Both the position numbers and the translations under genes were made by a program. The notes under the pieces are model-generated. The model ran no database searches and had not been told where the DNA came from. It saw nothing but the letters and a program-made list of their open reading frames with translations. From a candidate division FCPU426 bacterium (lineage in GTDB: Bacteria; Oederibacteriota; Muellerivitia; Muellerivitales; Muellerivitaceae), in contig PLZG01000079.1 of assembly GCA_003152075.1 (NCBI GenBank), positions 30,675 through 94,674 on the forward strand: DNA of 64,000 bases, read 5' to 3'. Of the stretch, positions 1 through 64,000 are shown piece by piece; within the stretch, counting starts at the first letter, position 1; each line of letters starts with the position of its first letter.

Positions 1-32
1 CCTAAACTCATTTTTTAATCCGTTTGTAAAAA

Positions 33-66
33 GGCCGCTGGGAAGTTTCCTGGCGGCTTTTTTTTA
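33..66 (+). terminator. Rho-independent terminator of an upstream gene
   Basis: A GCCGC/GCGGC stem with an inner GGAA/TTCC pairing is followed directly by a run of eight T. It probably ends a gene lying to the left of the window. Confidence 0.75.
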
Positions 67-398
67 TTTTGGAACGGTTGGAGGAGGCAATTCATTTGCA
101 CAGATGGCCACACAATATGTTTCCTCCAAGGTCTTAGCTGGTTTTTCAATTTTTGTTTGTTAATTCGGGTTGGCTTATTGAATCAAAATGAGTGTCGAGA
201 CCCATCATAATGATTGGGAAGCCGAGGCCAGAGCTTAAAAGATTTCAATAGATTCAAAATAAGTGGGAGTTACCATCAGGAATTGGTTTTAAGGGTCCCG
301 GGTACGCGAATCCTTGGACGGCATGTTCCTTGCTTTAACTCCTCTTCTGGATTTCATGAATAGTCCTTGGAATTCAAATATTTTCAGGAGAAATAAAA
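67..398. other. Intergenic region, no gene seen
   Basis: About 330 bases between the first terminator and the first gene. I see no convincing ORF, RNA gene or repeat. The ORF-track entry at 314 overlaps the following gene in another frame and looks spurious. The promoter of the metal cluster presumably lies here, but no clear -35/-10 pair stands out. Confidence 0.4.
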
Positions 399-833
399 AT
401 GAAAAAGATTCTTTTTGGTTGTTTGGCGTTGATGATGCTGCTTCCGGCCGCCTTTGTTGCCGCGGAGGGGAAAAACATGATGGATGGCAAAATGATGAAA
501 CATTGCAAGGAAATGATGGAACAAAAAAAGAAAATGAATGAAGAGATGAAGGCCCAAGACGAAAAGCTTTCCGGGCGGATTGCCGAAATGAACCGCTCGC
601 CTGAAGATAAGAAGATGGGCCTTATGGCCGCTATCCTCACTCAAATGGTAGAGCAGCGGGCGGCCATGGACGTTCGAAAGTCAGAGATGCAGGACGCGAT
701 GATGAAGCACATGGCGGAGCATATGAAGATGGGCAAGGATTCCATGTCGCAATGCCCCATGATGAAGGGAATGAAGAATATGGACGAAGATTCGGATGAT
801 TCCCACCAGGCACATCACGATAAAAAGAAATAA
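399..833 (+). CDS. Met/His-rich periplasmic protein, probably copper-binding
   Basis: A 144-residue exported protein. Residues 1-22 form a signal peptide (MKK, then LALMMLLPAAFVAA). The mature part is charged and mostly helical, with many Met and His (HMAEHMKMG, CPMMKGM) and a C-terminal HQAHHDKKK tail. Such Met/His clusters typically bind Cu(I)/Cu(II). An AGGAG ribosome site lies upstream of the ATG. It is the first gene of a cluster holding YHS and HMBD peptides and a CopA ATPase, which supports a periplasmic copper-scavenging or chaperone role. I do not recognise a named family; the function is inferred from composition and neighbours. Confidence 0.7.
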   Translation: MKKILFGCLALMMLLPAAFVAAEGKNMMDGKMMKHCKEMMEQKKKMNEEMKAQDEKLSGRIAEMNRSPEDKKMGLMAAILTQMVEQRAAMDVRKSEMQDAMMKHMAEHMKMGKDSMSQCPMMKGMKNMDEDSDDSHQAHHDKKK

Positions 834-907
834 TTTTCGCGTAGGTTGACGAGGGTGGTGGCTATGAGGAATGAAGTTCGAATTTTAATCATTCAAAGGA
901 GACGACC

Positions 908-1093
908 ATGAAAGAAACAAAGTCCGTGACCAAAGACCCCATCTGTGGGATGACCGTGGATGAAGGAACCGCCCTCCACGCCGAACGGGATGGAAAGACA
1001 TTTTACTTTTGCGGCGACCACTGCAAACAAAAGTTTGTGTTCACCCCTGCTGGCGCTAAGCTGGAGGAGAAGTCGGGTGGCTGTTGTTCATAA
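908..1093 (+). CDS. YHS-domain metal-binding mini-protein
   Basis: A 61-residue cytoplasmic protein that is almost entirely one YHS domain: KDPICGMTVDE near the N-terminus, then TFYFCGDHCKQKF. This is the classical CGM plus FCxxxC arrangement that binds soft metals. It ends with CCS, two further possible ligands. AAAGGAG lies 6 bases before the ATG. In other bacteria the YHS domain is often fused to the N-terminus of CopA-type ATPases; here it stands alone two genes upstream of the ATPase, so it may deliver metal to it (inference). Confidence 0.85.
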   Translation: MKETKSVTKDPICGMTVDEGTALHAERDGKTFYFCGDHCKQKFVFTPAGAKLEEKSGGCCS

Positions 1094-1135
1094 CACCCGC
1101 GCTTGAAACTGAAATGACTATAAAAGGGGAAGAGA

Positions 1136-1258
1136 ATGATAAGTGAGCCTTCTGAAACTACCGGGGAACATTACGCTTGTCCCATGCATCCGGAAGTAAT
1201 GTCCGATAAACCTGGGAAATGCAGCAAATGCGGGATGAGTCTTGAACTAAAGAAGTAA
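1136..1258 (+). CDS. Stand-alone heavy-metal-binding domain (HMBD) peptide, 40 aa
   Basis: Too short for the ORF track. The ORF begins ATG ATA AGT and ends TAA five bases before copA. It encodes one [13 protein letters not shown], then [14 protein letters not shown]. It closely matches the two HMBDs inside the neighbouring ATPase (CPMHPE...CPKCGM). AAAAGGGGA precedes the ATG at good spacing. The tight packing suggests co-translation with copA. It is probably a cytosolic metal-handing peptide; it could also be a domain split off from the ATPase N-terminus. Confidence 0.8.
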
Positions 1259-1263
1259 CCCAA

Positions 1264-3807
1264 ATGACTAATCCCTCTGGGAATAACCTCAACACTTGCC
1301 CCATGCACCCCGAGGTGCGGCAGGACCATCCAGGAGACTGCCCTAAGTGTGGGATGCATTTGAAGCCAATAACTCCCACACCAAATCCAATTCCGACGGC
1401 GACTGTAACGGTTTCAACTCCCGCAACGAATTCACCTTCGTCGATAACCGTGACAGTTTCAACTCAGGCGGTAAATTCTGCTTCGCCGTTAAGCACGACT
1501 ACTCCAATTCCCGAAGTGAATCCAACTCTTGCGGCACCCGCAACGGTACCCACTACAGTCTCAGTTCCGACGATACCCGTTACGCCCCCCATTCCAGGAG
1601 TGAAACCAGCTGTAGGAGAGGCCACAAAAATACAAACTCCCGCATCGAATTCGGCCCCTATCGCAAGAGCGCCAACTAAGGAGAAGGTGGAATATACCTG
1701 TTCCATGCACCCGGAAATCCGGCAGGATCACCCCGGTTCCTGTCCCAAATGCGGCATGACTTTGGTGCTCCGAAATCCGGTTGCCGGGGAGAACACCGAA
1801 GAAAACGCGGAGTTAAAGTATATGACCCGGAGGTTTTGGTTCGCCGCGGTCTTAACGACTCCCCTTCTTTTAATCGTCATGGGTGACATGCTTCCTGGAA
1901 TGCCGGTTTCCCGGATTCTCACCCATGGAATACGCTCTTGGGTGGAACTCCTCTTAGCCACGCCCGTTTGCCTCTGGGCCGCCTGGCCTTTTTACGTTCG
2001 GGCCTTTCAATCTATGGTCAATCGCAGCCTCAACATGTTCACTTTGATCGGCTTGGGCGTGAGCGTTTCCTATCTTTATAGCCTGGTGGCGGCGCTTTTT
2101 CCGAGTTTGTTTCCGGCTTCCTTCCGGAACGAAGCGGGAGAAGTGGCGCTTTACTTCGAGGCGGCGGGCGTCATCGTGACCCTTATTCTCCTGGGACAGG
2201 TTTTGGAAATCAGGGCGCGCAGTCAAACCGGAGCCGCCATCAAGAAACTTTTGGGTATGGCCGCCAAATCCGCCCGGCGGGTGGCGGATGACGGAAAAGA
2301 AGAGGATGTTCCCCTGGAAGCTGTGGTAGTGGGGAACAAATTACGGGTCCGCCCAGGCGAAAAGGTTCCGGTGGACGGAGTGGTGTTGGAGGGCAATAGC
2401 AGTGTGGATGAGTCCCTGGTCTCGGGGGAGCCGATCCCGTCGGAGAAAAATTCCGGGGATAAGGTGGTAGGAGCCACGATGAATGGTACAGGGTCCTTCC
2501 TCATGAAGGCCGAGAAGGTGGGGGCGGAAACCCTGCTTTCCAGGATCGTTTCCATGGTGGCGGAGGCCCAGCGCAGCCGCGCCCCCATCCAAAAGCTTGC
2601 CGACACCGTCTCGGGTTATTTCGTGCCGATTGTGGTTGGCCTCGCGATTCTCACCTTCGCCGTTTGGGCCCTTTGGGGGCCGGACCCGAAGATGGCGCAC
2701 GCGCTCATTAACGCCGTAGCCGTCCTGATCATCGCCTGTCCCTGCGCCCTTGGCTTGGCCACACCAATGTCCATCATGGTGGCCACGGGCAAGGGAGCGA
2801 CCATGGGGATCCTTTTCAAAAACGCCGAAGCCATCGAAACCATGTGCAAGGTGAACACCTTGGTCGTGGATAAGACGGGAACCTTGACCGAGGGAAAGCC
2901 CAAGCTGGTGGTCGTTGTTCCGGCTGAGGGTTTTGGAGAGCCGGAAGTTTTGCGATTGGCGGCCTCCCTTGAGAAGGGAAGCGAGCATCCCCTGGCGGCG
3001 GCCATTGTGAAGGGCGCGGAAGAAAAGAAAACGGATTTCGCCAAGGTTGAGGATTTCAAGTCGGTAACGGGAAAAGGGGTTCAAGGGAGTATCGAAGGCC
3101 GAAGGGTGGTCTTGGGAAACCAAACGCTGATGGACAGCCTAGGTATTTACGCCGGCGGATTGGCGGCCAAGGCGGAATCCCTGCGATCCGAGGGCCAGAC
3201 GGTGATGTTCTTAGGGTTGGACGGCAAGGCGGCGGGGCTTCTGGGAGTGGCCGATCCCATCAAGGAAAGCACGCCGGAAGCCATTAAGGCACTTCATGCC
3301 GAGGGGATCAAAATCGTCATGCTGACCGGCGATAGCGAGACCACGGCGCGGGCAGTCGCCAAGACCCTGGGCTTGGATGACGTCGTGGCGGGGGTGCTGC
3401 CAGACCAGAAGGCAGAAAAGGTTAAAAAGCTTCAAGCCGAGGGACGGTTCGTGGCCATGGCGGGAGATGGGATCAACGACGCTCCCGCACTGGCCCAGGC
3501 CCAAGTTGGGATTGCCATGGGAACCGGTACGGACGTGGCTATGGAAAGCGCGGGGGTAACCCTGGTCAAGGGGGATTTAAGGGGCATTGTGAAAGCACGG
3601 GCCTTGAGCCGATGCACCATGGCCAACATCAAACAAAACCTTTTCTTCGCCTTTTTCTATAATGCGGCGGGTGTTCCCCTGGCGGCGGGTTTCCTTTTCC
3701 CTTTCTTCGGGCTTTTGTTAAGCCCGATCATCGCGGCCGCGGCCATGAGTTTCAGCTCCTTATCGGTGGTCATGAATGCCTTGCGCCTCCGAAAGGCGAA
3801 GATTTGA
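1264..3807 (+). CDS. copA: Copper-translocating P1B-type ATPase with two HMBDs
   Basis: An 847-residue inner-membrane pump exporting Cu(I) by ATP hydrolysis. Two HMBDs lie near residues 12-37 and 142-170 (CPMHPEV, CSMHPEI, each with CPKCGM), separated by about 100 residues rich in Thr, Pro, Ser and Val. The core has all P1B motifs: SGEP in the actuator domain, the metal-channel CPC at residues 492-494, DKTGTLTEG with phosphorylated Asp536, SEHP in the nucleotide domain and [10 protein letters not shown] near 734. About eight membrane segments fit the hydrophobicity. HMBDs replace the usual HMA (GMTCxxC) domains. The low-complexity linker is atypical in length and may be a flexible tether. No CueR or CsoR regulator is visible nearby. 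Confidence 0.95.
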
Positions 3808-3837
3808 TTTTTTGAGAGTCTGTTAAAAGGAGAATCC

Positions 3838-4745
3838 ATGAAAATCGATCCCAAAGATTACAGGATTAAAGAGGGTAAGGACGTCGAGCTTAAAAAGTGG
3901 CCGACGAGAATAGACCCCTTATGCGGCTCGAAGGAAGAGTATCAAAAGGCATTGGCGGAACATTGGCCGAGTTGAGTGTTTTGCAAAGCCTTCTTTATGC
4001 GGAAAATCATTATTCGGTGCTTTTGATTTTCCAGGCCATGGACGCGGCGGGAAAAGACGGCGCCATCAAGCATGTCATGTCGGGGGTCAATCCGCAGGGT
4101 TGTCAGGTTTACAGCTTCAAGCATCCCAGCGCCGATGAGCTCCAACATGATTTCCTATGGCGTACCACCCGCAACCTGCCCGAACGGGGCAAAATCGGCA
4201 TCTTCAACCGTTCTTATTACGAGGAAGTGCTCATCGCCAGGGTTCATCCGGAAATCCTTCATGGGGAACAAATACCGGAAGACCTTCTGGGTAAAAAAAC
4301 AGTGTGGGAAGGACGGTACCGTTCGATAGTCGATTTGGAAAACCATCTCCACCGGAACGGCACCCGGATCATCAAGTTTTTCCTCCATCTTTCCAAGGAA
4401 GAGCAACGGAAGCGGTTTTTGGACCGGTTGGAGAAACCGGAAAAGTATTGGAAATTCAGCCTGGGTGATATCCAGGAGCGGGAATATTGGAAGGATTACC
4501 GAAAAGCCTACGAAGCATGCTTGAGCGCTACCAGCACTCAAACCTCTCCCTGGTATGTGGTTCCTGCGGATAACAAGAAGGACAGCCGTCTGATTATTTC
4601 CCAGATTCTCCACACTACCCTCAAGGAATTGAAGATGAGCTATCCCCGGCCGGACAAGGAACGGCGAAAAGAGTTGGAGGCCGCTCGTAAACTATTGATG
4701 GAGCAGGGAAAAATGAAAGAAGAGGAAGATGCGGTGGAGGGTTAA
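3838..4745 (+). CDS. ppk2: Polyphosphate kinase 2 family protein, apparent frameshift near the 5' end
   Basis: PPK2 enzymes move phosphate between polyphosphate and nucleotides. Walker A ([12 protein letters not shown]), the following MSGVNPQG, Walker B-like [12 protein letters not shown] and the lid [15 protein letters not shown] are all present. The best start is ATG 3838 with AAAAGGAG upstream, giving an N-terminus ([13 protein letters not shown]...) typical of the family. That frame meets TGA at 3973. The downstream frame continues the family sequence as [15 protein letters not shown]. One missing base near 3960-3968, perhaps a T, would restore a protein of about 302 residues. The track ORF from GTG 3897 lacks the true N-terminus and has no ribosome site. 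Either the gene is damaged or there is a base-call error. It follows copA, so a link between polyphosphate and metal stress is possible. Confidence 0.85.
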
Positions 4746-4825
4746 AAATTTATTTTGATGGGCTTTGGGAATCTTAATCGTAGGCTCCGCCTCGGAGGTT
4801 AATACAATGAACCTGGTAAGACGCC

Positions 4826-4965
4826 TTGGGGGTTCCGGTGGCCGCCGAGGTGCTGTACCATTTTTTCGGGTTGTTGCTCAGCCTATCCTGGCGGGAGCGG
4901 CCATGAGTTTTAGTTCAGTTTCGGTAATACTGAATTCACTACGGATAAGGAACGTCAAGTTATGA
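4826..4965 (+). pseudogene. 3' relic of a second copA-type ATPase
   Basis: Translating in two frames gives GVPVAAEVLYHFFGLLLS and then ILAGAAMSFSSVSVILNSLR, ending at TGA 4963-4965. This matches the last membrane segment and tail of the copA at 1264-3807 ([31 protein letters not shown]). A one-base deletion near 4889 breaks the frame. The rest of the gene is absent. The ORF-track entry at 4765-4965 reads partly through this relic and is not a real gene. Confidence 0.75.
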
Positions 4966-5122
4966 GGGCGAATCGAGGCTCATCAACCTGAAAGCCCGTT
5001 TAATCCCACGGTGTTCCGATAGATGACGCTCATCATAAAGGCCCCTGGGGAGCAGGGGTATTCTTTACTTGAGAAGTATTTCCCTCTCAGAAGATTTTCT
5101 TTTTTGAGAGTGGAGGGTTGCC

Positions 5123-5485
5123 ATGCGAAAGCTTTTTATTTATCTCAGCCGGTTATCGTTGGCAGTCTTATTAAGCGTTGCCTTCATTCCCTACGGTGAA
5201 TGTGGTTCACCGGCCCCCCTGGGGAAGGGCCTTAGGATGCATGCTCCCACCTGTTGTGACACCGGCAAATGCTGTGATCGCCCGGGCCTTAAAAGCTGTT
5301 CCAACATGAAAAAGGCCTCGCCAAAGGTTTTGGCCTATACCCAGCAAATGAAGCCTTCGGCGGGATGCCAGGTAACCCCCTCGAGTGAACTAAAAACCAC
5401 GCTGATCAACACGTTCGTGGTTATCTCAAACCACGTTTTTCCCGATGTTTACCCTCCCGGTTATTCCCCCATCCTTCGTATTTGA
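5123..5485 (+). CDS. Cys-rich exported small protein in the copper cluster
   Basis: A 120-residue protein with a signal peptide (RLSLAVLLSVAFIPYGECG). The mature part has a dense cysteine group, CCDTGKCCDRPGLKSC, which could bind soft metals such as Cu(I). The C-terminal half (TTLINTFVVISNHVFPDVYPPGYSP) has no recognised motif. GGAGG lies upstream of the ATG. I do not recognise the family. Its place between copA and a YHS-like exported protein suggests a role in periplasmic metal handling. The cysteine at the end of the signal region could also be a lipobox, though GEC is a weak match. Confidence 0.6.
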   Translation: MRKLFIYLSRLSLAVLLSVAFIPYGECGSPAPLGKGLRMHAPTCCDTGKCCDRPGLKSCSNMKKASPKVLAYTQQMKPSAGCQVTPSSELKTTLINTFVVISNHVFPDVYPPGYSPILRI

Positions 5486-5628
5486 AATTTTACCCAACCA
5501 GCGGTTGGCGGTGTGGAAAGGCTAATCGCGTTTTTGGCTTTACCAAAAAACAAAAAATTCTGTCTTTTCGCAATCCCTTAACCGGCCTTTAAGGCCTATT
5601 CACCAATGATTTGAAAAGGAGAATTACA

Positions 5629-5988
5629 ATGAAAACTCTAACTTTTGTACTGGCATTCATTTTGGCTCTTGTTACAACCACCGTTAGTTTCGCGGGGAAT
5701 CATCCGGCTTTGACCTCACCCTTGGGGGCGTTAGTCACCTCCCGGGACACTGTGCAAATGGATGAAGTGACTCCCTGGCATAAAGAGGCCCTTCACTCCC
5801 CGATAGGTGTTATGAGTAAAGGCGCTTGGTATTCCTATTGCCCGGCGGCTGGGAAGAGTAATTTTTTAAATACTAAGAACCAAGTGGAAGTGAAGTTGAC
5901 CAATGGCATGAAAATCATGCTTTGCTGCAAAACCTGCAAAGAGGATGTTGAGAAGGATTTAGGGAAGTTTTCCGCTTATATGTATTAA
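5629..5988 (+). CDS. Exported YHS-like metal-binding protein
   Basis: A 119-residue protein; ATG 5629 is chosen over the track start (TTG 5611) because AAAAGGAG lies just before it. Residues 1-22 form a signal peptide ending SFAG. The C-terminal half, NQVEVKLTNGMKIMLCCKTCKEDVEKDLGKFSAYM, follows the pattern of YHS/TRASH-like domains (a strand, then CCxxC, then a helix with xDPxK-like spacing). An upstream YCPAAGKSN could supply another ligand. It is probably a periplasmic copper- or soft-metal-binding protein. Two strong hairpins follow. Confidence 0.65.
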   Translation: MKTLTFVLAFILALVTTTVSFAGNHPALTSPLGALVTSRDTVQMDEVTPWHKEALHSPIGVMSKGAWYSYCPAAGKSNFLNTKNQVEVKLTNGMKIMLCCKTCKEDVEKDLGKFSAYMY

Positions 5989-5995
5989 CAGGAGG

Positions 5996-6026
5996 ATGAA
6001 AAAGTCAAAGAGGAGGACTTTTTCAT
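5996..6026 (+). terminator. Perfect 11-bp hairpin after the YHS-like gene
   Basis: ATGAAAAAGTC and GACTTTTTCAT form an uninterrupted 11-bp stem around a 9-base purine loop, starting 8 bases after the stop codon. The T-rich descending arm may act as a terminator, although no T run follows. A second inverted repeat follows at 6036. Confidence 0.45.
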
Positions 6027-6035
6027 ATCTTTGGC

Positions 6036-6079
6036 GCGAATCACCCCCTTCAATAACAAGGGGGTTAAATGCGATTCGC
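6036..6079. repeat. Compound inverted repeat
   Basis: Outer arms GCGAATC/GATTCGC enclose inner arms ACCCCCTT/AAGGGGGT around a 7-base loop. It lies in a gene-free stretch between the YHS-like gene and the terminator at 6159. It could be an RNA structure or a protein-binding palindrome. Confidence 0.5.
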
Positions 6080-6158
6080 TTTAATCCCGTGGCTGTTGAC
6101 AGGGTGTAAAGACATTTTTTTAGCGCCCTGTGAAGCCTTAAAGCGGAGATTACTAAAG

Positions 6159-6187
6159 GAGCGCCCGGGGTGGGCGCTCTTTTTTTT
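6159..6187 (+). terminator. Strong rho-independent terminator
   Basis: GAGCGCCC and GGGCGCTC form a perfect 8-bp stem followed by eight T. It closes the plus-strand metal cluster. The T run overlaps the stop codon of the convergent minus-strand gene at 6186. Confidence 0.9.
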
Positions 6188-6578
6188 AGTGCAATGATGT
6201 TTCGTTGGAGGCGATCAATTGGCGGATTTGGGATTTCCAGTAAGAAACTTCACCCTTGCGGGCGTTCAGAAGTAAAAGGTCGCTTGGACTTAGGGAGGAT
6301 GGATTTCCTGTTCCCTCCAGGGCGGCCAAGGCGATTTCGGCTTGTTGGACCTGGCCCGAGAGAAAGTCGAGCTTGCGCTTGAATTGGGCTAACAATTGCT
6401 CTTTTTGTATGGATGCCTGGGTGTTTGCCTTGGTGGCTTTGTTTTCAGCCGTCACCAGCTTGTCGATAAAATGCTCCAGGGTCGCCAGTTCTTGATCGTA
6501 AGGCGACACCTTCTTCGAAGGTTGGGGCGTGGTGTCCAATGATTGCAATAAGGATTCGATTCTATTGATTGAGTTCAT
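6186..6578 (-). CDS. Small coiled-coil protein of unknown function
   Basis: A 130-residue, mostly helical cytoplasmic protein with heptad-like stretches (FIDKLVTAENKATKANTQASIQKEQLLAQFKRKLDFLSGQVQQAE). ATG 6578 is preferred over the track's TTG 6584 because AAAGGA lies about 8 bases before it. No signal peptide, membrane segment or catalytic motif is seen. It is convergent with the metal cluster and shares its terminator region. I do not recognise the family. Confidence 0.6.
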   Translation of the reverse strand: MNSINRIESLLQSLDTTPQPSKKVSPYDQELATLEHFIDKLVTAENKATKANTQASIQKEQLLAQFKRKLDFLSGQVQQAEIALAALEGTGNPSSLSPSDLLLLNARKGEVSYWKSQIRQLIASNETSLH

Positions 6579-6737
6579 GCCCAAATTCCTTTCACTTTAC
6601 TTAACGGCAGGAACCTCAAATACTTTACTGTCCTTGATCATAGAAATGATTCGAGGGAAAAGTGTATGATTAGTCCAATTAAAGCCCCAATCGACCCGAT
6701 TTGATTTGGCCTTTAAAACCAAATGGAGGAGTCAAAA

Positions 6738-7061
6738 ATGAGCAAGTTTTCTAAAATCGCGGTTTTGGCCATGGCGGTTGCTTTTACGGTGTCTTTCTGT
6801 TTGGCCGATACCCCTTCAATTTCTACGCAAGCCACACCCGCGGGCAAGGCCCAGGGCAAAACCAAATCGAAAGCGGCCGGCAAGAAGGTTAATAAGGCCA
6901 AAGCGAAAGCGGAAAAGCAAATAGCGGCCAAGGACAGTTACGTTTGCCCGATGTGCCACATTACCGCCGATAAGCCCAGCAAGTGCTCGATGTGCGGGAT
7001 GGACATGGTGAAAAACGAGAAGAAGGACGATAAAAAAATCTCAGACGAAAAGAAGATGTAA
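6738..7061 (+). CDS. Exported HMBD protein with a Lys/Ala-rich linker
   Basis: A 107-residue protein. The ATG at 6738 follows GGAGG; the track start at 6723 would place the ribosome site inside the gene. Residues 1-23 form a signal peptide (AVLAMAVAFTVSFCLA). A basic, Ala/Lys-rich segment follows (GKAQGKTKSKAAGKKVNKAKAKAEKQ), then one HMBD (YVCPMCHITADKPSKCSMCGMDMVK) and a charged tail. It is the fourth HMBD-carrying gene in 7 kb. It probably binds copper in the periplasm. The basic linker might attach to envelope polyanions. Confidence 0.75.
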   Translation: MSKFSKIAVLAMAVAFTVSFCLADTPSISTQATPAGKAQGKTKSKAAGKKVNKAKAKAEKQIAAKDSYVCPMCHITADKPSKCSMCGMDMVKNEKKDDKKISDEKKM

Positions 7062-7123
7062 TTTGGCTGGTTTTCCGGCAGGCCTTTTGAACCCGCCGGG
7101 AGCGTTGAGCGAGGGTTCCTCCC

Positions 7124-7564
7124 GTGAAGCCTACAAAAGTATCTTTCCTTGTCAAACCCATCGGGGTTATCCGCAAGGGAAGGATTCTTCTTAACCGCCA
7201 ATGGATAAAAGGACTTCAAGGCATCGAAGGATTCTCGCATCTCCTGGTTTTCTTTTGGCTCCATAAAACCCACAAGCCCGACCTATTGATTCATCCAAAA
7301 ACAGGGAAGTCTTTTCCTAAGATAGGCTTTCTCGCCACCCGCACTCCTCATCGGCCCAACCCCATCGGGTTCACTGTCGTGAAATTAGTTAAAAGGCGGG
7401 GTCGTGAATTGTGGGTGGAGGGTTTGGACGTTTGGGATGAAACACCGGTCATTGATTTGAAGCCCTATACCAAAAGGGAATGGATCAAGGGCTATCGGAT
7501 ACCTAGTTGGGTGAAAAGGTTGGACCGCTTGGAGAAAGATCCATTGAGAAAATATGCTTCGTGA
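7124..7564 (+). CDS. trmO: tRNA (adenine37-N6)-methyltransferase TrmO (TsaA-like)
   Basis: A 146-residue protein of the TrmO/TsaA beta-barrel family, which methylates N6 of t6A37 in tRNAs using S-adenosylmethionine. Diagnostic stretches are KPIGVIRKG at the start, GIEGFSHLLVFFWLHK, and the signature GFLATRTPHRPNPIGFTVVKL with its RPNPIG loop, followed by DVWDETPVIDLKPY. The length suits the core domain without the extra C-terminal domain of some bacterial TrmO. GTG 7124 is used as start, with GGGTTCCTCCC upstream rather than a classical ribosome site, so the start is uncertain. Confidence 0.85.
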   Translation: MKPTKVSFLVKPIGVIRKGRILLNRQWIKGLQGIEGFSHLLVFFWLHKTHKPDLLIHPKTGKSFPKIGFLATRTPHRPNPIGFTVVKLVKRRGRELWVEGLDVWDETPVIDLKPYTKREWIKGYRIPSWVKRLDRLEKDPLRKYAS

Positions 7565-7612
7565 GGTTTTGAAAAGAGGGGCGACCTGGTAATGCCTCAG
7601 CTTGAGAAATCA

Positions 7613-7759
7613 CCCCTCACCCTACCCATCTCCCCGAAAGGACTCATAGGGAAAATCCCCTATGCACCCACAAAACCACGGCCAAGTGCGAGGGTATTTG
7701 AAAAAGAGCCGTTTCCTTAATTCCCCTCTCCCTCGACGAGAGAGGGTAGGGTGAGGGTG
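7613..7759. repeat. Dispersed repeat element, copy A
   Basis: A gene-free element bounded by inverted ends (CCCTCACCCTACCC on the left, GGGTAGGGTGAGGG on the right). The left 83 bases recur almost unchanged at 51117-51200. The GGGTGAGGG-type arm also recurs near 14108-14212. It fills most of the gap between trmO and the zinc-finger gene. No ORF in it is credible. Confidence 0.85.
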
Positions 7760-7887
7760 AAAGAATTATTTCAAATGGAGGCATTATCGACGGCCGTTTT
7801 TATTATGAAATGTGCCGCGAATGGAGTATCTTTGTAAAAAGCCCTTGAATTGACGGCCGGGGGGCGATGTTCACCAAGAGGGATTCC

Positions 7888-8073
7888 ATGGATTGCCGCC
7901 AGGTTCACCAAGCCTATAGTGTTTATCTCCAAGGAAAGCTTTCTCCCTCCCAAATGGAATGGATTTCCAGCCACATTAAGGAATGTCCTGATTGTTTTTT
8001 GCTGGATCAGAATGTCCGAAAAGCTTTTCTTGAGGAGTTAAATCCTCCTTCCCCGGGTAAGTCCTCTAACTGA
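7888..8073 (+). CDS. Stand-alone zinc-finger (zf-HC2-like) peptide
   Basis: A 61-residue protein. ATG 7888 is chosen because AAGAGGGA lies just before it; ATG 7867 is possible. The sequence MDCRQVHQAYSVYLQGKLSPSQMEWISSHIKECPDC matches the zf-HC2 anti-sigma zinc finger: an early Cys, a YL.GKLS turn, and HxxxCxxC. In anti-sigma factors this domain sits on the cytoplasmic side of a membrane protein; here nothing follows it and no sigma-factor gene is adjacent. It may be a truncated anti-sigma factor or a free zinc-binding regulator. Confidence 0.6.
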   Translation: MDCRQVHQAYSVYLQGKLSPSQMEWISSHIKECPDCFLLDQNVRKAFLEELNPPSPGKSSN

Positions 8074-8320
8074 AAGTATTGTTTGATAATCCTCGCCTGA
8101 CCTTCCTTCCAATGAAACCTAACTTGAGTCTTTTTTACCCAGCGATCCTTTTTAACCCGTTCCAACCCGCCGTGAAATTTCCGAAAAGCCCCTTTTTGCA
8201 GGGAATACCCATATCTTTCTTGGCACCACAGTTGCTCTATACCTATGTGCGCGGTGATGGACGGGGCAGAAGTAAACAACAAAGGTCCCGGTCGCCCAGA
8301 AAAGAAAAGGTGGTGCGAAA

Positions 8321-9277
8321 ATGAAAAATCTACTTTTAATCCTGGGAATGGGAATGATCTTGGCGGGGCCGATGGCTTGCACGAAGGGTGTTCAACCCCT
8401 CGCGCCGGCAACATCGCAAACTACCTCAACCGCGGCCGTGGCGCCGCATATCGTGGCCCATTGGACCGCGGGGTCCAACAGCATAAACCTCAGCAATCCC
8501 CTGGGGATCGCGACGGATAAGGATAACAATGTTTACGTGGTGGACGCGGATTACAGCGCCATCCAGAAATATGCTGCTTCGGGTACCCCGCTCGCTCGAT
8601 GGGGCCAGGCCGGGAACGGCAATGTCCAATTTAACCAGCCTTTCGGAGTGGCCCTGGACGGGAATGGCAATGTTTACGTGGCGGACGCGGGTAACCAAAG
8701 AATAGAGGTGTTGGATACCAACGGGGGATTTGTCAACCAAGTAATAGCGCCCACCATGAACGGGGTGGCTTTTTCCTATCCCCAGGGCGTGGCGGTTTTG
8801 GCGGACGGCAGCCTACTCGTCAGTGACATTACGAACGCGGTCTGGGACTTTAATTCCATTTCGACAAACCAATTCGGGAAAACCGGAACCACCGACGGCC
8901 AATTTAATTATCCAGTCGGCATGGCCGCTGACGGCAATCATAATGTCTACGTCGCCAATTACCAGGGAAATAACGTTACGAAATTCAACACCGTGACGGG
9001 CGCGGTATCCTCTTTAGGCCAGAAGGGGAATGGGGCGGGGCAATTCTCCAATCCGACGGACGTGAAAGTGGGCCCTGACGGGAATATCTACGTGGTGGAT
9101 TCGGGCAATGGGCGGGTCGAGGAACTTGACACCACCGGAAAATATATTTTGGAATTTGGAAAGACTGGACCAACCAGTGACCATTTGAATAGCCCCATCG
9201 GGTTGGCCATCGACGGCGCGGGAAACTTCTACGTGACCGATAACGGCAACGCCCGGGTCGTGAAGTACAGCTTATAA
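8321..9277 (+). CDS. NHL-repeat beta-propeller lipoprotein
   Basis: A 318-residue lipoprotein: signal peptide with lipobox AGPMAC, Cys20 being the lipidation site, then a short Thr/Ala linker. From about residue 48 there are six NHL repeats of the form NPLGIATDKDNNVYVVDADYSAIQKY, NQPFGVALDGNGNVYVADAGNQRIEV and so on, enough for a complete six-bladed propeller. NHL propellers usually bind proteins, sugars or RNA, and here the protein would sit on a membrane facing the periplasm or the outside. It ends 6 bases inside the convergent sfsA gene, and its terminator lies within sfsA. Confidence 0.85.
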   Translation: MKNLLLILGMGMILAGPMACTKGVQPLAPATSQTTSTAAVAPHIVAHWTAGSNSINLSNPLGIATDKDNNVYVVDADYSAIQKYAASGTPLARWGQAGNGNVQFNQPFGVALDGNGNVYVADAGNQRIEVLDTNGGFVNQVIAPTMNGVAFSYPQGVAVLADGSLLVSDITNAVWDFNSISTNQFGKTGTTDGQFNYPVGMAADGNHNVYVANYQGNNVTKFNTVTGAVSSLGQKGNGAGQFSNPTDVKVGPDGNIYVVDSGNGRVEELDTTGKYILEFGKTGPTSDHLNSPIGLAIDGAGNFYVTDNGNARVVKYSL

Positions 9278-10009
9278 CAATACCGGAACCATCCGGTCCA
9301 AGCGGGCGCCAATCCTACTCACCCGCGCACGGAAGGCCCCCAGGGTTACGCCAGACCTGGAGGCCTTCCGTAATTTTTTTCCGAAGATCGGGTCCGTGTC
9401 ATCCTTGGGGGCGACCGCCTTTCCGTGGGGATTCTGTAAAATAAAAAAAACAAAACATTTCGTTTTCGGTTTTTTTGCCTGCGCCATCAGTTCATGAAGG
9501 TGTTTGGTGGCCCTCGACGAGGGGGCGTCCGGAAAGCGTCCGACGCCCTTATCGTCAACCAAGGTGGAGCACTTTACCTCAATCCACGCCTTGTCACCCG
9601 TTCTGGAGTTTTCCGCCTGAAAATCGAACCTGGTATGGCGGTTTAAGGGCACCTCGGCCTGGAGCCGGTTATAGGCGGCAAGTTTAGGAACCCGGCCTTC
9701 TTTCCAAGCTTCCATTAAAAGCTTGGGGGCGATGTTCGCCTCAATACAAACCCACTTACCCTGGTAAAACGCGAGCCTGACGGCAAACCGCGTTTTACGC
9801 GGAATTTTTAATTTTGAATTATGAATTTTGAATTTCGGGAGGTGATCCACCAGGGCGACTTTGGCGCCGGGGTACAGGAGTTCCTTGAGGCGGCCCGAAT
9901 TGGTAACGTGGCAGTATTCTTTGCGGCCCCTGACCCTTACCCAGGCCCCGAAACGGTGTAGGCGTTCCATAAATATTCCGTTAACCAGGGGGCCTTCGGA
10001 CCAAATCAT
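9272..10009 (-). CDS. sfsA: SfsA family protein (sugar fermentation stimulation)
   Basis: A 245-residue protein of the SfsA family, which has an OB-fold and a nuclease-like domain and is implicated in DNA binding and sugar-gene regulation. Family stretches are FMERLHRFGAWVRV, HVTNSGRLKELLYPGAKV, NRHTRFDFQ, AWIEVKCSTLV, GRFPDAPSSRATKHLHEL and DTDPIFGKKLRKA. The final RLDRMVPVLL is also typical. A segment FKIHNSKLKI near residue 62 is not a family feature; it is encoded by the AT-rich dispersed repeat found between genes elsewhere in the window. ATG 10009 is preferred over TTG 10021. No clear ribosome site is seen. Confidence 0.9.
   Translation of the reverse strand: MIWSEGPLVNGIFMERLHRFGAWVRVRGRKEYCHVTNSGRLKELLYPGAKVALVDHLPKFKIHNSKLKIPRKTRFAVRLAFYQGKWVCIEANIAPKLLMEAWKEGRVPKLAAYNRLQAEVPLNRHTRFDFQAENSRTGDKAWIEVKCSTLVDDKGVGRFPDAPSSRATKHLHELMAQAKKPKTKCFVFFILQNPHGKAVAPKDDTDPIFGKKLRKASRSGVTLGAFRARVSRIGARLDRMVPVLL
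9329..9380 (+). terminator. Terminator of the NHL lipoprotein gene, inside sfsA
   Basis: ACGGAAGGCC pairs perfectly with GGCCTTCCGT, with an inner CCAGG/CCTGG, followed by AATTTTTTT. It lies 50 bases past the plus-strand NHL stop codon, within the antisense coding sequence of sfsA. It is a strong intrinsic terminator by sequence. Confidence 0.8.
9803..9835. repeat. AT-rich dispersed repeat inside sfsA
   Basis: A TTTTGAATTATGAATTTTG-type sequence. Near-identical copies lie between genes at about 12902-12930, 51269-51301, 56243-56275 and 57526-57549. Here it is in frame within sfsA, encoding FKIHNSKLKI. Confidence 0.8.
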
Positions 10010-10132
10010 GGGATGACCCAAATGTTAAGTTTTGCTGGGGTTTTAACGTAAAGGCTTTTCATTTTATCCAGCCTGGCATAAAGTAAAGATCAGCTTTTCC
10101 TATATACCTTATTTTCAACGAGAAGGTTAAGA

Positions 10133-11128
10133 ATGTTTCGACGCAAACTGATTCAAATTGTTTTACTGGCATTAACTGGTTGGATGGGAAACATGTCTTA
10201 CGGTTTGTCGCAAACAACCAACCAAAACTTCATCAATCAAATGAATTCCGATTACCAAACGATCTCAAGTTATGTAAATGGCCAATTCGCCAAAAGCCTG
10301 GGGTTTTTCTCGACCCTGGGTTGGAATACCCCGCCGGGCGTATTTGATTTTCTTGGCACACCCAAGGTTGAAGTTGGGGTTGGAGCGGGAGCTGATATTG
10401 TCAATTTGACCAACCTTAACAGCCTGCCTCTTTCAGCCTTGTCGATCGCGTCGAATGTGAGCCTGCCTTCCGTGGTGCCCATTCCCTTTCCCATTGGTAC
10501 GGCAAGGGTCGGAATTTTCAACGGAATGGATATAGGTTTTCGGCTGGCTTACCTTCCCCTCATCAATCTTCCTGACTTGGGTTTATCCGCCAATTACATC
10601 GGTTGGGGCCTGGATTTCCGCTATAAAATCCTGGATGGCCTTCACTTGCCGACTGTGACAGTGGGAGCCAGTTGGGATACAATGAATGGCAGCTTCTCCC
10701 TGAACACCAACGTGAACCAGAGTTCTACTTTCGTGAGCTCGGGAACAACCTATAACGATACCCTCGCGGGTAGTACCAACTTCACCCAAAGCTGGAACAT
10801 CAATAGTTTTGGGGCCAAAATCATGGTCGGGAAGGACCTGGGGATAATTTTTCCCTTTGCCGCAATCGGGTTTCAACGCAATTCGGGAAGTGTTTCGGCC
10901 AATATCGCCGGTACGGTTACGGAAACGGTTACGGATTCGGGGGGGACCGCCCAACCTGGCAGTGGTGCTTCCGTTTCTGTCTCCTCGCAGAACACTGGGG
11001 CTCCGATTATCTTTGAACCTAAATATGTTTTGGGCTTCGACATGGGCGAGGGATTTCACTGGGCGGTTGTGGGTGAGTCAAACGGTACGGATATTGCAGG
11101 TAGTACTAGCTTCAGGGTGCAGTTCTAA
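10133..11128 (+). CDS. Outer-membrane beta-barrel protein of unknown function
   Basis: A 331-residue exported protein. A signal peptide (LIQIVLLALTGWMGNMSYG) is followed by a segment FINQMNSDYQTISSYVNGQFAKSLGFFSTLGW and then alternating amphipathic strands (ARVGIFNGMDIGFRLAYLPL, YIGWGLDFRYKILDGLHLPTVTVGASW). It ends in a terminal Phe (STSFRVQF), the usual signal for Bam-dependent insertion. Gly/Ser/Thr-rich loops occur around residues 210-285. I do not recognise a named family. It is a single gene between sfsA and ferredoxin. Confidence 0.7.
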   Translation: MFRRKLIQIVLLALTGWMGNMSYGLSQTTNQNFINQMNSDYQTISSYVNGQFAKSLGFFSTLGWNTPPGVFDFLGTPKVEVGVGAGADIVNLTNLNSLPLSALSIASNVSLPSVVPIPFPIGTARVGIFNGMDIGFRLAYLPLINLPDLGLSANYIGWGLDFRYKILDGLHLPTVTVGASWDTMNGSFSLNTNVNQSSTFVSSGTTYNDTLAGSTNFTQSWNINSFGAKIMVGKDLGIIFPFAAIGFQRNSGSVSANIAGTVTETVTDSGGTAQPGSGASVSVSSQNTGAPIIFEPKYVLGFDMGEGFHWAVVGESNGTDIAGSTSFRVQF

Positions 11129-11211
11129 CGACAGCTGACAGTACGCAGTCGACAGGAAAGCAGAATGCAAGGCCCTAACGGCCAAACAACGCATTAGGAC
11201 TTAAAGTCGTC

Positions 11212-11421
11212 ATGGGTGAAACCAAGAAGTTGAACCGGATTTCTTACGTGGATCAGAACGAGTGCACGGGATGCGAGGCTTGCGTGGTGGAAACACCTAA
11301 GGTTTTCCGGATGACCTCCGACGGTCTCGCGGAAGTATATAACCCGCAGGGGGACAAGGAAGAAAAGATCGAGGCGGCCATGAATGGCTGCCCCGTCGCC
11401 TGCATTCACTGGAAAAAGTAA
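11212..11421 (+). CDS. Single-cluster [4Fe-4S] ferredoxin
   Basis: A 69-residue ferredoxin. Cys18, Cys21 and Cys24 (ECTGCEAC) plus Cys60 (NGCPVACI) supply a [4Fe-4S] cluster; Cys64 is extra and could pair with another residue. Spacing and length match the small monocluster ferredoxins that carry electrons in the cytoplasm. The neighbouring PilZ gene starts 16 bases downstream, so both may share a transcript, but no functional link is evident. No adjacent partner enzyme shows which reaction it serves. Confidence 0.9.
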   Translation: MGETKKLNRISYVDQNECTGCEACVVETPKVFRMTSDGLAEVYNPQGDKEEKIEAAMNGCPVACIHWKK

Positions 11422-11437
11422 TTTTTTAGGAGTTTTT

Positions 11438-11899
11438 ATGGCAGCAGTTCACACGGGATGGATGGAAAAAAGGCAATTCGAGCGCATTGACGCCTCGGTC
11501 AAGGTGACCTATTGCCTTATTCCGAAGGCTGATCTGGTGAATACCCTTTCCAACCCAGCCTACCGGGAATCCACCACCGACATGTTGCCCGAGCTTTCCA
11601 AGAAATCCGCCATTGTCCACGCCGTCACCCGGGATATTTCCATGGGTGGCATGTCCCTGGTGGGGCAGATGGCTTTTCCCGATGACATGGCCCTGGAGAT
11701 TCACCTCTATTTACCCAACTTCCCAGCGCCTATTACCCTCATCGCGGAAGTCATCAGGGCCACGATGGAAAACGCGGGAAGCAACGGCTCCACTTTTCGG
11801 GCCGGCTTGAAGATTCTCGCTATTAATAAGAAGGATGTCATCCGGCTGGATAAGTTCCTCCTGGCCGAGAAGATCCGCACGCACAGCGGCGGGAAGTAA
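11438..11899 (+). CDS. PilZ-domain protein, probable c-di-GMP effector
   Basis: A 153-residue cytoplasmic protein that is essentially one PilZ domain. It has both c-di-GMP-binding motifs: RxxxR (KRQFERIDA, residues 12-16) and DxSxxG (RDISMGGMSLVG). A barrel strand pattern follows (ALEIHLYLPNFPAPITLIAEVIRA). ATG 11438 follows TTTTAGGAG and avoids the overlap with ferredoxin implied by the track start. There is no attached enzymatic domain, so it probably acts by binding a partner in response to c-di-GMP. Confidence 0.85.
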   Translation: MAAVHTGWMEKRQFERIDASVKVTYCLIPKADLVNTLSNPAYRESTTDMLPELSKKSAIVHAVTRDISMGGMSLVGQMAFPDDMALEIHLYLPNFPAPITLIAEVIRATMENAGSNGSTFRAGLKILAINKKDVIRLDKFLLAEKIRTHSGGK

Positions 11900-11903
11900 A
11901 CAA

Positions 11904-12007
11904 CAGTTCTAAGTTCTCAGTGTTGAGTTTTAAGTTGATGAATGTTTTTGAACCGAAGGTTCAAAAACAACCAGAACTCAAAACTTAGAACCCAAAACTC
12001 AAAACTG
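11904..12007. repeat. Hairpin repeat element, copy 1
   Basis: Outer arms of the form GTTCTAAGTT.../...AACTTAGAAC enclose a perfect inner stem GTTTTTGAACC/GGTTCAAAAAC with a 3-base loop. A second element at 12902-13003 has the same outer arms but a different inner stem. Confidence 0.75.
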
Positions 12008-12014
12008 GTCCCCA

Positions 12015-12893
12015 ATGACGCCCTCTTCTCATTCACTAAAAGTAATTTCGACGACCAAGGCCGGGCAATACGACATTCCCGGTCATCCCGAGCATCCGGC
12101 CCGGGTGCTTCGTTCCCTTGAACATTTAAAAACTCTTTGGCCAGCGGAAACTTTCGCCGAGCCCACCGCCGCTCCCCTGGAGGCCATCAAGGCCGTTCAT
12201 GGCGAGGGCCTGGTCCACTTGGTCCAGGAGGAAGGCTATTTCGACCCCGATACTCCCGGGGCCCCGGGTATTTTTCCCTGCAGTCTTCTCTCGGCGGGTT
12301 CAGCCCTACAAGCGGCGGAGGAAAGCCTAAAAGGCACGTCCGTTTTTTCCCTCATGCGCCCACCAGGCCACCACGCCACTCCTCAACAAGCCATGGGCTT
12401 TTGTTATTTCAATTCCATGGCGGTAGCCATTCAGGACATCACTAGGCGGGGCAAGGCCCAAAGGGCAGCGGTGTTGGACCTGGACTGCCATCATGGCAAC
12501 GGTACGGAGGACTTTTGCTTCGGCAAGGAAAATTTCCTTTACGTTTCATTGCATCAGTTCCCGGCCTATCCGGGAACGGGTCGGCAATCGAAAGGGAACT
12601 GCGTCAATTATCCGTTGGCCCCCGGCACGGAAGAGGGAGATTATTTTCCGGCCCTGGAAGGCGCGCTTAAAAAAATTGGGGAATTCAAACCAGACCTGAT
12701 CGGCGTTTCGATGGGGTTTGACACCTACGAGAAAGACCCCCTGACCCAGTTTGGTTTGGCGAAAAAGGATTACCGCAAGATCGGGCAATGGCTCAAGGCC
12801 GTGAAGGTTCCCATGTTTTCGTTGCTGGAGGGCGGCTACCATGATGACTTGCCCTTTTTGATTGAGGAGTTCCTTGCCGGTTGGACCTCCTAA
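12015..12893 (+). CDS. Histone-deacetylase superfamily deacetylase
   Basis: A 292-residue zinc-dependent amidohydrolase of the class II HDAC / acetoin-utilisation (AcuC) / acetylpolyamine amidohydrolase superfamily. Visible motifs are HPEHPARV, RPPGHHA (the active-site His pair), GFCYFNSMAVA, DLDCHHGNGTE (zinc ligands Asp and His), then a third zinc-site region GVSMGFDTYEKDPL and LEGGY with the transition-state Tyr. The substrate cannot be read from sequence; it may be acetyl-lysine proteins or acetylpolyamines. A copy of its last 19 codons lies at 13974-14033, showing that this gene and the next one were once duplicated. Confidence 0.9.
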   Translation: MTPSSHSLKVISTTKAGQYDIPGHPEHPARVLRSLEHLKTLWPAETFAEPTAAPLEAIKAVHGEGLVHLVQEEGYFDPDTPGAPGIFPCSLLSAGSALQAAEESLKGTSVFSLMRPPGHHATPQQAMGFCYFNSMAVAIQDITRRGKAQRAAVLDLDCHHGNGTEDFCFGKENFLYVSLHQFPAYPGTGRQSKGNCVNYPLAPGTEEGDYFPALEGALKKIGEFKPDLIGVSMGFDTYEKDPLTQFGLAKKDYRKIGQWLKAVKVPMFSLLEGGYHDDLPFLIEEFLAGWTS

Positions 12894-12901
12894 AGGCAAT
12901 G

Positions 12902-13003
12902 TTGAATTTTGAATTATGAATTTTAAATTGATGATGATTTTCGATGGTTTTTACCATCGAAAATTTCAGTAACTTAGAACTAAAAACTAAGAACTCAAAA
13001 CTG
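12902..13003. repeat. Hairpin repeat element, copy 2
   Basis: It begins with the TTTTGAATTATGAATTTT repeat, then a perfect inner stem ATTTTCGATGGT/ACCATCGAAAAT with a TTTT loop, then AACTTAGAAC and AAAACTAAGAACTCAAAAC arms. The outer arms match the element at 11904-12007; the inner stem does not. Confidence 0.75.
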
Positions 13004-13018
13004 GCGGAAAGGATATTG

Positions 13019-13789
13019 ATGAAGCGTCCCATCATCACCCTTCTTACCGACTTCGGCACCAAAGACACTTTCGTCGGGTCCATGAAGGGCGTCATTTTGG
13101 ATATATGCCCCGAAGCCCAGTTAGTTGACCTGACGCACGAAGTGCCGCCACAGGCCATTACAACTGGCGCCTTTCTCTTGAAGTCAGCCATTGATTATTT
13201 CCCCAAAGGTACCATTCATTTGGCGGTTGTGGACCCGGGAGTGGGAAGTTTCCGAAAGGCCATAGCCGTTCAATCCCGGGGCCATACCTTCGTGGGACCT
13301 GACAACGGCTTATTTTCTGCGGCATTGAAGGAATGGGGAATTGACCGGGTGGTTGAACTCACCGAGAAGAAATTCCATTTGAAAAATCCCAGTTCCACCT
13401 TTCATGGTCGGGATATCTTCGCGCCAGTGGCGGGTTATTTGGCCAAGGGAACCCCTTTCGCCAAGCTGGGCAAGAAAACGAACCATTGGGTTTGGCGGGA
13501 AATCCCCAAGCCTTTCAAGGCGTCTGCGGGCTGGACCGGGGAAGTAATGTGGATCGACCGGTTCGGCAACCTTATCACTAATTTCCAGAAACAACATCTA
13601 TCCAAGCCTTTTCGCCTGAAGGTCGGAAAGACTGTCGTTTTGAGTCTGGCCAACCATTATGCCGAAGCCAAAAGGGGAACGGTGATTGCATTATTGGGTT
13701 CTTCGGGTAATTTGGAAATCTCAGTAAACGGCGGCAGCGCCGCCCAAAAACTAGGGGTTGGTATCGGCGCTTCAGCGGTTCTTTGTTAA
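13019..13789 (+). CDS. S-adenosylmethionine hydrolase (SAM hydroxide adenosyltransferase family)
   Basis: A 256-residue protein of the DUF62 / SAM hydrolase family, related to chlorinases and fluorinases, which splits SAM into adenosine and methionine. Signatures are LLTDFGTKDTFVGSMKG, VDLTHEVPPQ, VVDPGVGSFRKAIAV, FVGPDNGLFSAAL, FHGRDIFAPVAGYLA and IDRFGNLITNF. ATG 13019 follows GGAAAGGA; the track start at 12944 runs into the upstream repeat. This is the intact copy of a pair; the other is at 16460-17229. Confidence 0.92.
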   Translation: MKRPIITLLTDFGTKDTFVGSMKGVILDICPEAQLVDLTHEVPPQAITTGAFLLKSAIDYFPKGTIHLAVVDPGVGSFRKAIAVQSRGHTFVGPDNGLFSAALKEWGIDRVVELTEKKFHLKNPSSTFHGRDIFAPVAGYLAKGTPFAKLGKKTNHWVWREIPKPFKASAGWTGEVMWIDRFGNLITNFQKQHLSKPFRLKVGKTVVLSLANHYAEAKRGTVIALLGSSGNLEISVNGGSAAQKLGVGIGASAVLC

Positions 13790-13833
13790 AGGACTAGAAG
13801 CGGTTCGAGTCAACCGCGTGGAGAGAGTAACTA

Positions 13834-13973
13834 ATGAAAAAAATTATTTTCATTGCTCTATATTACATAGCGGTTTCCTATCGCTTTGCCGCCAATAGCG
13901 ACGATTATTTCCAATCGGCCATAAGCCTCTACATGGGCAACCATTACCGGAATGCGGTCCAAAATCTGAAAAT
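13834..13973 (+). pseudogene. Truncated 5' end of a TPR-type exported protein
   Basis: The start is well formed: GGAGAGAG, then ATG, then a hydrophobic leader (KKIIFIALYYIAVSYRFAANS) and DDYFQSAISLYMGNHYRNAVQNLK, which reads like the first helix pair of a TPR protein. After codon 47 the sequence switches abruptly to the HDAC relic. The track ORF (104 aa) is therefore a chimera made by rearrangement and is unlikely to be functional. Confidence 0.6.
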
Positions 13974-14033
13974 GGTTATCACGACGATCTGCCCTTTTTG
14001 GTGGAGGAATTCCTGGCCGGTTGGGCTGGATAA
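13974..14033 (+). pseudogene. 3' relic of the HDAC-family gene
   Basis: This frame reads GYHDDLPFLVEEFLAGWAG and a TAA stop. The C-terminus of the intact gene at 12015-12893 is GYHDDLPFLIEEFLAGWTS. Only these 20 codons remain. The SAM hydrolase copy at 16460 would be its original downstream neighbour. Confidence 0.85.
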
Positions 14034-14107
14034 CGGCTTGCAGTTTGAGTTTTTCGAGGATTGTTTGTTGGAAAAAGACTTAATGGAATCTCTAAAAATT
14101 CATTTTT

Positions 14108-14212
14108 CACCCTCACCCCGCCCTCTCCCTCAAAAGAAGAGGGGGTAAAAGACGCGTAGAACACACATTGTCCTCGCCCCTTGCGGGAGAGGGTTAGGGT
14201 GAGGGGTGCTGT
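14108..14212. repeat. Dispersed repeat element, partial copy
   Basis: CACCCTCACCCCGCCCTCTC on the left and GGGAGAGGGTTAGGGTGAGG on the right form long inverted arms related to the elements at 7613 and 51065. The rest of 14034-14340 holds no gene that I can support. Confidence 0.7.
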
Positions 14213-14340
14213 TGAGGGTGATTTTTAGAGGGGGTCCTTAATTTAATAAAATTTGGATTAAATCTCCCTTCGACCGTTCATATGGCACATTGCTAAGTGA
14301 TAAAATGGACCTAACTTCTATGACTCGATAGGAATTTTCA

Positions 14341-15768
14341 ATGCCGACTCAAAAAATTTTATTTTTTTTATTTTCAACAGTATTCTTGAGCCTATTGGGC
14401 ACCCAAGAAGGTTGGGCCGTTCGTCCCCTATCCGCCAATATTGCCTTGGTCGCCGGAGGGGAGGGTCGTCCTGGTTTCAAGGATGGAAGTTTTACTTCGG
14501 CCCTTTTCAATAGGCCCCTCGGCTTGGCCGTCAGTGAGGATGGGTCCTACCTCTACGTCGCCGATTCCTACAACAACCGCATCCGCATCATCCATCTTGA
14601 TCAGAACAATGAGGTCACCACCCTTGCCGGACAGGATTTGGCGGGAAGATTGGACGGCCCTTTAACCATGGCGCAATTCAACCATCCTTGCGGGGTTCTT
14701 GTCCTACCGGGTGATTGCCTGGTGGTAAACGATTTTGGCAACGAGCTCTTCCGCCTCATGGACCTGAAAGCCGGAACCGTCACCACCCTCGCGGGAGGCC
14801 CCGCGAACCCTGTTCGATCCGTTACCCTGACGCCCTCGAGTGTCCCTGCGGCGCAAGTTTCGATGAAAGGCGTCAGGGAGTTGGCTTACATGCCCGCGGC
14901 CCATTCGATCTTCTATACCCAACCCGAATTGGGTGCCTTAAAAAGGCTGGATTTGAAGACCGGTCTGGTTTCAACGGTGCTCGACAAAAATATCCCAATT
15001 CCCAATCCGGCCGCTCTCTGGTGCCAGGGAAACAAGCTTTACGTGGCGGACAAGGATATGCCCCAGGTCTTCGAGATGGATTGGAAGGATAACGCCGCCG
15101 CAAACCCTTTGGCGATGCCGGCTCCCCTGAGTAAAGTGCTTTCCATGTCCCTGAACGGCGGCATCCTTTATACCCTCTTGGCAATCCCCGGCGTTCCAGC
15201 CCAGCGATTCTTCCTCGATAAGCAGTATTGGGACAACGAATATAAGGACGGGTTCATTAATCAGTTCAATGGCAAGTTGGTGTCTTTTAGAAGTCCTTGG
15301 GGTGACACACTCCCTCCAGAAGCCCTTTTCCCGCCCGGGGGGGATATTTCCTTTGCCCCGTCCATCGGTTTTGCGCCGGACCCTTCGGACAGCCGGAAGT
15401 TTTATGTCTCCAAACCTGATTACAACATGGTTGTTTCTTTCCGGGATCTGTTTGGTTTCGATTGGAACCCCTCCGAAGGCGAACGTAATTCCAACGGCGT
15501 GGATGAACCTGAGTATCCAGCCCAAAAACCCAAAAACACCTACCGAATTATCATCGTGGGGGATTCCCGGTCCGCGGAGGTGCTGAATTACCCTTTTCAA
15601 TCGGATTACCACTCCCTGAAAAGACCTAATGGTAATCTCGAATTTCCCCATAACTTGAGCCTCGCCCCGCAAATCGAGCGGGAGCTCAATTTCCAGGCCG
15701 CGCTGGATGGGGTTCCCTTGAACTATGAAGTTTTCAATTGTAGTCGTCATGGGGATTATTTAATCTGA
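14341..15768 (+). CDS. NHL-SGNH exported protein, 5' part (gene cut by a TGA)
   Basis: 475 residues up to the stop. A signal peptide (FFLFSTVFLSLLGTQEGWA) is followed by NHL-type repeats (FNRPLGLAVSEDGSYLYVADSYNNRIRIIH, FNHPCGVLVLPGDCLVVNDFGNELFRLMD), then the SGNH block I IIIVGDSRSAEV near residue 400. The frame stops at TGA 15766-15768 and then continues without shift to 16416. The paralogue at 20661-22664 has Trp at the aligned place (its WPTYEVPAVV against PIYEIPGVV after the stop), so TGG probably became TGA. If translated as seen, the product has the propeller and only the start of the hydrolase. Confidence 0.8.
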   Translation: MPTQKILFFLFSTVFLSLLGTQEGWAVRPLSANIALVAGGEGRPGFKDGSFTSALFNRPLGLAVSEDGSYLYVADSYNNRIRIIHLDQNNEVTTLAGQDLAGRLDGPLTMAQFNHPCGVLVLPGDCLVVNDFGNELFRLMDLKAGTVTTLAGGPANPVRSVTLTPSSVPAAQVSMKGVRELAYMPAAHSIFYTQPELGALKRLDLKTGLVSTVLDKNIPIPNPAALWCQGNKLYVADKDMPQVFEMDWKDNAAANPLAMPAPLSKVLSMSLNGGILYTLLAIPGVPAQRFFLDKQYWDNEYKDGFINQFNGKLVSFRSPWGDTLPPEALFPPGGDISFAPSIGFAPDPSDSRKFYVSKPDYNMVVSFRDLFGFDWNPSEGERNSNGVDEPEYPAQKPKNTYRIIIVGDSRSAEVLNYPFQSDYHSLKRPNGNLEFPHNLSLAPQIERELNFQAALDGVPLNYEVFNCSRHGDYLI

Positions 15769-15816
15769 CCCATCTACGAAATTCCCGGCGTCGTCAAGCG
15801 CAACGATATCGATCTC

Positions 15817-16416
15817 GTGGTCCTATTTATGACCGATCATTTCCCCCCTGAAACTTATTTCAATCACCCCCTAACTTCGGACGGTATCCCGAAATTTCCC
15901 AATGACGATATGGAATTCCTGGTGAACCCCCCCCTAAAGCGACTTCCACCAAGCGGGACGCCCCGGAAGTTTTATGATTTTTGCAAGGCCCATGGCTTGG
16001 TGCATGTCCGCGGAAACGGGTTGGATTTTGACGCAAGTGTATTGTCCAATCCGGAAGTGCACGATTGGCTGATCGAATTATATGGAAAGCCCTTGGATAT
16101 GCTCAACCGAAAGCTTTCCGGCATGAAAACCTCCAATGGCCAACCCGTACGGCTATTGCTCTGTAACACCTACACGGGACGTAGCTGGGATAAACAAATT
16201 GACATGGCCATATGGCCGGAGGTGGCTAAGAAATTCAATTTTCCCATTTGGGACCTGAACGCCGAGATGAACGCTTTGAATCTTTCCTTTTTTCCCCTGA
16301 CGTCAGACGGCTCTCATTTGAACCCTGATGGTGCGGTCTTTTTTGGCAGGCTTTTAGCTCACGACCTCATCCGGGATAAACTGATTCCCTTTAAAACAAA
16401 GGATTTAGGGGAATAA
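15817..16416 (+). CDS. NHL-SGNH protein, 3' part after the in-frame stop
   Basis: Same reading frame as 14341-15768; codons resume straight after the TGA at 15769, and the track start is simply the next internal ATG. It encodes the rest of the SGNH hydrolase domain (DIDLVVLFMTDHFPPETYFN, LLLCNTYTGRSWDKQID) and the block V region SDGSHLNPDGAVFFGRLLAHDL with the likely catalytic His. No ribosome site precedes the ATG. Without read-through it is probably not translated as a functional protein, and I treat the whole 14341-16416 gene (691 codons) as a likely pseudogene or sequencing error. Confidence 0.65.
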   Translation: MVLFMTDHFPPETYFNHPLTSDGIPKFPNDDMEFLVNPPLKRLPPSGTPRKFYDFCKAHGLVHVRGNGLDFDASVLSNPEVHDWLIELYGKPLDMLNRKLSGMKTSNGQPVRLLLCNTYTGRSWDKQIDMAIWPEVAKKFNFPIWDLNAEMNALNLSFFPLTSDGSHLNPDGAVFFGRLLAHDLIRDKLIPFKTKDLGE

Positions 16417-16459
16417 AAAACAAGAAAGGATCCGGGTCATTGACCATTAAGGGGTTTGG

Positions 16460-17229
16460 ATGAAAAGACCGATTATTACTTTATTAACCGATTTCGGCAC
16501 CCGGGACACCTTCGTTGGGTCCATGAAGGGTGTCATCCTGGGAATTTTCCCTGAGGCCAGTTGGTTGACCTGACGCACGAAATGCCGCCGCAAGCCATCA
16601 CAACCGGAGCCTTTCTTTTGAAATCAGCTATCGAATATTTCCCCAAAGGAACAATCCATCTGGCGGTAGTAGACCCGGGGGTAGGAAGTTTCCGCAAGGC
16701 CATCGCCCTTCAATCCCAGGGCCACACTTTCGTGGGCCCGGACAACGGTTTGTTTTCCGCCGCCCTGAAGGAATGGGGGATCGACCGGGTCGTGGAACTC
16801 ACTGAGAAGAAATTCCATTTAAAAAATCCAAGCTCCACCTTCCATGGCCGGGATATTTTCGCTCCCGTGACGGGTTATTTAGCCAAGGGAACCCCTTTCG
16901 CCAAACTTGGCAAGAAAACAAATCATTGGGTTTGGCGGGAAATCCCCAAGCCTTTCAAGGTTTCGGCGGGCTGGACCGGGGAAATAATGTGGATCGACCG
17001 GTTCGGCAACCTAATCACTAATTTCCAGAAACAACATCTGTCCAAGCCTTTTCGCCTGAAGGTCGGAAAGGCTGTCGTTTTGAGTCTGGCCAACCATTAC
17101 GCCGAAGCCAAAAGGGGAACGGTGATTGCATTATTGGGTTCTTCGGGTAATTTGGAAATCTCAGTAAACGGCGGCAGCGCCGGCCAAAAACTAGGGGTTG
17201 GTATCGGTACTTCAGCGGTTCTTTGTTAA
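16460..17229 (+). pseudogene. Second SAM hydrolase gene, frameshifted near the start
   Basis: ATG 16460 begins MKRPIITLLTDFGTRDTFVGSMKGVIL, matching the copy at 13019. At about 16559 one C is missing (GAG GCC AG TTG against GAA GCC CAG TTA), so the frame ends after 37 codons. The remaining 222 codons (track ORF 16561-17229) are intact and close to copy 1. The last 190 bases are almost identical to copy 1 while the first 100 differ often, suggesting gene conversion. Confidence 0.85.
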
Positions 17230-17276
17230 AGAGATTAGAAGTGCTTCGGGCTCACCTTAATAAATAAACCGGTTCA

Positions 17277-17777
17277 TCAAAAGATCTCGAATTTATCAAA
17301 AATCTTTTTCATCTGTATTTCCGTCAAGGGCACCTTGTGCTTGATGAGTTTCGAGGCCTTGGATTTCAAGAACTCGAAATGAGCCACTTGCTGAAGGCTG
17401 TCCCACTTGGGCAGCCCGTAAGAATCCCTTTCCAAGACATAAACGATATCCACCTTAACCCGATCGGCCGTGGCGTCCTGGGGATAAAGGCGTGACACCA
17501 GCTGAAGGGCCGCGTCGGCTAACCGGCTTTTTTTATCCTTCACCTCAAAATTCAGCTTGAAGTCCTGGGCGTCCCAGAAGAAATGGACATATTCCGCTTT
17601 GTCCGTCACTTGGCAATTCTTCTTGAACCACTCGTCCCAGGGAACCTTATTGACAATCCACTTGGCGAGGGGCTTGGCCTGAAGGGAGGGTGGAGACGAC
17701 AAAGAAGGATCCCTCATTTCCTGGGCATCAACCACGGTCCCGGTTAAAAACATGAAAATCGCGAGGACGAATTTCAT
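17277..17777 (-). CDS. Exported protein of unknown function in the acyltransferase operon
   Basis: A 166-residue protein with a signal peptide (FVLAIFMFLTGTVVDAQ) and a mature domain rich in charged and aromatic residues (PWDEWFKKNCQVTDKAEYVHFFWDAQDFKLNFEV, VKVDIVYVLERDSYGLPKWDSLQQVAHFEFLKSKASK). AGGAGG lies upstream of its ATG, 13 bases after the MBOAT stop, so it is the last gene of the minus-strand operon. I do not recognise the family. Its position suggests a periplasmic partner of the acyl transfer system. Confidence 0.65.
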   Translation of the reverse strand: MKFVLAIFMFLTGTVVDAQEMRDPSLSSPPSLQAKPLAKWIVNKVPWDEWFKKNCQVTDKAEYVHFFWDAQDFKLNFEVKDKKSRLADAALQLVSRLYPQDATADRVKVDIVYVLERDSYGLPKWDSLQQVAHFEFLKSKASKLIKHKVPLTEIQMKKIFDKFEIF

Positions 17778-17790
17778 AAAAACCTCCTGA

Positions 17791-18993
17791 TTAAATTAAA
17801 AAAAGATGACGGGTGAATTTAACCACTTGATCCATCGGATAAAAAAACAAAAGCCAGCCATAAGCGACAAAAACATTGGTGACGGCCACATCCAGGAAAC
17901 GGCTGAAGCGCCAAGCGGCCCATTTTTGGCCGGTGCCCGATTTTTCCCAAAGGTTGTGCAAGGCCAGCCCGGCCCCATGATACATTCCCCAAAGGCCGAA
18001 ATGCCAGCTGGCCCCGTGCCAGAGCCCGCAGACGAACATGGTCACCATCAGGTTGATAAATTTGCGGGCCAAACTGACCCGGTTTCCCCCCAAAGGAATG
18101 TAAATGTAATCCCGGATCCAACTGCTCAGGGACATGTGCCACCGGCGCCAGAACTCCGTGATGTTCCGGGCGATATAGGGAAAGTTGAAATTGGCGGGCA
18201 GGTCCAACCCGATCATCTTCCCCAAACCGATGGCGATGTCGCTGTAGCCGCTGAAATCAAAAAGGATCCGCACGGAAAGAAGGGCCATGAGTAGGCAGAC
18301 GGGGCCAAAGGTCAGGTCCGTGCGTTTTTCCAGGAGGTGGATCATCATCGTGGCGTTGTCGGCGATGACCAGCTTCTTAAAAAAACCCAAAAGTACCTGG
18401 GCCAAGCCCAACAAGGCTTTGGAGGCCGGGGGCCGCGGTAGGCCCTCCTCCACCTGGGCGAGGAAAGGCTGAAAACGCTTGATGGGGCCTGAAACGATCG
18501 AGGGGAAAAAAATGCAAAACACCGCGAACTTGAAGGGGTTGCGGACCGGTTCACCCTTGCCGTGGTACACGTCCGTCAGGTAATGCACAAACTCAAACGT
18601 AAAAAAAGAAATGGCCAGGGGCATGGCCACCTGCACGACATGGGCAGTCAGCCAATCCTTGGCCACCCCCTGGGTTAATGGAACAACGGGGGTAAAGAGC
18701 AGCACGCGGTATTTATAAAAAACCAAGGCTAAAACCGGCACGGACAGCCCCAGGAACAACACCCTGGTTTTGGCGGGGCCTGGGGGAAGCTTGGCGATCC
18801 AGAGCGCGATGAAATAAGTGATGATCGCCATGACGATGATGGGGGTTACCCCCGCCGGGCCCGCGAAATGGTAGTGGAAAATAAAGCAGCAAACCAGCAG
18901 GTAATAAAAACGAAGCCGGTCATGCGGCAGGAGCCAAAGAAACAAATAAAAAAAAAGGAAAAAGATCAAAAACCAGCTGGTGTTGAAGATCAT
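17791..18993 (-). CDS. MBOAT-family membrane O-acyltransferase (DltB/AlgI-like)
   Basis: A 400-residue polytopic inner-membrane protein of the MBOAT family. It starts MIFNTSWFLIFFLFFYLFLW and has about ten membrane segments. Key stretches are SFFTFEFVHYLTDVYHG, FCIFFPSIVSGPIKRF, YSDIAIGLGKMIGL, NITEFWRRWHMSLSSWIRDYIYIPLGGNR and GLWHGASWHFGLWGMYHG, with the catalytic His near residue 326. MBOATs pass acyl groups across the membrane to an extracellular acceptor. At 400 residues it is nearer DltB than the longer AlgI. Its ATG directly follows the stop of the 40-residue peptide gene, with no gap. Confidence 0.93.
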   Translation of the reverse strand: MIFNTSWFLIFFLFFYLFLWLLPHDRLRFYYLLVCCFIFHYHFAGPAGVTPIIVMAIITYFIALWIAKLPPGPAKTRVLFLGLSVPVLALVFYKYRVLLFTPVVPLTQGVAKDWLTAHVVQVAMPLAISFFTFEFVHYLTDVYHGKGEPVRNPFKFAVFCIFFPSIVSGPIKRFQPFLAQVEEGLPRPPASKALLGLAQVLLGFFKKLVIADNATMMIHLLEKRTDLTFGPVCLLMALLSVRILFDFSGYSDIAIGLGKMIGLDLPANFNFPYIARNITEFWRRWHMSLSSWIRDYIYIPLGGNRVSLARKFINLMVTMFVCGLWHGASWHFGLWGMYHGAGLALHNLWEKSGTGQKWAAWRFSRFLDVAVTNVFVAYGWLLFFYPMDQVVKFTRHLFLI

Positions 18994-19116
18994 TTAAAAA
19001 TCCACATAAATGAATTTAGAGGCCGACAGGTCGCCCGAAAATAGAAGGATGGCCAGGAACAACAGGAATAAAATCACGCCGGTTCCAAAACCTTTCCAGA
19101 AGTCCTTATTTTTCAT
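18994..19116 (-). CDS. 40-residue membrane peptide with a DltX-like C-terminus
   Basis: Not in the ORF track. On the minus strand, ATG 19116-19114 overlaps the TGA of the SGNH gene (ATGA), and its TAA abuts the ATG of the MBOAT gene. The peptide is MKNKDFWKGFG, one membrane helix (TGVILFLLFLAILLFSG), then DLSASKFIYVDF at the extreme C-terminus. DltX of Gram-positive dlt operons is likewise a one-helix peptide of about 50 residues ending in F-I/V-Y-x-x-F. As I recall the published work, that Tyr carries the acyl group between DltB and DltD. Gene order and ending both fit an acyl-relay peptide; the function is inference. Confidence 0.8.
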   Translation of the reverse strand: MKNKDFWKGFGTGVILFLLFLAILLFSGDLSASKFIYVDF

Positions 19117-20192
19117 TTCCACGGCTCCATGGCTTTGATGACATCCTTCGCGAATTGCTCGTTACCCGCCGGGGTTAGGTGGCAATGGTCCAGAAAATAA
19201 GTTGGAGAAAAGCGGTCCGCCCAATCGGAATAAAAAATGCCTTTTTTAGAATAGGGCTTTAGGAATGCGGCCAATGTTTTTCGATTTTTCTCGAAGCTGG
19301 GCTTATCCAGATAACTTCCAAGGAATTTCGGATTTTGAGGGACTAGGAAAATGCTCGCCTGAACCCGCCGTTCGGCCCATTGATCCAGGATTTTTTGAAG
19401 GCATTTAAGCGGCAGGCCGCGCTTGTCCCAAAGGTAAGCCTGGTAATAGGACGCGACTTTTTGCTTCAATGCCGCTTCGGCGATTTCCACCTGGGTTTCG
19501 TTCCTGCCCAGCACTTGCTCCAGCGCGCGTTGGAAGAAATCCTTTTGACTGGGGTAATACCAAAGCGTCTTCAACATTTGGGTTTCCCGAAACAGAAACC
19601 AGTGATCGCCCATCTCGGCATAGAGCCGGTCGCTCAATTGGGCTTCTTTCGAGAGGGGGACATCAGGAGCCAGCCTTTTTTGAATATCTTCCGGTAAATC
19701 GCTCAAGAGAAAATTTCTCGAAAGAGCCTTGGGGCCCTCGGCAAATTCTTTGGCGAACATTCGAAAATTAAGGAAAAGTATGATTCGGCGGGGCGGGTGT
19801 GGCATAAATTCCAAATTCAACCCCAGGATGTCCGGAAGCAAAAGGCCATCCGATCCCAAGCTGAGCGCGGTTTCGCTTACAGACTGGAGCCGGTCCTTTA
19901 AAAACTTCGACAGGGTGTTATCGCGGGCGCCAGAAACCCGGTGTTCCATTAAAGCGCTCGCTCCCAGGACGCTGTCCCCCAAAAGCAACAGCGAGCTGTC
20001 GTCTGTCCAACGTCGGGGACTGTACCGCAGCCGGTCCCTCAGTTCCACCAGGCTGGTCATGTCCCCAGAGGCATCAAAATGCTTATACCAGGACCCAGCC
20101 GGAACGGCCAGGCGCAGAAAGACTTCAGCCAATAACAGTAAACCAAAAAAAGAAAGGGTGGCACCGGCCAGAAAAGATTTGGAAAGGTTCAT
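19113..20192 (-). CDS. Membrane-anchored SGNH protein (AlgJ/AlgX/DltD-like)
   Basis: A 359-residue protein with an N-terminal signal anchor (FLAGATLSFFGLLLLAEVFLRLA) and a periplasmic SGNH-hydrolase domain. Block I is LLLLGDSVLGAS (catalytic Ser near residue 73), and block V is FLDHCHLTPAGNEQFA with the DxxH pair near residues 336-339. Such proteins take the acyl group moved by an MBOAT and place it on a polysaccharide or teichoic acid. It is the first gene of the operon SGNH - 40-aa peptide - MBOAT - exported protein. The acceptor polymer is unknown; no alginate or cellulose synthase is in the window. Confidence 0.85.
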   Translation of the reverse strand: MNLSKSFLAGATLSFFGLLLLAEVFLRLAVPAGSWYKHFDASGDMTSLVELRDRLRYSPRRWTDDSSLLLLGDSVLGASALMEHRVSGARDNTLSKFLKDRLQSVSETALSLGSDGLLLPDILGLNLEFMPHPPRRIILFLNFRMFAKEFAEGPKALSRNFLLSDLPEDIQKRLAPDVPLSKEAQLSDRLYAEMGDHWFLFRETQMLKTLWYYPSQKDFFQRALEQVLGRNETQVEIAEAALKQKVASYYQAYLWDKRGLPLKCLQKILDQWAERRVQASIFLVPQNPKFLGSYLDKPSFEKNRKTLAAFLKPYSKKGIFYSDWADRFSPTYFLDHCHLTPAGNEQFAKDVIKAMEPWK

Positions 20193-20349
20193 GAGAAGAT
20201 CCGTGTCGAAAGAGCCAGATGAACAGCCAAAGACGGGAAAAGTTTATCATTTTCCACCAGAAAAGAGGCCGCCTTAACCCTGGTTTTTACTTTGGCGATT
20301 GAAAGCCTAAGACCCATTCACCCCCCCCCATCAAAACATACCGGATTTA

Positions 20350-20455
20350 ATTATTGCGAGTTTTATTCCAGGGAACCAGTTTGTCCCGGATAAGGTCGTG
20401 TGCGATCAGCCTCCAGAAAAAAGGTTAAACCATCGGGGTTTAAATGAGACCCTTC
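20350..20455 (-). pseudogene. 3' relic of a third NHL-SGNH gene
   Basis: On the minus strand, two frames give EEGSHLNPDG..TFF and then WRLIAHDLIRDKLVPW. The two paralogues read SHLNPDGAVFFGRLLAHDLIRDKLIPF and FFFGRLMAHDLIRDGLIPW at this place. A frameshift separates the two pieces and nothing of the rest of the gene remains. The remaining 20193-20349 and 20456-20660 hold no gene I can support. Confidence 0.75.
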
Positions 20456-20660
20456 CTCTTTTGCGTTCCGGAATTTCTAATTAAATTCGAACCTTTAAAA
20501 ACAGCATATTCCATGGTGCTAATGAAAATAAGGGTAATTCCAACTTGTTTTCAGTTTCGTTGAGGGTGAAAGTCATGGAAAGCAGCATAGTGCGACCATG
20601 GTTGAAATCTACTTACAAGGGAGAGGTTAATTTTTCTACCAGAATAAATTTTTACAGACT

Positions 20661-22664
20661 TTATTTTACGGTGACCGGAAGGAGCGTGGCTTCAGATGAA
20701 TAGAAAGATTTAGTCCAGGGAATGAGCCCGTCCCGGATCAAGTCGTGAGCCATAAGCCGGCCAAAGAAAAAGTGTCCGTTAGAATCAAAGTGGTCATTGC
20801 CAGCGCCTTCCGACATGGGAAGATAAGAAAATCGTAAAGCCGTCATTTCATCGGTAAGATTCAAAAACGGAACGTGAAATCGCGCGGTTAAATCCTTCCA
20901 AAATTCCGAATATAGTAAACATGCCCTGAAAAATGCGGTGGGGGTGAAACAGACTAAAAACTGAACGGGTTGGCCGGAGGTGGTTTTCATGACCGAAAGT
21001 TTTTGTTTCAATAGGTCAATGGATTTCCCGTACAACTGCACCAATGTGTCGCGAATTTCCGGGTTCAAATCCAAGTCGTAATTGAAAACGATGTTGTTTT
21101 TTTCAATACGAACTAACTTATGTGCCTTGCAGAGATCGAAGAAATTCCGAGCTGGGCCGTCTGGAATCCTCAGAAGGGGCGGTTTTAACAGATACTCTGG
21201 GTCGATTTGGTTCGCAGGGATGCCATCTTGGGTGATGGGACGCTCGAAATAAGCGGCATAGGGATTAAATCCAGTGGGAGTCGGCGGGTGCAGGATGATC
21301 ACTAAATCGATGTCGTAATTTTGAACCACAGCCGGGACCTCATAAGTCGGCCATAGGAAAAGAGGGATAGAAGCGGATTTATAAAGAGTCAAGACCTCGA
21401 AATTCATCGGCACATCGTCGAGAACCGCGAGGGTATTGAGTTCCAACCCCATCCGTTCGGAAATACAAACCGGATGCGTATTAGGGCCGCTGGAAATATA
21501 CGCGGAACGAGAATCGCCCACGAAGAGAATCCGGAAAGTCCGGGGCGGTTTGTGGGCGGGGTATCCAAGTGCACCATCCGAAGGGGTGAATAGCTCGCGG
21601 AAGGAGGTGACAATGTTACAGGTCGGGTTGACGAAATAAAATTTTCGCCCATCCAGTGGATCGGGAACAAAACCTATGGGGTCCTCCGGGTTAAGGTTGA
21701 TAATGGAAGGGATTTTTACCCCCGAATTGGGAATTTCATTTCCCCAAGCGGATACAAAGGTCACCGGTTCAATTTGAGGCGCTAGTCGCATCAAGGGAGA
21801 CTCAGAACCGGCTTGTATGGCATAGAGGTAGTTTTCATTAATCGCTAGGGCCAATACTTTGGAAAGGGTTTTTCCGGCTGGCACCAAAGCAGGTTCTGTC
21901 CCATTTTTCCAGTCAAACTGAAAAACTTGGTTAAGGTCCCGGTCGGCAACGTAAAGCATATTGGTGGATCCGCAAAGGGCGGCCGGATGGGGCAGTTCGG
22001 TCCTATTGTGGAGGACTAGGGTTACTTGACCGGTTTTCAAATCCAGCCTTTTGAGGGTCCCTTGGTCGGGTTGGGAAAAAAAAAGGGAATCGGCGGTTGG
22101 AAGATAGACCATGTCCCTGATTCTGGCCATGGAAACCTGGGTGCCGGTGCTTTCAGCCTCGCTTTCCAGAGAGGTAGAAGGGATGCTTGCTGTAACCGGC
22201 TCGAAGGCCGTACCTGTGAGGGTGGAAACAGTTTTGCTTTTCATATCCACGAGACGTAGGAATTTGTTGCCGAAGTCATTGACGACTAGACGTTCTTCCG
22301 GAAGGGCAACTACTCCTTGGGGTTGCTTAAAGCTAGCTGAGGCCAAGGAGCCGTTCTGGCTTCCTGGATTTTCCTGCCCCACAAGGGTGGTGACCTTATT
22401 GTTTTGGTCTAAGTGGATTTCCCGTATCCGATTGTTGGCTGAATCAGCGACAAAGAGCCGGGTGCCATCGGGACTGAGGGCCAAGCCGAGAGGTTTTTTA
22501 AAAAAAGCCGAAGTGAAGTCCCCGTCACGGAACCCTCCCGTTCCTTCGCCGGCCACCAAAGCGATAGAATTGGACATGGGCCGGATCGCCTTCGCTTCCG
22601 GGGCGCACAATAGGGTTAAGAATGTGGCCGAAAATAGAAAAAGTGAAGTTTTTAGGGCCGGCAT
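20661..22664 (-). CDS. NHL-repeat plus SGNH-hydrolase exported protein (intact paralogue)
   Basis: 667 residues. A signal peptide ends near PEAKA. Residues of about 30-330 form an NHL propeller (FKKPLGLALSPDGTRLFVADSANNRIREIH, FKQPQGVVALPEERLVVNDFGNKFLRLVD). Residues of about 375-650 form an SGNH domain with block I RILFVGDSRSAY and a C-terminal NDHFDSNGHFFFGRLMAHDLI. The Asp usually three residues before the catalytic His is not at that position (GNDH), unlike the other copy (SDGSHL), so the catalytic pair may differ. It is probably a secreted or periplasmic esterase-like protein. It lies beside the MBOAT/SGNH operon on the same strand, which hints at polysaccharide acyl turnover. Confidence 0.82.
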   Translation of the reverse strand: MPALKTSLFLFSATFLTLLCAPEAKAIRPMSNSIALVAGEGTGGFRDGDFTSAFFKKPLGLALSPDGTRLFVADSANNRIREIHLDQNNKVTTLVGQENPGSQNGSLASASFKQPQGVVALPEERLVVNDFGNKFLRLVDMKSKTVSTLTGTAFEPVTASIPSTSLESEAESTGTQVSMARIRDMVYLPTADSLFFSQPDQGTLKRLDLKTGQVTLVLHNRTELPHPAALCGSTNMLYVADRDLNQVFQFDWKNGTEPALVPAGKTLSKVLALAINENYLYAIQAGSESPLMRLAPQIEPVTFVSAWGNEIPNSGVKIPSIINLNPEDPIGFVPDPLDGRKFYFVNPTCNIVTSFRELFTPSDGALGYPAHKPPRTFRILFVGDSRSAYISSGPNTHPVCISERMGLELNTLAVLDDVPMNFEVLTLYKSASIPLFLWPTYEVPAVVQNYDIDLVIILHPPTPTGFNPYAAYFERPITQDGIPANQIDPEYLLKPPLLRIPDGPARNFFDLCKAHKLVRIEKNNIVFNYDLDLNPEIRDTLVQLYGKSIDLLKQKLSVMKTTSGQPVQFLVCFTPTAFFRACLLYSEFWKDLTARFHVPFLNLTDEMTALRFSYLPMSEGAGNDHFDSNGHFFFGRLMAHDLIRDGLIPWTKSFYSSEATLLPVTVK

Positions 22665-22884
22665 TTAAAATTCCGATCGGGCCAAAAATTTTTGGATTTT
22701 TTAATCACTTGGTAATATGCCATAGGGGCATCCGAAGGGGACCTTAGAATAAATTTTATTAAATAATATTAGTCTTTTTCTAATAATAAAGCTTTATTTT
22801 TTGAGACGGGCAATTAAATGGTTCGCAAATAGCCTTGAGCCACCCGATTTGTTTTGCTTGTCCAAGGCGGGCTGGTGACTGTTT

Positions 22885-23793
22885 TTAACGGTGTTTGTGA
22901 GTCCAGCGTTTTTCGTCTTTTCCATTCTTTAAAATCTTAAATATGTGCCCGTGAATTTTGCCGTTTGTGGCCAAGGCGTTTTCGGCAAACAGGTCAAAGG
23001 GCTTGCCGGAAATATCCGTCACCTTGCCGCCCGCTTCCTGAACCATCAGGACCCCCGCCGCCATATCCCAGGCCTGGATTCCGCGCTCCCAAAAGCCATC
23101 AAAGCGGCCCGCTGCCACATAGGACAGGTTCATGGCCGCGGAACCATCCCGTCTTACTCCTTGGGCTTTCAAAACGAATTGTTTGAAGTTATCCAAGTTG
23201 TAATGGGTTTCATGAACCCCATAGGCGAAGCCCGTGCAGACTAGGCTTTCATTCAGGTTATTCACCTTGGAAACTTGTAACCTTTGGTCATTCAAGAAAG
23301 CGCCATGACCCTTTTCGGCGGTGAAGCATTCATCCCGCAGGGCGTCGTATATGACGCCGACGATTGGTTCGGATCTGTCGATGTTCGATGAAGGATTGGG
23401 TAGGGGCAAGGCATGCCTTGCCCCTACAACGGCTAAATCCCCCCTGCCCCCCTTTTTCAAAGTGGGGTTCGAGGTTTTTACTAACGCAATGGAACAGCAA
23501 AAGAAGGGATAAGCATGGGCGTAATTGGTGGTGCCATCCAGGGGGTCAACCAACCAGGTATATATAGAAGTGCCTGAATCCTTGCCACTTTCCTCGCCCC
23601 AAAAGTTATGGGAGGGGAATCTCATTTTGAGAATCTTTAAAACTGTTTTTTCACAAAGGGTATCCACTTCAGTTACCAGGTTCAGCTTGTTTTTCGACTT
23701 AAACCGCACATTGAGTGCCTTGCCATAGTGCTTTTTATGAATTTTCCCGGCGGCTTTGGCGGCCTGGATGGCGGTTTTCAAGAAAAGGCTCAT
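22885..23793 (-). CDS. suhB: Inositol monophosphatase family protein with an in-frame repeat insertion
   Basis: A 302-residue Mg-dependent phosphatase of the IMPase/SuhB family. Family motifs are NLVTEVDTLCEK, FWGEESG, WLVDPLDGTTNYAHAYPFFCCSIAL (metal site) and ERGIQAWDMAAGVLMVQEAGG (second metal site). Between CSIALVK and PIVGVIYDALRDECFTAEKG there is an extra segment of about 35 residues (TLKKGGRGDLAVVGARHALP...). It is encoded by a palindromic repeat plus a C/T-rich repeat and is absent from the family. It sits at a surface loop position, so the enzyme may still work. The usual length is about 265 residues. The symbol is by family only. Confidence 0.88.
   Translation of the reverse strand: MSLFLKTAIQAAKAAGKIHKKHYGKALNVRFKSKNKLNLVTEVDTLCEKTVLKILKMRFPSHNFWGEESGKDSGTSIYTWLVDPLDGTTNYAHAYPFFCCSIALVKTSNPTLKKGGRGDLAVVGARHALPLPNPSSNIDRSEPIVGVIYDALRDECFTAEKGHGAFLNDQRLQVSKVNNLNESLVCTGFAYGVHETHYNLDNFKQFVLKAQGVRRDGSAAMNLSYVAAGRFDGFWERGIQAWDMAAGVLMVQEAGGKVTDISGKPFDLFAENALATNGKIHGHIFKILKNGKDEKRWTHKHR
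23400..23427. repeat. Perfect 28-bp palindromic repeat inside the IMPase gene
   Basis: GTAGGGGCAAGGCA is followed at once by its reverse complement. It lies in frame within the IMPase coding sequence, followed by a C/T-rich stretch (AATCCCCCCTGCCCCCC) that looks like a second dispersed repeat. This class of GTAGGGGC palindrome is common between genes in many bacteria. Confidence 0.85.
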
Positions 23794-23836
23794 GAATTTT
23801 TCCTACCTTTCAATCGTTGGATTTTATCTTGTCTGG

Positions 23837-23842
23837 TAAAAT
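23837..23842 (+). promoter_or_regulatory. Possible -10 box giving a leaderless autotransporter mRNA
   Basis: TAAAAT lies 7 bases before ATG 23850, and no Shine-Dalgarno sequence is seen. TTGGAT at 23817 could be a -35 box with a short 15-base spacer. If used, transcription would start at or next to the ATG. Confidence 0.35.
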
Positions 23843-23849
23843 ACAACCA

Positions 23850-26800
23850 ATGCAATTCAAAGCCAAAAATCAATTCAAGGCCGTCCGAGGCCTTTTCTTT
23901 TTGACAGGAATTTTGGGATGGCTTTTTGCCGCCTCTTCTTCCGCTCAGACTTGGTTGAACAGTCCTGCCACAAATGATTGGAACACGGGTACCAACTGGG
24001 ATACCAGTACTATCCCGAACGCCACTTCCGCCTTCGCCACCTTCGGCGCTTCCAACACAGCCAGCGTTTCCCTAAGCGCCAGCGTGACCCTAGACAGCAT
24101 ACTTTTTAACCCTGGAGCCCCTTCCTATACGCTTAATACCAACGGCAACAGTTTCTCCCTCGTCGGTGGTGGAGTGACCAATAGCTCGGGCGCCGGCCAA
24201 ACCTTTAATATAGATGGATCGGGCGCCGTAAGTTTTATGAACGGGGCGACTGCTGGGAACGCCACGTTAGCAAATGCGGGTCTTCTGAGCTTCCATAACA
24301 CTTCTACCGCCGCTGCGGCCTCGATCAACAACGGAAATCTCTTTTTGCTTTACGATACCACCACCCTCGCAAACTCCACCGTTGTTAATAACAATAATAT
24401 GGTTATGGATAATAACAGCACAGCCGGAAATTCCAAGATTACCAACGGCGGAAATATTAACCTATTCACGAACGCGACTGCCGGAAGCGCCACTCTCATA
24501 AATAATAATAATATATATTTCCACAACACCTCGACCGCGGGGGGCGCAACCATTCTCAACAATAATTATTTGAGTTTCGCCGACAGCTCCTCGGCCGTGA
24601 CCGCCAACATCAACAACGGGAATACCCTTGAATTTTACAACAGCTCCACCGCCGCGAGCGCGACCCTCATCAATAACAGCAACCTTAACTTCTATGACAC
24701 CTCGACGGCGGCCAGCGCTGCCATCAGCAATACCACCACGGGGAACCTTACATTCTTGAACAATTCCAACGCGGGGAGCGCCTCTATTTTCAATGCCAAT
24801 AATATCGTCTTCCGGGATAACGCCTCCGCGGGAAGCGCCACTATCTTCAACTCTGTCAATCCTACCTCCCTGAATTTTTACAACAATTCCACGGCCGCCA
24901 ATTCCACCATTCTCAATAACGACAGCGTGGCCTTTCAGGACAGCTCCACGGCGGGCAGTTCCACCATCACCAACAACGGCCATTTGGTATTCGCGTCCAA
25001 TGGCTCAACCACGTTTTCGACCGCGGGAAACGCCCAAATACAAAATAATTACGCCCTTTATTTCCAAAATTACTCCACAGCGGGCAACTCGTCCATAAGC
25101 AACGGAGGGGTCACTGATTCCGTTTTGAATTTTTCCAATAACTCGACGGCGGGAAGCTCAACCATTCTCAACAATTTCAACTCCACTCTTAACTTCACTG
25201 ACAATACAACGGCGGGGCATTCCACCATCACCAATAACGCAACCCTTTTTTCATTCAACTTGAATTCAACCGCGGGTAGTTCCGCCATCACCAACAACGG
25301 CAACCTAACCTTCAACGACAACTCGACGGGAGGTAACGCGCTTATTAGCAACCAAAGCCACCTCTATTTCCTGAACAACTCCTCGGCCGCTTCCGCTTCC
25401 ATCACGAGTAACATTTATTTAGAGTTCAACGATACCTCGAACGCCGGGAGCGCCACGATCGCGAATACAGGCACGGTGAGATTTTACACAAGCGCTTCCG
25501 CCGGGAGCGCCTCAGTCTCCAATGCTTCCGGAGCGACGATTTTGTTCAACCAAACCTCCTCGGCGGGAAGTGCGACCCTCGCCAACAACGGTTATCTTCA
25601 ATTCGGAGATACCACGACCGCGGGCAATTCCAACATTATCAATGACGGCTATCTGTTGTTCAGCAATACCTCCACCGCGGGGGCGGCCACTCTTACCACC
25701 AACGCGGGAGGCACCATTGTTTTCGACCAATCTGCGGACAGCGGGACCGCCCGTCTCATTGTCAACAGCGGGGGTCTTTTCGCCATTGACAGCCTTGGCA
25801 GTTCCAATTTTAACGTGGGCTCGATCGAGGGGGGCGGGACCTTCAAATTAGGTTCCCATACCCTGACCACGGGGTCGAACAATCTGGATACGACGGTTTC
25901 GGGAACCATCCTGGACGGGGGATCTTTGACAAAGGTAGGCACCGGAACCTTGACCCTCGGCGGAATCAACCTTTACAGCGGCGGAACCGGCCTTAACGGC
26001 GGAACAATCGCCGTCAGCAATGAAAATAATCTGGGAAACGGCGACCTGTCATTTAACGGAGGGACACTCAAGACCACCGCGGGTATTACTTCCTATAAGT
26101 TAATCGCGCTTCCCGGAGACGGGACCTTCAACTCCAACGGATTTAATTCCACCTTGGGAGGAGTCATATCCGGGACCGGGACCTTCACCAAAACCGGCTC
26201 GGGCGCCCTGACTTTATATGGAACCAACACCTATAGCGGAGGGACGAGCCTCAATGGTGGAATGATCGACATCCTTAACGACAACAACCTCGGAACGGGT
26301 GACTTGTCATTCAACGGGGGGACGCTTCAGGTCCTCGCGGCCTTCACTTCGGCTAAAAACATCGCCCTTCCCGGAAGCGGAACCTTTGATTCCAATGGCA
26401 ATAATTCCACTCTTTCCGGTGTGATATCCGGGGGCGGGACCTTCACAAAAACCGGCACGGCCGCGCTGACCCTGACTGGAACCAACACCTATAGCGGGGG
26501 AACAAGCTTCCTCGGCGGAACCATTGATGTGGGAAATGACAACAACCTGGGTACGGGAAATTTGACCTTTAACGGTGGAACGCTTCAATTCACGGCTGGC
26601 CTTGCCTCTTCTAAAAACATCGATGTCATTGGCAACGGAACCTTTGATACCAATGGGTTTAATTCATCCTTGTCCGGGGTGATTTCGGGCGGGGGAACTT
26701 TTATTAAAACAGGCGGGGGCAGCTTGACCCTAAATGGAACCAACAGCAACCCGGGTTTGACGGACATCAATAGCGGAACTTTACTTTTGGGTGGGGCGGG

Positions 26801-29405
26801 GGTTTTATCAACTGCGGCCGCGGTATCAGTGGAAGCCGCTGGAATCCTGGACCTGGGCGGGAATGATTTAACGCTGGGCTCCTTAAGCGGTTCGGGGGGT
26901 GTTTCACTGGGCTCCCATAACTTGACCCTGGGGGACAGCACCAATAATGGTTTTGCAGGTGGCATTGCTGGCACAGGGGCCCTCTCCAAAGTCGGTTCGG
27001 GAGCCCTGACTTTGCTTGGAAACAACTCCTATAGCGGCGGAACCAGCTTCATCGGCGGAACCATTGACGCAAGCCAAGACAGCAACCTGGGGACGGGCAA
27101 CCTCATTTTCAATGGTGGAACCCTTCAAACAACGGCGGTCTTCGCTTCCAACAAAAACATTACGCTTGCCGGCAACGGAACTTTTGATTCCAACGGTTTT
27201 AACTCAAATCTTTTAGGGGTGATATCGGGGGGCGGGGCCTTAACCAAGATTGGTTCGGGTGCCTTAACGATAAGCGGAAACAACACTTATAGCGGCGGGA
27301 CCAACCTCAATGGCGGAACCCTTGATGTGAACAACGATAACAACCTGGGAACGGGGGATTTGACCTTTAACGGTGGAACCCTTCAGTCTCTCTCGGGACT
27401 CACCTCTTCCAAGAATATCGCTCTTGCCGGCAATGGGACCTTCGATTCCAACGGGTTTAATTCCACACTATCAGGGGTCCTATCGGGATCGGGTGCCTTC
27501 ACGAAGACGGGCGCTGGAATCCTAAACTTGAGTGGAACCAACACGAATAATGGGGTGGTCAACCTCAATGGCGGCATCCTCGACGTGGGCAACGATAACA
27601 ATCTGGGGGCAGGTAGCCTTGCCTTTAACGGCGGAACACTGCAAACCACGGCGGGAATCGTTTCGGCCAAGAAAATCGCCCTTATCGGCAACGGGACCTT
27701 CGATAGTTACAATAATAACTCCACCCTTTCCGGGGTGATTTCGGGCTCGGGCTCGCTTACCAAGGTGAACACCGGAACGCTGATTTTAACGGGAGTCAAC
27801 ACCCTTACTGGGGCAATCGTACTCAATGCCGGCACTTTGGCCATGGGGGTAAGCACCGCCTTTGGCTCGGGCTCGGTCGTGGTGAATGGAGGAATCCTAG
27901 CGGACAACGGATCCCCGATTACGGTCAATGCGGGAGGGAATTACACGCAAACCGGTGGAACCTTGCAAATTGGCCTCGACGGCCCACCAGGTACTGCAGT
28001 TACTGGAGACCGCTTGAATTTTACCGGCGCGGCTAATCTTGGCGGCACCTTGGGTGTGACAATCCGAAACGGCTACGTTCCCCTAATCGGGGACAGTTTC
28101 CAATTCCTCTCCGCCTCCAGCGTCAGTGGCAGGTTCAGTCAATTAAGCGCGCCTTCCCAAGGGATGAGGTGGTACCCCGAATACCAATCCACAGGAGTTT
28201 TTCTTCTGGCTATCCAACCCACCTTGGCGATTTCAGGAACCGCGAACCAAACCGCCGTGGGCGCGTGGCTGGAAAAAAATCTTTTGGATAAGGGGCTGGA
28301 CTCGCTCGTGCCTTCCCTGGGAGTCCAATCAACCACAAGCCTCCAGTCCAATTATGATTTAATCGCTCCAGAGGAATTAGCCTCGCTCTATCAAATGGGT
28401 TTCGCGGCGATTGATTCCCAAACCGGTATCGTTGAGGGCCGCTTAGCCAGCCTTCGTGGAATACCCTCAGCCAAGGCTTCCCGTTATTCCTCAAATGGGG
28501 ACGGCCCTCTTTTCGCGGCCAACTTATCCGCGGACACCGAAAGGGACATGGCCCGGTCGGCTTTGTTGGAAGAAAACCTCCAAACCCCGGAGAATGAATG
28601 GGACGTTTATGCCCAAGGGAACGGCGATTTTGCGTCGATCAAGGCTGATGCCAACGCGGGCGGATATCAGTTCTCAACCGCTGGGTTCACTGCTGGGGCC
28701 GACCACCGTTTCACCAAGGAACTGGCGGGCGGCGTTCTTTTAGGCTACGGACAGGGAACAGTCACCCCGACCGCTGGCGGAAAGTTGCAATCCACGGGGG
28801 GCTTGGCGGGACTTTACGGCGGATGGCACCAGAACGGCCTTCACGCGGAGGCCCAAGTGTCGGCGGGTATCAATCAATACACCACTCAAAGGGTGGCTTA
28901 TGGTGGGACAGCCACCGGAAGCACCCAGGGACTTCAGTACGTGGGTCAATTGAACTTGGGATATGAGTGGAAAAAGGGCCGTTTTACCATGGGGCCTTTC
29001 GCCTCGGGTCAATATAGTTATGTTGGAATTAACAGCTTCACCGAACAAGGGTCCCTCGCGCCTTTAACCATCCCAAGCCAGGGCGAAACTTCGTTTAGCA
29101 CTAAAATTGGAATGGACGCAAGCCCCCGTTTTAAAATGGATAGCCTGATTCTGATACCCAATATTAGCGCGGCTTGGAAATATCAATTCCAGGGATACCA
29201 GGACAATTTAACCGCCGGGTTGGCCAGTGGAGCCAATTTCACGGTTCAGGGTCCTGCGACCGGCCAAAGCGAAGCCGTTGTGGACGTGGGGGTAAGCGCC
29301 AACTTTAATCAAGTTCTCTCTGCAAACCTGCAATATGAGGGAAAACTTGGTTTTTCCAATTATGATTCCCAAAGTTTTTCAGGTGGTTTGAGCTACGGGT
29401 TTTAA
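23850..29405 (+). CDS. Giant type V autotransporter with two kinds of passenger repeat
   Basis: 1,851 residues from ATG 23850; the track start is a TTG 33 bases earlier. The signal peptide ends near SSSAQ. The passenger has two repeat zones. Residues of about 110-690 hold roughly 30 short Asn/Ser/Thr/Ala-rich units of the form STAGSATITNNGNLxFxNN. Residues of about 700-1300 hold longer passenger-associated units (YSGGTSLNGGTIDVxNDNN ... LSGVISGGGTFTKTG) with an 86-residue period. A beta-helix is expected. After GRFSQLSAPSQGMRW and a linker, a C-terminal beta-barrel runs from about WDVYAQGNGDFASIK to the terminal SGGLSYGF. The passenger would be displayed outside the cell, perhaps as an adhesin. 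The ligand is unknown. Confidence 0.9.
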   Translation: MQFKAKNQFKAVRGLFFLTGILGWLFAASSSAQTWLNSPATNDWNTGTNWDTSTIPNATSAFATFGASNTASVSLSASVTLDSILFNPGAPSYTLNTNGNSFSLVGGGVTNSSGAGQTFNIDGSGAVSFMNGATAGNATLANAGLLSFHNTSTAAAASINNGNLFLLYDTTTLANSTVVNNNNMVMDNNSTAGNSKITNGGNINLFTNATAGSATLINNNNIYFHNTSTAGGATILNNNYLSFADSSSAVTANINNGNTLEFYNSSTAASATLINNSNLNFYDTSTAASAAISNTTTGNLTFLNNSNAGSASIFNANNIVFRDNASAGSATIFNSVNPTSLNFYNNSTAANSTILNNDSVAFQDSSTAGSSTITNNGHLVFASNGSTTFSTAGNAQIQNNYALYFQNYSTAGNSSISNGGVTDSVLNFSNNSTAGSSTILNNFNSTLNFTDNTTAGHSTITNNATLFSFNLNSTAGSSAITNNGNLTFNDNSTGGNALISNQSHLYFLNNSSAASASITSNIYLEFNDTSNAGSATIANTGTVRFYTSASAGSASVSNASGATILFNQTSSAGSATLANNGYLQFGDTTTAGNSNIINDGYLLFSNTSTAGAATLTTNAGGTIVFDQSADSGTARLIVNSGGLFAIDSLGSSNFNVGSIEGGGTFKLGSHTLTTGSNNLDTTVSGTILDGGSLTKVGTGTLTLGGINLYSGGTGLNGGTIAVSNENNLGNGDLSFNGGTLKTTAGITSYKLIALPGDGTFNSNGFNSTLGGVISGTGTFTKTGSGALTLYGTNTYSGGTSLNGGMIDILNDNNLGTGDLSFNGGTLQVLAAFTSAKNIALPGSGTFDSNGNNSTLSGVISGGGTFTKTGTAALTLTGTNTYSGGTSFLGGTIDVGNDNNLGTGNLTFNGGTLQFTAGLASSKNIDVIGNGTFDTNGFNSSLSGVISGGGTFIKTGGGSLTLNGTNSNPGLTDINSGTLLLGGAGVLSTAAAVSVEAAGILDLGGNDLTLGSLSGSGGVSLGSHNLTLGDSTNNGFAGGIAGTGALSKVGSGALTLLGNNSYSGGTSFIGGTIDASQDSNLGTGNLIFNGGTLQTTAVFASNKNITLAGNGTFDSNGFNSNLLGVISGGGALTKIGSGALTISGNNTYSGGTNLNGGTLDVNNDNNLGTGDLTFNGGTLQSLSGLTSSKNIALAGNGTFDSNGFNSTLSGVLSGSGAFTKTGAGILNLSGTNTNNGVVNLNGGILDVGNDNNLGAGSLAFNGGTLQTTAGIVSAKKIALIGNGTFDSYNNNSTLSGVISGSGSLTKVNTGTLILTGVNTLTGAIVLNAGTLAMGVSTAFGSGSVVVNGGILADNGSPITVNAGGNYTQTGGTLQIGLDGPPGTAVTGDRLNFTGAANLGGTLGVTIRNGYVPLIGDSFQFLSASSVSGRFSQLSAPSQGMRWYPEYQSTGVFLLAIQPTLAISGTANQTAVGAWLEKNLLDKGLDSLVPSLGVQSTTSLQSNYDLIAPEELASLYQMGFAAIDSQTGIVEGRLASLRGIPSAKASRYSSNGDGPLFAANLSADTERDMARSALLEENLQTPENEWDVYAQGNGDFASIKADANAGGYQFSTAGFTAGADHRFTKELAGGVLLGYGQGTVTPTAGGKLQSTGGLAGLYGGWHQNGLHAEAQVSAGINQYTTQRVAYGGTATGSTQGLQYVGQLNLGYEWKKGRFTMGPFASGQYSYVGINSFTEQGSLAPLTIPSQGETSFSTKIGMDASPRFKMDSLILIPNISAAWKYQFQGYQDNLTAGLASGANFTVQGPATGQSEAVVDVGVSANFNQVLSANLQYEGKLGFSNYDSQSFSGGLSYGF
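25972..27640 (+). repeat. 258-bp tandem coding repeats in the autotransporter passenger
   Basis: Units start at about 25974, 26231, 26489, 27029, 27287 and 27545, each with TATAGCGG(A/C/G)GG followed by an AACCTGGG(A/T)ACGGG-type motif. The spacing is 258 bases (86 codons). A divergent unit lies around 26750-26990. This is protein-coding repetition, not a CRISPR array. Confidence 0.85.
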
Positions 29406-29477
29406 AGTTCCTTGTAAACAAAGTATTTCCGGGCCTATTTGAGAGCTTGAAGGTGTGTTTTTTCCAGTTAAGAAGCG

Positions 29478-29483
29478 TATAAT
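29478..29483 (+). promoter_or_regulatory. -10 box of the lacI-family gene
   Basis: TATAAT in the gap upstream of the regulator. No good -35 box is seen 17 bases upstream. Use of this site would give a leader of about 150 bases containing the hairpin and the operator-like palindromes listed below. Confidence 0.5.
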
Positions 29484-29539
29484 CTAGTCATTGTCCCCCC
29501 ACGGCTTTCCCATTCCTTCGAAAGGGTTCGCTAGAATTT

Positions 29540-29566
29540 CCCCTAATTTAATTTGAGGGGATTTTT
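29540..29566 (+). terminator. Terminator-like hairpin in the lacI leader
   Basis: CCCCT and AGGGG form a stem with flanking A/T pairs, followed by ATTTTT. It lies between the likely promoter and the gene, so it would act either as the terminator of the autotransporter transcript or as an attenuator. Confidence 0.45.
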
Positions 29567-29578
29567 ATGTTGTGGGAT

Positions 29579-30675
<1,097 letters not shown>

Positions 30676-30860
30676 CATTTTTTTGATCAGGTTGAGTAAG
30701 TCTGAAATTTTTTTAAACCATTAAACTCATTTCGTGACCGCTTTCGCCTTCATCGTGAAAATGATTGTTATTTGAGGGGCTTGGGGTCTTTAATCTAAGT
30801 TGCAGGAGCCCAATTCGGCTGATACAATGCCTCCCCTGAAGTGGCGTCCTCCTCTTTTAG

Positions 30861-30874
30861 GGCGCTTTAGCGCC
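30861..30874. repeat. GC hairpin upstream of the anchored beta-sandwich gene
   Basis: GGCGC TTTA GCGCC, a perfect 5-bp stem with a 4-base loop, 39 bases before ATG 30913. It resembles the LacI operator core only in part (GCGCTTTAGCGC). The remaining gap 30676-30860 also has a weak CCTGA/TCAGG hairpin just after lacI. Confidence 0.4.
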
Positions 30875-30912
30875 TGAGCCAATGTCAATTCCGTATCAAT
30901 GGGAAAAACGAT

Positions 30913-31602
30913 ATGCGATTATTCATGCAAATCCTCCTGGTCCTTTTTATCCTGGCCGCGGTTTACGCGATTGTGGTTGGCTTGGGACTCACCCGGGTAT
31001 TCAAGCGGCATAAATCCACGACCAAGACCGTCATGATCAATGATTTCGAGTACCCCAGGGATGATTTTGATTGGACAACGGGCGGTTACGTTAAAATCGA
31101 GCCCTCCACCGAAAACCAAACCCACGGAAAAAAGTGTGCGAAGGCGACATTTCTTTTGCAAAAACAGTTTTTTCCGGAACCGACTCCGGGTGTGCCTTCC
31201 TCCAGTTCCGGACCCACGACTTGGCGGCCTGAGATGATTTTGGACGTGAATTCGGTGACAAGATTGCCGGTTTACGAGTGGCAGGAATACTCGGCTTTGA
31301 AAATGGACGTTTTCAACGATCAAGCCCAACCCGTGACTTACCATCTTCAAGTGGCAGATTCCCGGGCCTTTGTTTATGAAACCTCGGGTCCTTTGACGCC
31401 GAAAAAAGTCACTAATATTTCCATGCCAACCGATGATTTGGTGAAAAGCCGGTTGGACCTGGTGAATATCCGATCCCTGAAGTTTTGGGTCGATATGACT
31501 GGCGCGACGGAACCGGTTGTCGTGTACTTGGACAATCTACGTCTGGAAGGCGATGCGACCGTGCCAGCCCCCAAAAAAGAAGCGCCTAAAAGTAAACCCT
31601 AA
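30913..31602 (+). CDS. Membrane-anchored protein with a CBM11/CIA30-like beta-sandwich
   Basis: 229 residues. The N-terminus is one membrane helix (MRLFMQILLVLFILAAVYAIVVGLGL) followed by a basic stretch. From about residue 43 there is VMINDFEYPRDDFDWTTGG, then EYSALKMDVFNDQAQPVTYHLQVADS and, near the end, SLKFWVDMTGATEPVVVYLDNLRLEG. The 'DFE ... LxxDVxN ... YLDNLRL' layout is that of jelly-roll domains such as CBM11 and CIA30, which often bind glucans. The tail is Lys/Pro-rich. It is probably held in the inner membrane facing the periplasm. The exact family and ligand are uncertain. Confidence 0.65.
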   Translation: MRLFMQILLVLFILAAVYAIVVGLGLTRVFKRHKSTTKTVMINDFEYPRDDFDWTTGGYVKIEPSTENQTHGKKCAKATFLLQKQFFPEPTPGVPSSSSGPTTWRPEMILDVNSVTRLPVYEWQEYSALKMDVFNDQAQPVTYHLQVADSRAFVYETSGPLTPKKVTNISMPTDDLVKSRLDLVNIRSLKFWVDMTGATEPVVVYLDNLRLEGDATVPAPKKEAPKSKP

Positions 31603-31623
31603 AAAAAAAATTGAAGGCATCCT

Positions 31624-31702
31624 CTAGCGCCAAGACGCCAAGTAACATCCAAGTGTTCAGGAATAAAAAGAATGACTTGGAGTCTATGCGTCTTGGGGCT
31701 GG
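31624..31702. repeat. Inverted repeat between convergent genes
   Basis: AGCGCCAAGACGCCAAG on the left and CTTGGAGTCTATGCGTCTTG on the right form an imperfect long stem. Elements of the type 'CGCCAAGACGCCAAG' are common dispersed repeats. It sits between the ends of the anchored protein and the minus-strand barrel gene. Confidence 0.6.
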
Positions 31703-31718
31703 CATTTGTTTTGAAAGT

Positions 31719-33176
31719 TTAAAGAAAAATCGTTGTGGATATCTGGGATCCCAGGAATCCAACCGTATTGGTCGAATTATTGTTGTCCGTGGTTTGCCCC
31801 ATAAATAAACGAAAATCAACCCTGCCAAAAACCTTCTCCACTCCAAAACCAGCGTCTACTGTTGTGGTTAAGGTGTCCGGATTTCCACCTGTATAGATTC
31901 GATCTTCCAACACCAAACCCAACCGAAAGGCCCAAGTGGGTGACAACCACCTTTCTCCCCCGAAGGCCACTTGGTAAAGGTCAAAATCCGTGTTACTGGA
32001 ATTGAGTCCAGTGGAAAGCAAGTTTTGAGCGCCTACCACGTAGTTTTGGCTTTTCCATTGGAACCCAAAGGTGTATTCCTTCGGACTTTCCAATCCAATC
32101 CCAAAGCGGGTGCTAATTTGCTGACGATTGGAATAGTTATGAAAAAATTGAGAACCGTCACCTAAGAAATCAGGAACGTTTGTAAAGTAAATATCAACAC
32201 TCCCTCCCAAATTGAGGTTTTCTTGCTCCGAGAACGGAAAGATTAAACGGGTCGCGCAGTCGACGTTCATGGTTTGAAAATAGGTTATTTTGGATTTAAC
32301 GCCATCGCTGTAAAAGGCCACGGATTGGTCGTAATCGGTGTCGTAATTAATAAAATCGGTGGAAAAACGAATTTTGACCCGTTGGGGAATTTCATATAGA
32401 AGTTCGCCGCCGTATGAATAATAGTCCGTCGTGGGGGTGGTCCGGGTAACGGGAAAATTGGAATTGTTGGAGTAATAAAGGATAAGGTTTTGGTTTTCGA
32501 CGCTGGGGCCCAACTGGGTCGTGAAAAAGCCGCCCGCCTGCCAGCGCGGGGAATCGGGCGAGGATGGGGCTGGAAAGGTAGCGGCAATTCCAGTTTTTAA
32601 AAGCATTTGGTTTTGCCCGCCGGAGCTCGAGGCGAGCCCCGTGAAGGAATTCAAAAGGCCAGGGTCGTAATTCTTATCGGATTCAATATTAAGTATTTCC
32701 ACTCCCAGGGCGCCGAATGGAAGGGCATAAGCCGCTCGAACCAGTCCGCGGTATTGGGAAAGGGTATAGGTGTCGCTCGTATAAACGGGCAGGCCCTGCG
32801 TCGAGAGGAAATCCCCCAAAAGCTGAAAGGACCAGTTTGGGGTGGGGAAAAGCATCAACCCCTCATAGCGAATGGTGCTGTCGCTGATACGGGGAATGGT
32901 GGTCCAAGTCTGCTGTTTGCTGGTGCCCCAAGGACCTTCCTGGTCGGAGTAAAACCATTGCCCGGAGAGGTCAAACCGGCTCCGGGTGTTTAACAGGGCC
33001 AGGCCAGCCGGGTTGCCGTCCAAAAAAAGACTCAAATCGTTCGTTTCGTCCGTCATGATGGTGGTTAGGCCGCCTGTTGCCTCCACCCTGTTCTCGGAGG
33101 CGTAACTGATGGTAGGCTTGCCCGCCAAGCCCACCAAAAGTAGTAGGCAAAAGGTTATTCTCATGACTCGATTCAT
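31719..33176 (-). CDS. Outer-membrane beta-barrel protein of unknown function
   Basis: 485 residues. A signal peptide (MRITFCLLLLVGLAGKPTISYAS) is followed by VEATGGLTTIMTDETNDLSLFLDGNPAGLALL, a start seen in FadL-like or PorV-like barrel proteins, then many alternating strands (WSFQLLGDFL, YALPFGALGVEIL, YTFGFQWKSQNYVVGAQNLL, WAFRLGLVLEDRIY). It ends with QISTTIFL. GAGGAACC precedes the ATG. I do not recognise a named family; transport of hydrophobic compounds or a surface role is possible. Confidence 0.75.
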   Translation of the reverse strand: MNRVMRITFCLLLLVGLAGKPTISYASENRVEATGGLTTIMTDETNDLSLFLDGNPAGLALLNTRSRFDLSGQWFYSDQEGPWGTSKQQTWTTIPRISDSTIRYEGLMLFPTPNWSFQLLGDFLSTQGLPVYTSDTYTLSQYRGLVRAAYALPFGALGVEILNIESDKNYDPGLLNSFTGLASSSGGQNQMLLKTGIAATFPAPSSPDSPRWQAGGFFTTQLGPSVENQNLILYYSNNSNFPVTRTTPTTDYYSYGGELLYEIPQRVKIRFSTDFINYDTDYDQSVAFYSDGVKSKITYFQTMNVDCATRLIFPFSEQENLNLGGSVDIYFTNVPDFLGDGSQFFHNYSNRQQISTRFGIGLESPKEYTFGFQWKSQNYVVGAQNLLSTGLNSSNTDFDLYQVAFGGERWLSPTWAFRLGLVLEDRIYTGGNPDTLTTTVDAGFGVEKVFGRVDFRLFMGQTTDNNNSTNTVGFLGSQISTTIFL

Positions 33177-33474
33177 GGTTCCTCAATAAAAGGGGATGGC
33201 GAGTGGCAGTATAACACAGGGCCAATTGATCATGACCAGGGTTGCTCTGTCATGAAAAATCGTTAAAATAAGAAACGGGATCCAAGTCAAGGCGGAGTCT
33301 CTTACCCCGCTTTTTCCAGGTTGCTTTGAGAATGACTAGTTTATCTTTTGTTTTCGGATTTTCGAGCCTCCTGTTTTCTTTTCCTGCCGCGTTTTTTACG
33401 CGGATTTACCAGAGCCAGCTATCAACGGTTCGTTGTCAGCTGGTAGTTTGATTTCGACAATAAAATTAGCTGAT

Positions 33475-33506
33475 AGCCGACAGTGCGTAACTGTCGGCTG
33501 TTTTTT
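33475..33506 (+). terminator. Terminator hairpin just before the methyltransferase fusion gene
   Basis: AGCCGACAGT and ACTGTCGGCT form a perfect 10-bp stem with a GCGTA loop, followed by TGTTTTTT. It ends 9 bases before ATG 33516, next to the AGGA ribosome site. It may stop upstream transcripts or act as an attenuator. The related sequence AGCTGACAGT occurs near 11131. Confidence 0.7.
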
Positions 33507-33515
33507 AGGACTCTC

Positions 33516-36500
33516 ATGAACACCAACGTGGTTAAACCCGTCCGTCACGGGGATCAAATTGAACTTGAAATTTCCTCCATGGCTTTTGGCGGGGACTCGG
33601 TTGGGCGTTTCCAGGATTTCGCCATTTTTGTTCCCGGTGGCCTGCCGGGTGAACGGGTCCGAATAAAAATCACGCAGGTGAAGGACCACTACGCCACCGG
33701 TGAGATCCTGACCGTATTAAAACGCTCTCCCGACCGGGTAACCCCGGTTTGTCCCATTTTCGACGAATGCGGCGGCTGCCAATGGCAGCATTTCAATTAC
33801 CCCCGTCAGCTGCAAACCAAACGTCAATTCGTGGTGGATGCCCTCCAGCGAATCGGCAAATTGACCAATGTGGCAGTCCAGCCCTGCCTGCCATCCCCGA
33901 ATCCCTACGCCTACAGGAATAAGGCTATGCCGGTTTTGTCCATGAGGGATGGTCATTTTATATCGGGTATTTTCGAGCCCCGATCCCACCATTTAATCCC
34001 CTATCACACCTGCCCAATCCAAGGGGACCCGCTGAACGAATTGATCCAAAAGGTGTTGGCCAAAATAGACCGGTCGGGCTTGACCCCTTACCAAGAAAAA
34101 AAGCATACGGGGTTTTTAAGGCACTTGGCTGTCCGCCAGGGAGTCAAGACCGGGGAAATCCTTCTAGCCTTCGTGACCCGGGGTGATGTGCCCGAGGAGA
34201 GGCTTCAAAAACCCAGCGTGATGCCGGAGGAGATGGATCAAATATTACCCCGCATCGCGCGGGAATTGATGGAGGAAAACCCGGGATTGGTGGGAGTTCT
34301 ACAAAACATTAATTCTTCCCGCACCAATATCGTCTTTGGGCCAACCACCCGGGTCCTGGAGGGACGGGACCATTATTTCGAGGAGATCGATGGCCTGAAG
34401 CTGAAAGTCTCGCTCAAGTCTTTCCTGCAGGTGAACACCCCTCAAGCCGACATGCTCCATACCATCGTCCGGGAGGCGTTGGGGGAGCCGGCCAACAAAA
34501 AAAAATGGGGGACGGTGCTTGACCTTTACAGCGGCATCGGAACTCTCAGCCTTGCCGTCGCCGACAAAGCTGATTACGTGGTGGGGGTGGAGGAAATTTC
34601 ACCGGCGGTGGAAGACGCCAAGATTAACGCCCAACTCAACCAAAAAGACAACATCGATTTCCTGGAAGGGGATGTGGCCCCCATTCTCCTGGGACTCAAG
34701 GACAAGGGTCTCTCCGAGATAGACGCGGCCATTTTGGACCCGCCCCGTAAGGGCGTGCTGCCGGAAGTTCTGGCCCGCATCACGAGTTTTCACCCCGAAC
34801 GGATTGTTTACGTCTCTTGCGATCCCTCCACCCTGGCCAGGGACCTGGCGCTCCTGGTGAAGCATGGGTTCGCGGTGGATTGGGTTCAACCCTTGGATAT
34901 GTTTCCCCAAACCTACCATGTGGAGACGGTCGTCCGATTGAGCCGGGAGACGCCGCTTCCCACGGAAGTTTTATCCCAGGAAGCCAAGCCCGCTTTGGAG
35001 CCATTCCGCCTCAATAAACCCGAACCCCAGGCCTTGAATGTCACCGCCAATTTCCAAGCCTTTAAGGAAAAAACCGGAACCCTTTTTCAAGCCCTGTTCC
35101 AACAGGCCCGCGCGGCATTCAACTTATTGGGTTCTATTCTTTTCGCCCTATTGAGCGGAATAGGCCGGGTTATTCAAGCCCTAGGGCAGGGGATCGGGTT
35201 TTTGTTTCGCTCGGCGGGAAGTTCGGCTTCCCAGGCTGGGGGTAAGTTAAAAGACCTTGGACAGGGAACCTCCCAAGGACTTCACCAACTTGCCCAGGGG
35301 AGCACTCAGGCCACCCAAGGGGCATGGACCTCCCTTAGCGGAAAAGTGGCGGCTTTTCAGGCGGGATTGTCTGCTTTCCTGAAGAGAAAACCCAAAGCTA
35401 AGGCGATAAAGCCCGATTTGCCCGAAATATCTACCCCGCCTTCTATAAATAACCCAGTGACTATAACTTTTGATTCGATGGAAACTTTGGAAACGCAAAC
35501 TGAGGAAGAGGTCATTGCCTCCATCATTTCCGGAACCTCTACTCTTAAACCTCCAACTTTTGTTGAAACAACCACTGAAAAGCCTCCCTTAACGGAGGAT
35601 GCTGGTTTGGCCCGGGACGCTCCCGACAGGCCTGAGAACAGATCGTGGGAAAATTCCATCAATAAATCACTTGAGCTTCCAAAGGAAGAACCGGCCGCGT
35701 TCACGGGTGAGATTTACTCCCCCAAAATTTCCAGAACTTGGAAAATGCCCCGGGTTTCCCTCCCCTTGGATAAATGGTTCTCGGGATTCCGTGTTCAAAA
35801 GACCCTCCGTTGGGCCCTTCTGGCGGCATTTCTGGTGGGGGGCGGTTACATCGCCAAAGCCACTCTTTCCCCCGATGGCAAGAAAACCACACTCCTTTCC
35901 CCCGCGATTTCCCAAATGATTCCGGATGTCATCGCGGTCATGCCGACCCGTAATTTCCTTCGATATGAGATGGTTCCATTTGAAGTGAGGGTGAATTCGG
36001 AGGAACTTACTTATTTCGCCCAAATGCACGCGGTGGTCGAGGTTTTCCGGGGAGGGGAACCGGTCTCCATGGTGGATGGCCGCTCAAAGCTGACCCTTAA
36101 AAAAGACACGACCAATGGCCGTTTCATCGGTAATTGGCCCATTCCCTATAATCCCTCGCCTGGAACTTACCTGGCGGAGGTGGTGGTGTCTGCGCCCCAA
36201 TGGAATACCCCCAAAACTTTCGAGTCGGCTTTTACCATTTCACCCTTGAAACCCCAGGGCCTCTATCCCGGATACGCCGCGTTAACGATGGAGGGCGGCA
36301 AGCAGCTGATCAAGGGAGCCGTACCCGCCCTCGATGGAAGCGACTCCTATAAAGCGGACAACGCCATTGAGTGGGCCAAGTTTATGGGAGCCAACCTCTA
36401 TTGTTACCTCGCCGGACAGACTTCCATTTGGGACCATTTAAATCCAAAAGATTTTCCTTTCAACCGTGCCGACATGGAAACGGCAACCCGGTACGCCAAA

Positions 36501-37829
36501 GCGGCCCATAACGCGGGGATGAAGTTCGCGGCCTACATGACCACCTTTAAAGTCGTGGGTGACGCTTGGAACCAAGCCCCCTATGATTTTTCCCTCGGTT
36601 ACGACCCGGATACGGATGAGGTCGTCCCAACCCGGTTTATTTCCCTAAAAGATTCCAAGCGCCGCCAGGACGTGATCGACTTTCTCAAAGCCATGGACAA
36701 GGAACCCGATGTCGACATGGTCGGCATGGATTACGTCCGTACTGGCTTCGCGGGTTATGAGATGGTGGATCAGTTCGTGAATGATTTAAGTGTACCGGGC
36801 CCCGGAAATTACTGGACCATGACCGAGCACGAGCGCGTCCATTGGCTGGCCAAGACGGTTGAGCTGCGGGAAAACAAGGAAGTGGTTTCACTTTTCGAGT
36901 GGTGGCGCGCCCACAAGGTGGCCCTGGCCTTGAAGAGCATCCTAGACGAGGCCAAAATGACCAAGCCGGTCTTTACCTTCACTTTGGGCTGGCAGCAGGG
37001 CCATGAGCACGGGCAGGATCCCGCTATGTTCGTGGACGCTGGCGTTAACTACAACCACATCATGCTTTATGAGGGGGACCGAAATACCCTGCATTCCATG
37101 GAACGGCAATGGCCCGATTATCTCTCCCGCGCTAACGGCATGTACGCCATGGGGGAGATGGTGGATTTCAATTGGGTCCAAAAATCCCTCGACCCCCCCG
37201 GCCCCGAGGAACTTTATAACCGGGAGATTGAGACTTTCCACAATTGGTTCCCGGTCAACTCAGGGGTGGGGATGTTCTGGCACGACCTTTACCGAATCAT
37301 TTACGGGATCAAGGGGCCCTACAGTTCCATGGAATGGCTTATTTCCGGGGGCAAGGCATTTACGGCGCTTCAACAGGCCCAGGGATTGTGCCCCATCGAA
37401 GTGGCTCTTTTGGCCCCCAAGGATATTCCCTCGGGTGTTCCGGTTCCCATCAGCGTGATCATTCGAAACCATTCGCCCGAGAATTTAAAGGGCGTAGTTC
37501 TCCATCAATTGGACACGACCAAGGATTACTACGTCGACTTAGCTACCGTGGGTCCCTTCGACCTGCCGGCGGGTAACATGATCAAGGTGAAAAGCCTTTA
37601 TGTGAATATTCCCCGGGAAGACCATCCCGACCGGGATAACCGCTATATGGCCGCAGTCATGGTGGAAAAGCCTGGCCAAAACCTGCGGGCTTTTGATTTC
37701 GCTTATTTGAGGAAAATTTCCTCTTCTTCCGTTGTGAAAAAGATGGATCTCAGCCAGGAGCAGGATTCCACCGACGAAGATTCCCCCCAAAAGCCTTCCC
37801 AAGACAAGTCTCACGGCGATAACCAATAG
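33516..37829 (+). CDS. RlmD-type 23S rRNA m5U methyltransferase fused to a membrane-anchored hydrolase-like region
   Basis: 1,437 residues from ATG 33516 (AGGA upstream). Residues of about 8-470 are a complete TrmA/RlmD-type enzyme: TRAM domain, [4Fe-4S] ligands Cys79, Cys85, Cys88 and one near 165, SAM site DLYSGIGTLSLAVA, LDPPRKG, and catalytic Cys435 in YVSCDPSTLARD. Residues 470-760 are a low-complexity linker with a hydrophobic part. A membrane helix (LRWALLAAFLVGGGYIA) lies near 763-785. Then come an Ig-like domain (about 795-910), a TIM-barrel-like domain (about 918-1290, with DMVGMDYVRTG and FTFTLGWQQGHEHG) resembling glycosyl-hydrolase-like families, and a C-terminal beta-sandwich. 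The frame is open throughout. I know of no such fusion. A lost stop codon between two genes is the main alternative. Confidence 0.8.
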   Translation: MNTNVVKPVRHGDQIELEISSMAFGGDSVGRFQDFAIFVPGGLPGERVRIKITQVKDHYATGEILTVLKRSPDRVTPVCPIFDECGGCQWQHFNYPRQLQTKRQFVVDALQRIGKLTNVAVQPCLPSPNPYAYRNKAMPVLSMRDGHFISGIFEPRSHHLIPYHTCPIQGDPLNELIQKVLAKIDRSGLTPYQEKKHTGFLRHLAVRQGVKTGEILLAFVTRGDVPEERLQKPSVMPEEMDQILPRIARELMEENPGLVGVLQNINSSRTNIVFGPTTRVLEGRDHYFEEIDGLKLKVSLKSFLQVNTPQADMLHTIVREALGEPANKKKWGTVLDLYSGIGTLSLAVADKADYVVGVEEISPAVEDAKINAQLNQKDNIDFLEGDVAPILLGLKDKGLSEIDAAILDPPRKGVLPEVLARITSFHPERIVYVSCDPSTLARDLALLVKHGFAVDWVQPLDMFPQTYHVETVVRLSRETPLPTEVLSQEAKPALEPFRLNKPEPQALNVTANFQAFKEKTGTLFQALFQQARAAFNLLGSILFALLSGIGRVIQALGQGIGFLFRSAGSSASQAGGKLKDLGQGTSQGLHQLAQGSTQATQGAWTSLSGKVAAFQAGLSAFLKRKPKAKAIKPDLPEISTPPSINNPVTITFDSMETLETQTEEEVIASIISGTSTLKPPTFVETTTEKPPLTEDAGLARDAPDRPENRSWENSINKSLELPKEEPAAFTGEIYSPKISRTWKMPRVSLPLDKWFSGFRVQKTLRWALLAAFLVGGGYIAKATLSPDGKKTTLLSPAISQMIPDVIAVMPTRNFLRYEMVPFEVRVNSEELTYFAQMHAVVEVFRGGEPVSMVDGRSKLTLKKDTTNGRFIGNWPIPYNPSPGTYLAEVVVSAPQWNTPKTFESAFTISPLKPQGLYPGYAALTMEGGKQLIKGAVPALDGSDSYKADNAIEWAKFMGANLYCYLAGQTSIWDHLNPKDFPFNRADMETATRYAKAAHNAGMKFAAYMTTFKVVGDAWNQAPYDFSLGYDPDTDEVVPTRFISLKDSKRRQDVIDFLKAMDKEPDVDMVGMDYVRTGFAGYEMVDQFVNDLSVPGPGNYWTMTEHERVHWLAKTVELRENKEVVSLFEWWRAHKVALALKSILDEAKMTKPVFTFTLGWQQGHEHGQDPAMFVDAGVNYNHIMLYEGDRNTLHSMERQWPDYLSRANGMYAMGEMVDFNWVQKSLDPPGPEELYNREIETFHNWFPVNSGVGMFWHDLYRIIYGIKGPYSSMEWLISGGKAFTALQQAQGLCPIEVALLAPKDIPSGVPVPISVIIRNHSPENLKGVVLHQLDTTKDYYVDLATVGPFDLPAGNMIKVKSLYVNIPREDHPDRDNRYMAAVMVEKPGQNLRAFDFAYLRKISSSSVVKKMDLSQEQDSTDEDSPQKPSQDKSHGDNQ

Positions 37830-38287
37830 GGCTCATTCGGCTGACTCCATTTGAAGCATCCTTTTTACCTTTATATGGCTTTGTTTAATCTTGAATTTTG
37901 TAACCGGTTCAAAATTGATTTCATGGTCGCAAAGTCGGAATAACCTACAAAAATGGTTTAGAGTTGAGTTGGTTAAACCTGAAGGGCGCTTCCTAAACCT
38001 ACGGTTTTCAGCTTGTTCATCCGTTAAACCAAAGAATTCCACCGGGAAATTTCCACCCTCTGGTTGAGGTAAAAGGGCTTTCATCCCAACAGATTAAAGG
38101 CCGTTAACTTCCAAAAAAACACTCCCGCTTATTTGAACCTTTCGAGTAAAATACCGGGGCTTTGTCGAAGGACGGCCCGCTGGGCCGTCCCTTGTCCGTA
38201 AAATCTTCGGACAAGTACTCAAGCAAAACCTTAAATTCTTACTTTAAGAAATTTGCTTGGACTCCAGTTTTCTTTGAAGGGGTGGGT
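37830..38287. other. Leader and intergenic region before the outer-membrane operon
   Basis: No credible gene. AACCGGTT, a LacI-type core, lies at 37902-37909. TAAAAT at about 38148 may be a -10 box. Two perfect hairpins follow side by side: GGACGGCCC/GGGCCGTCC (38170-38190) and CTTGTCCG/CGGACAAG (38191-38215), 73 bases before the first gene. They may form a structured 5' leader. No T run follows the first, so it does not look like a plain terminator. Confidence 0.45.
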
Positions 38288-39061
38288 ATGGCCTCCATGA
38301 GACTTTCATCTTTTTTATTCAGCTTGCTGGGTATTTCCTTTTTATTAGCCGGTTGCGGGGCGGTTTTCGTTAATGAAGGTTCCAAGAACGCCTCCCTCGC
38401 CTTAGACCTTCCCAATCCCAATGCGAATCAAAAAAAAGCCGATGTGTCCAAGGAAGCACGGGTTGTCGCGAACTTTGACGACGGTTCGAAAAACATGAAC
38501 TCCAAACTTTTTAATGGCGGTGGCGGACAATGGCTGGCCATCACTTTCGGGGGAAACAAAATTAATTCCGATTTCGTGGTCGCTGGAGGAGCCAATGGCA
38601 CGCCCAAGGCGGCCCATCTTTTCGGAACCCTTATCGATAAAGGCGACAAGTCTTATCCGGCCTTCCAACTCCAAGGAAAATTCAAGGACAGCGGTTATTA
38701 CGACGCCAGCGCTTTCACGGGGATAAAGTTTTACTACAAGTGCCCGGCTACCGACGCGGCCCTGAAACGCCGTTTTGCCATCGGCTCGGCCCCTACCCTT
38801 CCTACCTCTGGCGGGGGAACTTGCACCGACGGATGTTACAACAATTTCGGGGCGGACATGAAAGTGACCCCCGATTGGATGACCAATAGTTTCGCCTTCG
38901 CCGACCTGAAGCGGGAGTCCGGATGGGGATCTCCCGTAACTCCGCCGGACCTGACCGACCATTTGAAGGAATTCATCGATTTGGAATGGGCCAATTCCGC
39001 CAATGACGCCGCCGGTTCTTACAATATTGATTATTGGGTGGATGAGGTCGAGTTTTTCTAA
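38288..39061 (+). CDS. CBM-like lipoprotein 1 of the outer-membrane operon
   Basis: 257 residues; ATG 38288 follows GAAGGGG. The signal peptide has lipobox LLAGC (Cys near residue 21). The mature domain starts ARVVANFDDGSKNMNSKLFNGGGGQW and includes YYDASAFTGIKFYYKCP, a Cys pair in GGTCTDGCYNNFGADM, and the end SYNIDYWVDEVEFF. The layout (DF/FDDG near the start, WxDxVxF at the end) is that of jelly-roll carbohydrate-binding domains of the CBM11/CIA30 kind. The lipoproteins at 46343 and 47127 share the same motifs. It probably faces the periplasm or cell surface and binds a glycan (inference). Confidence 0.75.
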   Translation: MASMRLSSFLFSLLGISFLLAGCGAVFVNEGSKNASLALDLPNPNANQKKADVSKEARVVANFDDGSKNMNSKLFNGGGGQWLAITFGGNKINSDFVVAGGANGTPKAAHLFGTLIDKGDKSYPAFQLQGKFKDSGYYDASAFTGIKFYYKCPATDAALKRRFAIGSAPTLPTSGGGTCTDGCYNNFGADMKVTPDWMTNSFAFADLKRESGWGSPVTPPDLTDHLKEFIDLEWANSANDAAGSYNIDYWVDEVEFF

Positions 39062-39192
39062 GCCGAGTATCAGCTTTAGGTGTCAGCTATCAGTAAAAAG
39101 TTAAAGACCGAATAAAATCACCGGCCTTGGCGGATGTTGCGGGAAAGTAACGTTTCTAAGTCATCTTCGAAAAACCATTTCCGAGGTTCTTT

Positions 39193-41709
39193 TTGACCTT
39201 CAACCTTAAAATTTTCGCGGCCCGGCTGTTCTTTTTGGTTCTTTTCCTTGCCCCTGGCGCGACCCAGATATGGGCCAACCCCTTTGAGGAGTTAACACCG
39301 GACCAGAAACTTTACCAACGCGTGAAAAAATTAGGCGATTATGGTTTGCTCGACCCCCAGGATAAGGCGGTTCTGGATCAGGGTAAAATCGTCACCAGGC
39401 TTGAACTGGCTTTTTATACCGAGAAAGCCAAGGCCAAGATTTCCGCGCCCCAATTGGGCCAACCACTTATAGCCCCGCCGACTCCAACACCCCAACCTGT
39501 TCTGGATTTGATGACTTTGCCTCCGGCCATTGCGGCCACACCTACCCCGGAACGCATGACTTTGCCCCCAGCCATAACGACGACCCCGATTCTACCGCCT
39601 GTCACCGTGACCCCAGCTGCCCGCGATGAGATTGATGAATTATTGAAGGAACTGAGGGAGGAATCGGCCTACCTCCGGACTCGCATGGCGCGGGACGATG
39701 GCCGCATTAAGGCCCAAGAAGATGATCTGGAAACACTAAAGCCAATCCAGGACGAAGTCGATTCGATCTGGAAAAAGTCGAACAAGTCCGGGGGAATTCC
39801 CCATTTCACCAGTAAATCCTATTCCCGTTTTGAGAACTTTCACCTGTCCGGAATCGCCACCGAAAATGTGAGCCGGGCCATTGACGAGACACGGGTGGAA
39901 ATGTGGACCGACCTGGGCGGGAAAGGCGCCATCGACGTAGGTTTTATCGGCCAGGTTTCGGCTTCCAACGCTAATGGGGGTCCCGTTTCCTTAAGTCCAT
40001 ATGCCCCAGCCATGAACTATCTCTTGGATGGGCCCTTGGGCCATTGGGACACCAATTTGGGAGTGGAGGTCTACAAGTCCGACACGAGCCTGGGTGATTT
40101 CACCCGCGGCATTTCCCCTACGGCATTTAAGCGCTTTGAACGCCCCTTCGAGATCAAAAGCTTTTCCGACGACAAGGACACCAAGATCTGGGACGATTAC
40201 ATGGATGCCGTTGGGTTTGTTCCCGCCGCTTCCGTGGGAGCCGTCCAATCCGCCAATGACCGCGTATTTGACGGCCTTTTCATGATTGGTACCAACTTAC
40301 CCCTGGTTTCGGCCGACGCCAAAATGAATTTCATGGTGGGCCGCATGGGATTGACCACCACCCAAACCCAACGGTGGGAAGAAGCCCTCAAATACGCCCA
40401 GCCATGGGCCGGGGGTAAAATCCGCACTTCTTTCGCCACCCTCTGGGTGAACGATAATTTCGGTGTCAACCAAATACCCCAGGTGGACTTGAAGAATTAC
40501 TCTTCCGAAATCTCTTTTGACTTAAAACCCTTTTATTTTAACTTTGAGGGGGCCATTTCCCATTTTTATACCGGCGTGGATTTTCTCAATCCGACCAACC
40601 CCTCGCCCCTCCAGGGGGAAGCTGGGCAGGCTTCTGTCGGTTTTTACCCTTTTACCTTTTACTACACGGCCATCAGTCCTGATTACGCCAATTTCCAAAG
40701 CAAAGTCATGATGGCCGGGCTCAACTTCGCCCAATATGGCCAGTCCTTTTCGCCCGATCACGTCGAGGATATGTATGGAGCTATTGGGGAAGTGGACAAT
40801 CTTATCAGCGACCGCTATGGCTGGAGGGCTAATCTGGGCTGGACCGGCCGCAGCAACCAGGATTGGATGAAGGGTTGGCCGGCCTTCTTGGATGATTTCA
40901 TCATCAACCTCGATGTGTCCCAAAAAACCGAGTATAAAACTGTTTATAGTCCGGAAGGGTATAACGTCATCGAACCGGTGAACATGATCACTTTCTTCTA
41001 TCCGGATGATGAAGGCATTTGGGGATTGGACTTTTGGGGCGGTTACGGCGGCGGCTCGAGCGGAACCTATGTGGTTCGCCAGGATTATGTCAATAATATC
41101 CAGGCGATCCGAAACGACGGTAACGGCAGTTTCGACGACGCGAGATATTTATTCCAGATGAGTTCGGAACGAATTCCCTTGGTCCTGCCGGTTTCCAATG
41201 AACCCATTCAAGATATCAATGGAAAACCAGTTACCGTCACTCCAGGGGTGCCAAATAGCTATGTTAACTTGACCCAGTTAAAATCCTACAACTACATCAC
41301 CTTGACCACGAAGCTGAAATTCAACAAGATGTTCGGGCTCGACACTCCCCTCTATGGATCCCTTTTCTTCACGGACAACCGGGTCTCGGGGAAGGCCACC
41401 AATTCCACCCAAACGGACATCTCCAATATGTTCGACCAGACGGTCTACGACGGGGCTTTGATGTTTCAAGCTTGGAAAAACGTGAACCTTTCCCTTGATT
41501 ACGGCTGGGAAGTCTGGAAATCCGCTTACACCTATCCCCTGATCGATTACCGGACCGACTCCCTCGGATTTGGTTTCTCCTGGGACCTTCCCTGGGGAGG
41601 CAGCAAAATGGTTACCCGCTATAAGCACCTGACATTCCAGGATACCTATGTGACCAGCAACAATTACTCCGGTGATCAGTTTTTTGGTGAATTTTTCTTC
41701 TATTTTTAA
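39193..41709 (+). CDS. Porin-like outer-membrane protein 1 (SLH-like head, coiled coil, barrel)
   Basis: 838 residues from TTG 39193, the only usable start in frame. After a signal peptide (LFFLVLFLAPGATQIWA), residues of about 30-75 (LTPDQKLYQRVKKLGDYGLLD...VTRLELAFYTEKAKAK) resemble a degenerate S-layer-homology domain. A Pro/Thr linker follows (about 85-140), then a coiled coil (DEIDELLKELREESAYLRTRMARDDGRIKAQEDDLETL) and a long beta-barrel ending GEFFFYF. The SLH-plus-coiled-coil-plus-barrel plan is known from OmpM and cyanobacterial porins, where it ties the outer membrane to the wall. The next two genes have the same plan. Confidence 0.8.
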   Translation: MTFNLKIFAARLFFLVLFLAPGATQIWANPFEELTPDQKLYQRVKKLGDYGLLDPQDKAVLDQGKIVTRLELAFYTEKAKAKISAPQLGQPLIAPPTPTPQPVLDLMTLPPAIAATPTPERMTLPPAITTTPILPPVTVTPAARDEIDELLKELREESAYLRTRMARDDGRIKAQEDDLETLKPIQDEVDSIWKKSNKSGGIPHFTSKSYSRFENFHLSGIATENVSRAIDETRVEMWTDLGGKGAIDVGFIGQVSASNANGGPVSLSPYAPAMNYLLDGPLGHWDTNLGVEVYKSDTSLGDFTRGISPTAFKRFERPFEIKSFSDDKDTKIWDDYMDAVGFVPAASVGAVQSANDRVFDGLFMIGTNLPLVSADAKMNFMVGRMGLTTTQTQRWEEALKYAQPWAGGKIRTSFATLWVNDNFGVNQIPQVDLKNYSSEISFDLKPFYFNFEGAISHFYTGVDFLNPTNPSPLQGEAGQASVGFYPFTFYYTAISPDYANFQSKVMMAGLNFAQYGQSFSPDHVEDMYGAIGEVDNLISDRYGWRANLGWTGRSNQDWMKGWPAFLDDFIINLDVSQKTEYKTVYSPEGYNVIEPVNMITFFYPDDEGIWGLDFWGGYGGGSSGTYVVRQDYVNNIQAIRNDGNGSFDDARYLFQMSSERIPLVLPVSNEPIQDINGKPVTVTPGVPNSYVNLTQLKSYNYITLTTKLKFNKMFGLDTPLYGSLFFTDNRVSGKATNSTQTDISNMFDQTVYDGALMFQAWKNVNLSLDYGWEVWKSAYTYPLIDYRTDSLGFGFSWDLPWGGSKMVTRYKHLTFQDTYVTSNNYSGDQFFGEFFFYF

Positions 41710-41732
41710 AAGTCTGGGAAGGATTTGGAAAA

Positions 41733-43994
41733 GTGAAACGACGGATGTGGATTCAATTGATCGGGGTCTTAGCCTTTGGGCTGGCGGCCCCCCTGTGGGC
41801 TAAACACGGCCTTTTGTCCACCACGGATCGGGATGCCTGGATTGACCAGAGATTCCAGGACTTGGTGAACGGGGGACTCGTCAGCAATCCGGGCCGCCCC
41901 TTGAATGAATTGACTAACTTGCAAGTGGCCCAGTTAACCGCCGAAGCCGCCCATACGGTTCTCGCCCAGGCCGATGTCCTTCCCCCGCCGACCTTAGATG
42001 GAATGCCGCCCTCGATACCGGGGGATTTACCCGCGCCCAGTCCGGCCTTAGCCCCGGAACAGCAATCCTCACAGGTTTCCAAGGGTCTCAAGGATTTAGT
42101 GGAGGAATTTAAAAACGAATTGTCCGCCATGGATGTGGATGTGGCCAGGTTGGAGGATAAGATTTACGATCAAAAGCGCCGCAACGAAAATTTCGCCGCA
42201 CGGCAGCAGGAATACCTGAGACTCACGGGAACCACGCCCTATGGTGATGGGGCGGTTTTTTCCAACCTCTATCGCGGGTTCGGGGCCAACTCGAGCTACC
42301 CCAGCATGGACTATAACGACTTTATGTATCTTGATTTCGGTTTCAAGGGGGTTCCCGCGCCCTTCGTTCTTTTCGACGCCCAGCTCCGCATTACCCGGAC
42401 CATCGGGCTTTATTACGTCGACCCTATCACACCCCCCATCACCCTGCGTTGGCTGTCCCTTACCAATTTCAATGAGTTGGCCACCATCACGGTGGGTGAT
42501 TTTTATAAAAGCTACACGCCCCTGACTCTCTGGAACAACGACGTTCCGGTTTATACCTTCATCGAGCCCACTTCCTTCCAGCGGAACCGGAAGGCCGTGG
42601 AGGACCTGGTTTATATGGATCACGAACCCGACTGGCATTTACGGGGCTTTCAGGCCTCCTCGTCGATGGCCTGGCCCGACAACGTTTTCTTGAGTTACTT
42701 CAAGCTTCATATGATGGCCGGGGAGCTGAAATCCGCTACTCAGGCCAGCTTCAGTAATTACTTCGCCGCCAGTCAGGCCTCCTTGAGTTTTTTCAACGAT
42801 AACCTTGAGTTCAAAGGGGTGGGACTTCTTTTATGGAACGATCCTAACACCGTCAGTATTCCCTATATCGTTGACTTTCCCTCGACCTTCGCCAAGCAGT
42901 ACCAGATCGGAAGTTTAAGCGCGCGGCTCAACATACCTTTCGCCGACAAGGTCAGTCTCTCCGGGTCTTTGGAGGGAGCCTTCAATCAATACCAGGACGA
43001 CATCAACAATCCCCTGCGCGTATTTCAGGATTGGGCGGTCCTCGGAAACGCGTCCCTCAATATCTCCGGAGTCCACTTGACGACCAAATATTACAATGTG
43101 GGACCGTATTTTTACTCGCCGGGGGCCCAAACTAACCATTACTCGGCGGTTCCCGGGCAACAGGGTTATATCGGCACCAACCTGTTCCTCGATGACGCGC
43201 TACCGGGCTACCTGGATAATTACGTTTTCCAAAAAGTCGACCGTCCGGTCTTCGCTGGGTACGACCGCATGGCGGAAAACATGCTTCCTTATGGGGACGC
43301 CACTCCCAACCGTTTGGGAATGGTCTTCGGTTTTTCGGCGGATATCGGGAAGAATGGCTGGCTGAAGCCCCAGGCTTCCTGGATAGCCCCAATCTCCACC
43401 CTTCAGATGCACGAAATCCAGGCGGTTGATGTTTTGAACCCGGCGGGTACCGGAGCCGTGGCGGTGGACGCGGCCACCAATACCCAAACGGGCAGGACTT
43501 TCGGCGGATATGAGGGGGCCCTCACGATTGACCTCGCCAAAGCGATGGACCTCAAGGATAAAACCTACCAGGTCTCCTTCGATTACAAAAACCAGACGAC
43601 CGACTTGGGTATAGGGGCGGCCCTCTTCACCGTAAATACCTTCATTGCTTCCTGGGATTTTTGTCCTCCCATCAAAGGCTTTGACTCGCTTGTGTTTTCG
43701 GTGGGGTTTGAATCCATTAACTCCTCGGGCAGTGAATATGTCCTAAACGGTGTGGGAAGCCCTTCCACTTACGCCAATTATTCCTTTTACTTGGATACGG
43801 GAAGCTTGGGCAGTTACGCCTACACACCTTTGAATATCTCCAAGACCGTCTGGGCTTTTGGGGCCATGTACCCTCTTACCCCGGCTATCCGGTTCCGGGG
43901 GGATTTGTTCCTGAACCAATACACTTATACCGATGTACCCGGCTATGACCGGCACGACGAGATCGGGAGGATCGCCTGTGAAGCGTCTTTCTAA
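41733..43994 (+). CDS. Porin-like outer-membrane protein 2
   Basis: 753 residues from GTG 41733, 23 bases after gene 1. The signal peptide ends near PLWA. The head (AWIDQRFQDLVNGGLVSN...NLQVAQLTAEAAHTVL) is SLH-like and is followed by LAQADVLPPPTLDG, nearly repeated in gene 3. A coiled coil (LKDLVEEFKNELSAMDVDVARLEDKI) leads to the barrel, with TITVGDFYKSYTPLTLWNNDVPVY, a stretch shared with gene 3 (LGDFDESYTPLTLWNRDNLD). The last 17 bases overlap the next gene, which implies translational coupling. Confidence 0.8.
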   Translation: MKRRMWIQLIGVLAFGLAAPLWAKHGLLSTTDRDAWIDQRFQDLVNGGLVSNPGRPLNELTNLQVAQLTAEAAHTVLAQADVLPPPTLDGMPPSIPGDLPAPSPALAPEQQSSQVSKGLKDLVEEFKNELSAMDVDVARLEDKIYDQKRRNENFAARQQEYLRLTGTTPYGDGAVFSNLYRGFGANSSYPSMDYNDFMYLDFGFKGVPAPFVLFDAQLRITRTIGLYYVDPITPPITLRWLSLTNFNELATITVGDFYKSYTPLTLWNNDVPVYTFIEPTSFQRNRKAVEDLVYMDHEPDWHLRGFQASSSMAWPDNVFLSYFKLHMMAGELKSATQASFSNYFAASQASLSFFNDNLEFKGVGLLLWNDPNTVSIPYIVDFPSTFAKQYQIGSLSARLNIPFADKVSLSGSLEGAFNQYQDDINNPLRVFQDWAVLGNASLNISGVHLTTKYYNVGPYFYSPGAQTNHYSAVPGQQGYIGTNLFLDDALPGYLDNYVFQKVDRPVFAGYDRMAENMLPYGDATPNRLGMVFGFSADIGKNGWLKPQASWIAPISTLQMHEIQAVDVLNPAGTGAVAVDAATNTQTGRTFGGYEGALTIDLAKAMDLKDKTYQVSFDYKNQTTDLGIGAALFTVNTFIASWDFCPPIKGFDSLVFSVGFESINSSGSEYVLNGVGSPSTYANYSFYLDTGSLGSYAYTPLNISKTVWAFGAMYPLTPAIRFRGDLFLNQYTYTDVPGYDRHDEIGRIACEASF

Positions 43995-46359
43995 CCAACT
44001 TCACTTGTTGGCCTTCCTGGCCCTGCTTCTTCCGGCCCCCGGGTTCACCCTGGGTTCGGACAGTCTTTTTTCTACCGTTCCCTCGGGAGACATTACCTAT
44101 TCCCAGCTAGCCCAGTTGGAAAAGGAGGGATTGATTCCGAAGTCCCAAGGTAAAGTGATCCTGACCCGTTTTGAGGTCGCCGATCTTATTTGGAAAGCCC
44201 AGGGAAAATACGACGAGATTGTGCTGGCCCAGGCCGATGATATTCCCCCGCCGCCCCCGGACGGCGTAGTCGACACGACTCCCGCTCCAGCCAACGACAA
44301 AACCAGCCCCGCTCCGGCTCCGGCCGTTGCTCCCCCCCAGACCCCGGCTTCGCCCGCTTTCACGACTCCACCCGCAGCCGCCCCGTCAGCGGTTGATGAC
44401 GAGGCCGCATTAGCTGAGGCCAAAAAGAACCTTCACAGCCTCACAGAGGCTTATCAATATGAGTTAAAGAGAATCAAGGATAAGGTCGGCGCCGTGAAGG
44501 ACCACGCCACGGCATTGGACGCGTCCCAATACGATCTCTGGAGACGACTCCAAGGTGTCATCGAATATCCCAATGTCGCTATCCACGGCTTGGGAAGGGC
44601 TTTTGCTTTTTCCCAGCAGTATTTTGGAATTAAAACGGGTTTTTCTTTTGATAATTCTACTGTTCGAAACACTTACGGTTACCTTGATTTGATGCCGGAG
44701 GGAGTTGTCCAAAAAGAAGTGCGTTGGAATTCCATCTTACGGCTAGGTACCTTGATTGAACCTGATTCAAGCACTGATTTACTCGTTTTCCGCCGCATTT
44801 CTCTTGAGGTGAAAGCTCCCTGGTTCTCAGCGACCTTGGGGGATTTTGATGAATCCTACACTCCCTTGACCCTTTGGAACCGGGACAACCTGGATTTGCG
44901 CTACCGGCCCGAGATGTTCGCTCGTGAGGATGACACTAAAAAGTACGAGAGCTTCTTTAACAACGAGCCCAATTGGCCCTTCCGGGGCCTGCGGCTGAGC
45001 ACCGACGTGGTTTGGCCCGATCCTAGCCCCTTGGGCCGCTTGCAGCTTTCCGCCTTCACCCACATGATCGCCAATGGTTTTAATGCGGACCAAAAAAATT
45101 CCGGTTTCGTGGGACCCACCAATTTTACCGATTGGATCTTCGCCGGCCAAGGCCGGTTGGACCTCCAGAAATGGTATATGGGAGGAATGTCGTTGCAGAT
45201 AGGTTTGGGAGCCCACTTGGTGATCCTGGATGAGCCTCTTTATACGAACACGCCGGGGGCGTCCTACCAACCCTTCGATTCCACCACTTGGGCCCACCAG
45301 TATGTCATCAACAGTTGGGACCCCGAATTGCGGCTAGGGTTGGGCGGGGACGCTTACCTGGGAGGCCTTATGGACTTGGCCTATTCCACCTACCGGGATG
45401 ACAAGCTGGATACGGCGAAAGACACCAGCGACTACGCCATGTTGGGGGGGCCTTATTTCCAATTCGGCGACTCGAAAATCGGCTTTAATTTTCTTGATGT
45501 GGGCCCCAATTATTTTTCCCCCCTGGCCCAGACCAGGCAGGACAATGTGGATGGATCCAACTTACCTTTTTTTAGATACGCTTATTCACCTGAGCTGTTC
45601 CAACCCCTTTTACGAAACCAATATTTCCTGAGTAATGTGCCCAGGGCGGGTGCCATTTACGGGTTATATGACCGCACCCAGGACAACACTTTCCCCTATG
45701 GTTTGGCGACTCCTAACCGGCAGGGGATGGGCCTGGAATTGGACATAAAAACCCTTGAAAAACAGGCCCTCAAGGTCAAAGGCTCGGCCTATTTGGTGCA
45801 AGAAATCGGTGGTAATATCGTAGCTAACATCACCCAAACCGGTTTCACCACGGTGGACGCTCCAGCGCCAGGAACGGTGCTGACCCGGAAATTCACCTAC
45901 GTCAATATCGGTCCCTCGCTGAACCTGGGACCCTTGATGGGTTGGGACCGGGATTTGGAGATCGGGGGAAATGCCCGCTTTGAGCAGACCAATAGTTCGC
46001 TCGGGACCTTGACCAGTACCTGGATATTGGGAGGGCTTAGAGTGGGGGTTTTGCCCAGTGTGGATTTGTCCACGGCCTTCAGTTCGCAAAACGTGAACGG
46101 CACTGAAATGGGATATCAAGATAGCCTTTTCGCGAGGTATTCCTATCTCTTCGACAACTCGGACGTGGGGAGCTATGAACAATTCAATGTGAACGGGTCC
46201 ATTCAGAGTTTGAGATTCTCAACGGATTTTAAGGTGAACCGGAATTCCAATTTTTATTTGGACTACGATATTACTCAAGGAAATTTGCACCCGGCCGGAC
46301 CAATAAAAGGAACTCTTCACAACGAGTACATGGAAATAACATATGAAATCAAATTTTAA
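43978..46359 (+). CDS. Porin-like outer-membrane protein 3
   Basis: 793 residues. GTG 43978 is chosen because GGGAGG lies 7 bases upstream and the signal peptide (QLHLLAFLALLLPAPGFT) follows at once; the track start at 43933 is too early. The head SGDITYSQLAQLEKEGLIPKS...ILTRFEVADLIWKA is SLH-like, then LAQADDIPPPPPDG, a long Pro/Ala linker, a coiled coil (LTEAYQYELKRIKDKVGAVKDHA) and the barrel, ending MEITYEIKF. It overlaps the genes on both sides by 17 bases. The function is inferred as a porin or anchoring channel. Confidence 0.8.
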   Translation: MKRLSNQLHLLAFLALLLPAPGFTLGSDSLFSTVPSGDITYSQLAQLEKEGLIPKSQGKVILTRFEVADLIWKAQGKYDEIVLAQADDIPPPPPDGVVDTTPAPANDKTSPAPAPAVAPPQTPASPAFTTPPAAAPSAVDDEAALAEAKKNLHSLTEAYQYELKRIKDKVGAVKDHATALDASQYDLWRRLQGVIEYPNVAIHGLGRAFAFSQQYFGIKTGFSFDNSTVRNTYGYLDLMPEGVVQKEVRWNSILRLGTLIEPDSSTDLLVFRRISLEVKAPWFSATLGDFDESYTPLTLWNRDNLDLRYRPEMFAREDDTKKYESFFNNEPNWPFRGLRLSTDVVWPDPSPLGRLQLSAFTHMIANGFNADQKNSGFVGPTNFTDWIFAGQGRLDLQKWYMGGMSLQIGLGAHLVILDEPLYTNTPGASYQPFDSTTWAHQYVINSWDPELRLGLGGDAYLGGLMDLAYSTYRDDKLDTAKDTSDYAMLGGPYFQFGDSKIGFNFLDVGPNYFSPLAQTRQDNVDGSNLPFFRYAYSPELFQPLLRNQYFLSNVPRAGAIYGLYDRTQDNTFPYGLATPNRQGMGLELDIKTLEKQALKVKGSAYLVQEIGGNIVANITQTGFTTVDAPAPGTVLTRKFTYVNIGPSLNLGPLMGWDRDLEIGGNARFEQTNSSLGTLTSTWILGGLRVGVLPSVDLSTAFSSQNVNGTEMGYQDSLFARYSYLFDNSDVGSYEQFNVNGSIQSLRFSTDFKVNRNSNFYLDYDITQGNLHPAGPIKGTLHNEYMEITYEIKF

Positions 46360-47107
46360 AATCCTCCTTTTGCTGGCCTCCGCCGGGGCATTGGGTTGGC
46401 TTGGGTGCCAAGCCAAGGCCGTTCCCGTCGGGGCTTATAACGCTCCCGTGTCAGTTATTGACCGGACGACCGTCGCCAATTTTGATTCGGGTTCGGTGAG
46501 CATCAACCCCATGCTTTTTGAACCGGGAACGCCTAACAATATCCTTCAATTGCCGGGAGGCGTTCATGTGGTAAATAATTTCGCCAATTTTGAAAACGCC
46601 ACTTTGACCGTCGCCCCGCCGGGCGCGAACAATACCCCGATGGCCTGTCATGTTACCGGGTATATCAACGATCCGGGAACGGGAGTATACCCCGCGGTCG
46701 ACCTTCAAGCCCCGATGGAGTGGGGTGATAAATACAATATGAGCTTCTTCACGGGTGTGAGATTTTATTACAACATTTCCAGCGCGGACACGGTTTCAAA
46801 ACGTGTTTTCATGATTCCCACCTTTCAAACGCAAGGAACTCCCGCCGGTGGTTGTGACGTAACCAGCGGAAAATGTTACGACCATTTTGGGGCGTCCCTT
46901 GCCCCAACCAATGGGAGCTGGAAATCCTTTTCAGTGAAGTTCACCGACCTAACCCGTGCGGGATTCGGGACGCCCTTGAGCCCGGTTAATTTGAGCGGCT
47001 ATAACCTGACCCAGGTTCTTTGGCTTTTGTGGGAAGAAAGCAACAACAATACCGCCGGTTCGGTAAATGTTGATTTTTGGGTGGATGAAATCGAATTATT
47101 TCAATGA
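46343..47107 (+). CDS. CBM-like lipoprotein 2 of the outer-membrane operon
   Basis: 254 residues with lipobox GWLGC. The domain starts TVANFDSGSVSINPMLFEPG and contains SFFTGVRFYYNISSADTVSKRVFMIP, a Cys pair in GGCDVTSGKCYDHFGASL, and the end NVDFWVDEIELF, all parallel to lipoprotein 1. It starts inside the 3' end of porin-like gene 3. It probably binds a glycan at the membrane surface, as inferred for its paralogues. Confidence 0.75.
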   Translation: MKSNFKILLLLASAGALGWLGCQAKAVPVGAYNAPVSVIDRTTVANFDSGSVSINPMLFEPGTPNNILQLPGGVHVVNNFANFENATLTVAPPGANNTPMACHVTGYINDPGTGVYPAVDLQAPMEWGDKYNMSFFTGVRFYYNISSADTVSKRVFMIPTFQTQGTPAGGCDVTSGKCYDHFGASLAPTNGSWKSFSVKFTDLTRAGFGTPLSPVNLSGYNLTQVLWLLWEESNNNTAGSVNVDFWVDEIELFQ

Positions 47108-47126
47108 GGGATGGGGGAGGTTATTC

Positions 47127-47960
47127 ATGTTGAGTCGAAAGTGGTTTTTGTTCTCGGGGTTAACGGCTTTCGCCCTCACCGGCGGGCTCTGGATGATAGA
47201 AGGTTGCAGCGGAAAACTCCCCCCGATAGCGGCGGTTTTGCAGCCCGCGGCACCACCCCTTCCCCCGGACTTTATCAGCGACTTTGAAAACGGGAAGCCG
47301 CTCGTGAGCCCCACCTTGTTAAACTCAAACAACGGGGTGTGGAGGCCCTCCACCTTTGGCGGCAGTTCCACGGCGCCTAACGTGATCAACGGCCCGATCC
47401 TAGTTCCCAATACGGTGGCGGACGCCACCGACAGCAGCAAATACGCCATCCATATTTTCGCCTCCCTGGAGAACGTCGGAAGCGGCTGTGGATATGAGTC
47501 CGACCAATTGGTCTGCCCCCTTTATCACCCGGACACCAATACCTATTACGACGCTTCATCCTTCACCGGAATCCAATTCATGTTGAATATCCCACCCGAT
47601 GACCAGAATTTCAGCCCCGTTTTCCAGGTCGTGGTCGCGGAAACCGAGCCGCCCCCGGCGGAGTCGGGAACGGCGGGGGGAACCTGCCTGGGATCGCCGG
47701 GCTGTGGGGGAAGTTGCTTCAACCACTTTCAAGTCGCGTTGCCGGCTAGCCCTGGCGTGGGAACCGGAGGATGGGTCACTCTCTCCTTTAATTGGGCCAG
47801 TTTCAATTCCCCTTTTAGCTCGCCTCCCCAGCCATTGAGTTACTACTTGAACCACATCATCTTTTTGCAATGGACCTTCAGCAACAATACCGCGGGATTC
47901 AACGGTAATCCCCCTCATCCGACGGACTTTTGGGTGGATAACGTCAAGTTCCTTCCCTAG
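47127..47960 (+). CDS. CBM-like lipoprotein 3 of the outer-membrane operon
   Basis: 277 residues; ATG 47127 follows GGGGGAGG, so the track start (47067, inside the previous gene) is rejected. The lipobox is IEGC. The domain starts FISDFENGKPLVSPTLLNSNNGVW and contains YYDASSFTGIQFMLNIPPDD, nearly as in lipoprotein 1, several Cys (GGTCLGSPGCGGSCFNHF), and the end TDFWVDNVKFLP. It is the last gene of the operon and is followed by two terminators. Confidence 0.75.
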   Translation: MLSRKWFLFSGLTAFALTGGLWMIEGCSGKLPPIAAVLQPAAPPLPPDFISDFENGKPLVSPTLLNSNNGVWRPSTFGGSSTAPNVINGPILVPNTVADATDSSKYAIHIFASLENVGSGCGYESDQLVCPLYHPDTNTYYDASSFTGIQFMLNIPPDDQNFSPVFQVVVAETEPPPAESGTAGGTCLGSPGCGGSCFNHFQVALPASPGVGTGGWVTLSFNWASFNSPFSSPPQPLSYYLNHIIFLQWTFSNNTAGFNGNPPHPTDFWVDNVKFLP

Positions 47961-47974
47961 GATTTCTTCTTTCT

Positions 47975-48004
47975 AAAGGCGGCCCTTTGGGTCCGCCTTT
48001 TTTG
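47975..48004 (+). terminator. Terminator of the outer-membrane operon
   Basis: AAAGGCGG and CCGCCTTT form a perfect 8-bp stem followed by further T, 15 bases after the last stop codon. Confidence 0.85.
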
Positions 48005-48040
48005 TTTAACCAGACCGATTAACAATGAAAATCACCTTAC

Positions 48041-48074
48041 GAAAGCCCGGCCAAAACCGGGTCTTTTCTTTTTG
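48041..48074 (+). terminator. Second terminator before lepA
   Basis: GAAAG.CCGG and CCGG..CTTTTC pair around a CCAAAA loop, followed by a T-rich run. It backs up the terminator at 47975. Confidence 0.65.
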
Positions 48075-48099
48075 TGTTGAATGTTCTTGCGCCCGGTTC

Positions 48100-48127
48100 T
48101 TGGACTTTTCGGGTGTCTTGCTATACT
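48100..48127 (+). promoter_or_regulatory. Sigma-70-type promoter of lepA
   Basis: TTGGAC, a 16-base spacer, then TATACT. The expected start is about 22 bases before the TTG start codon of lepA, leaving room for the AAAGGAG ribosome site. Confidence 0.65.
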
Positions 48128-48156
48128 ACCCTCCCTCATTTAAAGGAGTTTGAATC

Positions 48157-49956
48157 TTGTCGCTCGAACATATCCGAAATTTTTGCATTATCGCCCACAT
48201 CGATCACGGCAAAAGCACGCTGGCGGACCGGCTTTTGGAATTCACAGGGGCCATTCCGCCAAGGGAAATGCGCGCCCAGCTGATGGACCAGATGGACCTG
48301 GAGCGGGAGCGGGGAATCACCATCAAGGCCAAGGCGGTGCGGTTCTTCTACAAGGCCAAGGACGGCTTGAAATACGAAATGAACCTCATCGACACGCCCG
48401 GCCACGTGGACTTTAACTATGAGGTCTCCCGAAGTCTCAAGGCTTGCGAGGGCGCCCTTCTTCTTATCGACGCCTCCCAAGGCGTGGAAGCCCAAACCCT
48501 GGCCAATGCTTTCCTAGCCATCGACCAGAACCTGACCATCATTCCCGTCATCAACAAGATTGACCTTCCGGCGGCGGATGTCGAGCGGTGCAAAAAGCAA
48601 ATGGAGGAATCGCTCGCTCTTCCAGGGGAGGACGCTATTTTGGCCTCGGCCAAGGAAGGCCTCGGCATTGAGGATATCCTGGAAGCCATCGTCAAGCGGG
48701 TGCCGCACCCCACCGGAAACGTGGAGAAACCGCTCAAGGCTCTCATCTTCGATTCCATGTACGACATTTACCGGGGCGTCATGATTTTCGTCCGTGTCCT
48801 GGACGGGGTGGTCCAAAAGGGCACTAAGATGAAGTTCATGGCCACGGGAAAAATTTTCGAGGTGGAGGAAATCGGCGTATTCAAACCCAAGATGGAAAAG
48901 GCCGAAAAGCTCTCCGCGGGGGAAGTGGGCTACGTGGCGGCCAACATCAAGGAAGTCCGCGACGCCAAGGTGGGGGATACCATCACCGATGAAGTGAATC
49001 CAACCGCCGAAGCCATGCCTGGTTTTAAGGATGTCCTTCCCATGGTGTTTTGCGGCTTATTCCCAATTGATTCGGAAGACTACGACCATTTGAAGGAAGC
49101 CTTGTCCAAACTCAAACTCTCCGACGCGGCTCTCTCCTATGAGCCGGAAACCTCGGTGGCCCTCTCCTTCGGCTTCCGCTGCGGGTTCCTGGGGCTCTTG
49201 CACATGGAAATCGTCCAGGAAAGGTTGGAGCGGGAATATAACCTCAACCTGATCGCTACCGCGCCCTCGGTCGTTTATAAGGTTAAGAAAACCGACGGGG
49301 AAACCATCTATGTGGACAATCCCACTAAATTGCCGAACCTAACTCTTGTCGATATCATTGAGGAACCCTATATCGACGCCAAGATCATCGTCCCAGCCGA
49401 TTACATCGGCCCCGTGATGACCCTCTGCCAGGAAAGACGGGGGGCGCACAAAAATACAAGCTTTTTGGATACGACCCGGGCGGTGGTTACCTATGAATTG
49501 CCCCTAGCCGAAGTGGTCATGGATTTTTTTGATCGATTGAAAAGCTGTACCAAGGGATACGCCTCGCTGGATTACGAGCCCATCGGCTACCGGGCCGGGA
49601 ATATCGTGAAGGTGGACATTCTTTTAAATAACGAGGTGGTGGACGCGCTTTCTTTTATGGTGCATCAGGACAAATCGGAGATTCGTGGCCGGGGAATCGC
49701 GGAAAAATTGAAGGAAATCATTCCCCAACAGCTCTTTGAGGTGCCCATTCAGGCCGCTATTGGGGGTAAAGTCATCGCCCGGGAGACGGTCCGGGCCCGG
49801 CGGAAGGACGTTTTGGCCAAGTGCTATGGGGGGGATGTCAGCCGAAAACGTAAGCTTTTGGAGAAACAAAAAGAGGGTAAGAAGCGCATGAAGTCGGTCG
49901 GAAGCGTCGAAATACCACAGGAAGCCTTTTTGGCGGTTTTGAAGGTTGAGGATTGA
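48157..49956 (+). CDS. lepA: Elongation factor 4 (LepA), back-translocating GTPase
   Basis: 599 residues, the normal length. TTG start with AAAGGAG upstream. GTPase motifs are [14 protein letters not shown] (G1), [14 protein letters not shown] (G3) and NKIDLP (G4). Domain II, the EF-G-like domains and the LepA-specific C-terminal domain ([29 protein letters not shown]) are all present. It acts on the ribosome, assisting translation under stress and ribosome assembly. It heads the housekeeping block and has its own promoter. Confidence 0.98.
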
Positions 49957-49961
49957 GGCAT

Positions 49962-50053
49962 TAACCACAGAGTAAGGCTGAATATTTTATTTCAAGTTTA
50001 GGGAAAAAGATGTTGCCGTACCCTGTGTAACTCTGTTCACCCTATGGTGAAAT
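49962..50053. repeat. Dispersed inverted repeat (ACCACAGAG type)
   Basis: TAACCACAGAGTAAG on the left and CTCTGTTCACCCTATGGTG on the right form an imperfect inverted repeat that fills the gap between lepA and lepB. 'ACCACAGAG' elements are common intergenic repeats in several bacterial phyla. Confidence 0.6.
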
Positions 50054-50072
50054 ATTCTTTTGGGAGTTTTAA

Positions 50073-51050
50073 ATGGAAAATTTGAACACGGTGCTTTATA
50101 TCGCGGCGGGGGTTTTGACTGTCGTTCAGGCTATCCTACGTTTAATCCTTCCCTCTTTTCGCAAGAACCCAGCTAACGCAGGAATCATCGAAACGATCGA
50201 TTCCCTTTGGGTGGCTATGATCGTGGCCCTTTCCTTGAAGGCGGTTTTGCTCCAGCCCTTTACTATCCCCTCGGGTTCCATGGAGGACACCCTGCAAATC
50301 GGGGATTATATCTTGGTGAAGAAATACGAATTTGGCTATTCCTTGCTGAACAAGACGGCCAGATTTTTACAGTTTAAGAAGCCCCAGAAAGGGGACATTC
50401 TGGTTTTTGTCTACCCCAAGGACCCTTCCAAAGACTTCATCAAACGCTGTCGGGGCGTCGCCGGGGATGTTTTGGAATACAAGGACAAGGTACTTTACGT
50501 GAACGGGGTCAAGCAAGAGGAACCCTTCGCCAAGCACGACAGCCCGGGTGTTGAGCCGAGGGGTTACAAGGTCCTCTATTCGGGGGATCAACAGCCCGAT
50601 CCGGATGGACCCCTGGGGGAAAAGAAGGACGCTACCCGGGATAATTTCGGTCCGGTGACCGTGTTGCCGGGCCATTATTTCATGATGGGGGATAACCGGG
50701 ACAACAGCTGGGACTCCAGGTACTGGGGCCAGCTGGACGAGAAGCTCATCAAGGGAAAGGCCTGGTTGATCTATTGGCACCATCTGGATAACGGCTCTTT
50801 CTTCGCTCTGGCGGGGTTTGGGGCGGCTGCCGTTTTCATTCTCCTGTTCGTTTTGGCGATCATCCAAAAACCTACGAATCTTCCAAAAACGGGGAATGAT
50901 CCTGGCGGTTCAATGTCACCCAAAGGCCTTTTGTTTTCCGCGATCCTATGCCTGGCTGTTTCGGCCGTCCTGCTGTTTTGGACTGGAACCTACGACTTTA
51001 AGGAAAACTTGAGCCTACTGAGCAGCAGGATTTTTACGGTTGTTCGATAA
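50073..51050 (+). CDS. lepB: Signal peptidase I
   Basis: 325 residues. An N-terminal membrane helix is followed by the S26 catalytic domain: TIPSGSMEDTLQIGDYILV with nucleophile Ser69, IKRCRGVAGDVLEYKD with general-base Lys124, and GHYFMMGDNRDNSWDSRYWG. It cleaves signal peptides at the outer face of the inner membrane. After the catalytic domain there are two more hydrophobic helices (FFALAGFGAAAVFILLFVLAII and GLLFSAILCLAVSAVLLFW) that ordinary LepB does not have, making the protein longer than usual. Confidence 0.95.
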   Translation: MENLNTVLYIAAGVLTVVQAILRLILPSFRKNPANAGIIETIDSLWVAMIVALSLKAVLLQPFTIPSGSMEDTLQIGDYILVKKYEFGYSLLNKTARFLQFKKPQKGDILVFVYPKDPSKDFIKRCRGVAGDVLEYKDKVLYVNGVKQEEPFAKHDSPGVEPRGYKVLYSGDQQPDPDGPLGEKKDATRDNFGPVTVLPGHYFMMGDNRDNSWDSRYWGQLDEKLIKGKAWLIYWHHLDNGSFFALAGFGAAAVFILLFVLAIIQKPTNLPKTGNDPGGSMSPKGLLFSAILCLAVSAVLLFWTGTYDFKENLSLLSSRIFTVVR

Positions 51051-51064
51051 GGGTGTTTAGACCT

Positions 51065-51200
51065 TCTCCCTTGACGGGAGAAGGACAGGATGAGGGTGAA
51101 GGAATAATCATTAGGTACCCCTCACCCTACCCATCTCCCTGAAAGGACTCATAGGGAAAACCCCCTATGTACCCACAAAACCACGGCCAAGGGGCGAGGG
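51065..51200. repeat. Dispersed repeat element, copy B
   Basis: Positions 51117-51200 (CCCTCACCCTACCCATCTCC onward) match the left part of copy A at 7613-7695 with few changes. The preceding 51065-51102 (CTCCCTTGACGGGAGAAGG...GATGAGGGTGAAGG) corresponds to the right arm of copy A in a different order. Confidence 0.85.
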
Positions 51201-51268
51201 TTATTTGGTGCAGTTTGCCTAGCGCATAAGTTGATAGTAATTTTTTTATGGTGGTGTAATGATTTTTT

Positions 51269-51303
51269 TAATTAATAATTCAAAATTCACAATTCATAAT
51301 TCC
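51269..51303. repeat. AT-rich dispersed repeat before hemW
   Basis: AATAATTCAAAATTCACAATTCATAATTC, the reverse orientation of the TTTTGAATTATGAATTTT repeat seen at 9803, 12902 and 56243. Confidence 0.7.
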
Positions 51304-51317
51304 GTGGGGTTCGCGGC

Positions 51318-52427
51318 ATGAACGCTTATCTTCATATCCCTTTTTGCACATCGATTTGCAATTACTGCGACTTCACTTCCTTCGCGGGGCAGGAATCCAA
51401 GATAGTTGCCTATGTGGACGCCCTTTGTTCGGAAATCGAGGGTTCCTCTTTAGAGGGGCCGCTTCAAACCGTTTATTTTGGCGGCGGAACGCCCTCCCTG
51501 CTTCCACCTGAAAAGCTGGAACAGATTCTCAAGACTTTGGAAGGGAAAGCCGGGTTTAATCCTTCGGTTGAAATCTCCATGGAGGCCAACCCGGAAACAG
51601 TCGATACGGAGAGATTGAAAAGTTATCGGGACTTAGGCGTCAACCGTCTGAGTTTCGGGGCCCAAGCTTTTCAAAAAGAGATTCTCAAAAAAATGGGCCG
51701 GGGCCATGAGTGGGAAAGGGTGGAACAAGCCACCCAGGATGCCCGGAAGGCCGGGTTCCATAACCTGAACCTGGATCTCATGTTCGGTTTGGCCGGACAA
51801 ACCCTGGAAATGTTCCAAGAATCCGTAACTAAGGCCGCCTCGCTCAAGCCGGAACACCTTTCCCTCTACGCGCTTCAAGTGGAAGAGGGAACCCCCCTGG
51901 CAAAACAAGTTGCGGAAGGATTGAAACTACCCTCGGAGGATGAAGTGGCTGACGAGTACGCTTGGGCGCAGACCTATTTGGCCCGGGAAGGTTTTGAACA
52001 ATACGAGGTTTCCAATTTCTCCAAGCTCAGGAAGACCTGCCTTCACAACTGGAATATCTGGCGGGGGAAAGACTATTGGGGTTTCGGCGTCGGAGCGGTG
52101 GGCACGGTCGGGGGCGTTCGCCATAGCCACGGGGATGACCTGATGGACTATATCCGCCAGGTAAACCAAGGCGGGGTTATTCTTCAAAATGAATTTCTTT
52201 CCGATGGGGTTCGGGCCATGGAAAAGCTGATGCTGGGCTTGCGTACCCAGGAAGGCGTGTCAAAAGCCGAAGTCGAGCAATATGCCCAGGCCTATCACCT
52301 GTCCTACCTTGATAAGTTTAATCGTTTTTTAAAGAACGGCTTTCTTTCCCTGCGGGACGGGCAATATCGGGTGACTTCCAAAGGTTATTTTGTTTTAAAC
52401 GGCCTGTTAGAAGTCTTAGTCGTTTGA
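51318..52427 (+). CDS. hemW: HemW, radical-SAM haem chaperone
   Basis: 369 residues. The N-terminus AYLHIPFCTSICNYCDF has the CxxxCxxC cluster ligands Cys10, Cys14 and Cys17 and no extra Cys directly after, as in HemW rather than HemN. Further family stretches are YFGGGTPSLL, ISMEANPETVD, GVNRLSFGAQAF, GFHNLNLDLMFGLAGQT and HNWNIWRGKDYWGFGVGA. HemW inserts haem into respiratory proteins. The HemN C-terminal domain is present in its short form. Confidence 0.93.
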   Translation: MNAYLHIPFCTSICNYCDFTSFAGQESKIVAYVDALCSEIEGSSLEGPLQTVYFGGGTPSLLPPEKLEQILKTLEGKAGFNPSVEISMEANPETVDTERLKSYRDLGVNRLSFGAQAFQKEILKKMGRGHEWERVEQATQDARKAGFHNLNLDLMFGLAGQTLEMFQESVTKAASLKPEHLSLYALQVEEGTPLAKQVAEGLKLPSEDEVADEYAWAQTYLAREGFEQYEVSNFSKLRKTCLHNWNIWRGKDYWGFGVGAVGTVGGVRHSHGDDLMDYIRQVNQGGVILQNEFLSDGVRAMEKLMLGLRTQEGVSKAEVEQYAQAYHLSYLDKFNRFLKNGFLSLRDGQYRVTSKGYFVLNGLLEVLVV

Positions 52428-52520
52428 ATTGTTCCCTCCTTCCTAAAGGGGGGAGACCTTGAAGAGATATGCCTTGCGTGAATCACCTTGTTTAAGCTGG
52501 AAAATCCGCTCTAGGCGGCG

Positions 52521-52548
52521 TTGACATTCAGTTTTACCTACTTATTAT
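52521..52548 (+). promoter_or_regulatory. Sigma-70-type promoter of hrcA-grpE-dnaK
   Basis: TTGACA, a 16-base spacer, then TATTAT. The start point would be about 35 bases before GTG 52588. I searched this region by eye for the HrcA operator CIRCE (TTAGCACTC-N9-GAGTGCTAA) and did not find it. Confidence 0.7.
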
Positions 52549-52587
52549 GATGAAGCCTCAAAACAAGAAATTAGGAGCGGTTTAAAA

Positions 52588-53622
52588 GTGACCAGCCAGC
52601 CTTTACATGAACGCGAAGAGAATGTCCTTTCCTCGGTCATCCACACCTATGTAGCCACCGCCAAGCCGGTGGGGTCGCAGGTTATCGCCGAGAAAATGGA
52701 CCTGTCCTCGGCCACCATCCGCCACGTCCTGATGGACTTGGAAAACAAGGGGTTCCTCACCCATCCCCATACCTCGGCGGGGCGTATTCCCATTGACCAG
52801 GGTTACCGCTTTTACGTGGACCGTCTCATGCAGGCCAGGGCATTGAACCTGAAGGAAAAGAACCAAATTGAGCAGGATTACCATAAAGCAAAGGATGAGG
52901 TGGAAACCCTCATGCGGCATACGGCCAAGATTATTTCGGCTATGACCCGGTTGGCGGGGCTGGCGGTTTTCCATGTTCCTCAGGAAGTTTCCTTGGACCA
53001 TTTCAAGATCGTGGCAATCGATTCCCGCAAGATCATGGTGATACTGGTCATGGGGCAGGGTCTGGTGAAAGAAGAAGTGGTTTGGCTGGAGGGTCCCGTC
53101 CAATTAAAAGAAGTCGCCAAGATCACCCAACTTTTGAATTCCAGGTTTGGCGGGAAAACCCTGGCTCAAATCCGGGAAAGCCTGTTGGCGGAAGTGGAAA
53201 AGGCGAAGAGGAATAAACTGAGCATTATCGAAACCGCTCTCAAATTGATAGAGGGCGCCCTTCAGTTTGAGAGTGATGAAATCCATTTGGAAGGCGCCTC
53301 TTACCTAACCGAGCAACCCGAGTTCCAGAATATCCAGATGATGGAGCAGGTGCTTCGGTTGGTCGAGGAAAAACAGCCATTAGCCCATATTTTGGGCCGC
53401 AGTTGGGGCAAGCCAGGCCTGGCGGTTGAAATCGGAAGCGAGTTTCTCCAAGCCGCTTTGAGGAACTTTTCCTTCGTTCATATTCCTTATTACTACCAGG
53501 GAAAGGTTGTGGGTGCCTTGGGCGTGTTGGGCCCCACCCGTATGGCTTATGACCGGGTCGCGAGCGTCGTTCAACATATGGCCCGGCACCTTGAATCAGC
53601 CCTGAGCTTTCGAGGAGAATGA
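52588..53622 (+). CDS. hrcA: Heat-inducible repressor HrcA
   Basis: 344 residues from GTG 52588, with TTAGGAG upstream. The N-terminal winged helix (EREENVLSSVIHTYVATAKPVGSQVIAEKMDLSSATIRHVLMDLENKGFL, then HTSAGRIPIDQGYRFYVDRLM) is diagnostic. The GAF-like dimerisation domain follows (GLAVFHVPQEVSLDHFKIVAID, GKVVGALGVLGPTRMAYDR). It represses chaperone genes and needs GroEL for activity in known systems. It is the first gene of hrcA-grpE-dnaK. Confidence 0.95.
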   Translation: MTSQPLHEREENVLSSVIHTYVATAKPVGSQVIAEKMDLSSATIRHVLMDLENKGFLTHPHTSAGRIPIDQGYRFYVDRLMQARALNLKEKNQIEQDYHKAKDEVETLMRHTAKIISAMTRLAGLAVFHVPQEVSLDHFKIVAIDSRKIMVILVMGQGLVKEEVVWLEGPVQLKEVAKITQLLNSRFGGKTLAQIRESLLAEVEKAKRNKLSIIETALKLIEGALQFESDEIHLEGASYLTEQPEFQNIQMMEQVLRLVEEKQPLAHILGRSWGKPGLAVEIGSEFLQAALRNFSFVHIPYYYQGKVVGALGVLGPTRMAYDRVASVVQHMARHLESALSFRGE

Positions 53623-53626
53623 CAAC

Positions 53627-54232
53627 ATGGCGAACATGAACCCTAATCAAGAACCCGAAATTGAGATTCTCTCCAGCCAGCCTGAAACTTACGACGACGA
53701 CGGGAACGCCTCGACCCTTCCCTCAGAAAAGACTATTCCCGCGGGGGCATTGGAAGAGATTGAGGAGTGGAAGAAGAAACACGACGATGTGAAAGAACAA
53801 TTGGTTTGGATGGCGGCGGATTTCGACAATTACAAGAAAAGAGCCTTGAAGGAAAAGGATGAGTTTCTTAAATTTTCCCAGGCCGGAGTGTTAAAGGAAA
53901 TGCTGGTCGTAGTTGATAACCTGGAAAGGGCCCTGGCGGCCCTTCCCGCCGACGACCAGGACAAGGGGTTGTTGACCCTGAAACAAGGGGTGGAAATGAC
54001 CTTGAAGCAGTTTCGCTCCGTCCTGGAAAAACACGGAGTAACCAAGGTAAAGACGGTGGGAGAGAAATTCGATCCCAAGTGCCACGAAGTGATGTTCCAG
54101 GAGGAAACAGATAAGTTTCCGGACGAGACGGTGATGGAAGAGCTCCAAAGCGGGTACATCCTCCACGAGAGGGTCTTAAGGCCGGCTTTGGTAAAGGTGG
54201 CCAAAAACCATGGAAAACCAGCCAACGGATGA
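53627..54232 (+). CDS. grpE: GrpE nucleotide exchange factor
   Basis: 201 residues. An acidic N-terminus (NQEPEIEILSSQPETYDDDG) is followed by a long helix (EEWKKKHDDVKEQLVWMAADFDNYKKRALKEKDEF) and the beta-domain (GVTKVKTVGEKFDPKCHEVMFQEE, VMEELQSGYILHERVLRPALVKVAK). It releases ADP from DnaK. It starts 4 bases after hrcA, with GAGGAG inside the hrcA end. Confidence 0.95.
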   Translation: MANMNPNQEPEIEILSSQPETYDDDGNASTLPSEKTIPAGALEEIEEWKKKHDDVKEQLVWMAADFDNYKKRALKEKDEFLKFSQAGVLKEMLVVVDNLERALAALPADDQDKGLLTLKQGVEMTLKQFRSVLEKHGVTKVKTVGEKFDPKCHEVMFQEETDKFPDETVMEELQSGYILHERVLRPALVKVAKNHGKPANG

Positions 54233-54301
54233 CTAAGGTCATAACGGGCTAAAGCCATAATGGCTTAAAATTAGGAACATAAACAAACGAGGAGCAAGAC
54301 A

Positions 54302-56242
54302 ATGGCGACGAACAAAGTATTAGGAATCGATTTAGGAACAACCAATTCCTGCATGGCCATCATGGAGGGCGGCGAGCCCAAGGTGATCGCCAACGCGGAA
54401 GGGGCCCGTACGACCCCCTCCGTCGTGGGTTTCACGAAGGCCGGTGAGCGGCTGGTGGGCCGGGTGGCCAAGAACCAGGCCATTACCAACCCCACCAATA
54501 CGGTTTTCTCCATCAAACGTTTCATGGGGCGCAAGCTCCACGATACGGAAGTTGAAATGGACAAAAAGCTCGTCCCCTACACCTTGAAGGAATCCTCCAA
54601 TGGTGACCTTCGGGTGAAGATTGACGATAAGGAATATTCCCCCCCCGAAATCTCGGCCATGATCCTGCAAAAGCTCAAGGCCGACGCGGAAGCCTATTTG
54701 GGCACGACCATCACCGAGGCTGTCATTACCGTTCCGGCTTATTTCAATGATGCCCAGCGCCAGGCCACCAAGGACGCGGGTAAAATCGCGGGGCTGGATG
54801 TGCTTCGCATTATCAACGAACCCACCGCTGCCGCACTGGCTTACGGCCTGGACAAGGACAAGAAAAACGAGAAGATCGCGGTTTATGACCTGGGAGGGGG
54901 AACCTTCGATGTTTCCATCCTGGAATTGGGTGACGGGGTGTTTGAGGTCAAGTCCACCAATGGGGACACCCATTTGGGCGGAGACGACTTCGACCAGCGC
55001 ATCATGAATTGGTTGGTCGACGAGTTCAAAAAAGAGACAGGCGTGGACCTGAAGAACGACCGCATGGCCCTGCAACGCCTGAAAGAAGCGGCGGAAAAAG
55101 GCAAGATTGACCTTTCCACGACCAACGAAACTGATATCAACCTGCCCTTCATCACGGCTGACGCCTCCGGCCCCAAGCACATGAACGTTAAGCTAACCCG
55201 TTCCAAGCTGGAACAATTGGTCGGGGACATGGTGGACAAAACCCTGGAACCCTGCCGCAAGGCCTTGAAGGACGCCGGGCTTACGGTGGAAGAAATCCAG
55301 GAAGTGGTTTTAGTGGGTGGAATGACCCGCATGCCATTAGTGGTGAAGATCGTAAAAGATTTCTTTAAGAGGGAACCCCATAAGGGTGTTAATCCGGATG
55401 AAGTGGTGGCGGTGGGTGCTGCTATCCAAGGCGGTGTTTTGAAGGGTGAAGTAAAAGACGTCCTTCTTTTGGACGTTACCCCCCTGTCCCTGGGTGTCGA
55501 AACCCTGGGCGGGGTTATGACCAAGGTCATCGAGCGCAATACCACTATTCCGGTCAAGAAACAGCAGACTTTCTCGACTGCAGCGGACAGCCAAAGCACC
55601 GTTTCCATCCATGTGCTGCAGGGCGAGAGGGAAATGTCGACTGATAACCGCACCTTGGGAAGGTTCGACTTAGTGGGTATCCCGCCCGCTCCCCGCGGCG
55701 TGCCTCAGATCGAGGTGACTTTCAACATCGACGCCAACGGTATCCTGCACGTGGGCGCGAAGGACTTGGGAACGGGCAAGGAACAGTCTATCCGCATCAC
55801 GGCTTCCTCGGGATTATCCGATGAGGAAATCAAGAAAATGCAGAAGGACGCTGAACTTCACGCCGAAGAGGACAAGAAGAAAAAAGAAAAAATCGAAGCT
55901 AAGAACCAAGCCGATACCTTGGTTTACTCCACTGAGAAAGCCCTGAAGGAATATGGAGACAAGGTGGACGCGGACACTAAGAAGTCCATCGAGGAAAAAC
56001 TCGAAGCCTTGAAGAAACTGATGACGGGGGACGACTCCGAGGCCATTAAGAAAGCGGCCACGGAATTGAGCGAGGCTTCCATGAAGCTGGGCGAGGCCAT
56101 GTACAAGGCCGCCGCCGAGAAGCAGGGTGCCGCTGGAGCCGCGCCGGGCGACGGTAACGGATCCAAAGCCGAGGGCGAGAAGCCCAAGGAAGAGGGCCCG
56201 GTCGACGCAGAATATGAACCCATGGATAAAGATAAAAAGTAA
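54302..56242 (+). CDS. dnaK: Chaperone DnaK (Hsp70)
   Basis: 646 residues, the normal length. [61 protein letters not shown] and [13 protein letters not shown] are the ATPase signatures. The substrate-binding domain ([30 protein letters not shown]) and the helical lid are complete, ending [22 protein letters not shown] lies before ATG. No dnaJ follows, unlike the common hrcA-grpE-dnaK-dnaJ order; a terminator and dxr come next. Confidence 0.98.
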
Positions 56243-56275
56243 TTATGAATTTTGAATTTTAAATTATGAATTGTG
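56243..56275. repeat. AT-rich dispersed repeat after dnaK
   Basis: AATTATGAATTTTGAATTTTAAATTATGAATTG begins at the dnaK stop codon. Same family as the copies at 9803, 12902, 51269 and 57526. Confidence 0.75.
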
Positions 56276-56278
56276 GAG

Positions 56279-56306
56279 GGCGGCCGAAAGGCCGCCTTTT
56301 GTTTTT
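56279..56306 (+). terminator. Terminator of the hrcA-grpE-dnaK operon
   Basis: GGCGGCC GAAA GGCCGCC, a perfect 7-bp stem with a stable tetraloop, followed by TTTTGTTTTT. A TATAAT at about 56317 may be the -10 box of dxr. Confidence 0.9.
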
Positions 56307-56360
56307 CTGAAAATGTTATAATTTCCCGCTTTCCATTCCTCGCTTTAGGACTTCTGATTC

Positions 56361-57509
56361 ATGCCTAAAAAAATAGCGATCCTGGGTTCCACCGGAAGCA
56401 TCGGTATCTCTACCCTCAAAGTCGTCCAAAAGCTCAAGCCGGCTTTCCAAGTGGTGGGTTTAACGGCCTACCGCAATGTCAAGGAATTGGCCCAACAGAT
56501 CAAGACCTACAGGCCGAAGATGGCCGCGATTTTGGATTGGAAGTTTTTCCCGGAGTTGAAGGCCTTGACCAAAGGCACTTCGACCCAATTGTTGGCGGGG
56601 GAGGAAGGGTTGGTGGCCGTCGCGGGGGATTCGGGAGCCGACATGGTTTTAACTGCCATTGTGGGTGCGGCGGGATTAAAACCCACCTTAACCGCAATCC
56701 AAAAGGGCAAGGACATCGCCCTGGCCAACAAAGAAACCATGGTCATGGCCGGGGATGTGGTGACCAAGGCGGCGAAAAAATCCGGTTCCAGGATATTGCC
56801 GGTCGATAGCGAACATTGCGCGGTTTTCCAGTGCCTGGCGGGGTCTACCAAGCCTTCTGAAATCCATAAAATCCTCCTCACCGCTTCCGGCGGTCCTTTC
56901 CGGAACCTGAATAAGAAACATTTTTCCAAGATTACCCTGAAGCAAGCCCTGAAGCATCCTACTTGGCGGATGGGCCCCAAGATCACCATCGATTCGGCTA
57001 CCCTCATGAATAAGGGGTTGGAAGTCATCGAGGCTCATTATCTTTTTGGGGCCCCCTACTCGAAAATTGACATCGTGATCCATCCCGAATCCATCATTCA
57101 TTCCATGGTGGAATATATCGACGGGTCAGTCCTTGCCCAACTGGGTACCACGGATATGCAGATTCCCATCCAATACGCCCTGACTTACCCGGCCCGGGGA
57201 AATTCCCCCGTCAATCGGCTGGATTTAACCCAAATTGGACAGCTTCATTTTGAGAAGCCCGACCATGGAAAATTTCCCTGTGTCGACCTAGCTTATGAGG
57301 CGGGGGAAAAGGGTGGAACTTACCCGGCGGTCTTGAACGCGGCCAACGAAGTGGCGGTAAACCGTTTTTTGAAAGAAGAGATTTCCTTCAACGATATCCC
57401 TAAAATCATCGGTAAAACCCTGCGAAAGTACCGGCCCCTGACAAACGGAAACCTCGATGGTATATTGTGGGCCGATCATTGGGCCCGTGAAACTGCGTCA
57501 GCGATATAA
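56361..57509 (+). CDS. dxr: 1-deoxy-D-xylulose 5-phosphate reductoisomerase
   Basis: 382 residues, the normal length. It makes 2-C-methyl-D-erythritol 4-phosphate in the non-mevalonate isoprenoid pathway. The NADPH site is GSTGSIGISTLKVV; NKETMVMAG, LPVDSEHCAVFQCL, TASGGPFR and GPKITIDSATLMNKGLEVIEAHYLF carry the substrate and metal ligands. The next gene, rseP, follows after 46 bases, a pairing common in bacteria. Confidence 0.97.
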   Translation: MPKKIAILGSTGSIGISTLKVVQKLKPAFQVVGLTAYRNVKELAQQIKTYRPKMAAILDWKFFPELKALTKGTSTQLLAGEEGLVAVAGDSGADMVLTAIVGAAGLKPTLTAIQKGKDIALANKETMVMAGDVVTKAAKKSGSRILPVDSEHCAVFQCLAGSTKPSEIHKILLTASGGPFRNLNKKHFSKITLKQALKHPTWRMGPKITIDSATLMNKGLEVIEAHYLFGAPYSKIDIVIHPESIIHSMVEYIDGSVLAQLGTTDMQIPIQYALTYPARGNSPVNRLDLTQIGQLHFEKPDHGKFPCVDLAYEAGEKGGTYPAVLNAANEVAVNRFLKEEISFNDIPKIIGKTLRKYRPLTNGNLDGILWADHWARETASAI

Positions 57510-57555
57510 ATCATCGCTGACAAGTATGAATTTTTAATTCTGAATTAAGGAAGCC

Positions 57556-58914
57556 ATGGAAAACATTGGATGGATTTTGGAAGTTCTGTTGGCTTTCAGC
57601 TTCATGATCGCCATTCATGAAGGGGGTCACTTTCTGGCCTGCCGTTTGCTCGGAGTGGAAGTGGAGGAGTTCTGCATCGGGTTCCCTCCCCGGATTGTTT
57701 CCCGTAAATGGGGGAAGACCCTTTATTCCATCGGCTCCATTCCCTTAGGCGGGTTCTGCAAACCCCAGGGTGGGGACTTGAGCGGCCAAACGGCCGAGGA
57801 AATAAACGCCAAAGCGCCCGTGCCAGGGGATTTTCTCTTCGCTTCCTGGTGGAAACGCGTCATCATTTTCCTGGCGGGCCCCTGGATGAATTATTTCTCG
57901 GCACTCTTTATCGCTTTTTTTGTTTTGTTCATCGTGGGCGAGAAGATTCCCAACGAGAAACCCATCCTGGGTTTCGTGCCCCCCAATAGTCTCGCCGCCC
58001 AGGTGGGGCTTCAGGCGGGGGATGAAATCACAAGGATTAACAATAACCCGGTGACCAATTTTTCCTTGGCCTTGGAAGACATGTTCAAAGGCATGATGCA
58101 AAATCCAGGAAAATCCGCCCTGTTGACCCTCAAGCGCGGCGGCCAAATAAAAGAAGTCGAATACAAGGGTGATTTGAAAAAGCCGGAAGTTGACGCGGGA
58201 ATCTATTCCTACCACCCGCCCATTCTCGGCGTAGTTCACTTGATGACCCCTGCCAGAAAGGCCGGTCTCAAGCCTGGGGACAAGGTTTTGGCCATCAATG
58301 GGAAAAATGTTTCTGAATGGGGGGAGGTTTCCTACGCCATTCATAACGCGGCTTCCGACGACATCCAGCTGGAAATTGAGAGGGATGGGGTAACCCACCA
58401 GCTCACCGTTCGCCGGTCTTATAACGGAATCGGGAAATACATCGGTGTCGGGCCGCAGGTAGATGATAAAGATGCCCTGACCCAAACCCACAGTTTCAAC
58501 GAATCCCTCTCACTTGCCTGGGGCTGGACGGGAAAAGCCTCCCTGGGAATGCTGGACGGCTTAGGCAAGCTGGTCACGGGTAAGATTTCCCTCCAACAAA
58601 ATATCGGCGGGCCAATTTCCATCTTACGAATGATGTACCAAACCGCCTCCTCTGGGTTGGAGGATTTCCTGAAAACTGTCGCTATGATTTCCCTTATGCT
58701 TTGGATGATGAACCTCCTACCTTTAGGAATAGTGGACGGAGGACAGATTGTGCTCTGCTTTATCGAGGGAATCAAAAGGCAACCCCTGTCGGTTAAGATC
58801 CAAGACGCCTATCAAAAAGCGGGATTGGTCCTTGTTGGGTGCCTTATGTTGTTCGCCGTGTTCAACGACATATGGGGTTGGGTCCTGGAGAAAATGAACA
58901 ACCAGCTCCACTGA
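57556..58914 (+). CDS. rseP: RIP metalloprotease RseP (site-2 protease)
   Basis: 452 residues, an inner-membrane zinc protease. HEGGH at residues 21-25 lies in the first membrane helix. Two PDZ domains occupy the middle (LGFVPPNSLAAQVGLQAGDEITRIN and LGVVHLMTPARKAGLKPGDKVLAINGKNVSEW). The second metal motif is NLLPLGIVDGGQI near residue 393. It cleaves transmembrane anti-sigma factors and remnant signal peptides. It lies downstream of dxr, as in many genomes. No partner anti-sigma factor is seen, though the lone zf-HC2 peptide at 7888 recalls one. Confidence 0.95.
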   Translation: MENIGWILEVLLAFSFMIAIHEGGHFLACRLLGVEVEEFCIGFPPRIVSRKWGKTLYSIGSIPLGGFCKPQGGDLSGQTAEEINAKAPVPGDFLFASWWKRVIIFLAGPWMNYFSALFIAFFVLFIVGEKIPNEKPILGFVPPNSLAAQVGLQAGDEITRINNNPVTNFSLALEDMFKGMMQNPGKSALLTLKRGGQIKEVEYKGDLKKPEVDAGIYSYHPPILGVVHLMTPARKAGLKPGDKVLAINGKNVSEWGEVSYAIHNAASDDIQLEIERDGVTHQLTVRRSYNGIGKYIGVGPQVDDKDALTQTHSFNESLSLAWGWTGKASLGMLDGLGKLVTGKISLQQNIGGPISILRMMYQTASSGLEDFLKTVAMISLMLWMMNLLPLGIVDGGQIVLCFIEGIKRQPLSVKIQDAYQKAGLVLVGCLMLFAVFNDIWGWVLEKMNNQLH

Positions 58915-58959
58915 CGGTTTTCTTTTCGTGTTTCATACCTTTCGCCGAGGGAGGCTTTT

Positions 58960-60132
58960 TTGAAACTTCACGAATACCAAGCCAAGGAAATCTTCGCCAA
59001 ATATGGATTGCCGGTCACGAGTGGCATGTTGGTCAAACACCTTTCGGAAGTGGATGAGGCCCTCAAAAAATTCCCCAATGGCCCATGGGTAGTGAAAGCC
59101 CAGATTCACGCCGGAGGCCGCGGCAAGGCCGGCGGCGTCAAGTTGGCCAAAAACGAGATGGAAGTCAGCCAGAAGGCTACCGATATCCTGGGGATGACTC
59201 TCATTTCCCCCCAGACCGGGCCCCAGGGCAAGGTCGTCAAGAAAATCTTCATTACCCCCGCGGTCGATTACACCAAGGAACTTTACGTCAGCGTGGTCCT
59301 GGACCGCGCCCACCGTTGTCCTGTGATCCTGGCTTCCGCTGAGGGGGGGACCGAGATCGAGGAGTTGGCCGCCCATAAGCCCGAAGCCATTCAAAAAGTT
59401 TATATCGACCCCATTCAAGGTCTTCATCCCTACCAGGCCCGCCAGCTTCATTTAAGCCTGGGATTACCCCCGGACAAGATCAACCAGGGCGCCAAGCTTT
59501 TCCAAGGCCTAGTGAAAATCTTCATGGACTTGGACCTTTCCCTGATCGAAGTGAACCCCCTGGTGGTCTTGAAGGACGGCTCTATCCATTGCCTGGACGC
59601 CAAGGTCTCCTTTGACGACAACGGATTGCCCCGTCACAAGGAATACATTTCCTGGCGCGACCCTGATGAGGAAGACCCCCGCGAACTTCAGGCCGCCGAG
59701 CATGGCCTTTCCTATATTTCCCTCGACGGTAATATCGGGTGCCTGGTCAACGGGGCAGGACTGGCTATGGCCACCGCCGACGCCATTCAGCATTTCGGGG
59801 GTTCCCCGGCCAACTTCCTGGATGTGGGCGGCGGGGCCACCACCAAGGCGGTGACTGAGGCCTTCAAGATCATCCTGTCGGACAACCGAGTAAAGGCCAT
59901 CCTGGTCAACATCTTCGGTGGCATCATGAAATGCGACATCATTGCCCAGGGTATCATTGACGCGGCCAAGCAGGTGAGCTTGAGTCTGCCACTGGTGATC
60001 CGCCTGGAGGGAACCAACGTGGAAAAGGGAAAAGAACTTTTGTCCAAATCCGAACTGAAATACAGTTTTGCTTCCAGCATGGACGAGGCGGCTAAAGCCA
60101 TTGTGGTCGCGGCCCAGGGGGTGAAATCATGA
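58960..60132 (+). CDS. sucC: Succinyl-CoA synthetase (ADP-forming) beta subunit
   Basis: 390 residues from TTG 58960 ([19 protein letters not shown]), with GAGGGAGG upstream. The ATP-grasp domain ([35 protein letters not shown]) and the CoA-ligase-type C-terminal domain ([50 protein letters not shown]) are complete. With SucD it links succinyl-CoA hydrolysis to ATP formation in the TCA cycle. The stop codon overlaps the sucD start (ATGA). Confidence 0.97.
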
Positions 60133-61031
60133 GCGTCTATTTAGGAAAAAACGCCAAGGTCATTTGCCAGGGTATCACGGGCTCAGCCGGGTTGTTCCAT
60201 TCCAAGGCCTGCCGGGAATATGGCACCAAGATGGTGGGAGGAGTCACGCCGGGCAAGGGTGGCAGTGAGGTGGAAGGTTTCAAGGTGTTCGACACAGTGG
60301 CGGACGCGGTCAAGAAGACCGGGGCCAATACCACCATGATTTTCGTGCCGGCCCTATTCGCGGGGGACGCCATCCTGGAAGCCGCGGACGCGGGCATCGA
60401 GTTGATCGTCTGCATCACCGAGGGAATTCCCGCCAACGACATGGCTAAGGTCAACTCTATATTGAAGCAATATCCCAAGACCCGACTCATTGGTCCTAAT
60501 TGCCCAGGCATCATCACGCCGGGAGTGGCCAAGGTGGGCATCATGCCGGGTTACATCCATAAGCCGGGCAAGATCGGCATTGTTTCCCGCTCGGGAACTT
60601 TAACATACGAAGCCGTTTGGCAAGTCACCCAGCTTAAGTTGGGACAATCGACCTGCATCGGCATCGGGGGCGACCCTATCGTGGGAACCACTCACCTGGA
60701 CGCCTTGGAAGCCTTCAATAAAGACAAGGATACTCAAGCTGTCATCATGATCGGCGAGATCGGCGGTACCGCCGAGGAAGAAGCGGCCCAGTACGTGAAA
60801 AAGTACATGAAGAAACCCGTGGCGGCCTTCATCGCCGGTATGACGGCCCCTCCGGGCAAACGCATGGGCCACGCCGGGGCCATTGTTTCGGGCGGCAAGG
60901 GAACGGCCAAGGAAAAGATCGCTGCGTTGGAAGCCGCCGGCATCGTGGTGGCACAAAGCCCCGGTGAGATTGGTAACGCCCTGGTGGAAGCCCTCAAGGG
61001 CAAAAAGGGAAAGTTAAAAAAGAAGAAATAA
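60129..61031 (+). CDS. sucD: Succinyl-CoA synthetase alpha subunit
   Basis: 300 residues. The CoA-binding Rossmann fold ([35 protein letters not shown]) is followed by the ligase domain with [39 protein letters not shown] and [18 protein letters not shown], where the His near residue 247 is phosphorylated. The C-terminus is Lys-rich ([11 protein letters not shown]). It is coupled to sucC by a 4-base overlap. Confidence 0.97.
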
Positions 61032-61035
61032 ATTT

Positions 61036-61157
61036 TTACCACGAAGGTCGCGAAGTAAAAAATAAATCATTTCGAAAAACTAAGAGCTTTCTTCGCTCTA
61101 AAAATCATTATGGTTATTAAAGAATTAACTTCGTGACCTTCGTGTACTTCGTGGTGA
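61036..61157. repeat. Dispersed inverted repeat (CACGAAG type)
   Basis: TTACCACGAAGGTCGCGAAG on the left and CTTCGTGACCTTCGTGTA...CTTCGTGGTG on the right form a long imperfect inverted repeat with an AT-rich middle. It lies between the converging sucD and GT9 genes. 'CACCACGAAG' elements are widespread intergenic repeats. Confidence 0.7.
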
Positions 61158-61167
61158 AAGATTGTTG

Positions 61168-62064
61168 TTATGCGTAAAGGTTTTTCATGGCCGCCAAAAT
61201 AATGGCCTCTTGCGGCCCCCAAATCCCGGCATCGGTGGATTGGAAGACCGCGAAGGTCCGAAGCCCGCAGGCGGAGGCTAATTGGGTCACCCCACTGTCG
61301 TTACCCAAGTAAGCCGCTGACTGGGAAAAGACTCCCGCCAAATCCTGGAGAGCCAGGGTTTTGGGAAGAACCACCACATCTTTTAAACCCGCGAAAGCCT
61401 CGCGAATTATCCCCAAATTCTTTTCTTCCGCCTCGCCCCAAGTCACCAGAACCTGTTTTTGTGATTCGTTCACGGCCCTTTCCGCCGCGTTCCGAAAGAA
61501 GGGAAGGGGAGCGTTTTTATCCGGGCTTCCACTGCCGGGATGAATCACTAGGGGAAAGGCAAGATTCAAGGATTTCAAGAGTTCGCGACCCTTCTCTTTT
61601 AAAGGTTCATCGATTAAAAGCTTGGCTTGGCGGAAAGGGCAATTGGGAGGTAAGGGACAGGCAAAAGCGGTTTCCAACCAATATTCGGCCACCCAGCGGC
61701 CTTCCTCGAGAAATTCAGTGAAGGGTTTGGCGGGGAAGTGGACCTGGATACCAGATAGTGAAGCGAGTTTTTCCAGAATAGACTCATCCTTATCCTTGAA
61801 AAAAATAAAGATTTCCTTGAAACGGGTTAGGAAGGTTTGATCCTTGGAACTTAAAGGCGTTTTGGAGAACAAGACCTGGAGAAGTGGGTCTAAAGGAATG
61901 ACCTCCGTTATCCCCAATAACTTTCCGCCCAAAGACAAATAGGGGGAAGTGCCGGCTACCGTGACACTTGAACGGGATTGAAGAAGCCGGAGGGCTGGAA
62001 GCGTCAGAAGGGAATCGCCCAGGCTTCCCGCGGCCAAAACCAGGATAGAATTTTGTTTTTCCAT
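61168..62064 (-). CDS. Glycosyltransferase family 9 (heptosyltransferase-like)
   Basis: 298 residues from ATG 62064; ATG 62097 would add 11 residues. GT9 enzymes add heptose to lipopolysaccharide core at the inner face of the inner membrane. Motifs are ILVLAAGSLGDSLLTLPALRLL at the start, VIHPGSGSPDKNAPL, and AAYLGNDSGVTQLASACGLRTFAVF near the C-terminus, the typical donor-site region. TATACT lies 6 bases before ATG 62064 on the minus strand with no Shine-Dalgarno, so the mRNA may be leaderless. The exact acceptor sugar is unknown. Confidence 0.83.
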   Translation of the reverse strand: MEKQNSILVLAAGSLGDSLLTLPALRLLQSRSSVTVAGTSPYLSLGGKLLGITEVIPLDPLLQVLFSKTPLSSKDQTFLTRFKEIFIFFKDKDESILEKLASLSGIQVHFPAKPFTEFLEEGRWVAEYWLETAFACPLPPNCPFRQAKLLIDEPLKEKGRELLKSLNLAFPLVIHPGSGSPDKNAPLPFFRNAAERAVNESQKQVLVTWGEAEEKNLGIIREAFAGLKDVVVLPKTLALQDLAGVFSQSAAYLGNDSGVTQLASACGLRTFAVFQSTDAGIWGPQEAIILAAMKNLYA

Positions 62065-62124
62065 GGGGGCAGTATAAACTTTTCTACTCCTATCCATTTT
62101 GGATGCTCAATCGCTTTCGCGAGT

Positions 62125-62154
62125 TGGAACCGGTTCCGGTTCACGTGGTATAGT
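62125..62154 (+). promoter_or_regulatory. Promoter of the GH12 gene with an overlapping palindrome
   Basis: TTGGAA (-35), an 18-base spacer, then TATAGT (-10). The -35 box overlaps the perfect 12-bp palindrome GGAACCGGTTCC (62126-62137), which has a LacI-like central CG and could be an operator for a regulator. Confidence 0.5.
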
Positions 62155-62185
62155 TTGAAAGCGGCAATAAATGTCAGAAATAAGC

Positions 62186-62201
62186 TTGAAAGCGCTTTTA
62201 A
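62186..62201. promoter_or_regulatory. LacI-type operator upstream of GH12
   Basis: TTGAAAGCGCTTTTAA, palindromic at 14 of 16 positions. Its core AAAGCGCTTT is identical to the site in the lacI leader at 29580-29589. It lies about 30 bases after the predicted transcription start, where a bound repressor would block RNA polymerase. Confidence 0.65.
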
Positions 62202-62245
62202 TATGAGTTTGTTAGATTGGTTTCCCTTTGTTTTATTGTGAATTG

Positions 62246-63547
62246 ATGGCATATTTTCTGCAGGTTTTACAGGCTATTAACACTTCCGAATTGAAGGAAC
62301 CCTTGCGCGATTTTAAAAACCAACCTTTAAACGTATTTAGATGGCTGTTCGCCCTAATGGCGATGAGTCTTTTGGGCTCATTCCATCCGGCTCAGGGACA
62401 AACCGTGAATACCTGCACCCAATATTACACGGTTAGCACGGCCAGTTCCCCTTCTTACAATGTCGAGACTAACTACTGGAACATGGGAAGCTGTCCAGGT
62501 ACCCAATGCATGAATATCAACACGAGTACCGGAGATTTTGCCGTCACGGAAGGCCCTGCCCCTTGCTCTGACAATGTCGCCACTTATCCTGCTATTTATT
62601 ATGGGTGTCATTTCGGCAATTGTAGTCCCGGGACTAACCTTCCCATGCTTGTCAGCAGCCTCCAATGCGTGACCAGTAGTTGGAATATTACTACCACCAA
62701 CACTGGTTTATGGGATGCGGCTTATGACATTTGGTTCGGCACCTCCACCAACACTTCCAGCCACAGCGCGGAACTGATGATCTGGCTGGATTATATGCCG
62801 GGGACCGGGCCCGCCGGAACGTTGAAGGCTACCAATGTCGCGATCGGCAATTCTCCCACTCAATGGAATATCTACGAAGGGCCGGTCGGGGGTTGGAACT
62901 ACATCGCCTTTCTGGCCAAAACCAATGTTACCTCATTCAACGATGTGGATATCCTGGCTTTCATTAATTATTGCGTAGCAAACGGTTATATCAACTCTGC
63001 CTGGTACCTGCACGCAATCGAGGCGGGCAACGAACTCAGGTCGGGAGGAGTCCCCTTTTCCAGCAGCGGATTTTCAGCTTCCGTCAACACGGTCTCCTGT
63101 GGAACTCCCACTCCCATTGCTACGCCCACCTTTACCGCGACATTCACGCCTACCATTACCGACACCCCTTGCATGGTCAGCGGAACACCTTGTACCCCAA
63201 CGCTAACCTTTACCCCTACGGCGACAGCCACTCCAACGGCCACACCATCCAACCTTTACACGGTTTATCCCAATCCGTGGCCGGATAACCAAAATCCAGG
63301 GGATACCATTAACTTCTACTACAAAAACGACCAAGCCGCAGACCAGGTTCAGTTGAAAATTTTTACCCTGGCCTACCGCAAGATATATGAAAACGATACT
63401 TTGCCTGCAACCCAAGGCCCTCAGCTGCCCTGGGCCGTCAACATGACAAACCTTAATTTATCCAACGGCCTTTATTATTTCGTGATCATCTGGAAAAACG
63501 GGAGTCAGCAAAGCCAAAAGGTCATGAAAGTTCTCGTTCGCCGCTAA
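62246..63547 (+). CDS. Secreted GH12 endoglucanase with linker and C-terminal sorting-like domain
   Basis: 433 residues from ATG 62246; the track start is an upstream TTG and no good ribosome site is seen for either. A signal peptide (FRWLFALMAMSLLGSFHPAQG) follows a hydrophilic lead. Residues of about 52-290 form a GH12 domain: YYTVSTASSPSYNVETNYWN, SAELMIWLDY with nucleophile Glu176, GPVGGWNYIAFL, and WYLHAIEAGNELRSGG with acid/base Glu263. It should cut beta-1,4-glucans such as cellulose or xyloglucan. A Thr/Pro linker (about 293-342) leads to a 90-residue end domain starting YTVYPNPWPDNQ and closing with QSQKVMKVLVRR, resembling T9SS-type sorting or FlgD-like Ig domains. Confidence 0.88.
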   Translation: MAYFLQVLQAINTSELKEPLRDFKNQPLNVFRWLFALMAMSLLGSFHPAQGQTVNTCTQYYTVSTASSPSYNVETNYWNMGSCPGTQCMNINTSTGDFAVTEGPAPCSDNVATYPAIYYGCHFGNCSPGTNLPMLVSSLQCVTSSWNITTTNTGLWDAAYDIWFGTSTNTSSHSAELMIWLDYMPGTGPAGTLKATNVAIGNSPTQWNIYEGPVGGWNYIAFLAKTNVTSFNDVDILAFINYCVANGYINSAWYLHAIEAGNELRSGGVPFSSSGFSASVNTVSCGTPTPIATPTFTATFTPTITDTPCMVSGTPCTPTLTFTPTATATPTATPSNLYTVYPNPWPDNQNPGDTINFYYKNDQAADQVQLKIFTLAYRKIYENDTLPATQGPQLPWAVNMTNLNLSNGLYYFVIIWKNGSQQSQKVMKVLVRR

Positions 63548-63587
63548 AACCCCAAATTTTTATTTTCAAGGGAATAAACAGGACTAC

Positions 63588-64000
63588 ATGAATCTTATCT
63601 CTTTTAAACGAATTGGACTGGTTTTGGCCTTGGCCGCCATTGGGTTCATCCCGCCGGGGTTCTCGGAAGCCCAAACGCTTACAGCCAACATTACGGTGAA
63701 CGCCGCCTCGACTATCACCTCTTTCGCTCCCGCGAGTATCTTTGGCACCAACCTGGCTTATTGGGTTTCCCAAACCGCCAATAACAGCACCCGCGCTACC
63801 GTACAGGCGGCGGGGAACTATTTTTTACGTTATCCGGGAGGGTCGTCCTCGGACGATTACCATTGGAACGGGACCGGGACATTCGACGTGAACCATCATT
63901 GGGTGCCCAACGGAACTAGTTGGAGCTACGGATTTGTGGGTAATGAAACCTATTGCGGCACGACGGGCTCCAACAACGCGGGGACCCATCCCTATTCCCA
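63588..64000 (+). CDS. Secreted clan-A-type glycoside hydrolase, 5' part only
   Basis: At least 137 residues, running off the window. AGGA precedes the ATG by a few bases. The signal peptide (RIGLVLALAAIGFIPPGFSEAQ) is followed by ITSFAPASIFGTNLAYWVSQ and YFLRYPGGSSSDDYHWNGTG. The 'FGTN...LRYPGGSxxDxYHW' pattern occurs at the start of TIM-barrel hydrolases of the GH44, GH51 and GH79 kind. It lies 40 bases after the GH12 gene, so the two probably form one operon acting on plant polysaccharides. The exact family cannot be settled from this part. Confidence 0.7.
   Translation, partial: MNLISFKRIGLVLALAAIGFIPPGFSEAQTLTANITVNAASTITSFAPASIFGTNLAYWVSQTANNSTRATVQAAGNYFLRYPGGSSSDDYHWNGTGTFDVNHHWVPNGTSWSYGFVGNETYCGTTGSNNAGTHPYS

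Follow-up and report, generated by a model that had tools for sequence, protein, structure and literature searches.

In the current model, MBOAT-SGNH systems take one of two architectures: the Dlt system has a separate shuttle and a carrier donor, whereas in the other MBOAT-SGNH systems the shuttle is fused to the MBOAT. DltX bears D-alanine on the tyrosine of its FxYxxF motif; in PatA this motif forms the protein's own C-terminus and bears acetyl (PMC12148441). A 2025 paper describes the non-Dlt MBOAT-SGNH pathways as systems without a DltX-like microprotein (PMC12148441). A related logic, in which an acyl-Tyr is followed by an acyl-Ser across the membrane, is found in the AT3-SGNH enzymes such as OatA (PMC12148441), although their membrane domain is unrelated and lies within one polypeptide, and no microprotein takes part.

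That Gram-negative Dlt operons can include DltX has been on record since 2017 (Kamar 2017, PMC5541007). An operon of this kind on a Klebsiella electrica plasmid (L123, 3436-7488) lies between IS elements and has the order DltD-DltX-DltB-AMP ligase-carrier; its DltX ends in FEYQKF, is annotated as "hypothetical" and is missed by the Pfam DltX model. On a Ligilactobacillus murinus plasmid (L079, 3690-5098), a dltB gene adjoins a bactofencin-type bacteriocin gene, with none of dltX, dltA, dltC and dltD annotated nearby. Here we describe loci in several Gram-negative phyla that contradict the two-architecture model. The reference locus lies in a 64,000-nucleotide stretch of DNA from a candidate division FCPU426 bacterium, the whole of which is called the window below.

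Results

A 40-codon gene lies between the SGNH and MBOAT genes

The initial annotation of the window had proposed a hidden gene at 18994-19116, wedged between an SGNH gene and an MBOAT gene and encoding a DltX-like peptide. Translation places this gene on the minus strand (19116 to 18994), where 40 codons encode a 40-aa microprotein, MKNKDFWKGFGTGVILFLLFLAILLFSGDLSASKFIYVDF, ending in a stop; the plus strand over the same interval is interrupted by stops. The wedged arrangement is as it had been described. The SGNH stop (TGA, 19115-19113) and the microprotein start (ATG, 19116-19114) overlap in an ATGA at 19113-19116, and the microprotein TAA ends at 18994, directly abutting the MBOAT ATG that begins at 18993. 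The ATGA overlap likely reflects translational coupling, and 4-base overlaps were also seen at L040, L041, L048, L051, L052 and L054. An alternative in-frame GTG at 19122 would lengthen the microprotein by two residues.

The likeness to DltX was borne out as well. As in the Dlt system, where a separate one-helix microprotein of about 40-50 aa with an FxYxxF end is found with an MBOAT and an SGNH/DltD-like protein, the product has one transmembrane helix (hydrophobic core at residues 10-26, 19039-19089, mean Kyte-Doolittle 2.79), an N-in charge bias, a C-terminal FIYVDF and, between helix and hexapeptide, a spacer of about eight residues. The hexapeptide F35-I-Y37-V-D-F40 is encoded at 18997-19014, and Tyr37 (codon 19006-19008) is the proposed acyl carrier. 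Judged from the charge bias, this is a single-pass microprotein whose FxYxxF C-terminus would be extracytoplasmic, as in DltX. Beyond the helix and the tail there is little sequence similarity to DltX, and a microprotein profile compared with PDB sequences matched only unrelated membrane helices.

Codon comparison within the window's family gave a pN/pS of 0.126 for the microprotein, and the last 16 codons showed 0 nonsynonymous and 56 synonymous differences (summed over pairs), so purifying selection is strongest at the tail. By these measures, the 40-codon ORF is a real gene.

The adjacent MBOAT is tail-less, and both partner proteins retain catalytic residues

The window genome contains one MBOAT by Pfam, the 400-aa product of the gene at 17791-18993 (minus strand). 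Its PF03062 match, its conserved catalytic His and the MBOAT fold of its AF2 model (pLDDT 84) place it in the MBOAT superfamily. The best PDB match of the model was DltB (6bug, TM 0.73), a rank that is not specific because no other bacterial MBOAT is among the PDB matches. In the alignment to 6bug, His326 (codon 18016-18018) corresponds to the catalytic His336 of DltB and His286 to His289, and both residues are invariant among relatives. The protein ends in RHLFLI and has no fused hexapeptide, and it differs in both length and C-terminus from the fused type (about 460-530 aa, ending FxYxxF). PatA/PatB and the AlgI-type systems resemble the present one in having an MBOAT and an SGNH protein, no carrier protein, an FxYxxF tail and a Y-x-P-L-G-G segment, but their tail is the MBOAT's own C-terminus, set on two extra helices, whereas here a separate gene encodes the tail and the MBOAT has about 70 residues fewer.

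The SGNH protein (19113-20192, minus strand; 359 aa with an N-terminal membrane anchor) contains the Ser, Gly, Asn and His blocks of the SGNH superfamily, and Ser74, Gly116, Asn142, Asp335 and His338 are invariant in 13 SGNH homologues; the Pfam GDSL models scored below cut-off. The twelve best matches of its AF2 model (pLDDT 85) were all DltD structures, with modest TM-scores of 0.41-0.47 (by query length), and sequence-profile comparison revealed no link between the window's SGNH family and the Klebsiella DltD.

A separate FxYxxF microprotein accompanies tail-less MBOATs in several phyla

The proposal of the initial annotation was to stand or fall with the conservation of the ORF and its terminal Tyr in related genomes, and both proved to be conserved across several phyla. 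The ORF is kept in four further genera of the window's family and in three more distant genomes of the phylum. The four same-family genera have the order SGNH-peptide-MBOAT and an identical tail, SGDLSASKFIYVDF. The three genomes from other families (L031-L033) encode an MBOAT 54-55% identical to that of the window; no peptide lies directly upstream of this MBOAT, and the peptide, with the tail DLSSSKFIYVDF or DLSSSQFIYVDF, is found downstream of a second SGNH gene. Named relatives place the host phylum as the FCPU426/Goldiibacteriota type. Relatives with a short MBOAT were found in FCPU426, Acidobacteriota, Verrucomicrobiota, Planctomycetota, Pseudomonadota, Oligoflexia and one Melainabacteria MAG, the MAGs concerned being labelled Acidobacteria, Thermoanaerobaculia, Opitutae, Xanthobacteraceae, Melainabacteria, Planctomycetota and Oligoflexia.

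Every named-relative locus with intact flanks had a small ORF with one helix and an FxYxxF end, and small FxYxxF ORFs were also found in an extra Pseudomonadota genome, which came from the survey and was absent from the query set, and in three additional Verrucomicrobiota genomes. When 1.5 kb around each MBOAT was searched (1.9 kb downstream for three loci), all 26 assessable short-MBOAT loci had a separate small ORF ending in FxYxxF by motif alone, and 25 of the 26 remained positive with a strict hydrophobicity cut; the exception, L052, has the ORF, which falls below the cut. No hydrophobic small ORF of this type was found at any of 50 fused-MBOAT loci (Fisher p = 3e-19 for short- versus fused-MBOAT loci, which are not all independent because some are close kin), and the opposite strand yielded 0 FxYxxF small ORFs in both groups. 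The microprotein is thus paired exclusively with tail-less MBOATs.

Among 20 aligned microproteins, no residues are invariant except the hexapeptide's F, Y and F, and the same invariance is seen in a 12-peptide alignment that includes three DltX. The three genes are arranged in at least five ways, namely SGNH-peptide-MBOAT, MBOAT-SGNH-peptide, peptide-SGNH-MBOAT (L055), SGNH-MBOAT-peptide (L056) and MBOAT-peptide-SGNH (L132), where the SGNH genes of L055, L056 and L132 are assigned from position and motif only. This diversity argues that the peptide is retained by function and not by position.

Two further features were seen in the more distant loci. The microproteins of L045-L055 and L129, a type found in Opitutae, Planctomycetota, Xanthobacteraceae and Melainabacteria, carry, where the helix ends on the outer side, a second conserved motif, HYxLYR or HYxLHR, which is absent from the FCPU426-type microproteins. 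A Planctomycetota locus (L054, 3473-8548) has two tail-less MBOATs, an SGNH gene after each of them, and a single microprotein, as if one shuttle served both MBOAT-SGNH pairs.

Tail-less MBOATs form a clade of their own

In a tree of 61 MBOATs, the tail-less non-Dlt MBOATs form one group (95/92), DltB, including a Gram-negative DltB, forms a separate group (100/99) and the fused type forms a third (83/95), with the PatA/AlgI-type MBOATs nearer than DltB to the split MBOATs. The C-terminal FxYxxF tail is found in all parsed long MBOATs and is absent from the split MBOATs in the tree. We rejected the idea that the window MBOAT is a fused-type protein that has been truncated, given that tail-less MBOATs recur, together with their peptide partners, in a clade with good support.

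The split clade is rare, being found in 4 of 194 Verrucomicrobiota, 1 of 392 Planctomycetota, 2 of 399 Pseudomonadota and 1 of 396 Acidobacteriota genomes (seed genome included in each); within the host phylum it occurs in 8 of 45, the window's own included. MBOAT scores in Verrucomicrobiota are bimodal, at 574-624 bits for the split and at most 309 bits for the fused type. The split loci bear on the origin of both kinds of system. The tree is unrooted and does not give the order in which they arose: the split form could be the ancestral arrangement whose single fusion gave the fused class, or it could be the product of a single early fission.

Discussion

Proposed mechanism and alternative explanations

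We consider it very likely that the ORF encodes a DltX-type acyl-shuttle microprotein, the partner of the short MBOAT and the SGNH protein that are encoded beside it. The microprotein would be anchored by its one helix with the C-terminus outside. At His326 the MBOAT would receive acetyl or some other acyl group, most likely from acyl-CoA, and hand it to Tyr37 of the FIYVDF tail; the acylated tail would swing to the SGNH protein, where Ser74 would receive the acyl group for transfer to a polymer of the cell envelope, probably a glycan. Because PatA uses acetyl-CoA (PMC12148441), acyl-CoA would by analogy be the likeliest donor here and is probably the donor of the split system.

One alternative is that the locus is a divergent but true Dlt system, in which D-alanine or another amino acid comes from a carrier loaded by an AMP-ligase encoded elsewhere. 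Gram-negative Dlt operons do exist, and the Klebsiella one has the same order, DltD-DltX-DltB, ahead of its AMP-ligase and carrier genes. The SGNH model is closest to DltD, and the DltB model TIGR04091 spans the whole window MBOAT with a score of 194 bits (cut-off 375). Three related microproteins fall just below the 25-bit cut-off of Pfam DltX (PF12459; L032 22.2, L033 18.7 and L031 17.0 bits). That model matched neither the window peptide nor anything else in the genome; among the controls, two Gram-positive DltX scored 72.6 and 53.2 bits and a Gram-negative DltX was also unmatched. Against a true Dlt system, the window peptide has no adjacent DltA or DltC. The initial annotation had noted the lack of both, and for DltA this now extends to 21 genomes: no canonical DltA was found in the window genome, where the only hits were generic AMP-ligases (71 bits, cut-off 560), and none of 20 further genomes has a DltA over cut-off, close to the MBOAT or otherwise. 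For DltC the statement holds for the operon of the window, where no carrier protein was seen. Moreover, the MBOAT groups apart from DltB, the Gram-negative DltB included. DltC docks on helix HC of DltB via Met302, Val305, Ile306 and Met309 (PMC11035591), and in the alignment the site of this helix is occupied in the window MBOAT by YIPLGGNR (18079-18102, minus strand). Y-I-P-L-G-G stands at this site in 23 of 24 split MBOATs (the remaining one has YIKMGG), 24 of 31 fused MBOATs and 0 of 6 DltB; the split MBOATs lack the DltC-docking helix. We regard a true Dlt system as unlikely.

Alternatively, the peptide might be a structural or assembly subunit that joins the MBOAT and the SGNH protein, with the acyl group passing via another residue. 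The Dlt microprotein does bind MBOAT and SGNH proteins (PMC12148441), but the invariant residues of the present peptides are in the tail and not in the helix, and in PatA this hexapeptide bears a covalently bound acetyl group (PMC12148441); we therefore find a purely structural role quite improbable. The shortness of the ORF and its place in a tight gap might even suggest a chance or spurious reading frame, an explanation to which we give almost no weight, as it is already refuted by the conservation of the sequence in several gene orders and several phyla and by the pN/pS and Fisher values given above.

Returning to the shuttle reading, DltX is already known, also from Gram-negative Dlt operons, and the peptide is therefore not a new kind of part; what is new is its presence within a non-Dlt MBOAT-SGNH clade. 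A 2023 Nature Microbiology paper reportedly named the shuttle motif, and its supplement might list such peptides. We think it likely that the bacterial MBOAT-SGNH acyltransferases include a third class, represented by these loci, which has a stand-alone shuttle peptide, an acyl-CoA donor, a distribution over several Gram-negative phyla and a clade of its own between DltB and the fused AlgI/PatA type. It is very probable that the peptide encoded here between two acyltransferase genes moves acyl groups across the membrane, by way of a predicted acyl-Tyr. If the detached shuttle and the carrier donor are separable in this way, the shuttle is open to study in trans, and its tail can be swapped or mutated, without the Dlt carrier. 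Because such short peptides are easily missed, the annotation of a tail-less MBOAT is incomplete without them.

Accompanying genes and the putative acceptor

The initial annotation had seen a minimal machine in a Gram-negative host. "Minimal" is not wholly apt for this locus: in FCPU426 and Acidobacteriota two further genes accompany it. One encodes a 667-aa NHL-propeller protein with C-terminal SGNH-like motifs (GDSR, DHF; 20661-22664, minus strand), homologues of which adjoin the system in both groups, and the other a 166-aa small secreted protein (17277-17777, minus strand), which lies downstream of the MBOAT and is conserved in the FCPU426 and Acidobacteriota loci. The Gram-negative assignment was borne out: the host belongs to an FCPU426-type candidate phylum, and the window encodes an 1862-aa autotransporter with passenger repeats and a beta-domain (23817-29405, plus strand), which is evidence that members of this phylum have an outer membrane.

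No obvious glycan cluster lies beside the operon in the window. One Opitutae and one Acidobacteriota locus lie among GHMP kinase, SIS and HAD genes, with an NTP-transferase gene as well in L049. Such neighbours are consistent with heptose-nucleotide synthesis and point to a surface glycan as the putative acceptor.

The window holds a second NHL-SGNH gene (14341-16392, plus strand), 44% identical to the copy at 20661-22664. It has an apparent frameshift, the N-terminal part corresponding to the ORF at 14341-15768 and the C-terminal part lying in another frame. SAM hydroxide adenosyltransferase genes lie on either side of it (12944-13789 and 16561-17229, plus strand), the second of which lacks, in its frame, the beginning of the N-terminal domain. 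Between the NHL-SGNH and SGNH genes, a stretch at 20359-20421 (minus strand) encodes 21 residues that share 71% identity with the 3′ end of the NHL-SGNH gene, perhaps the trace of a lost tandem copy.
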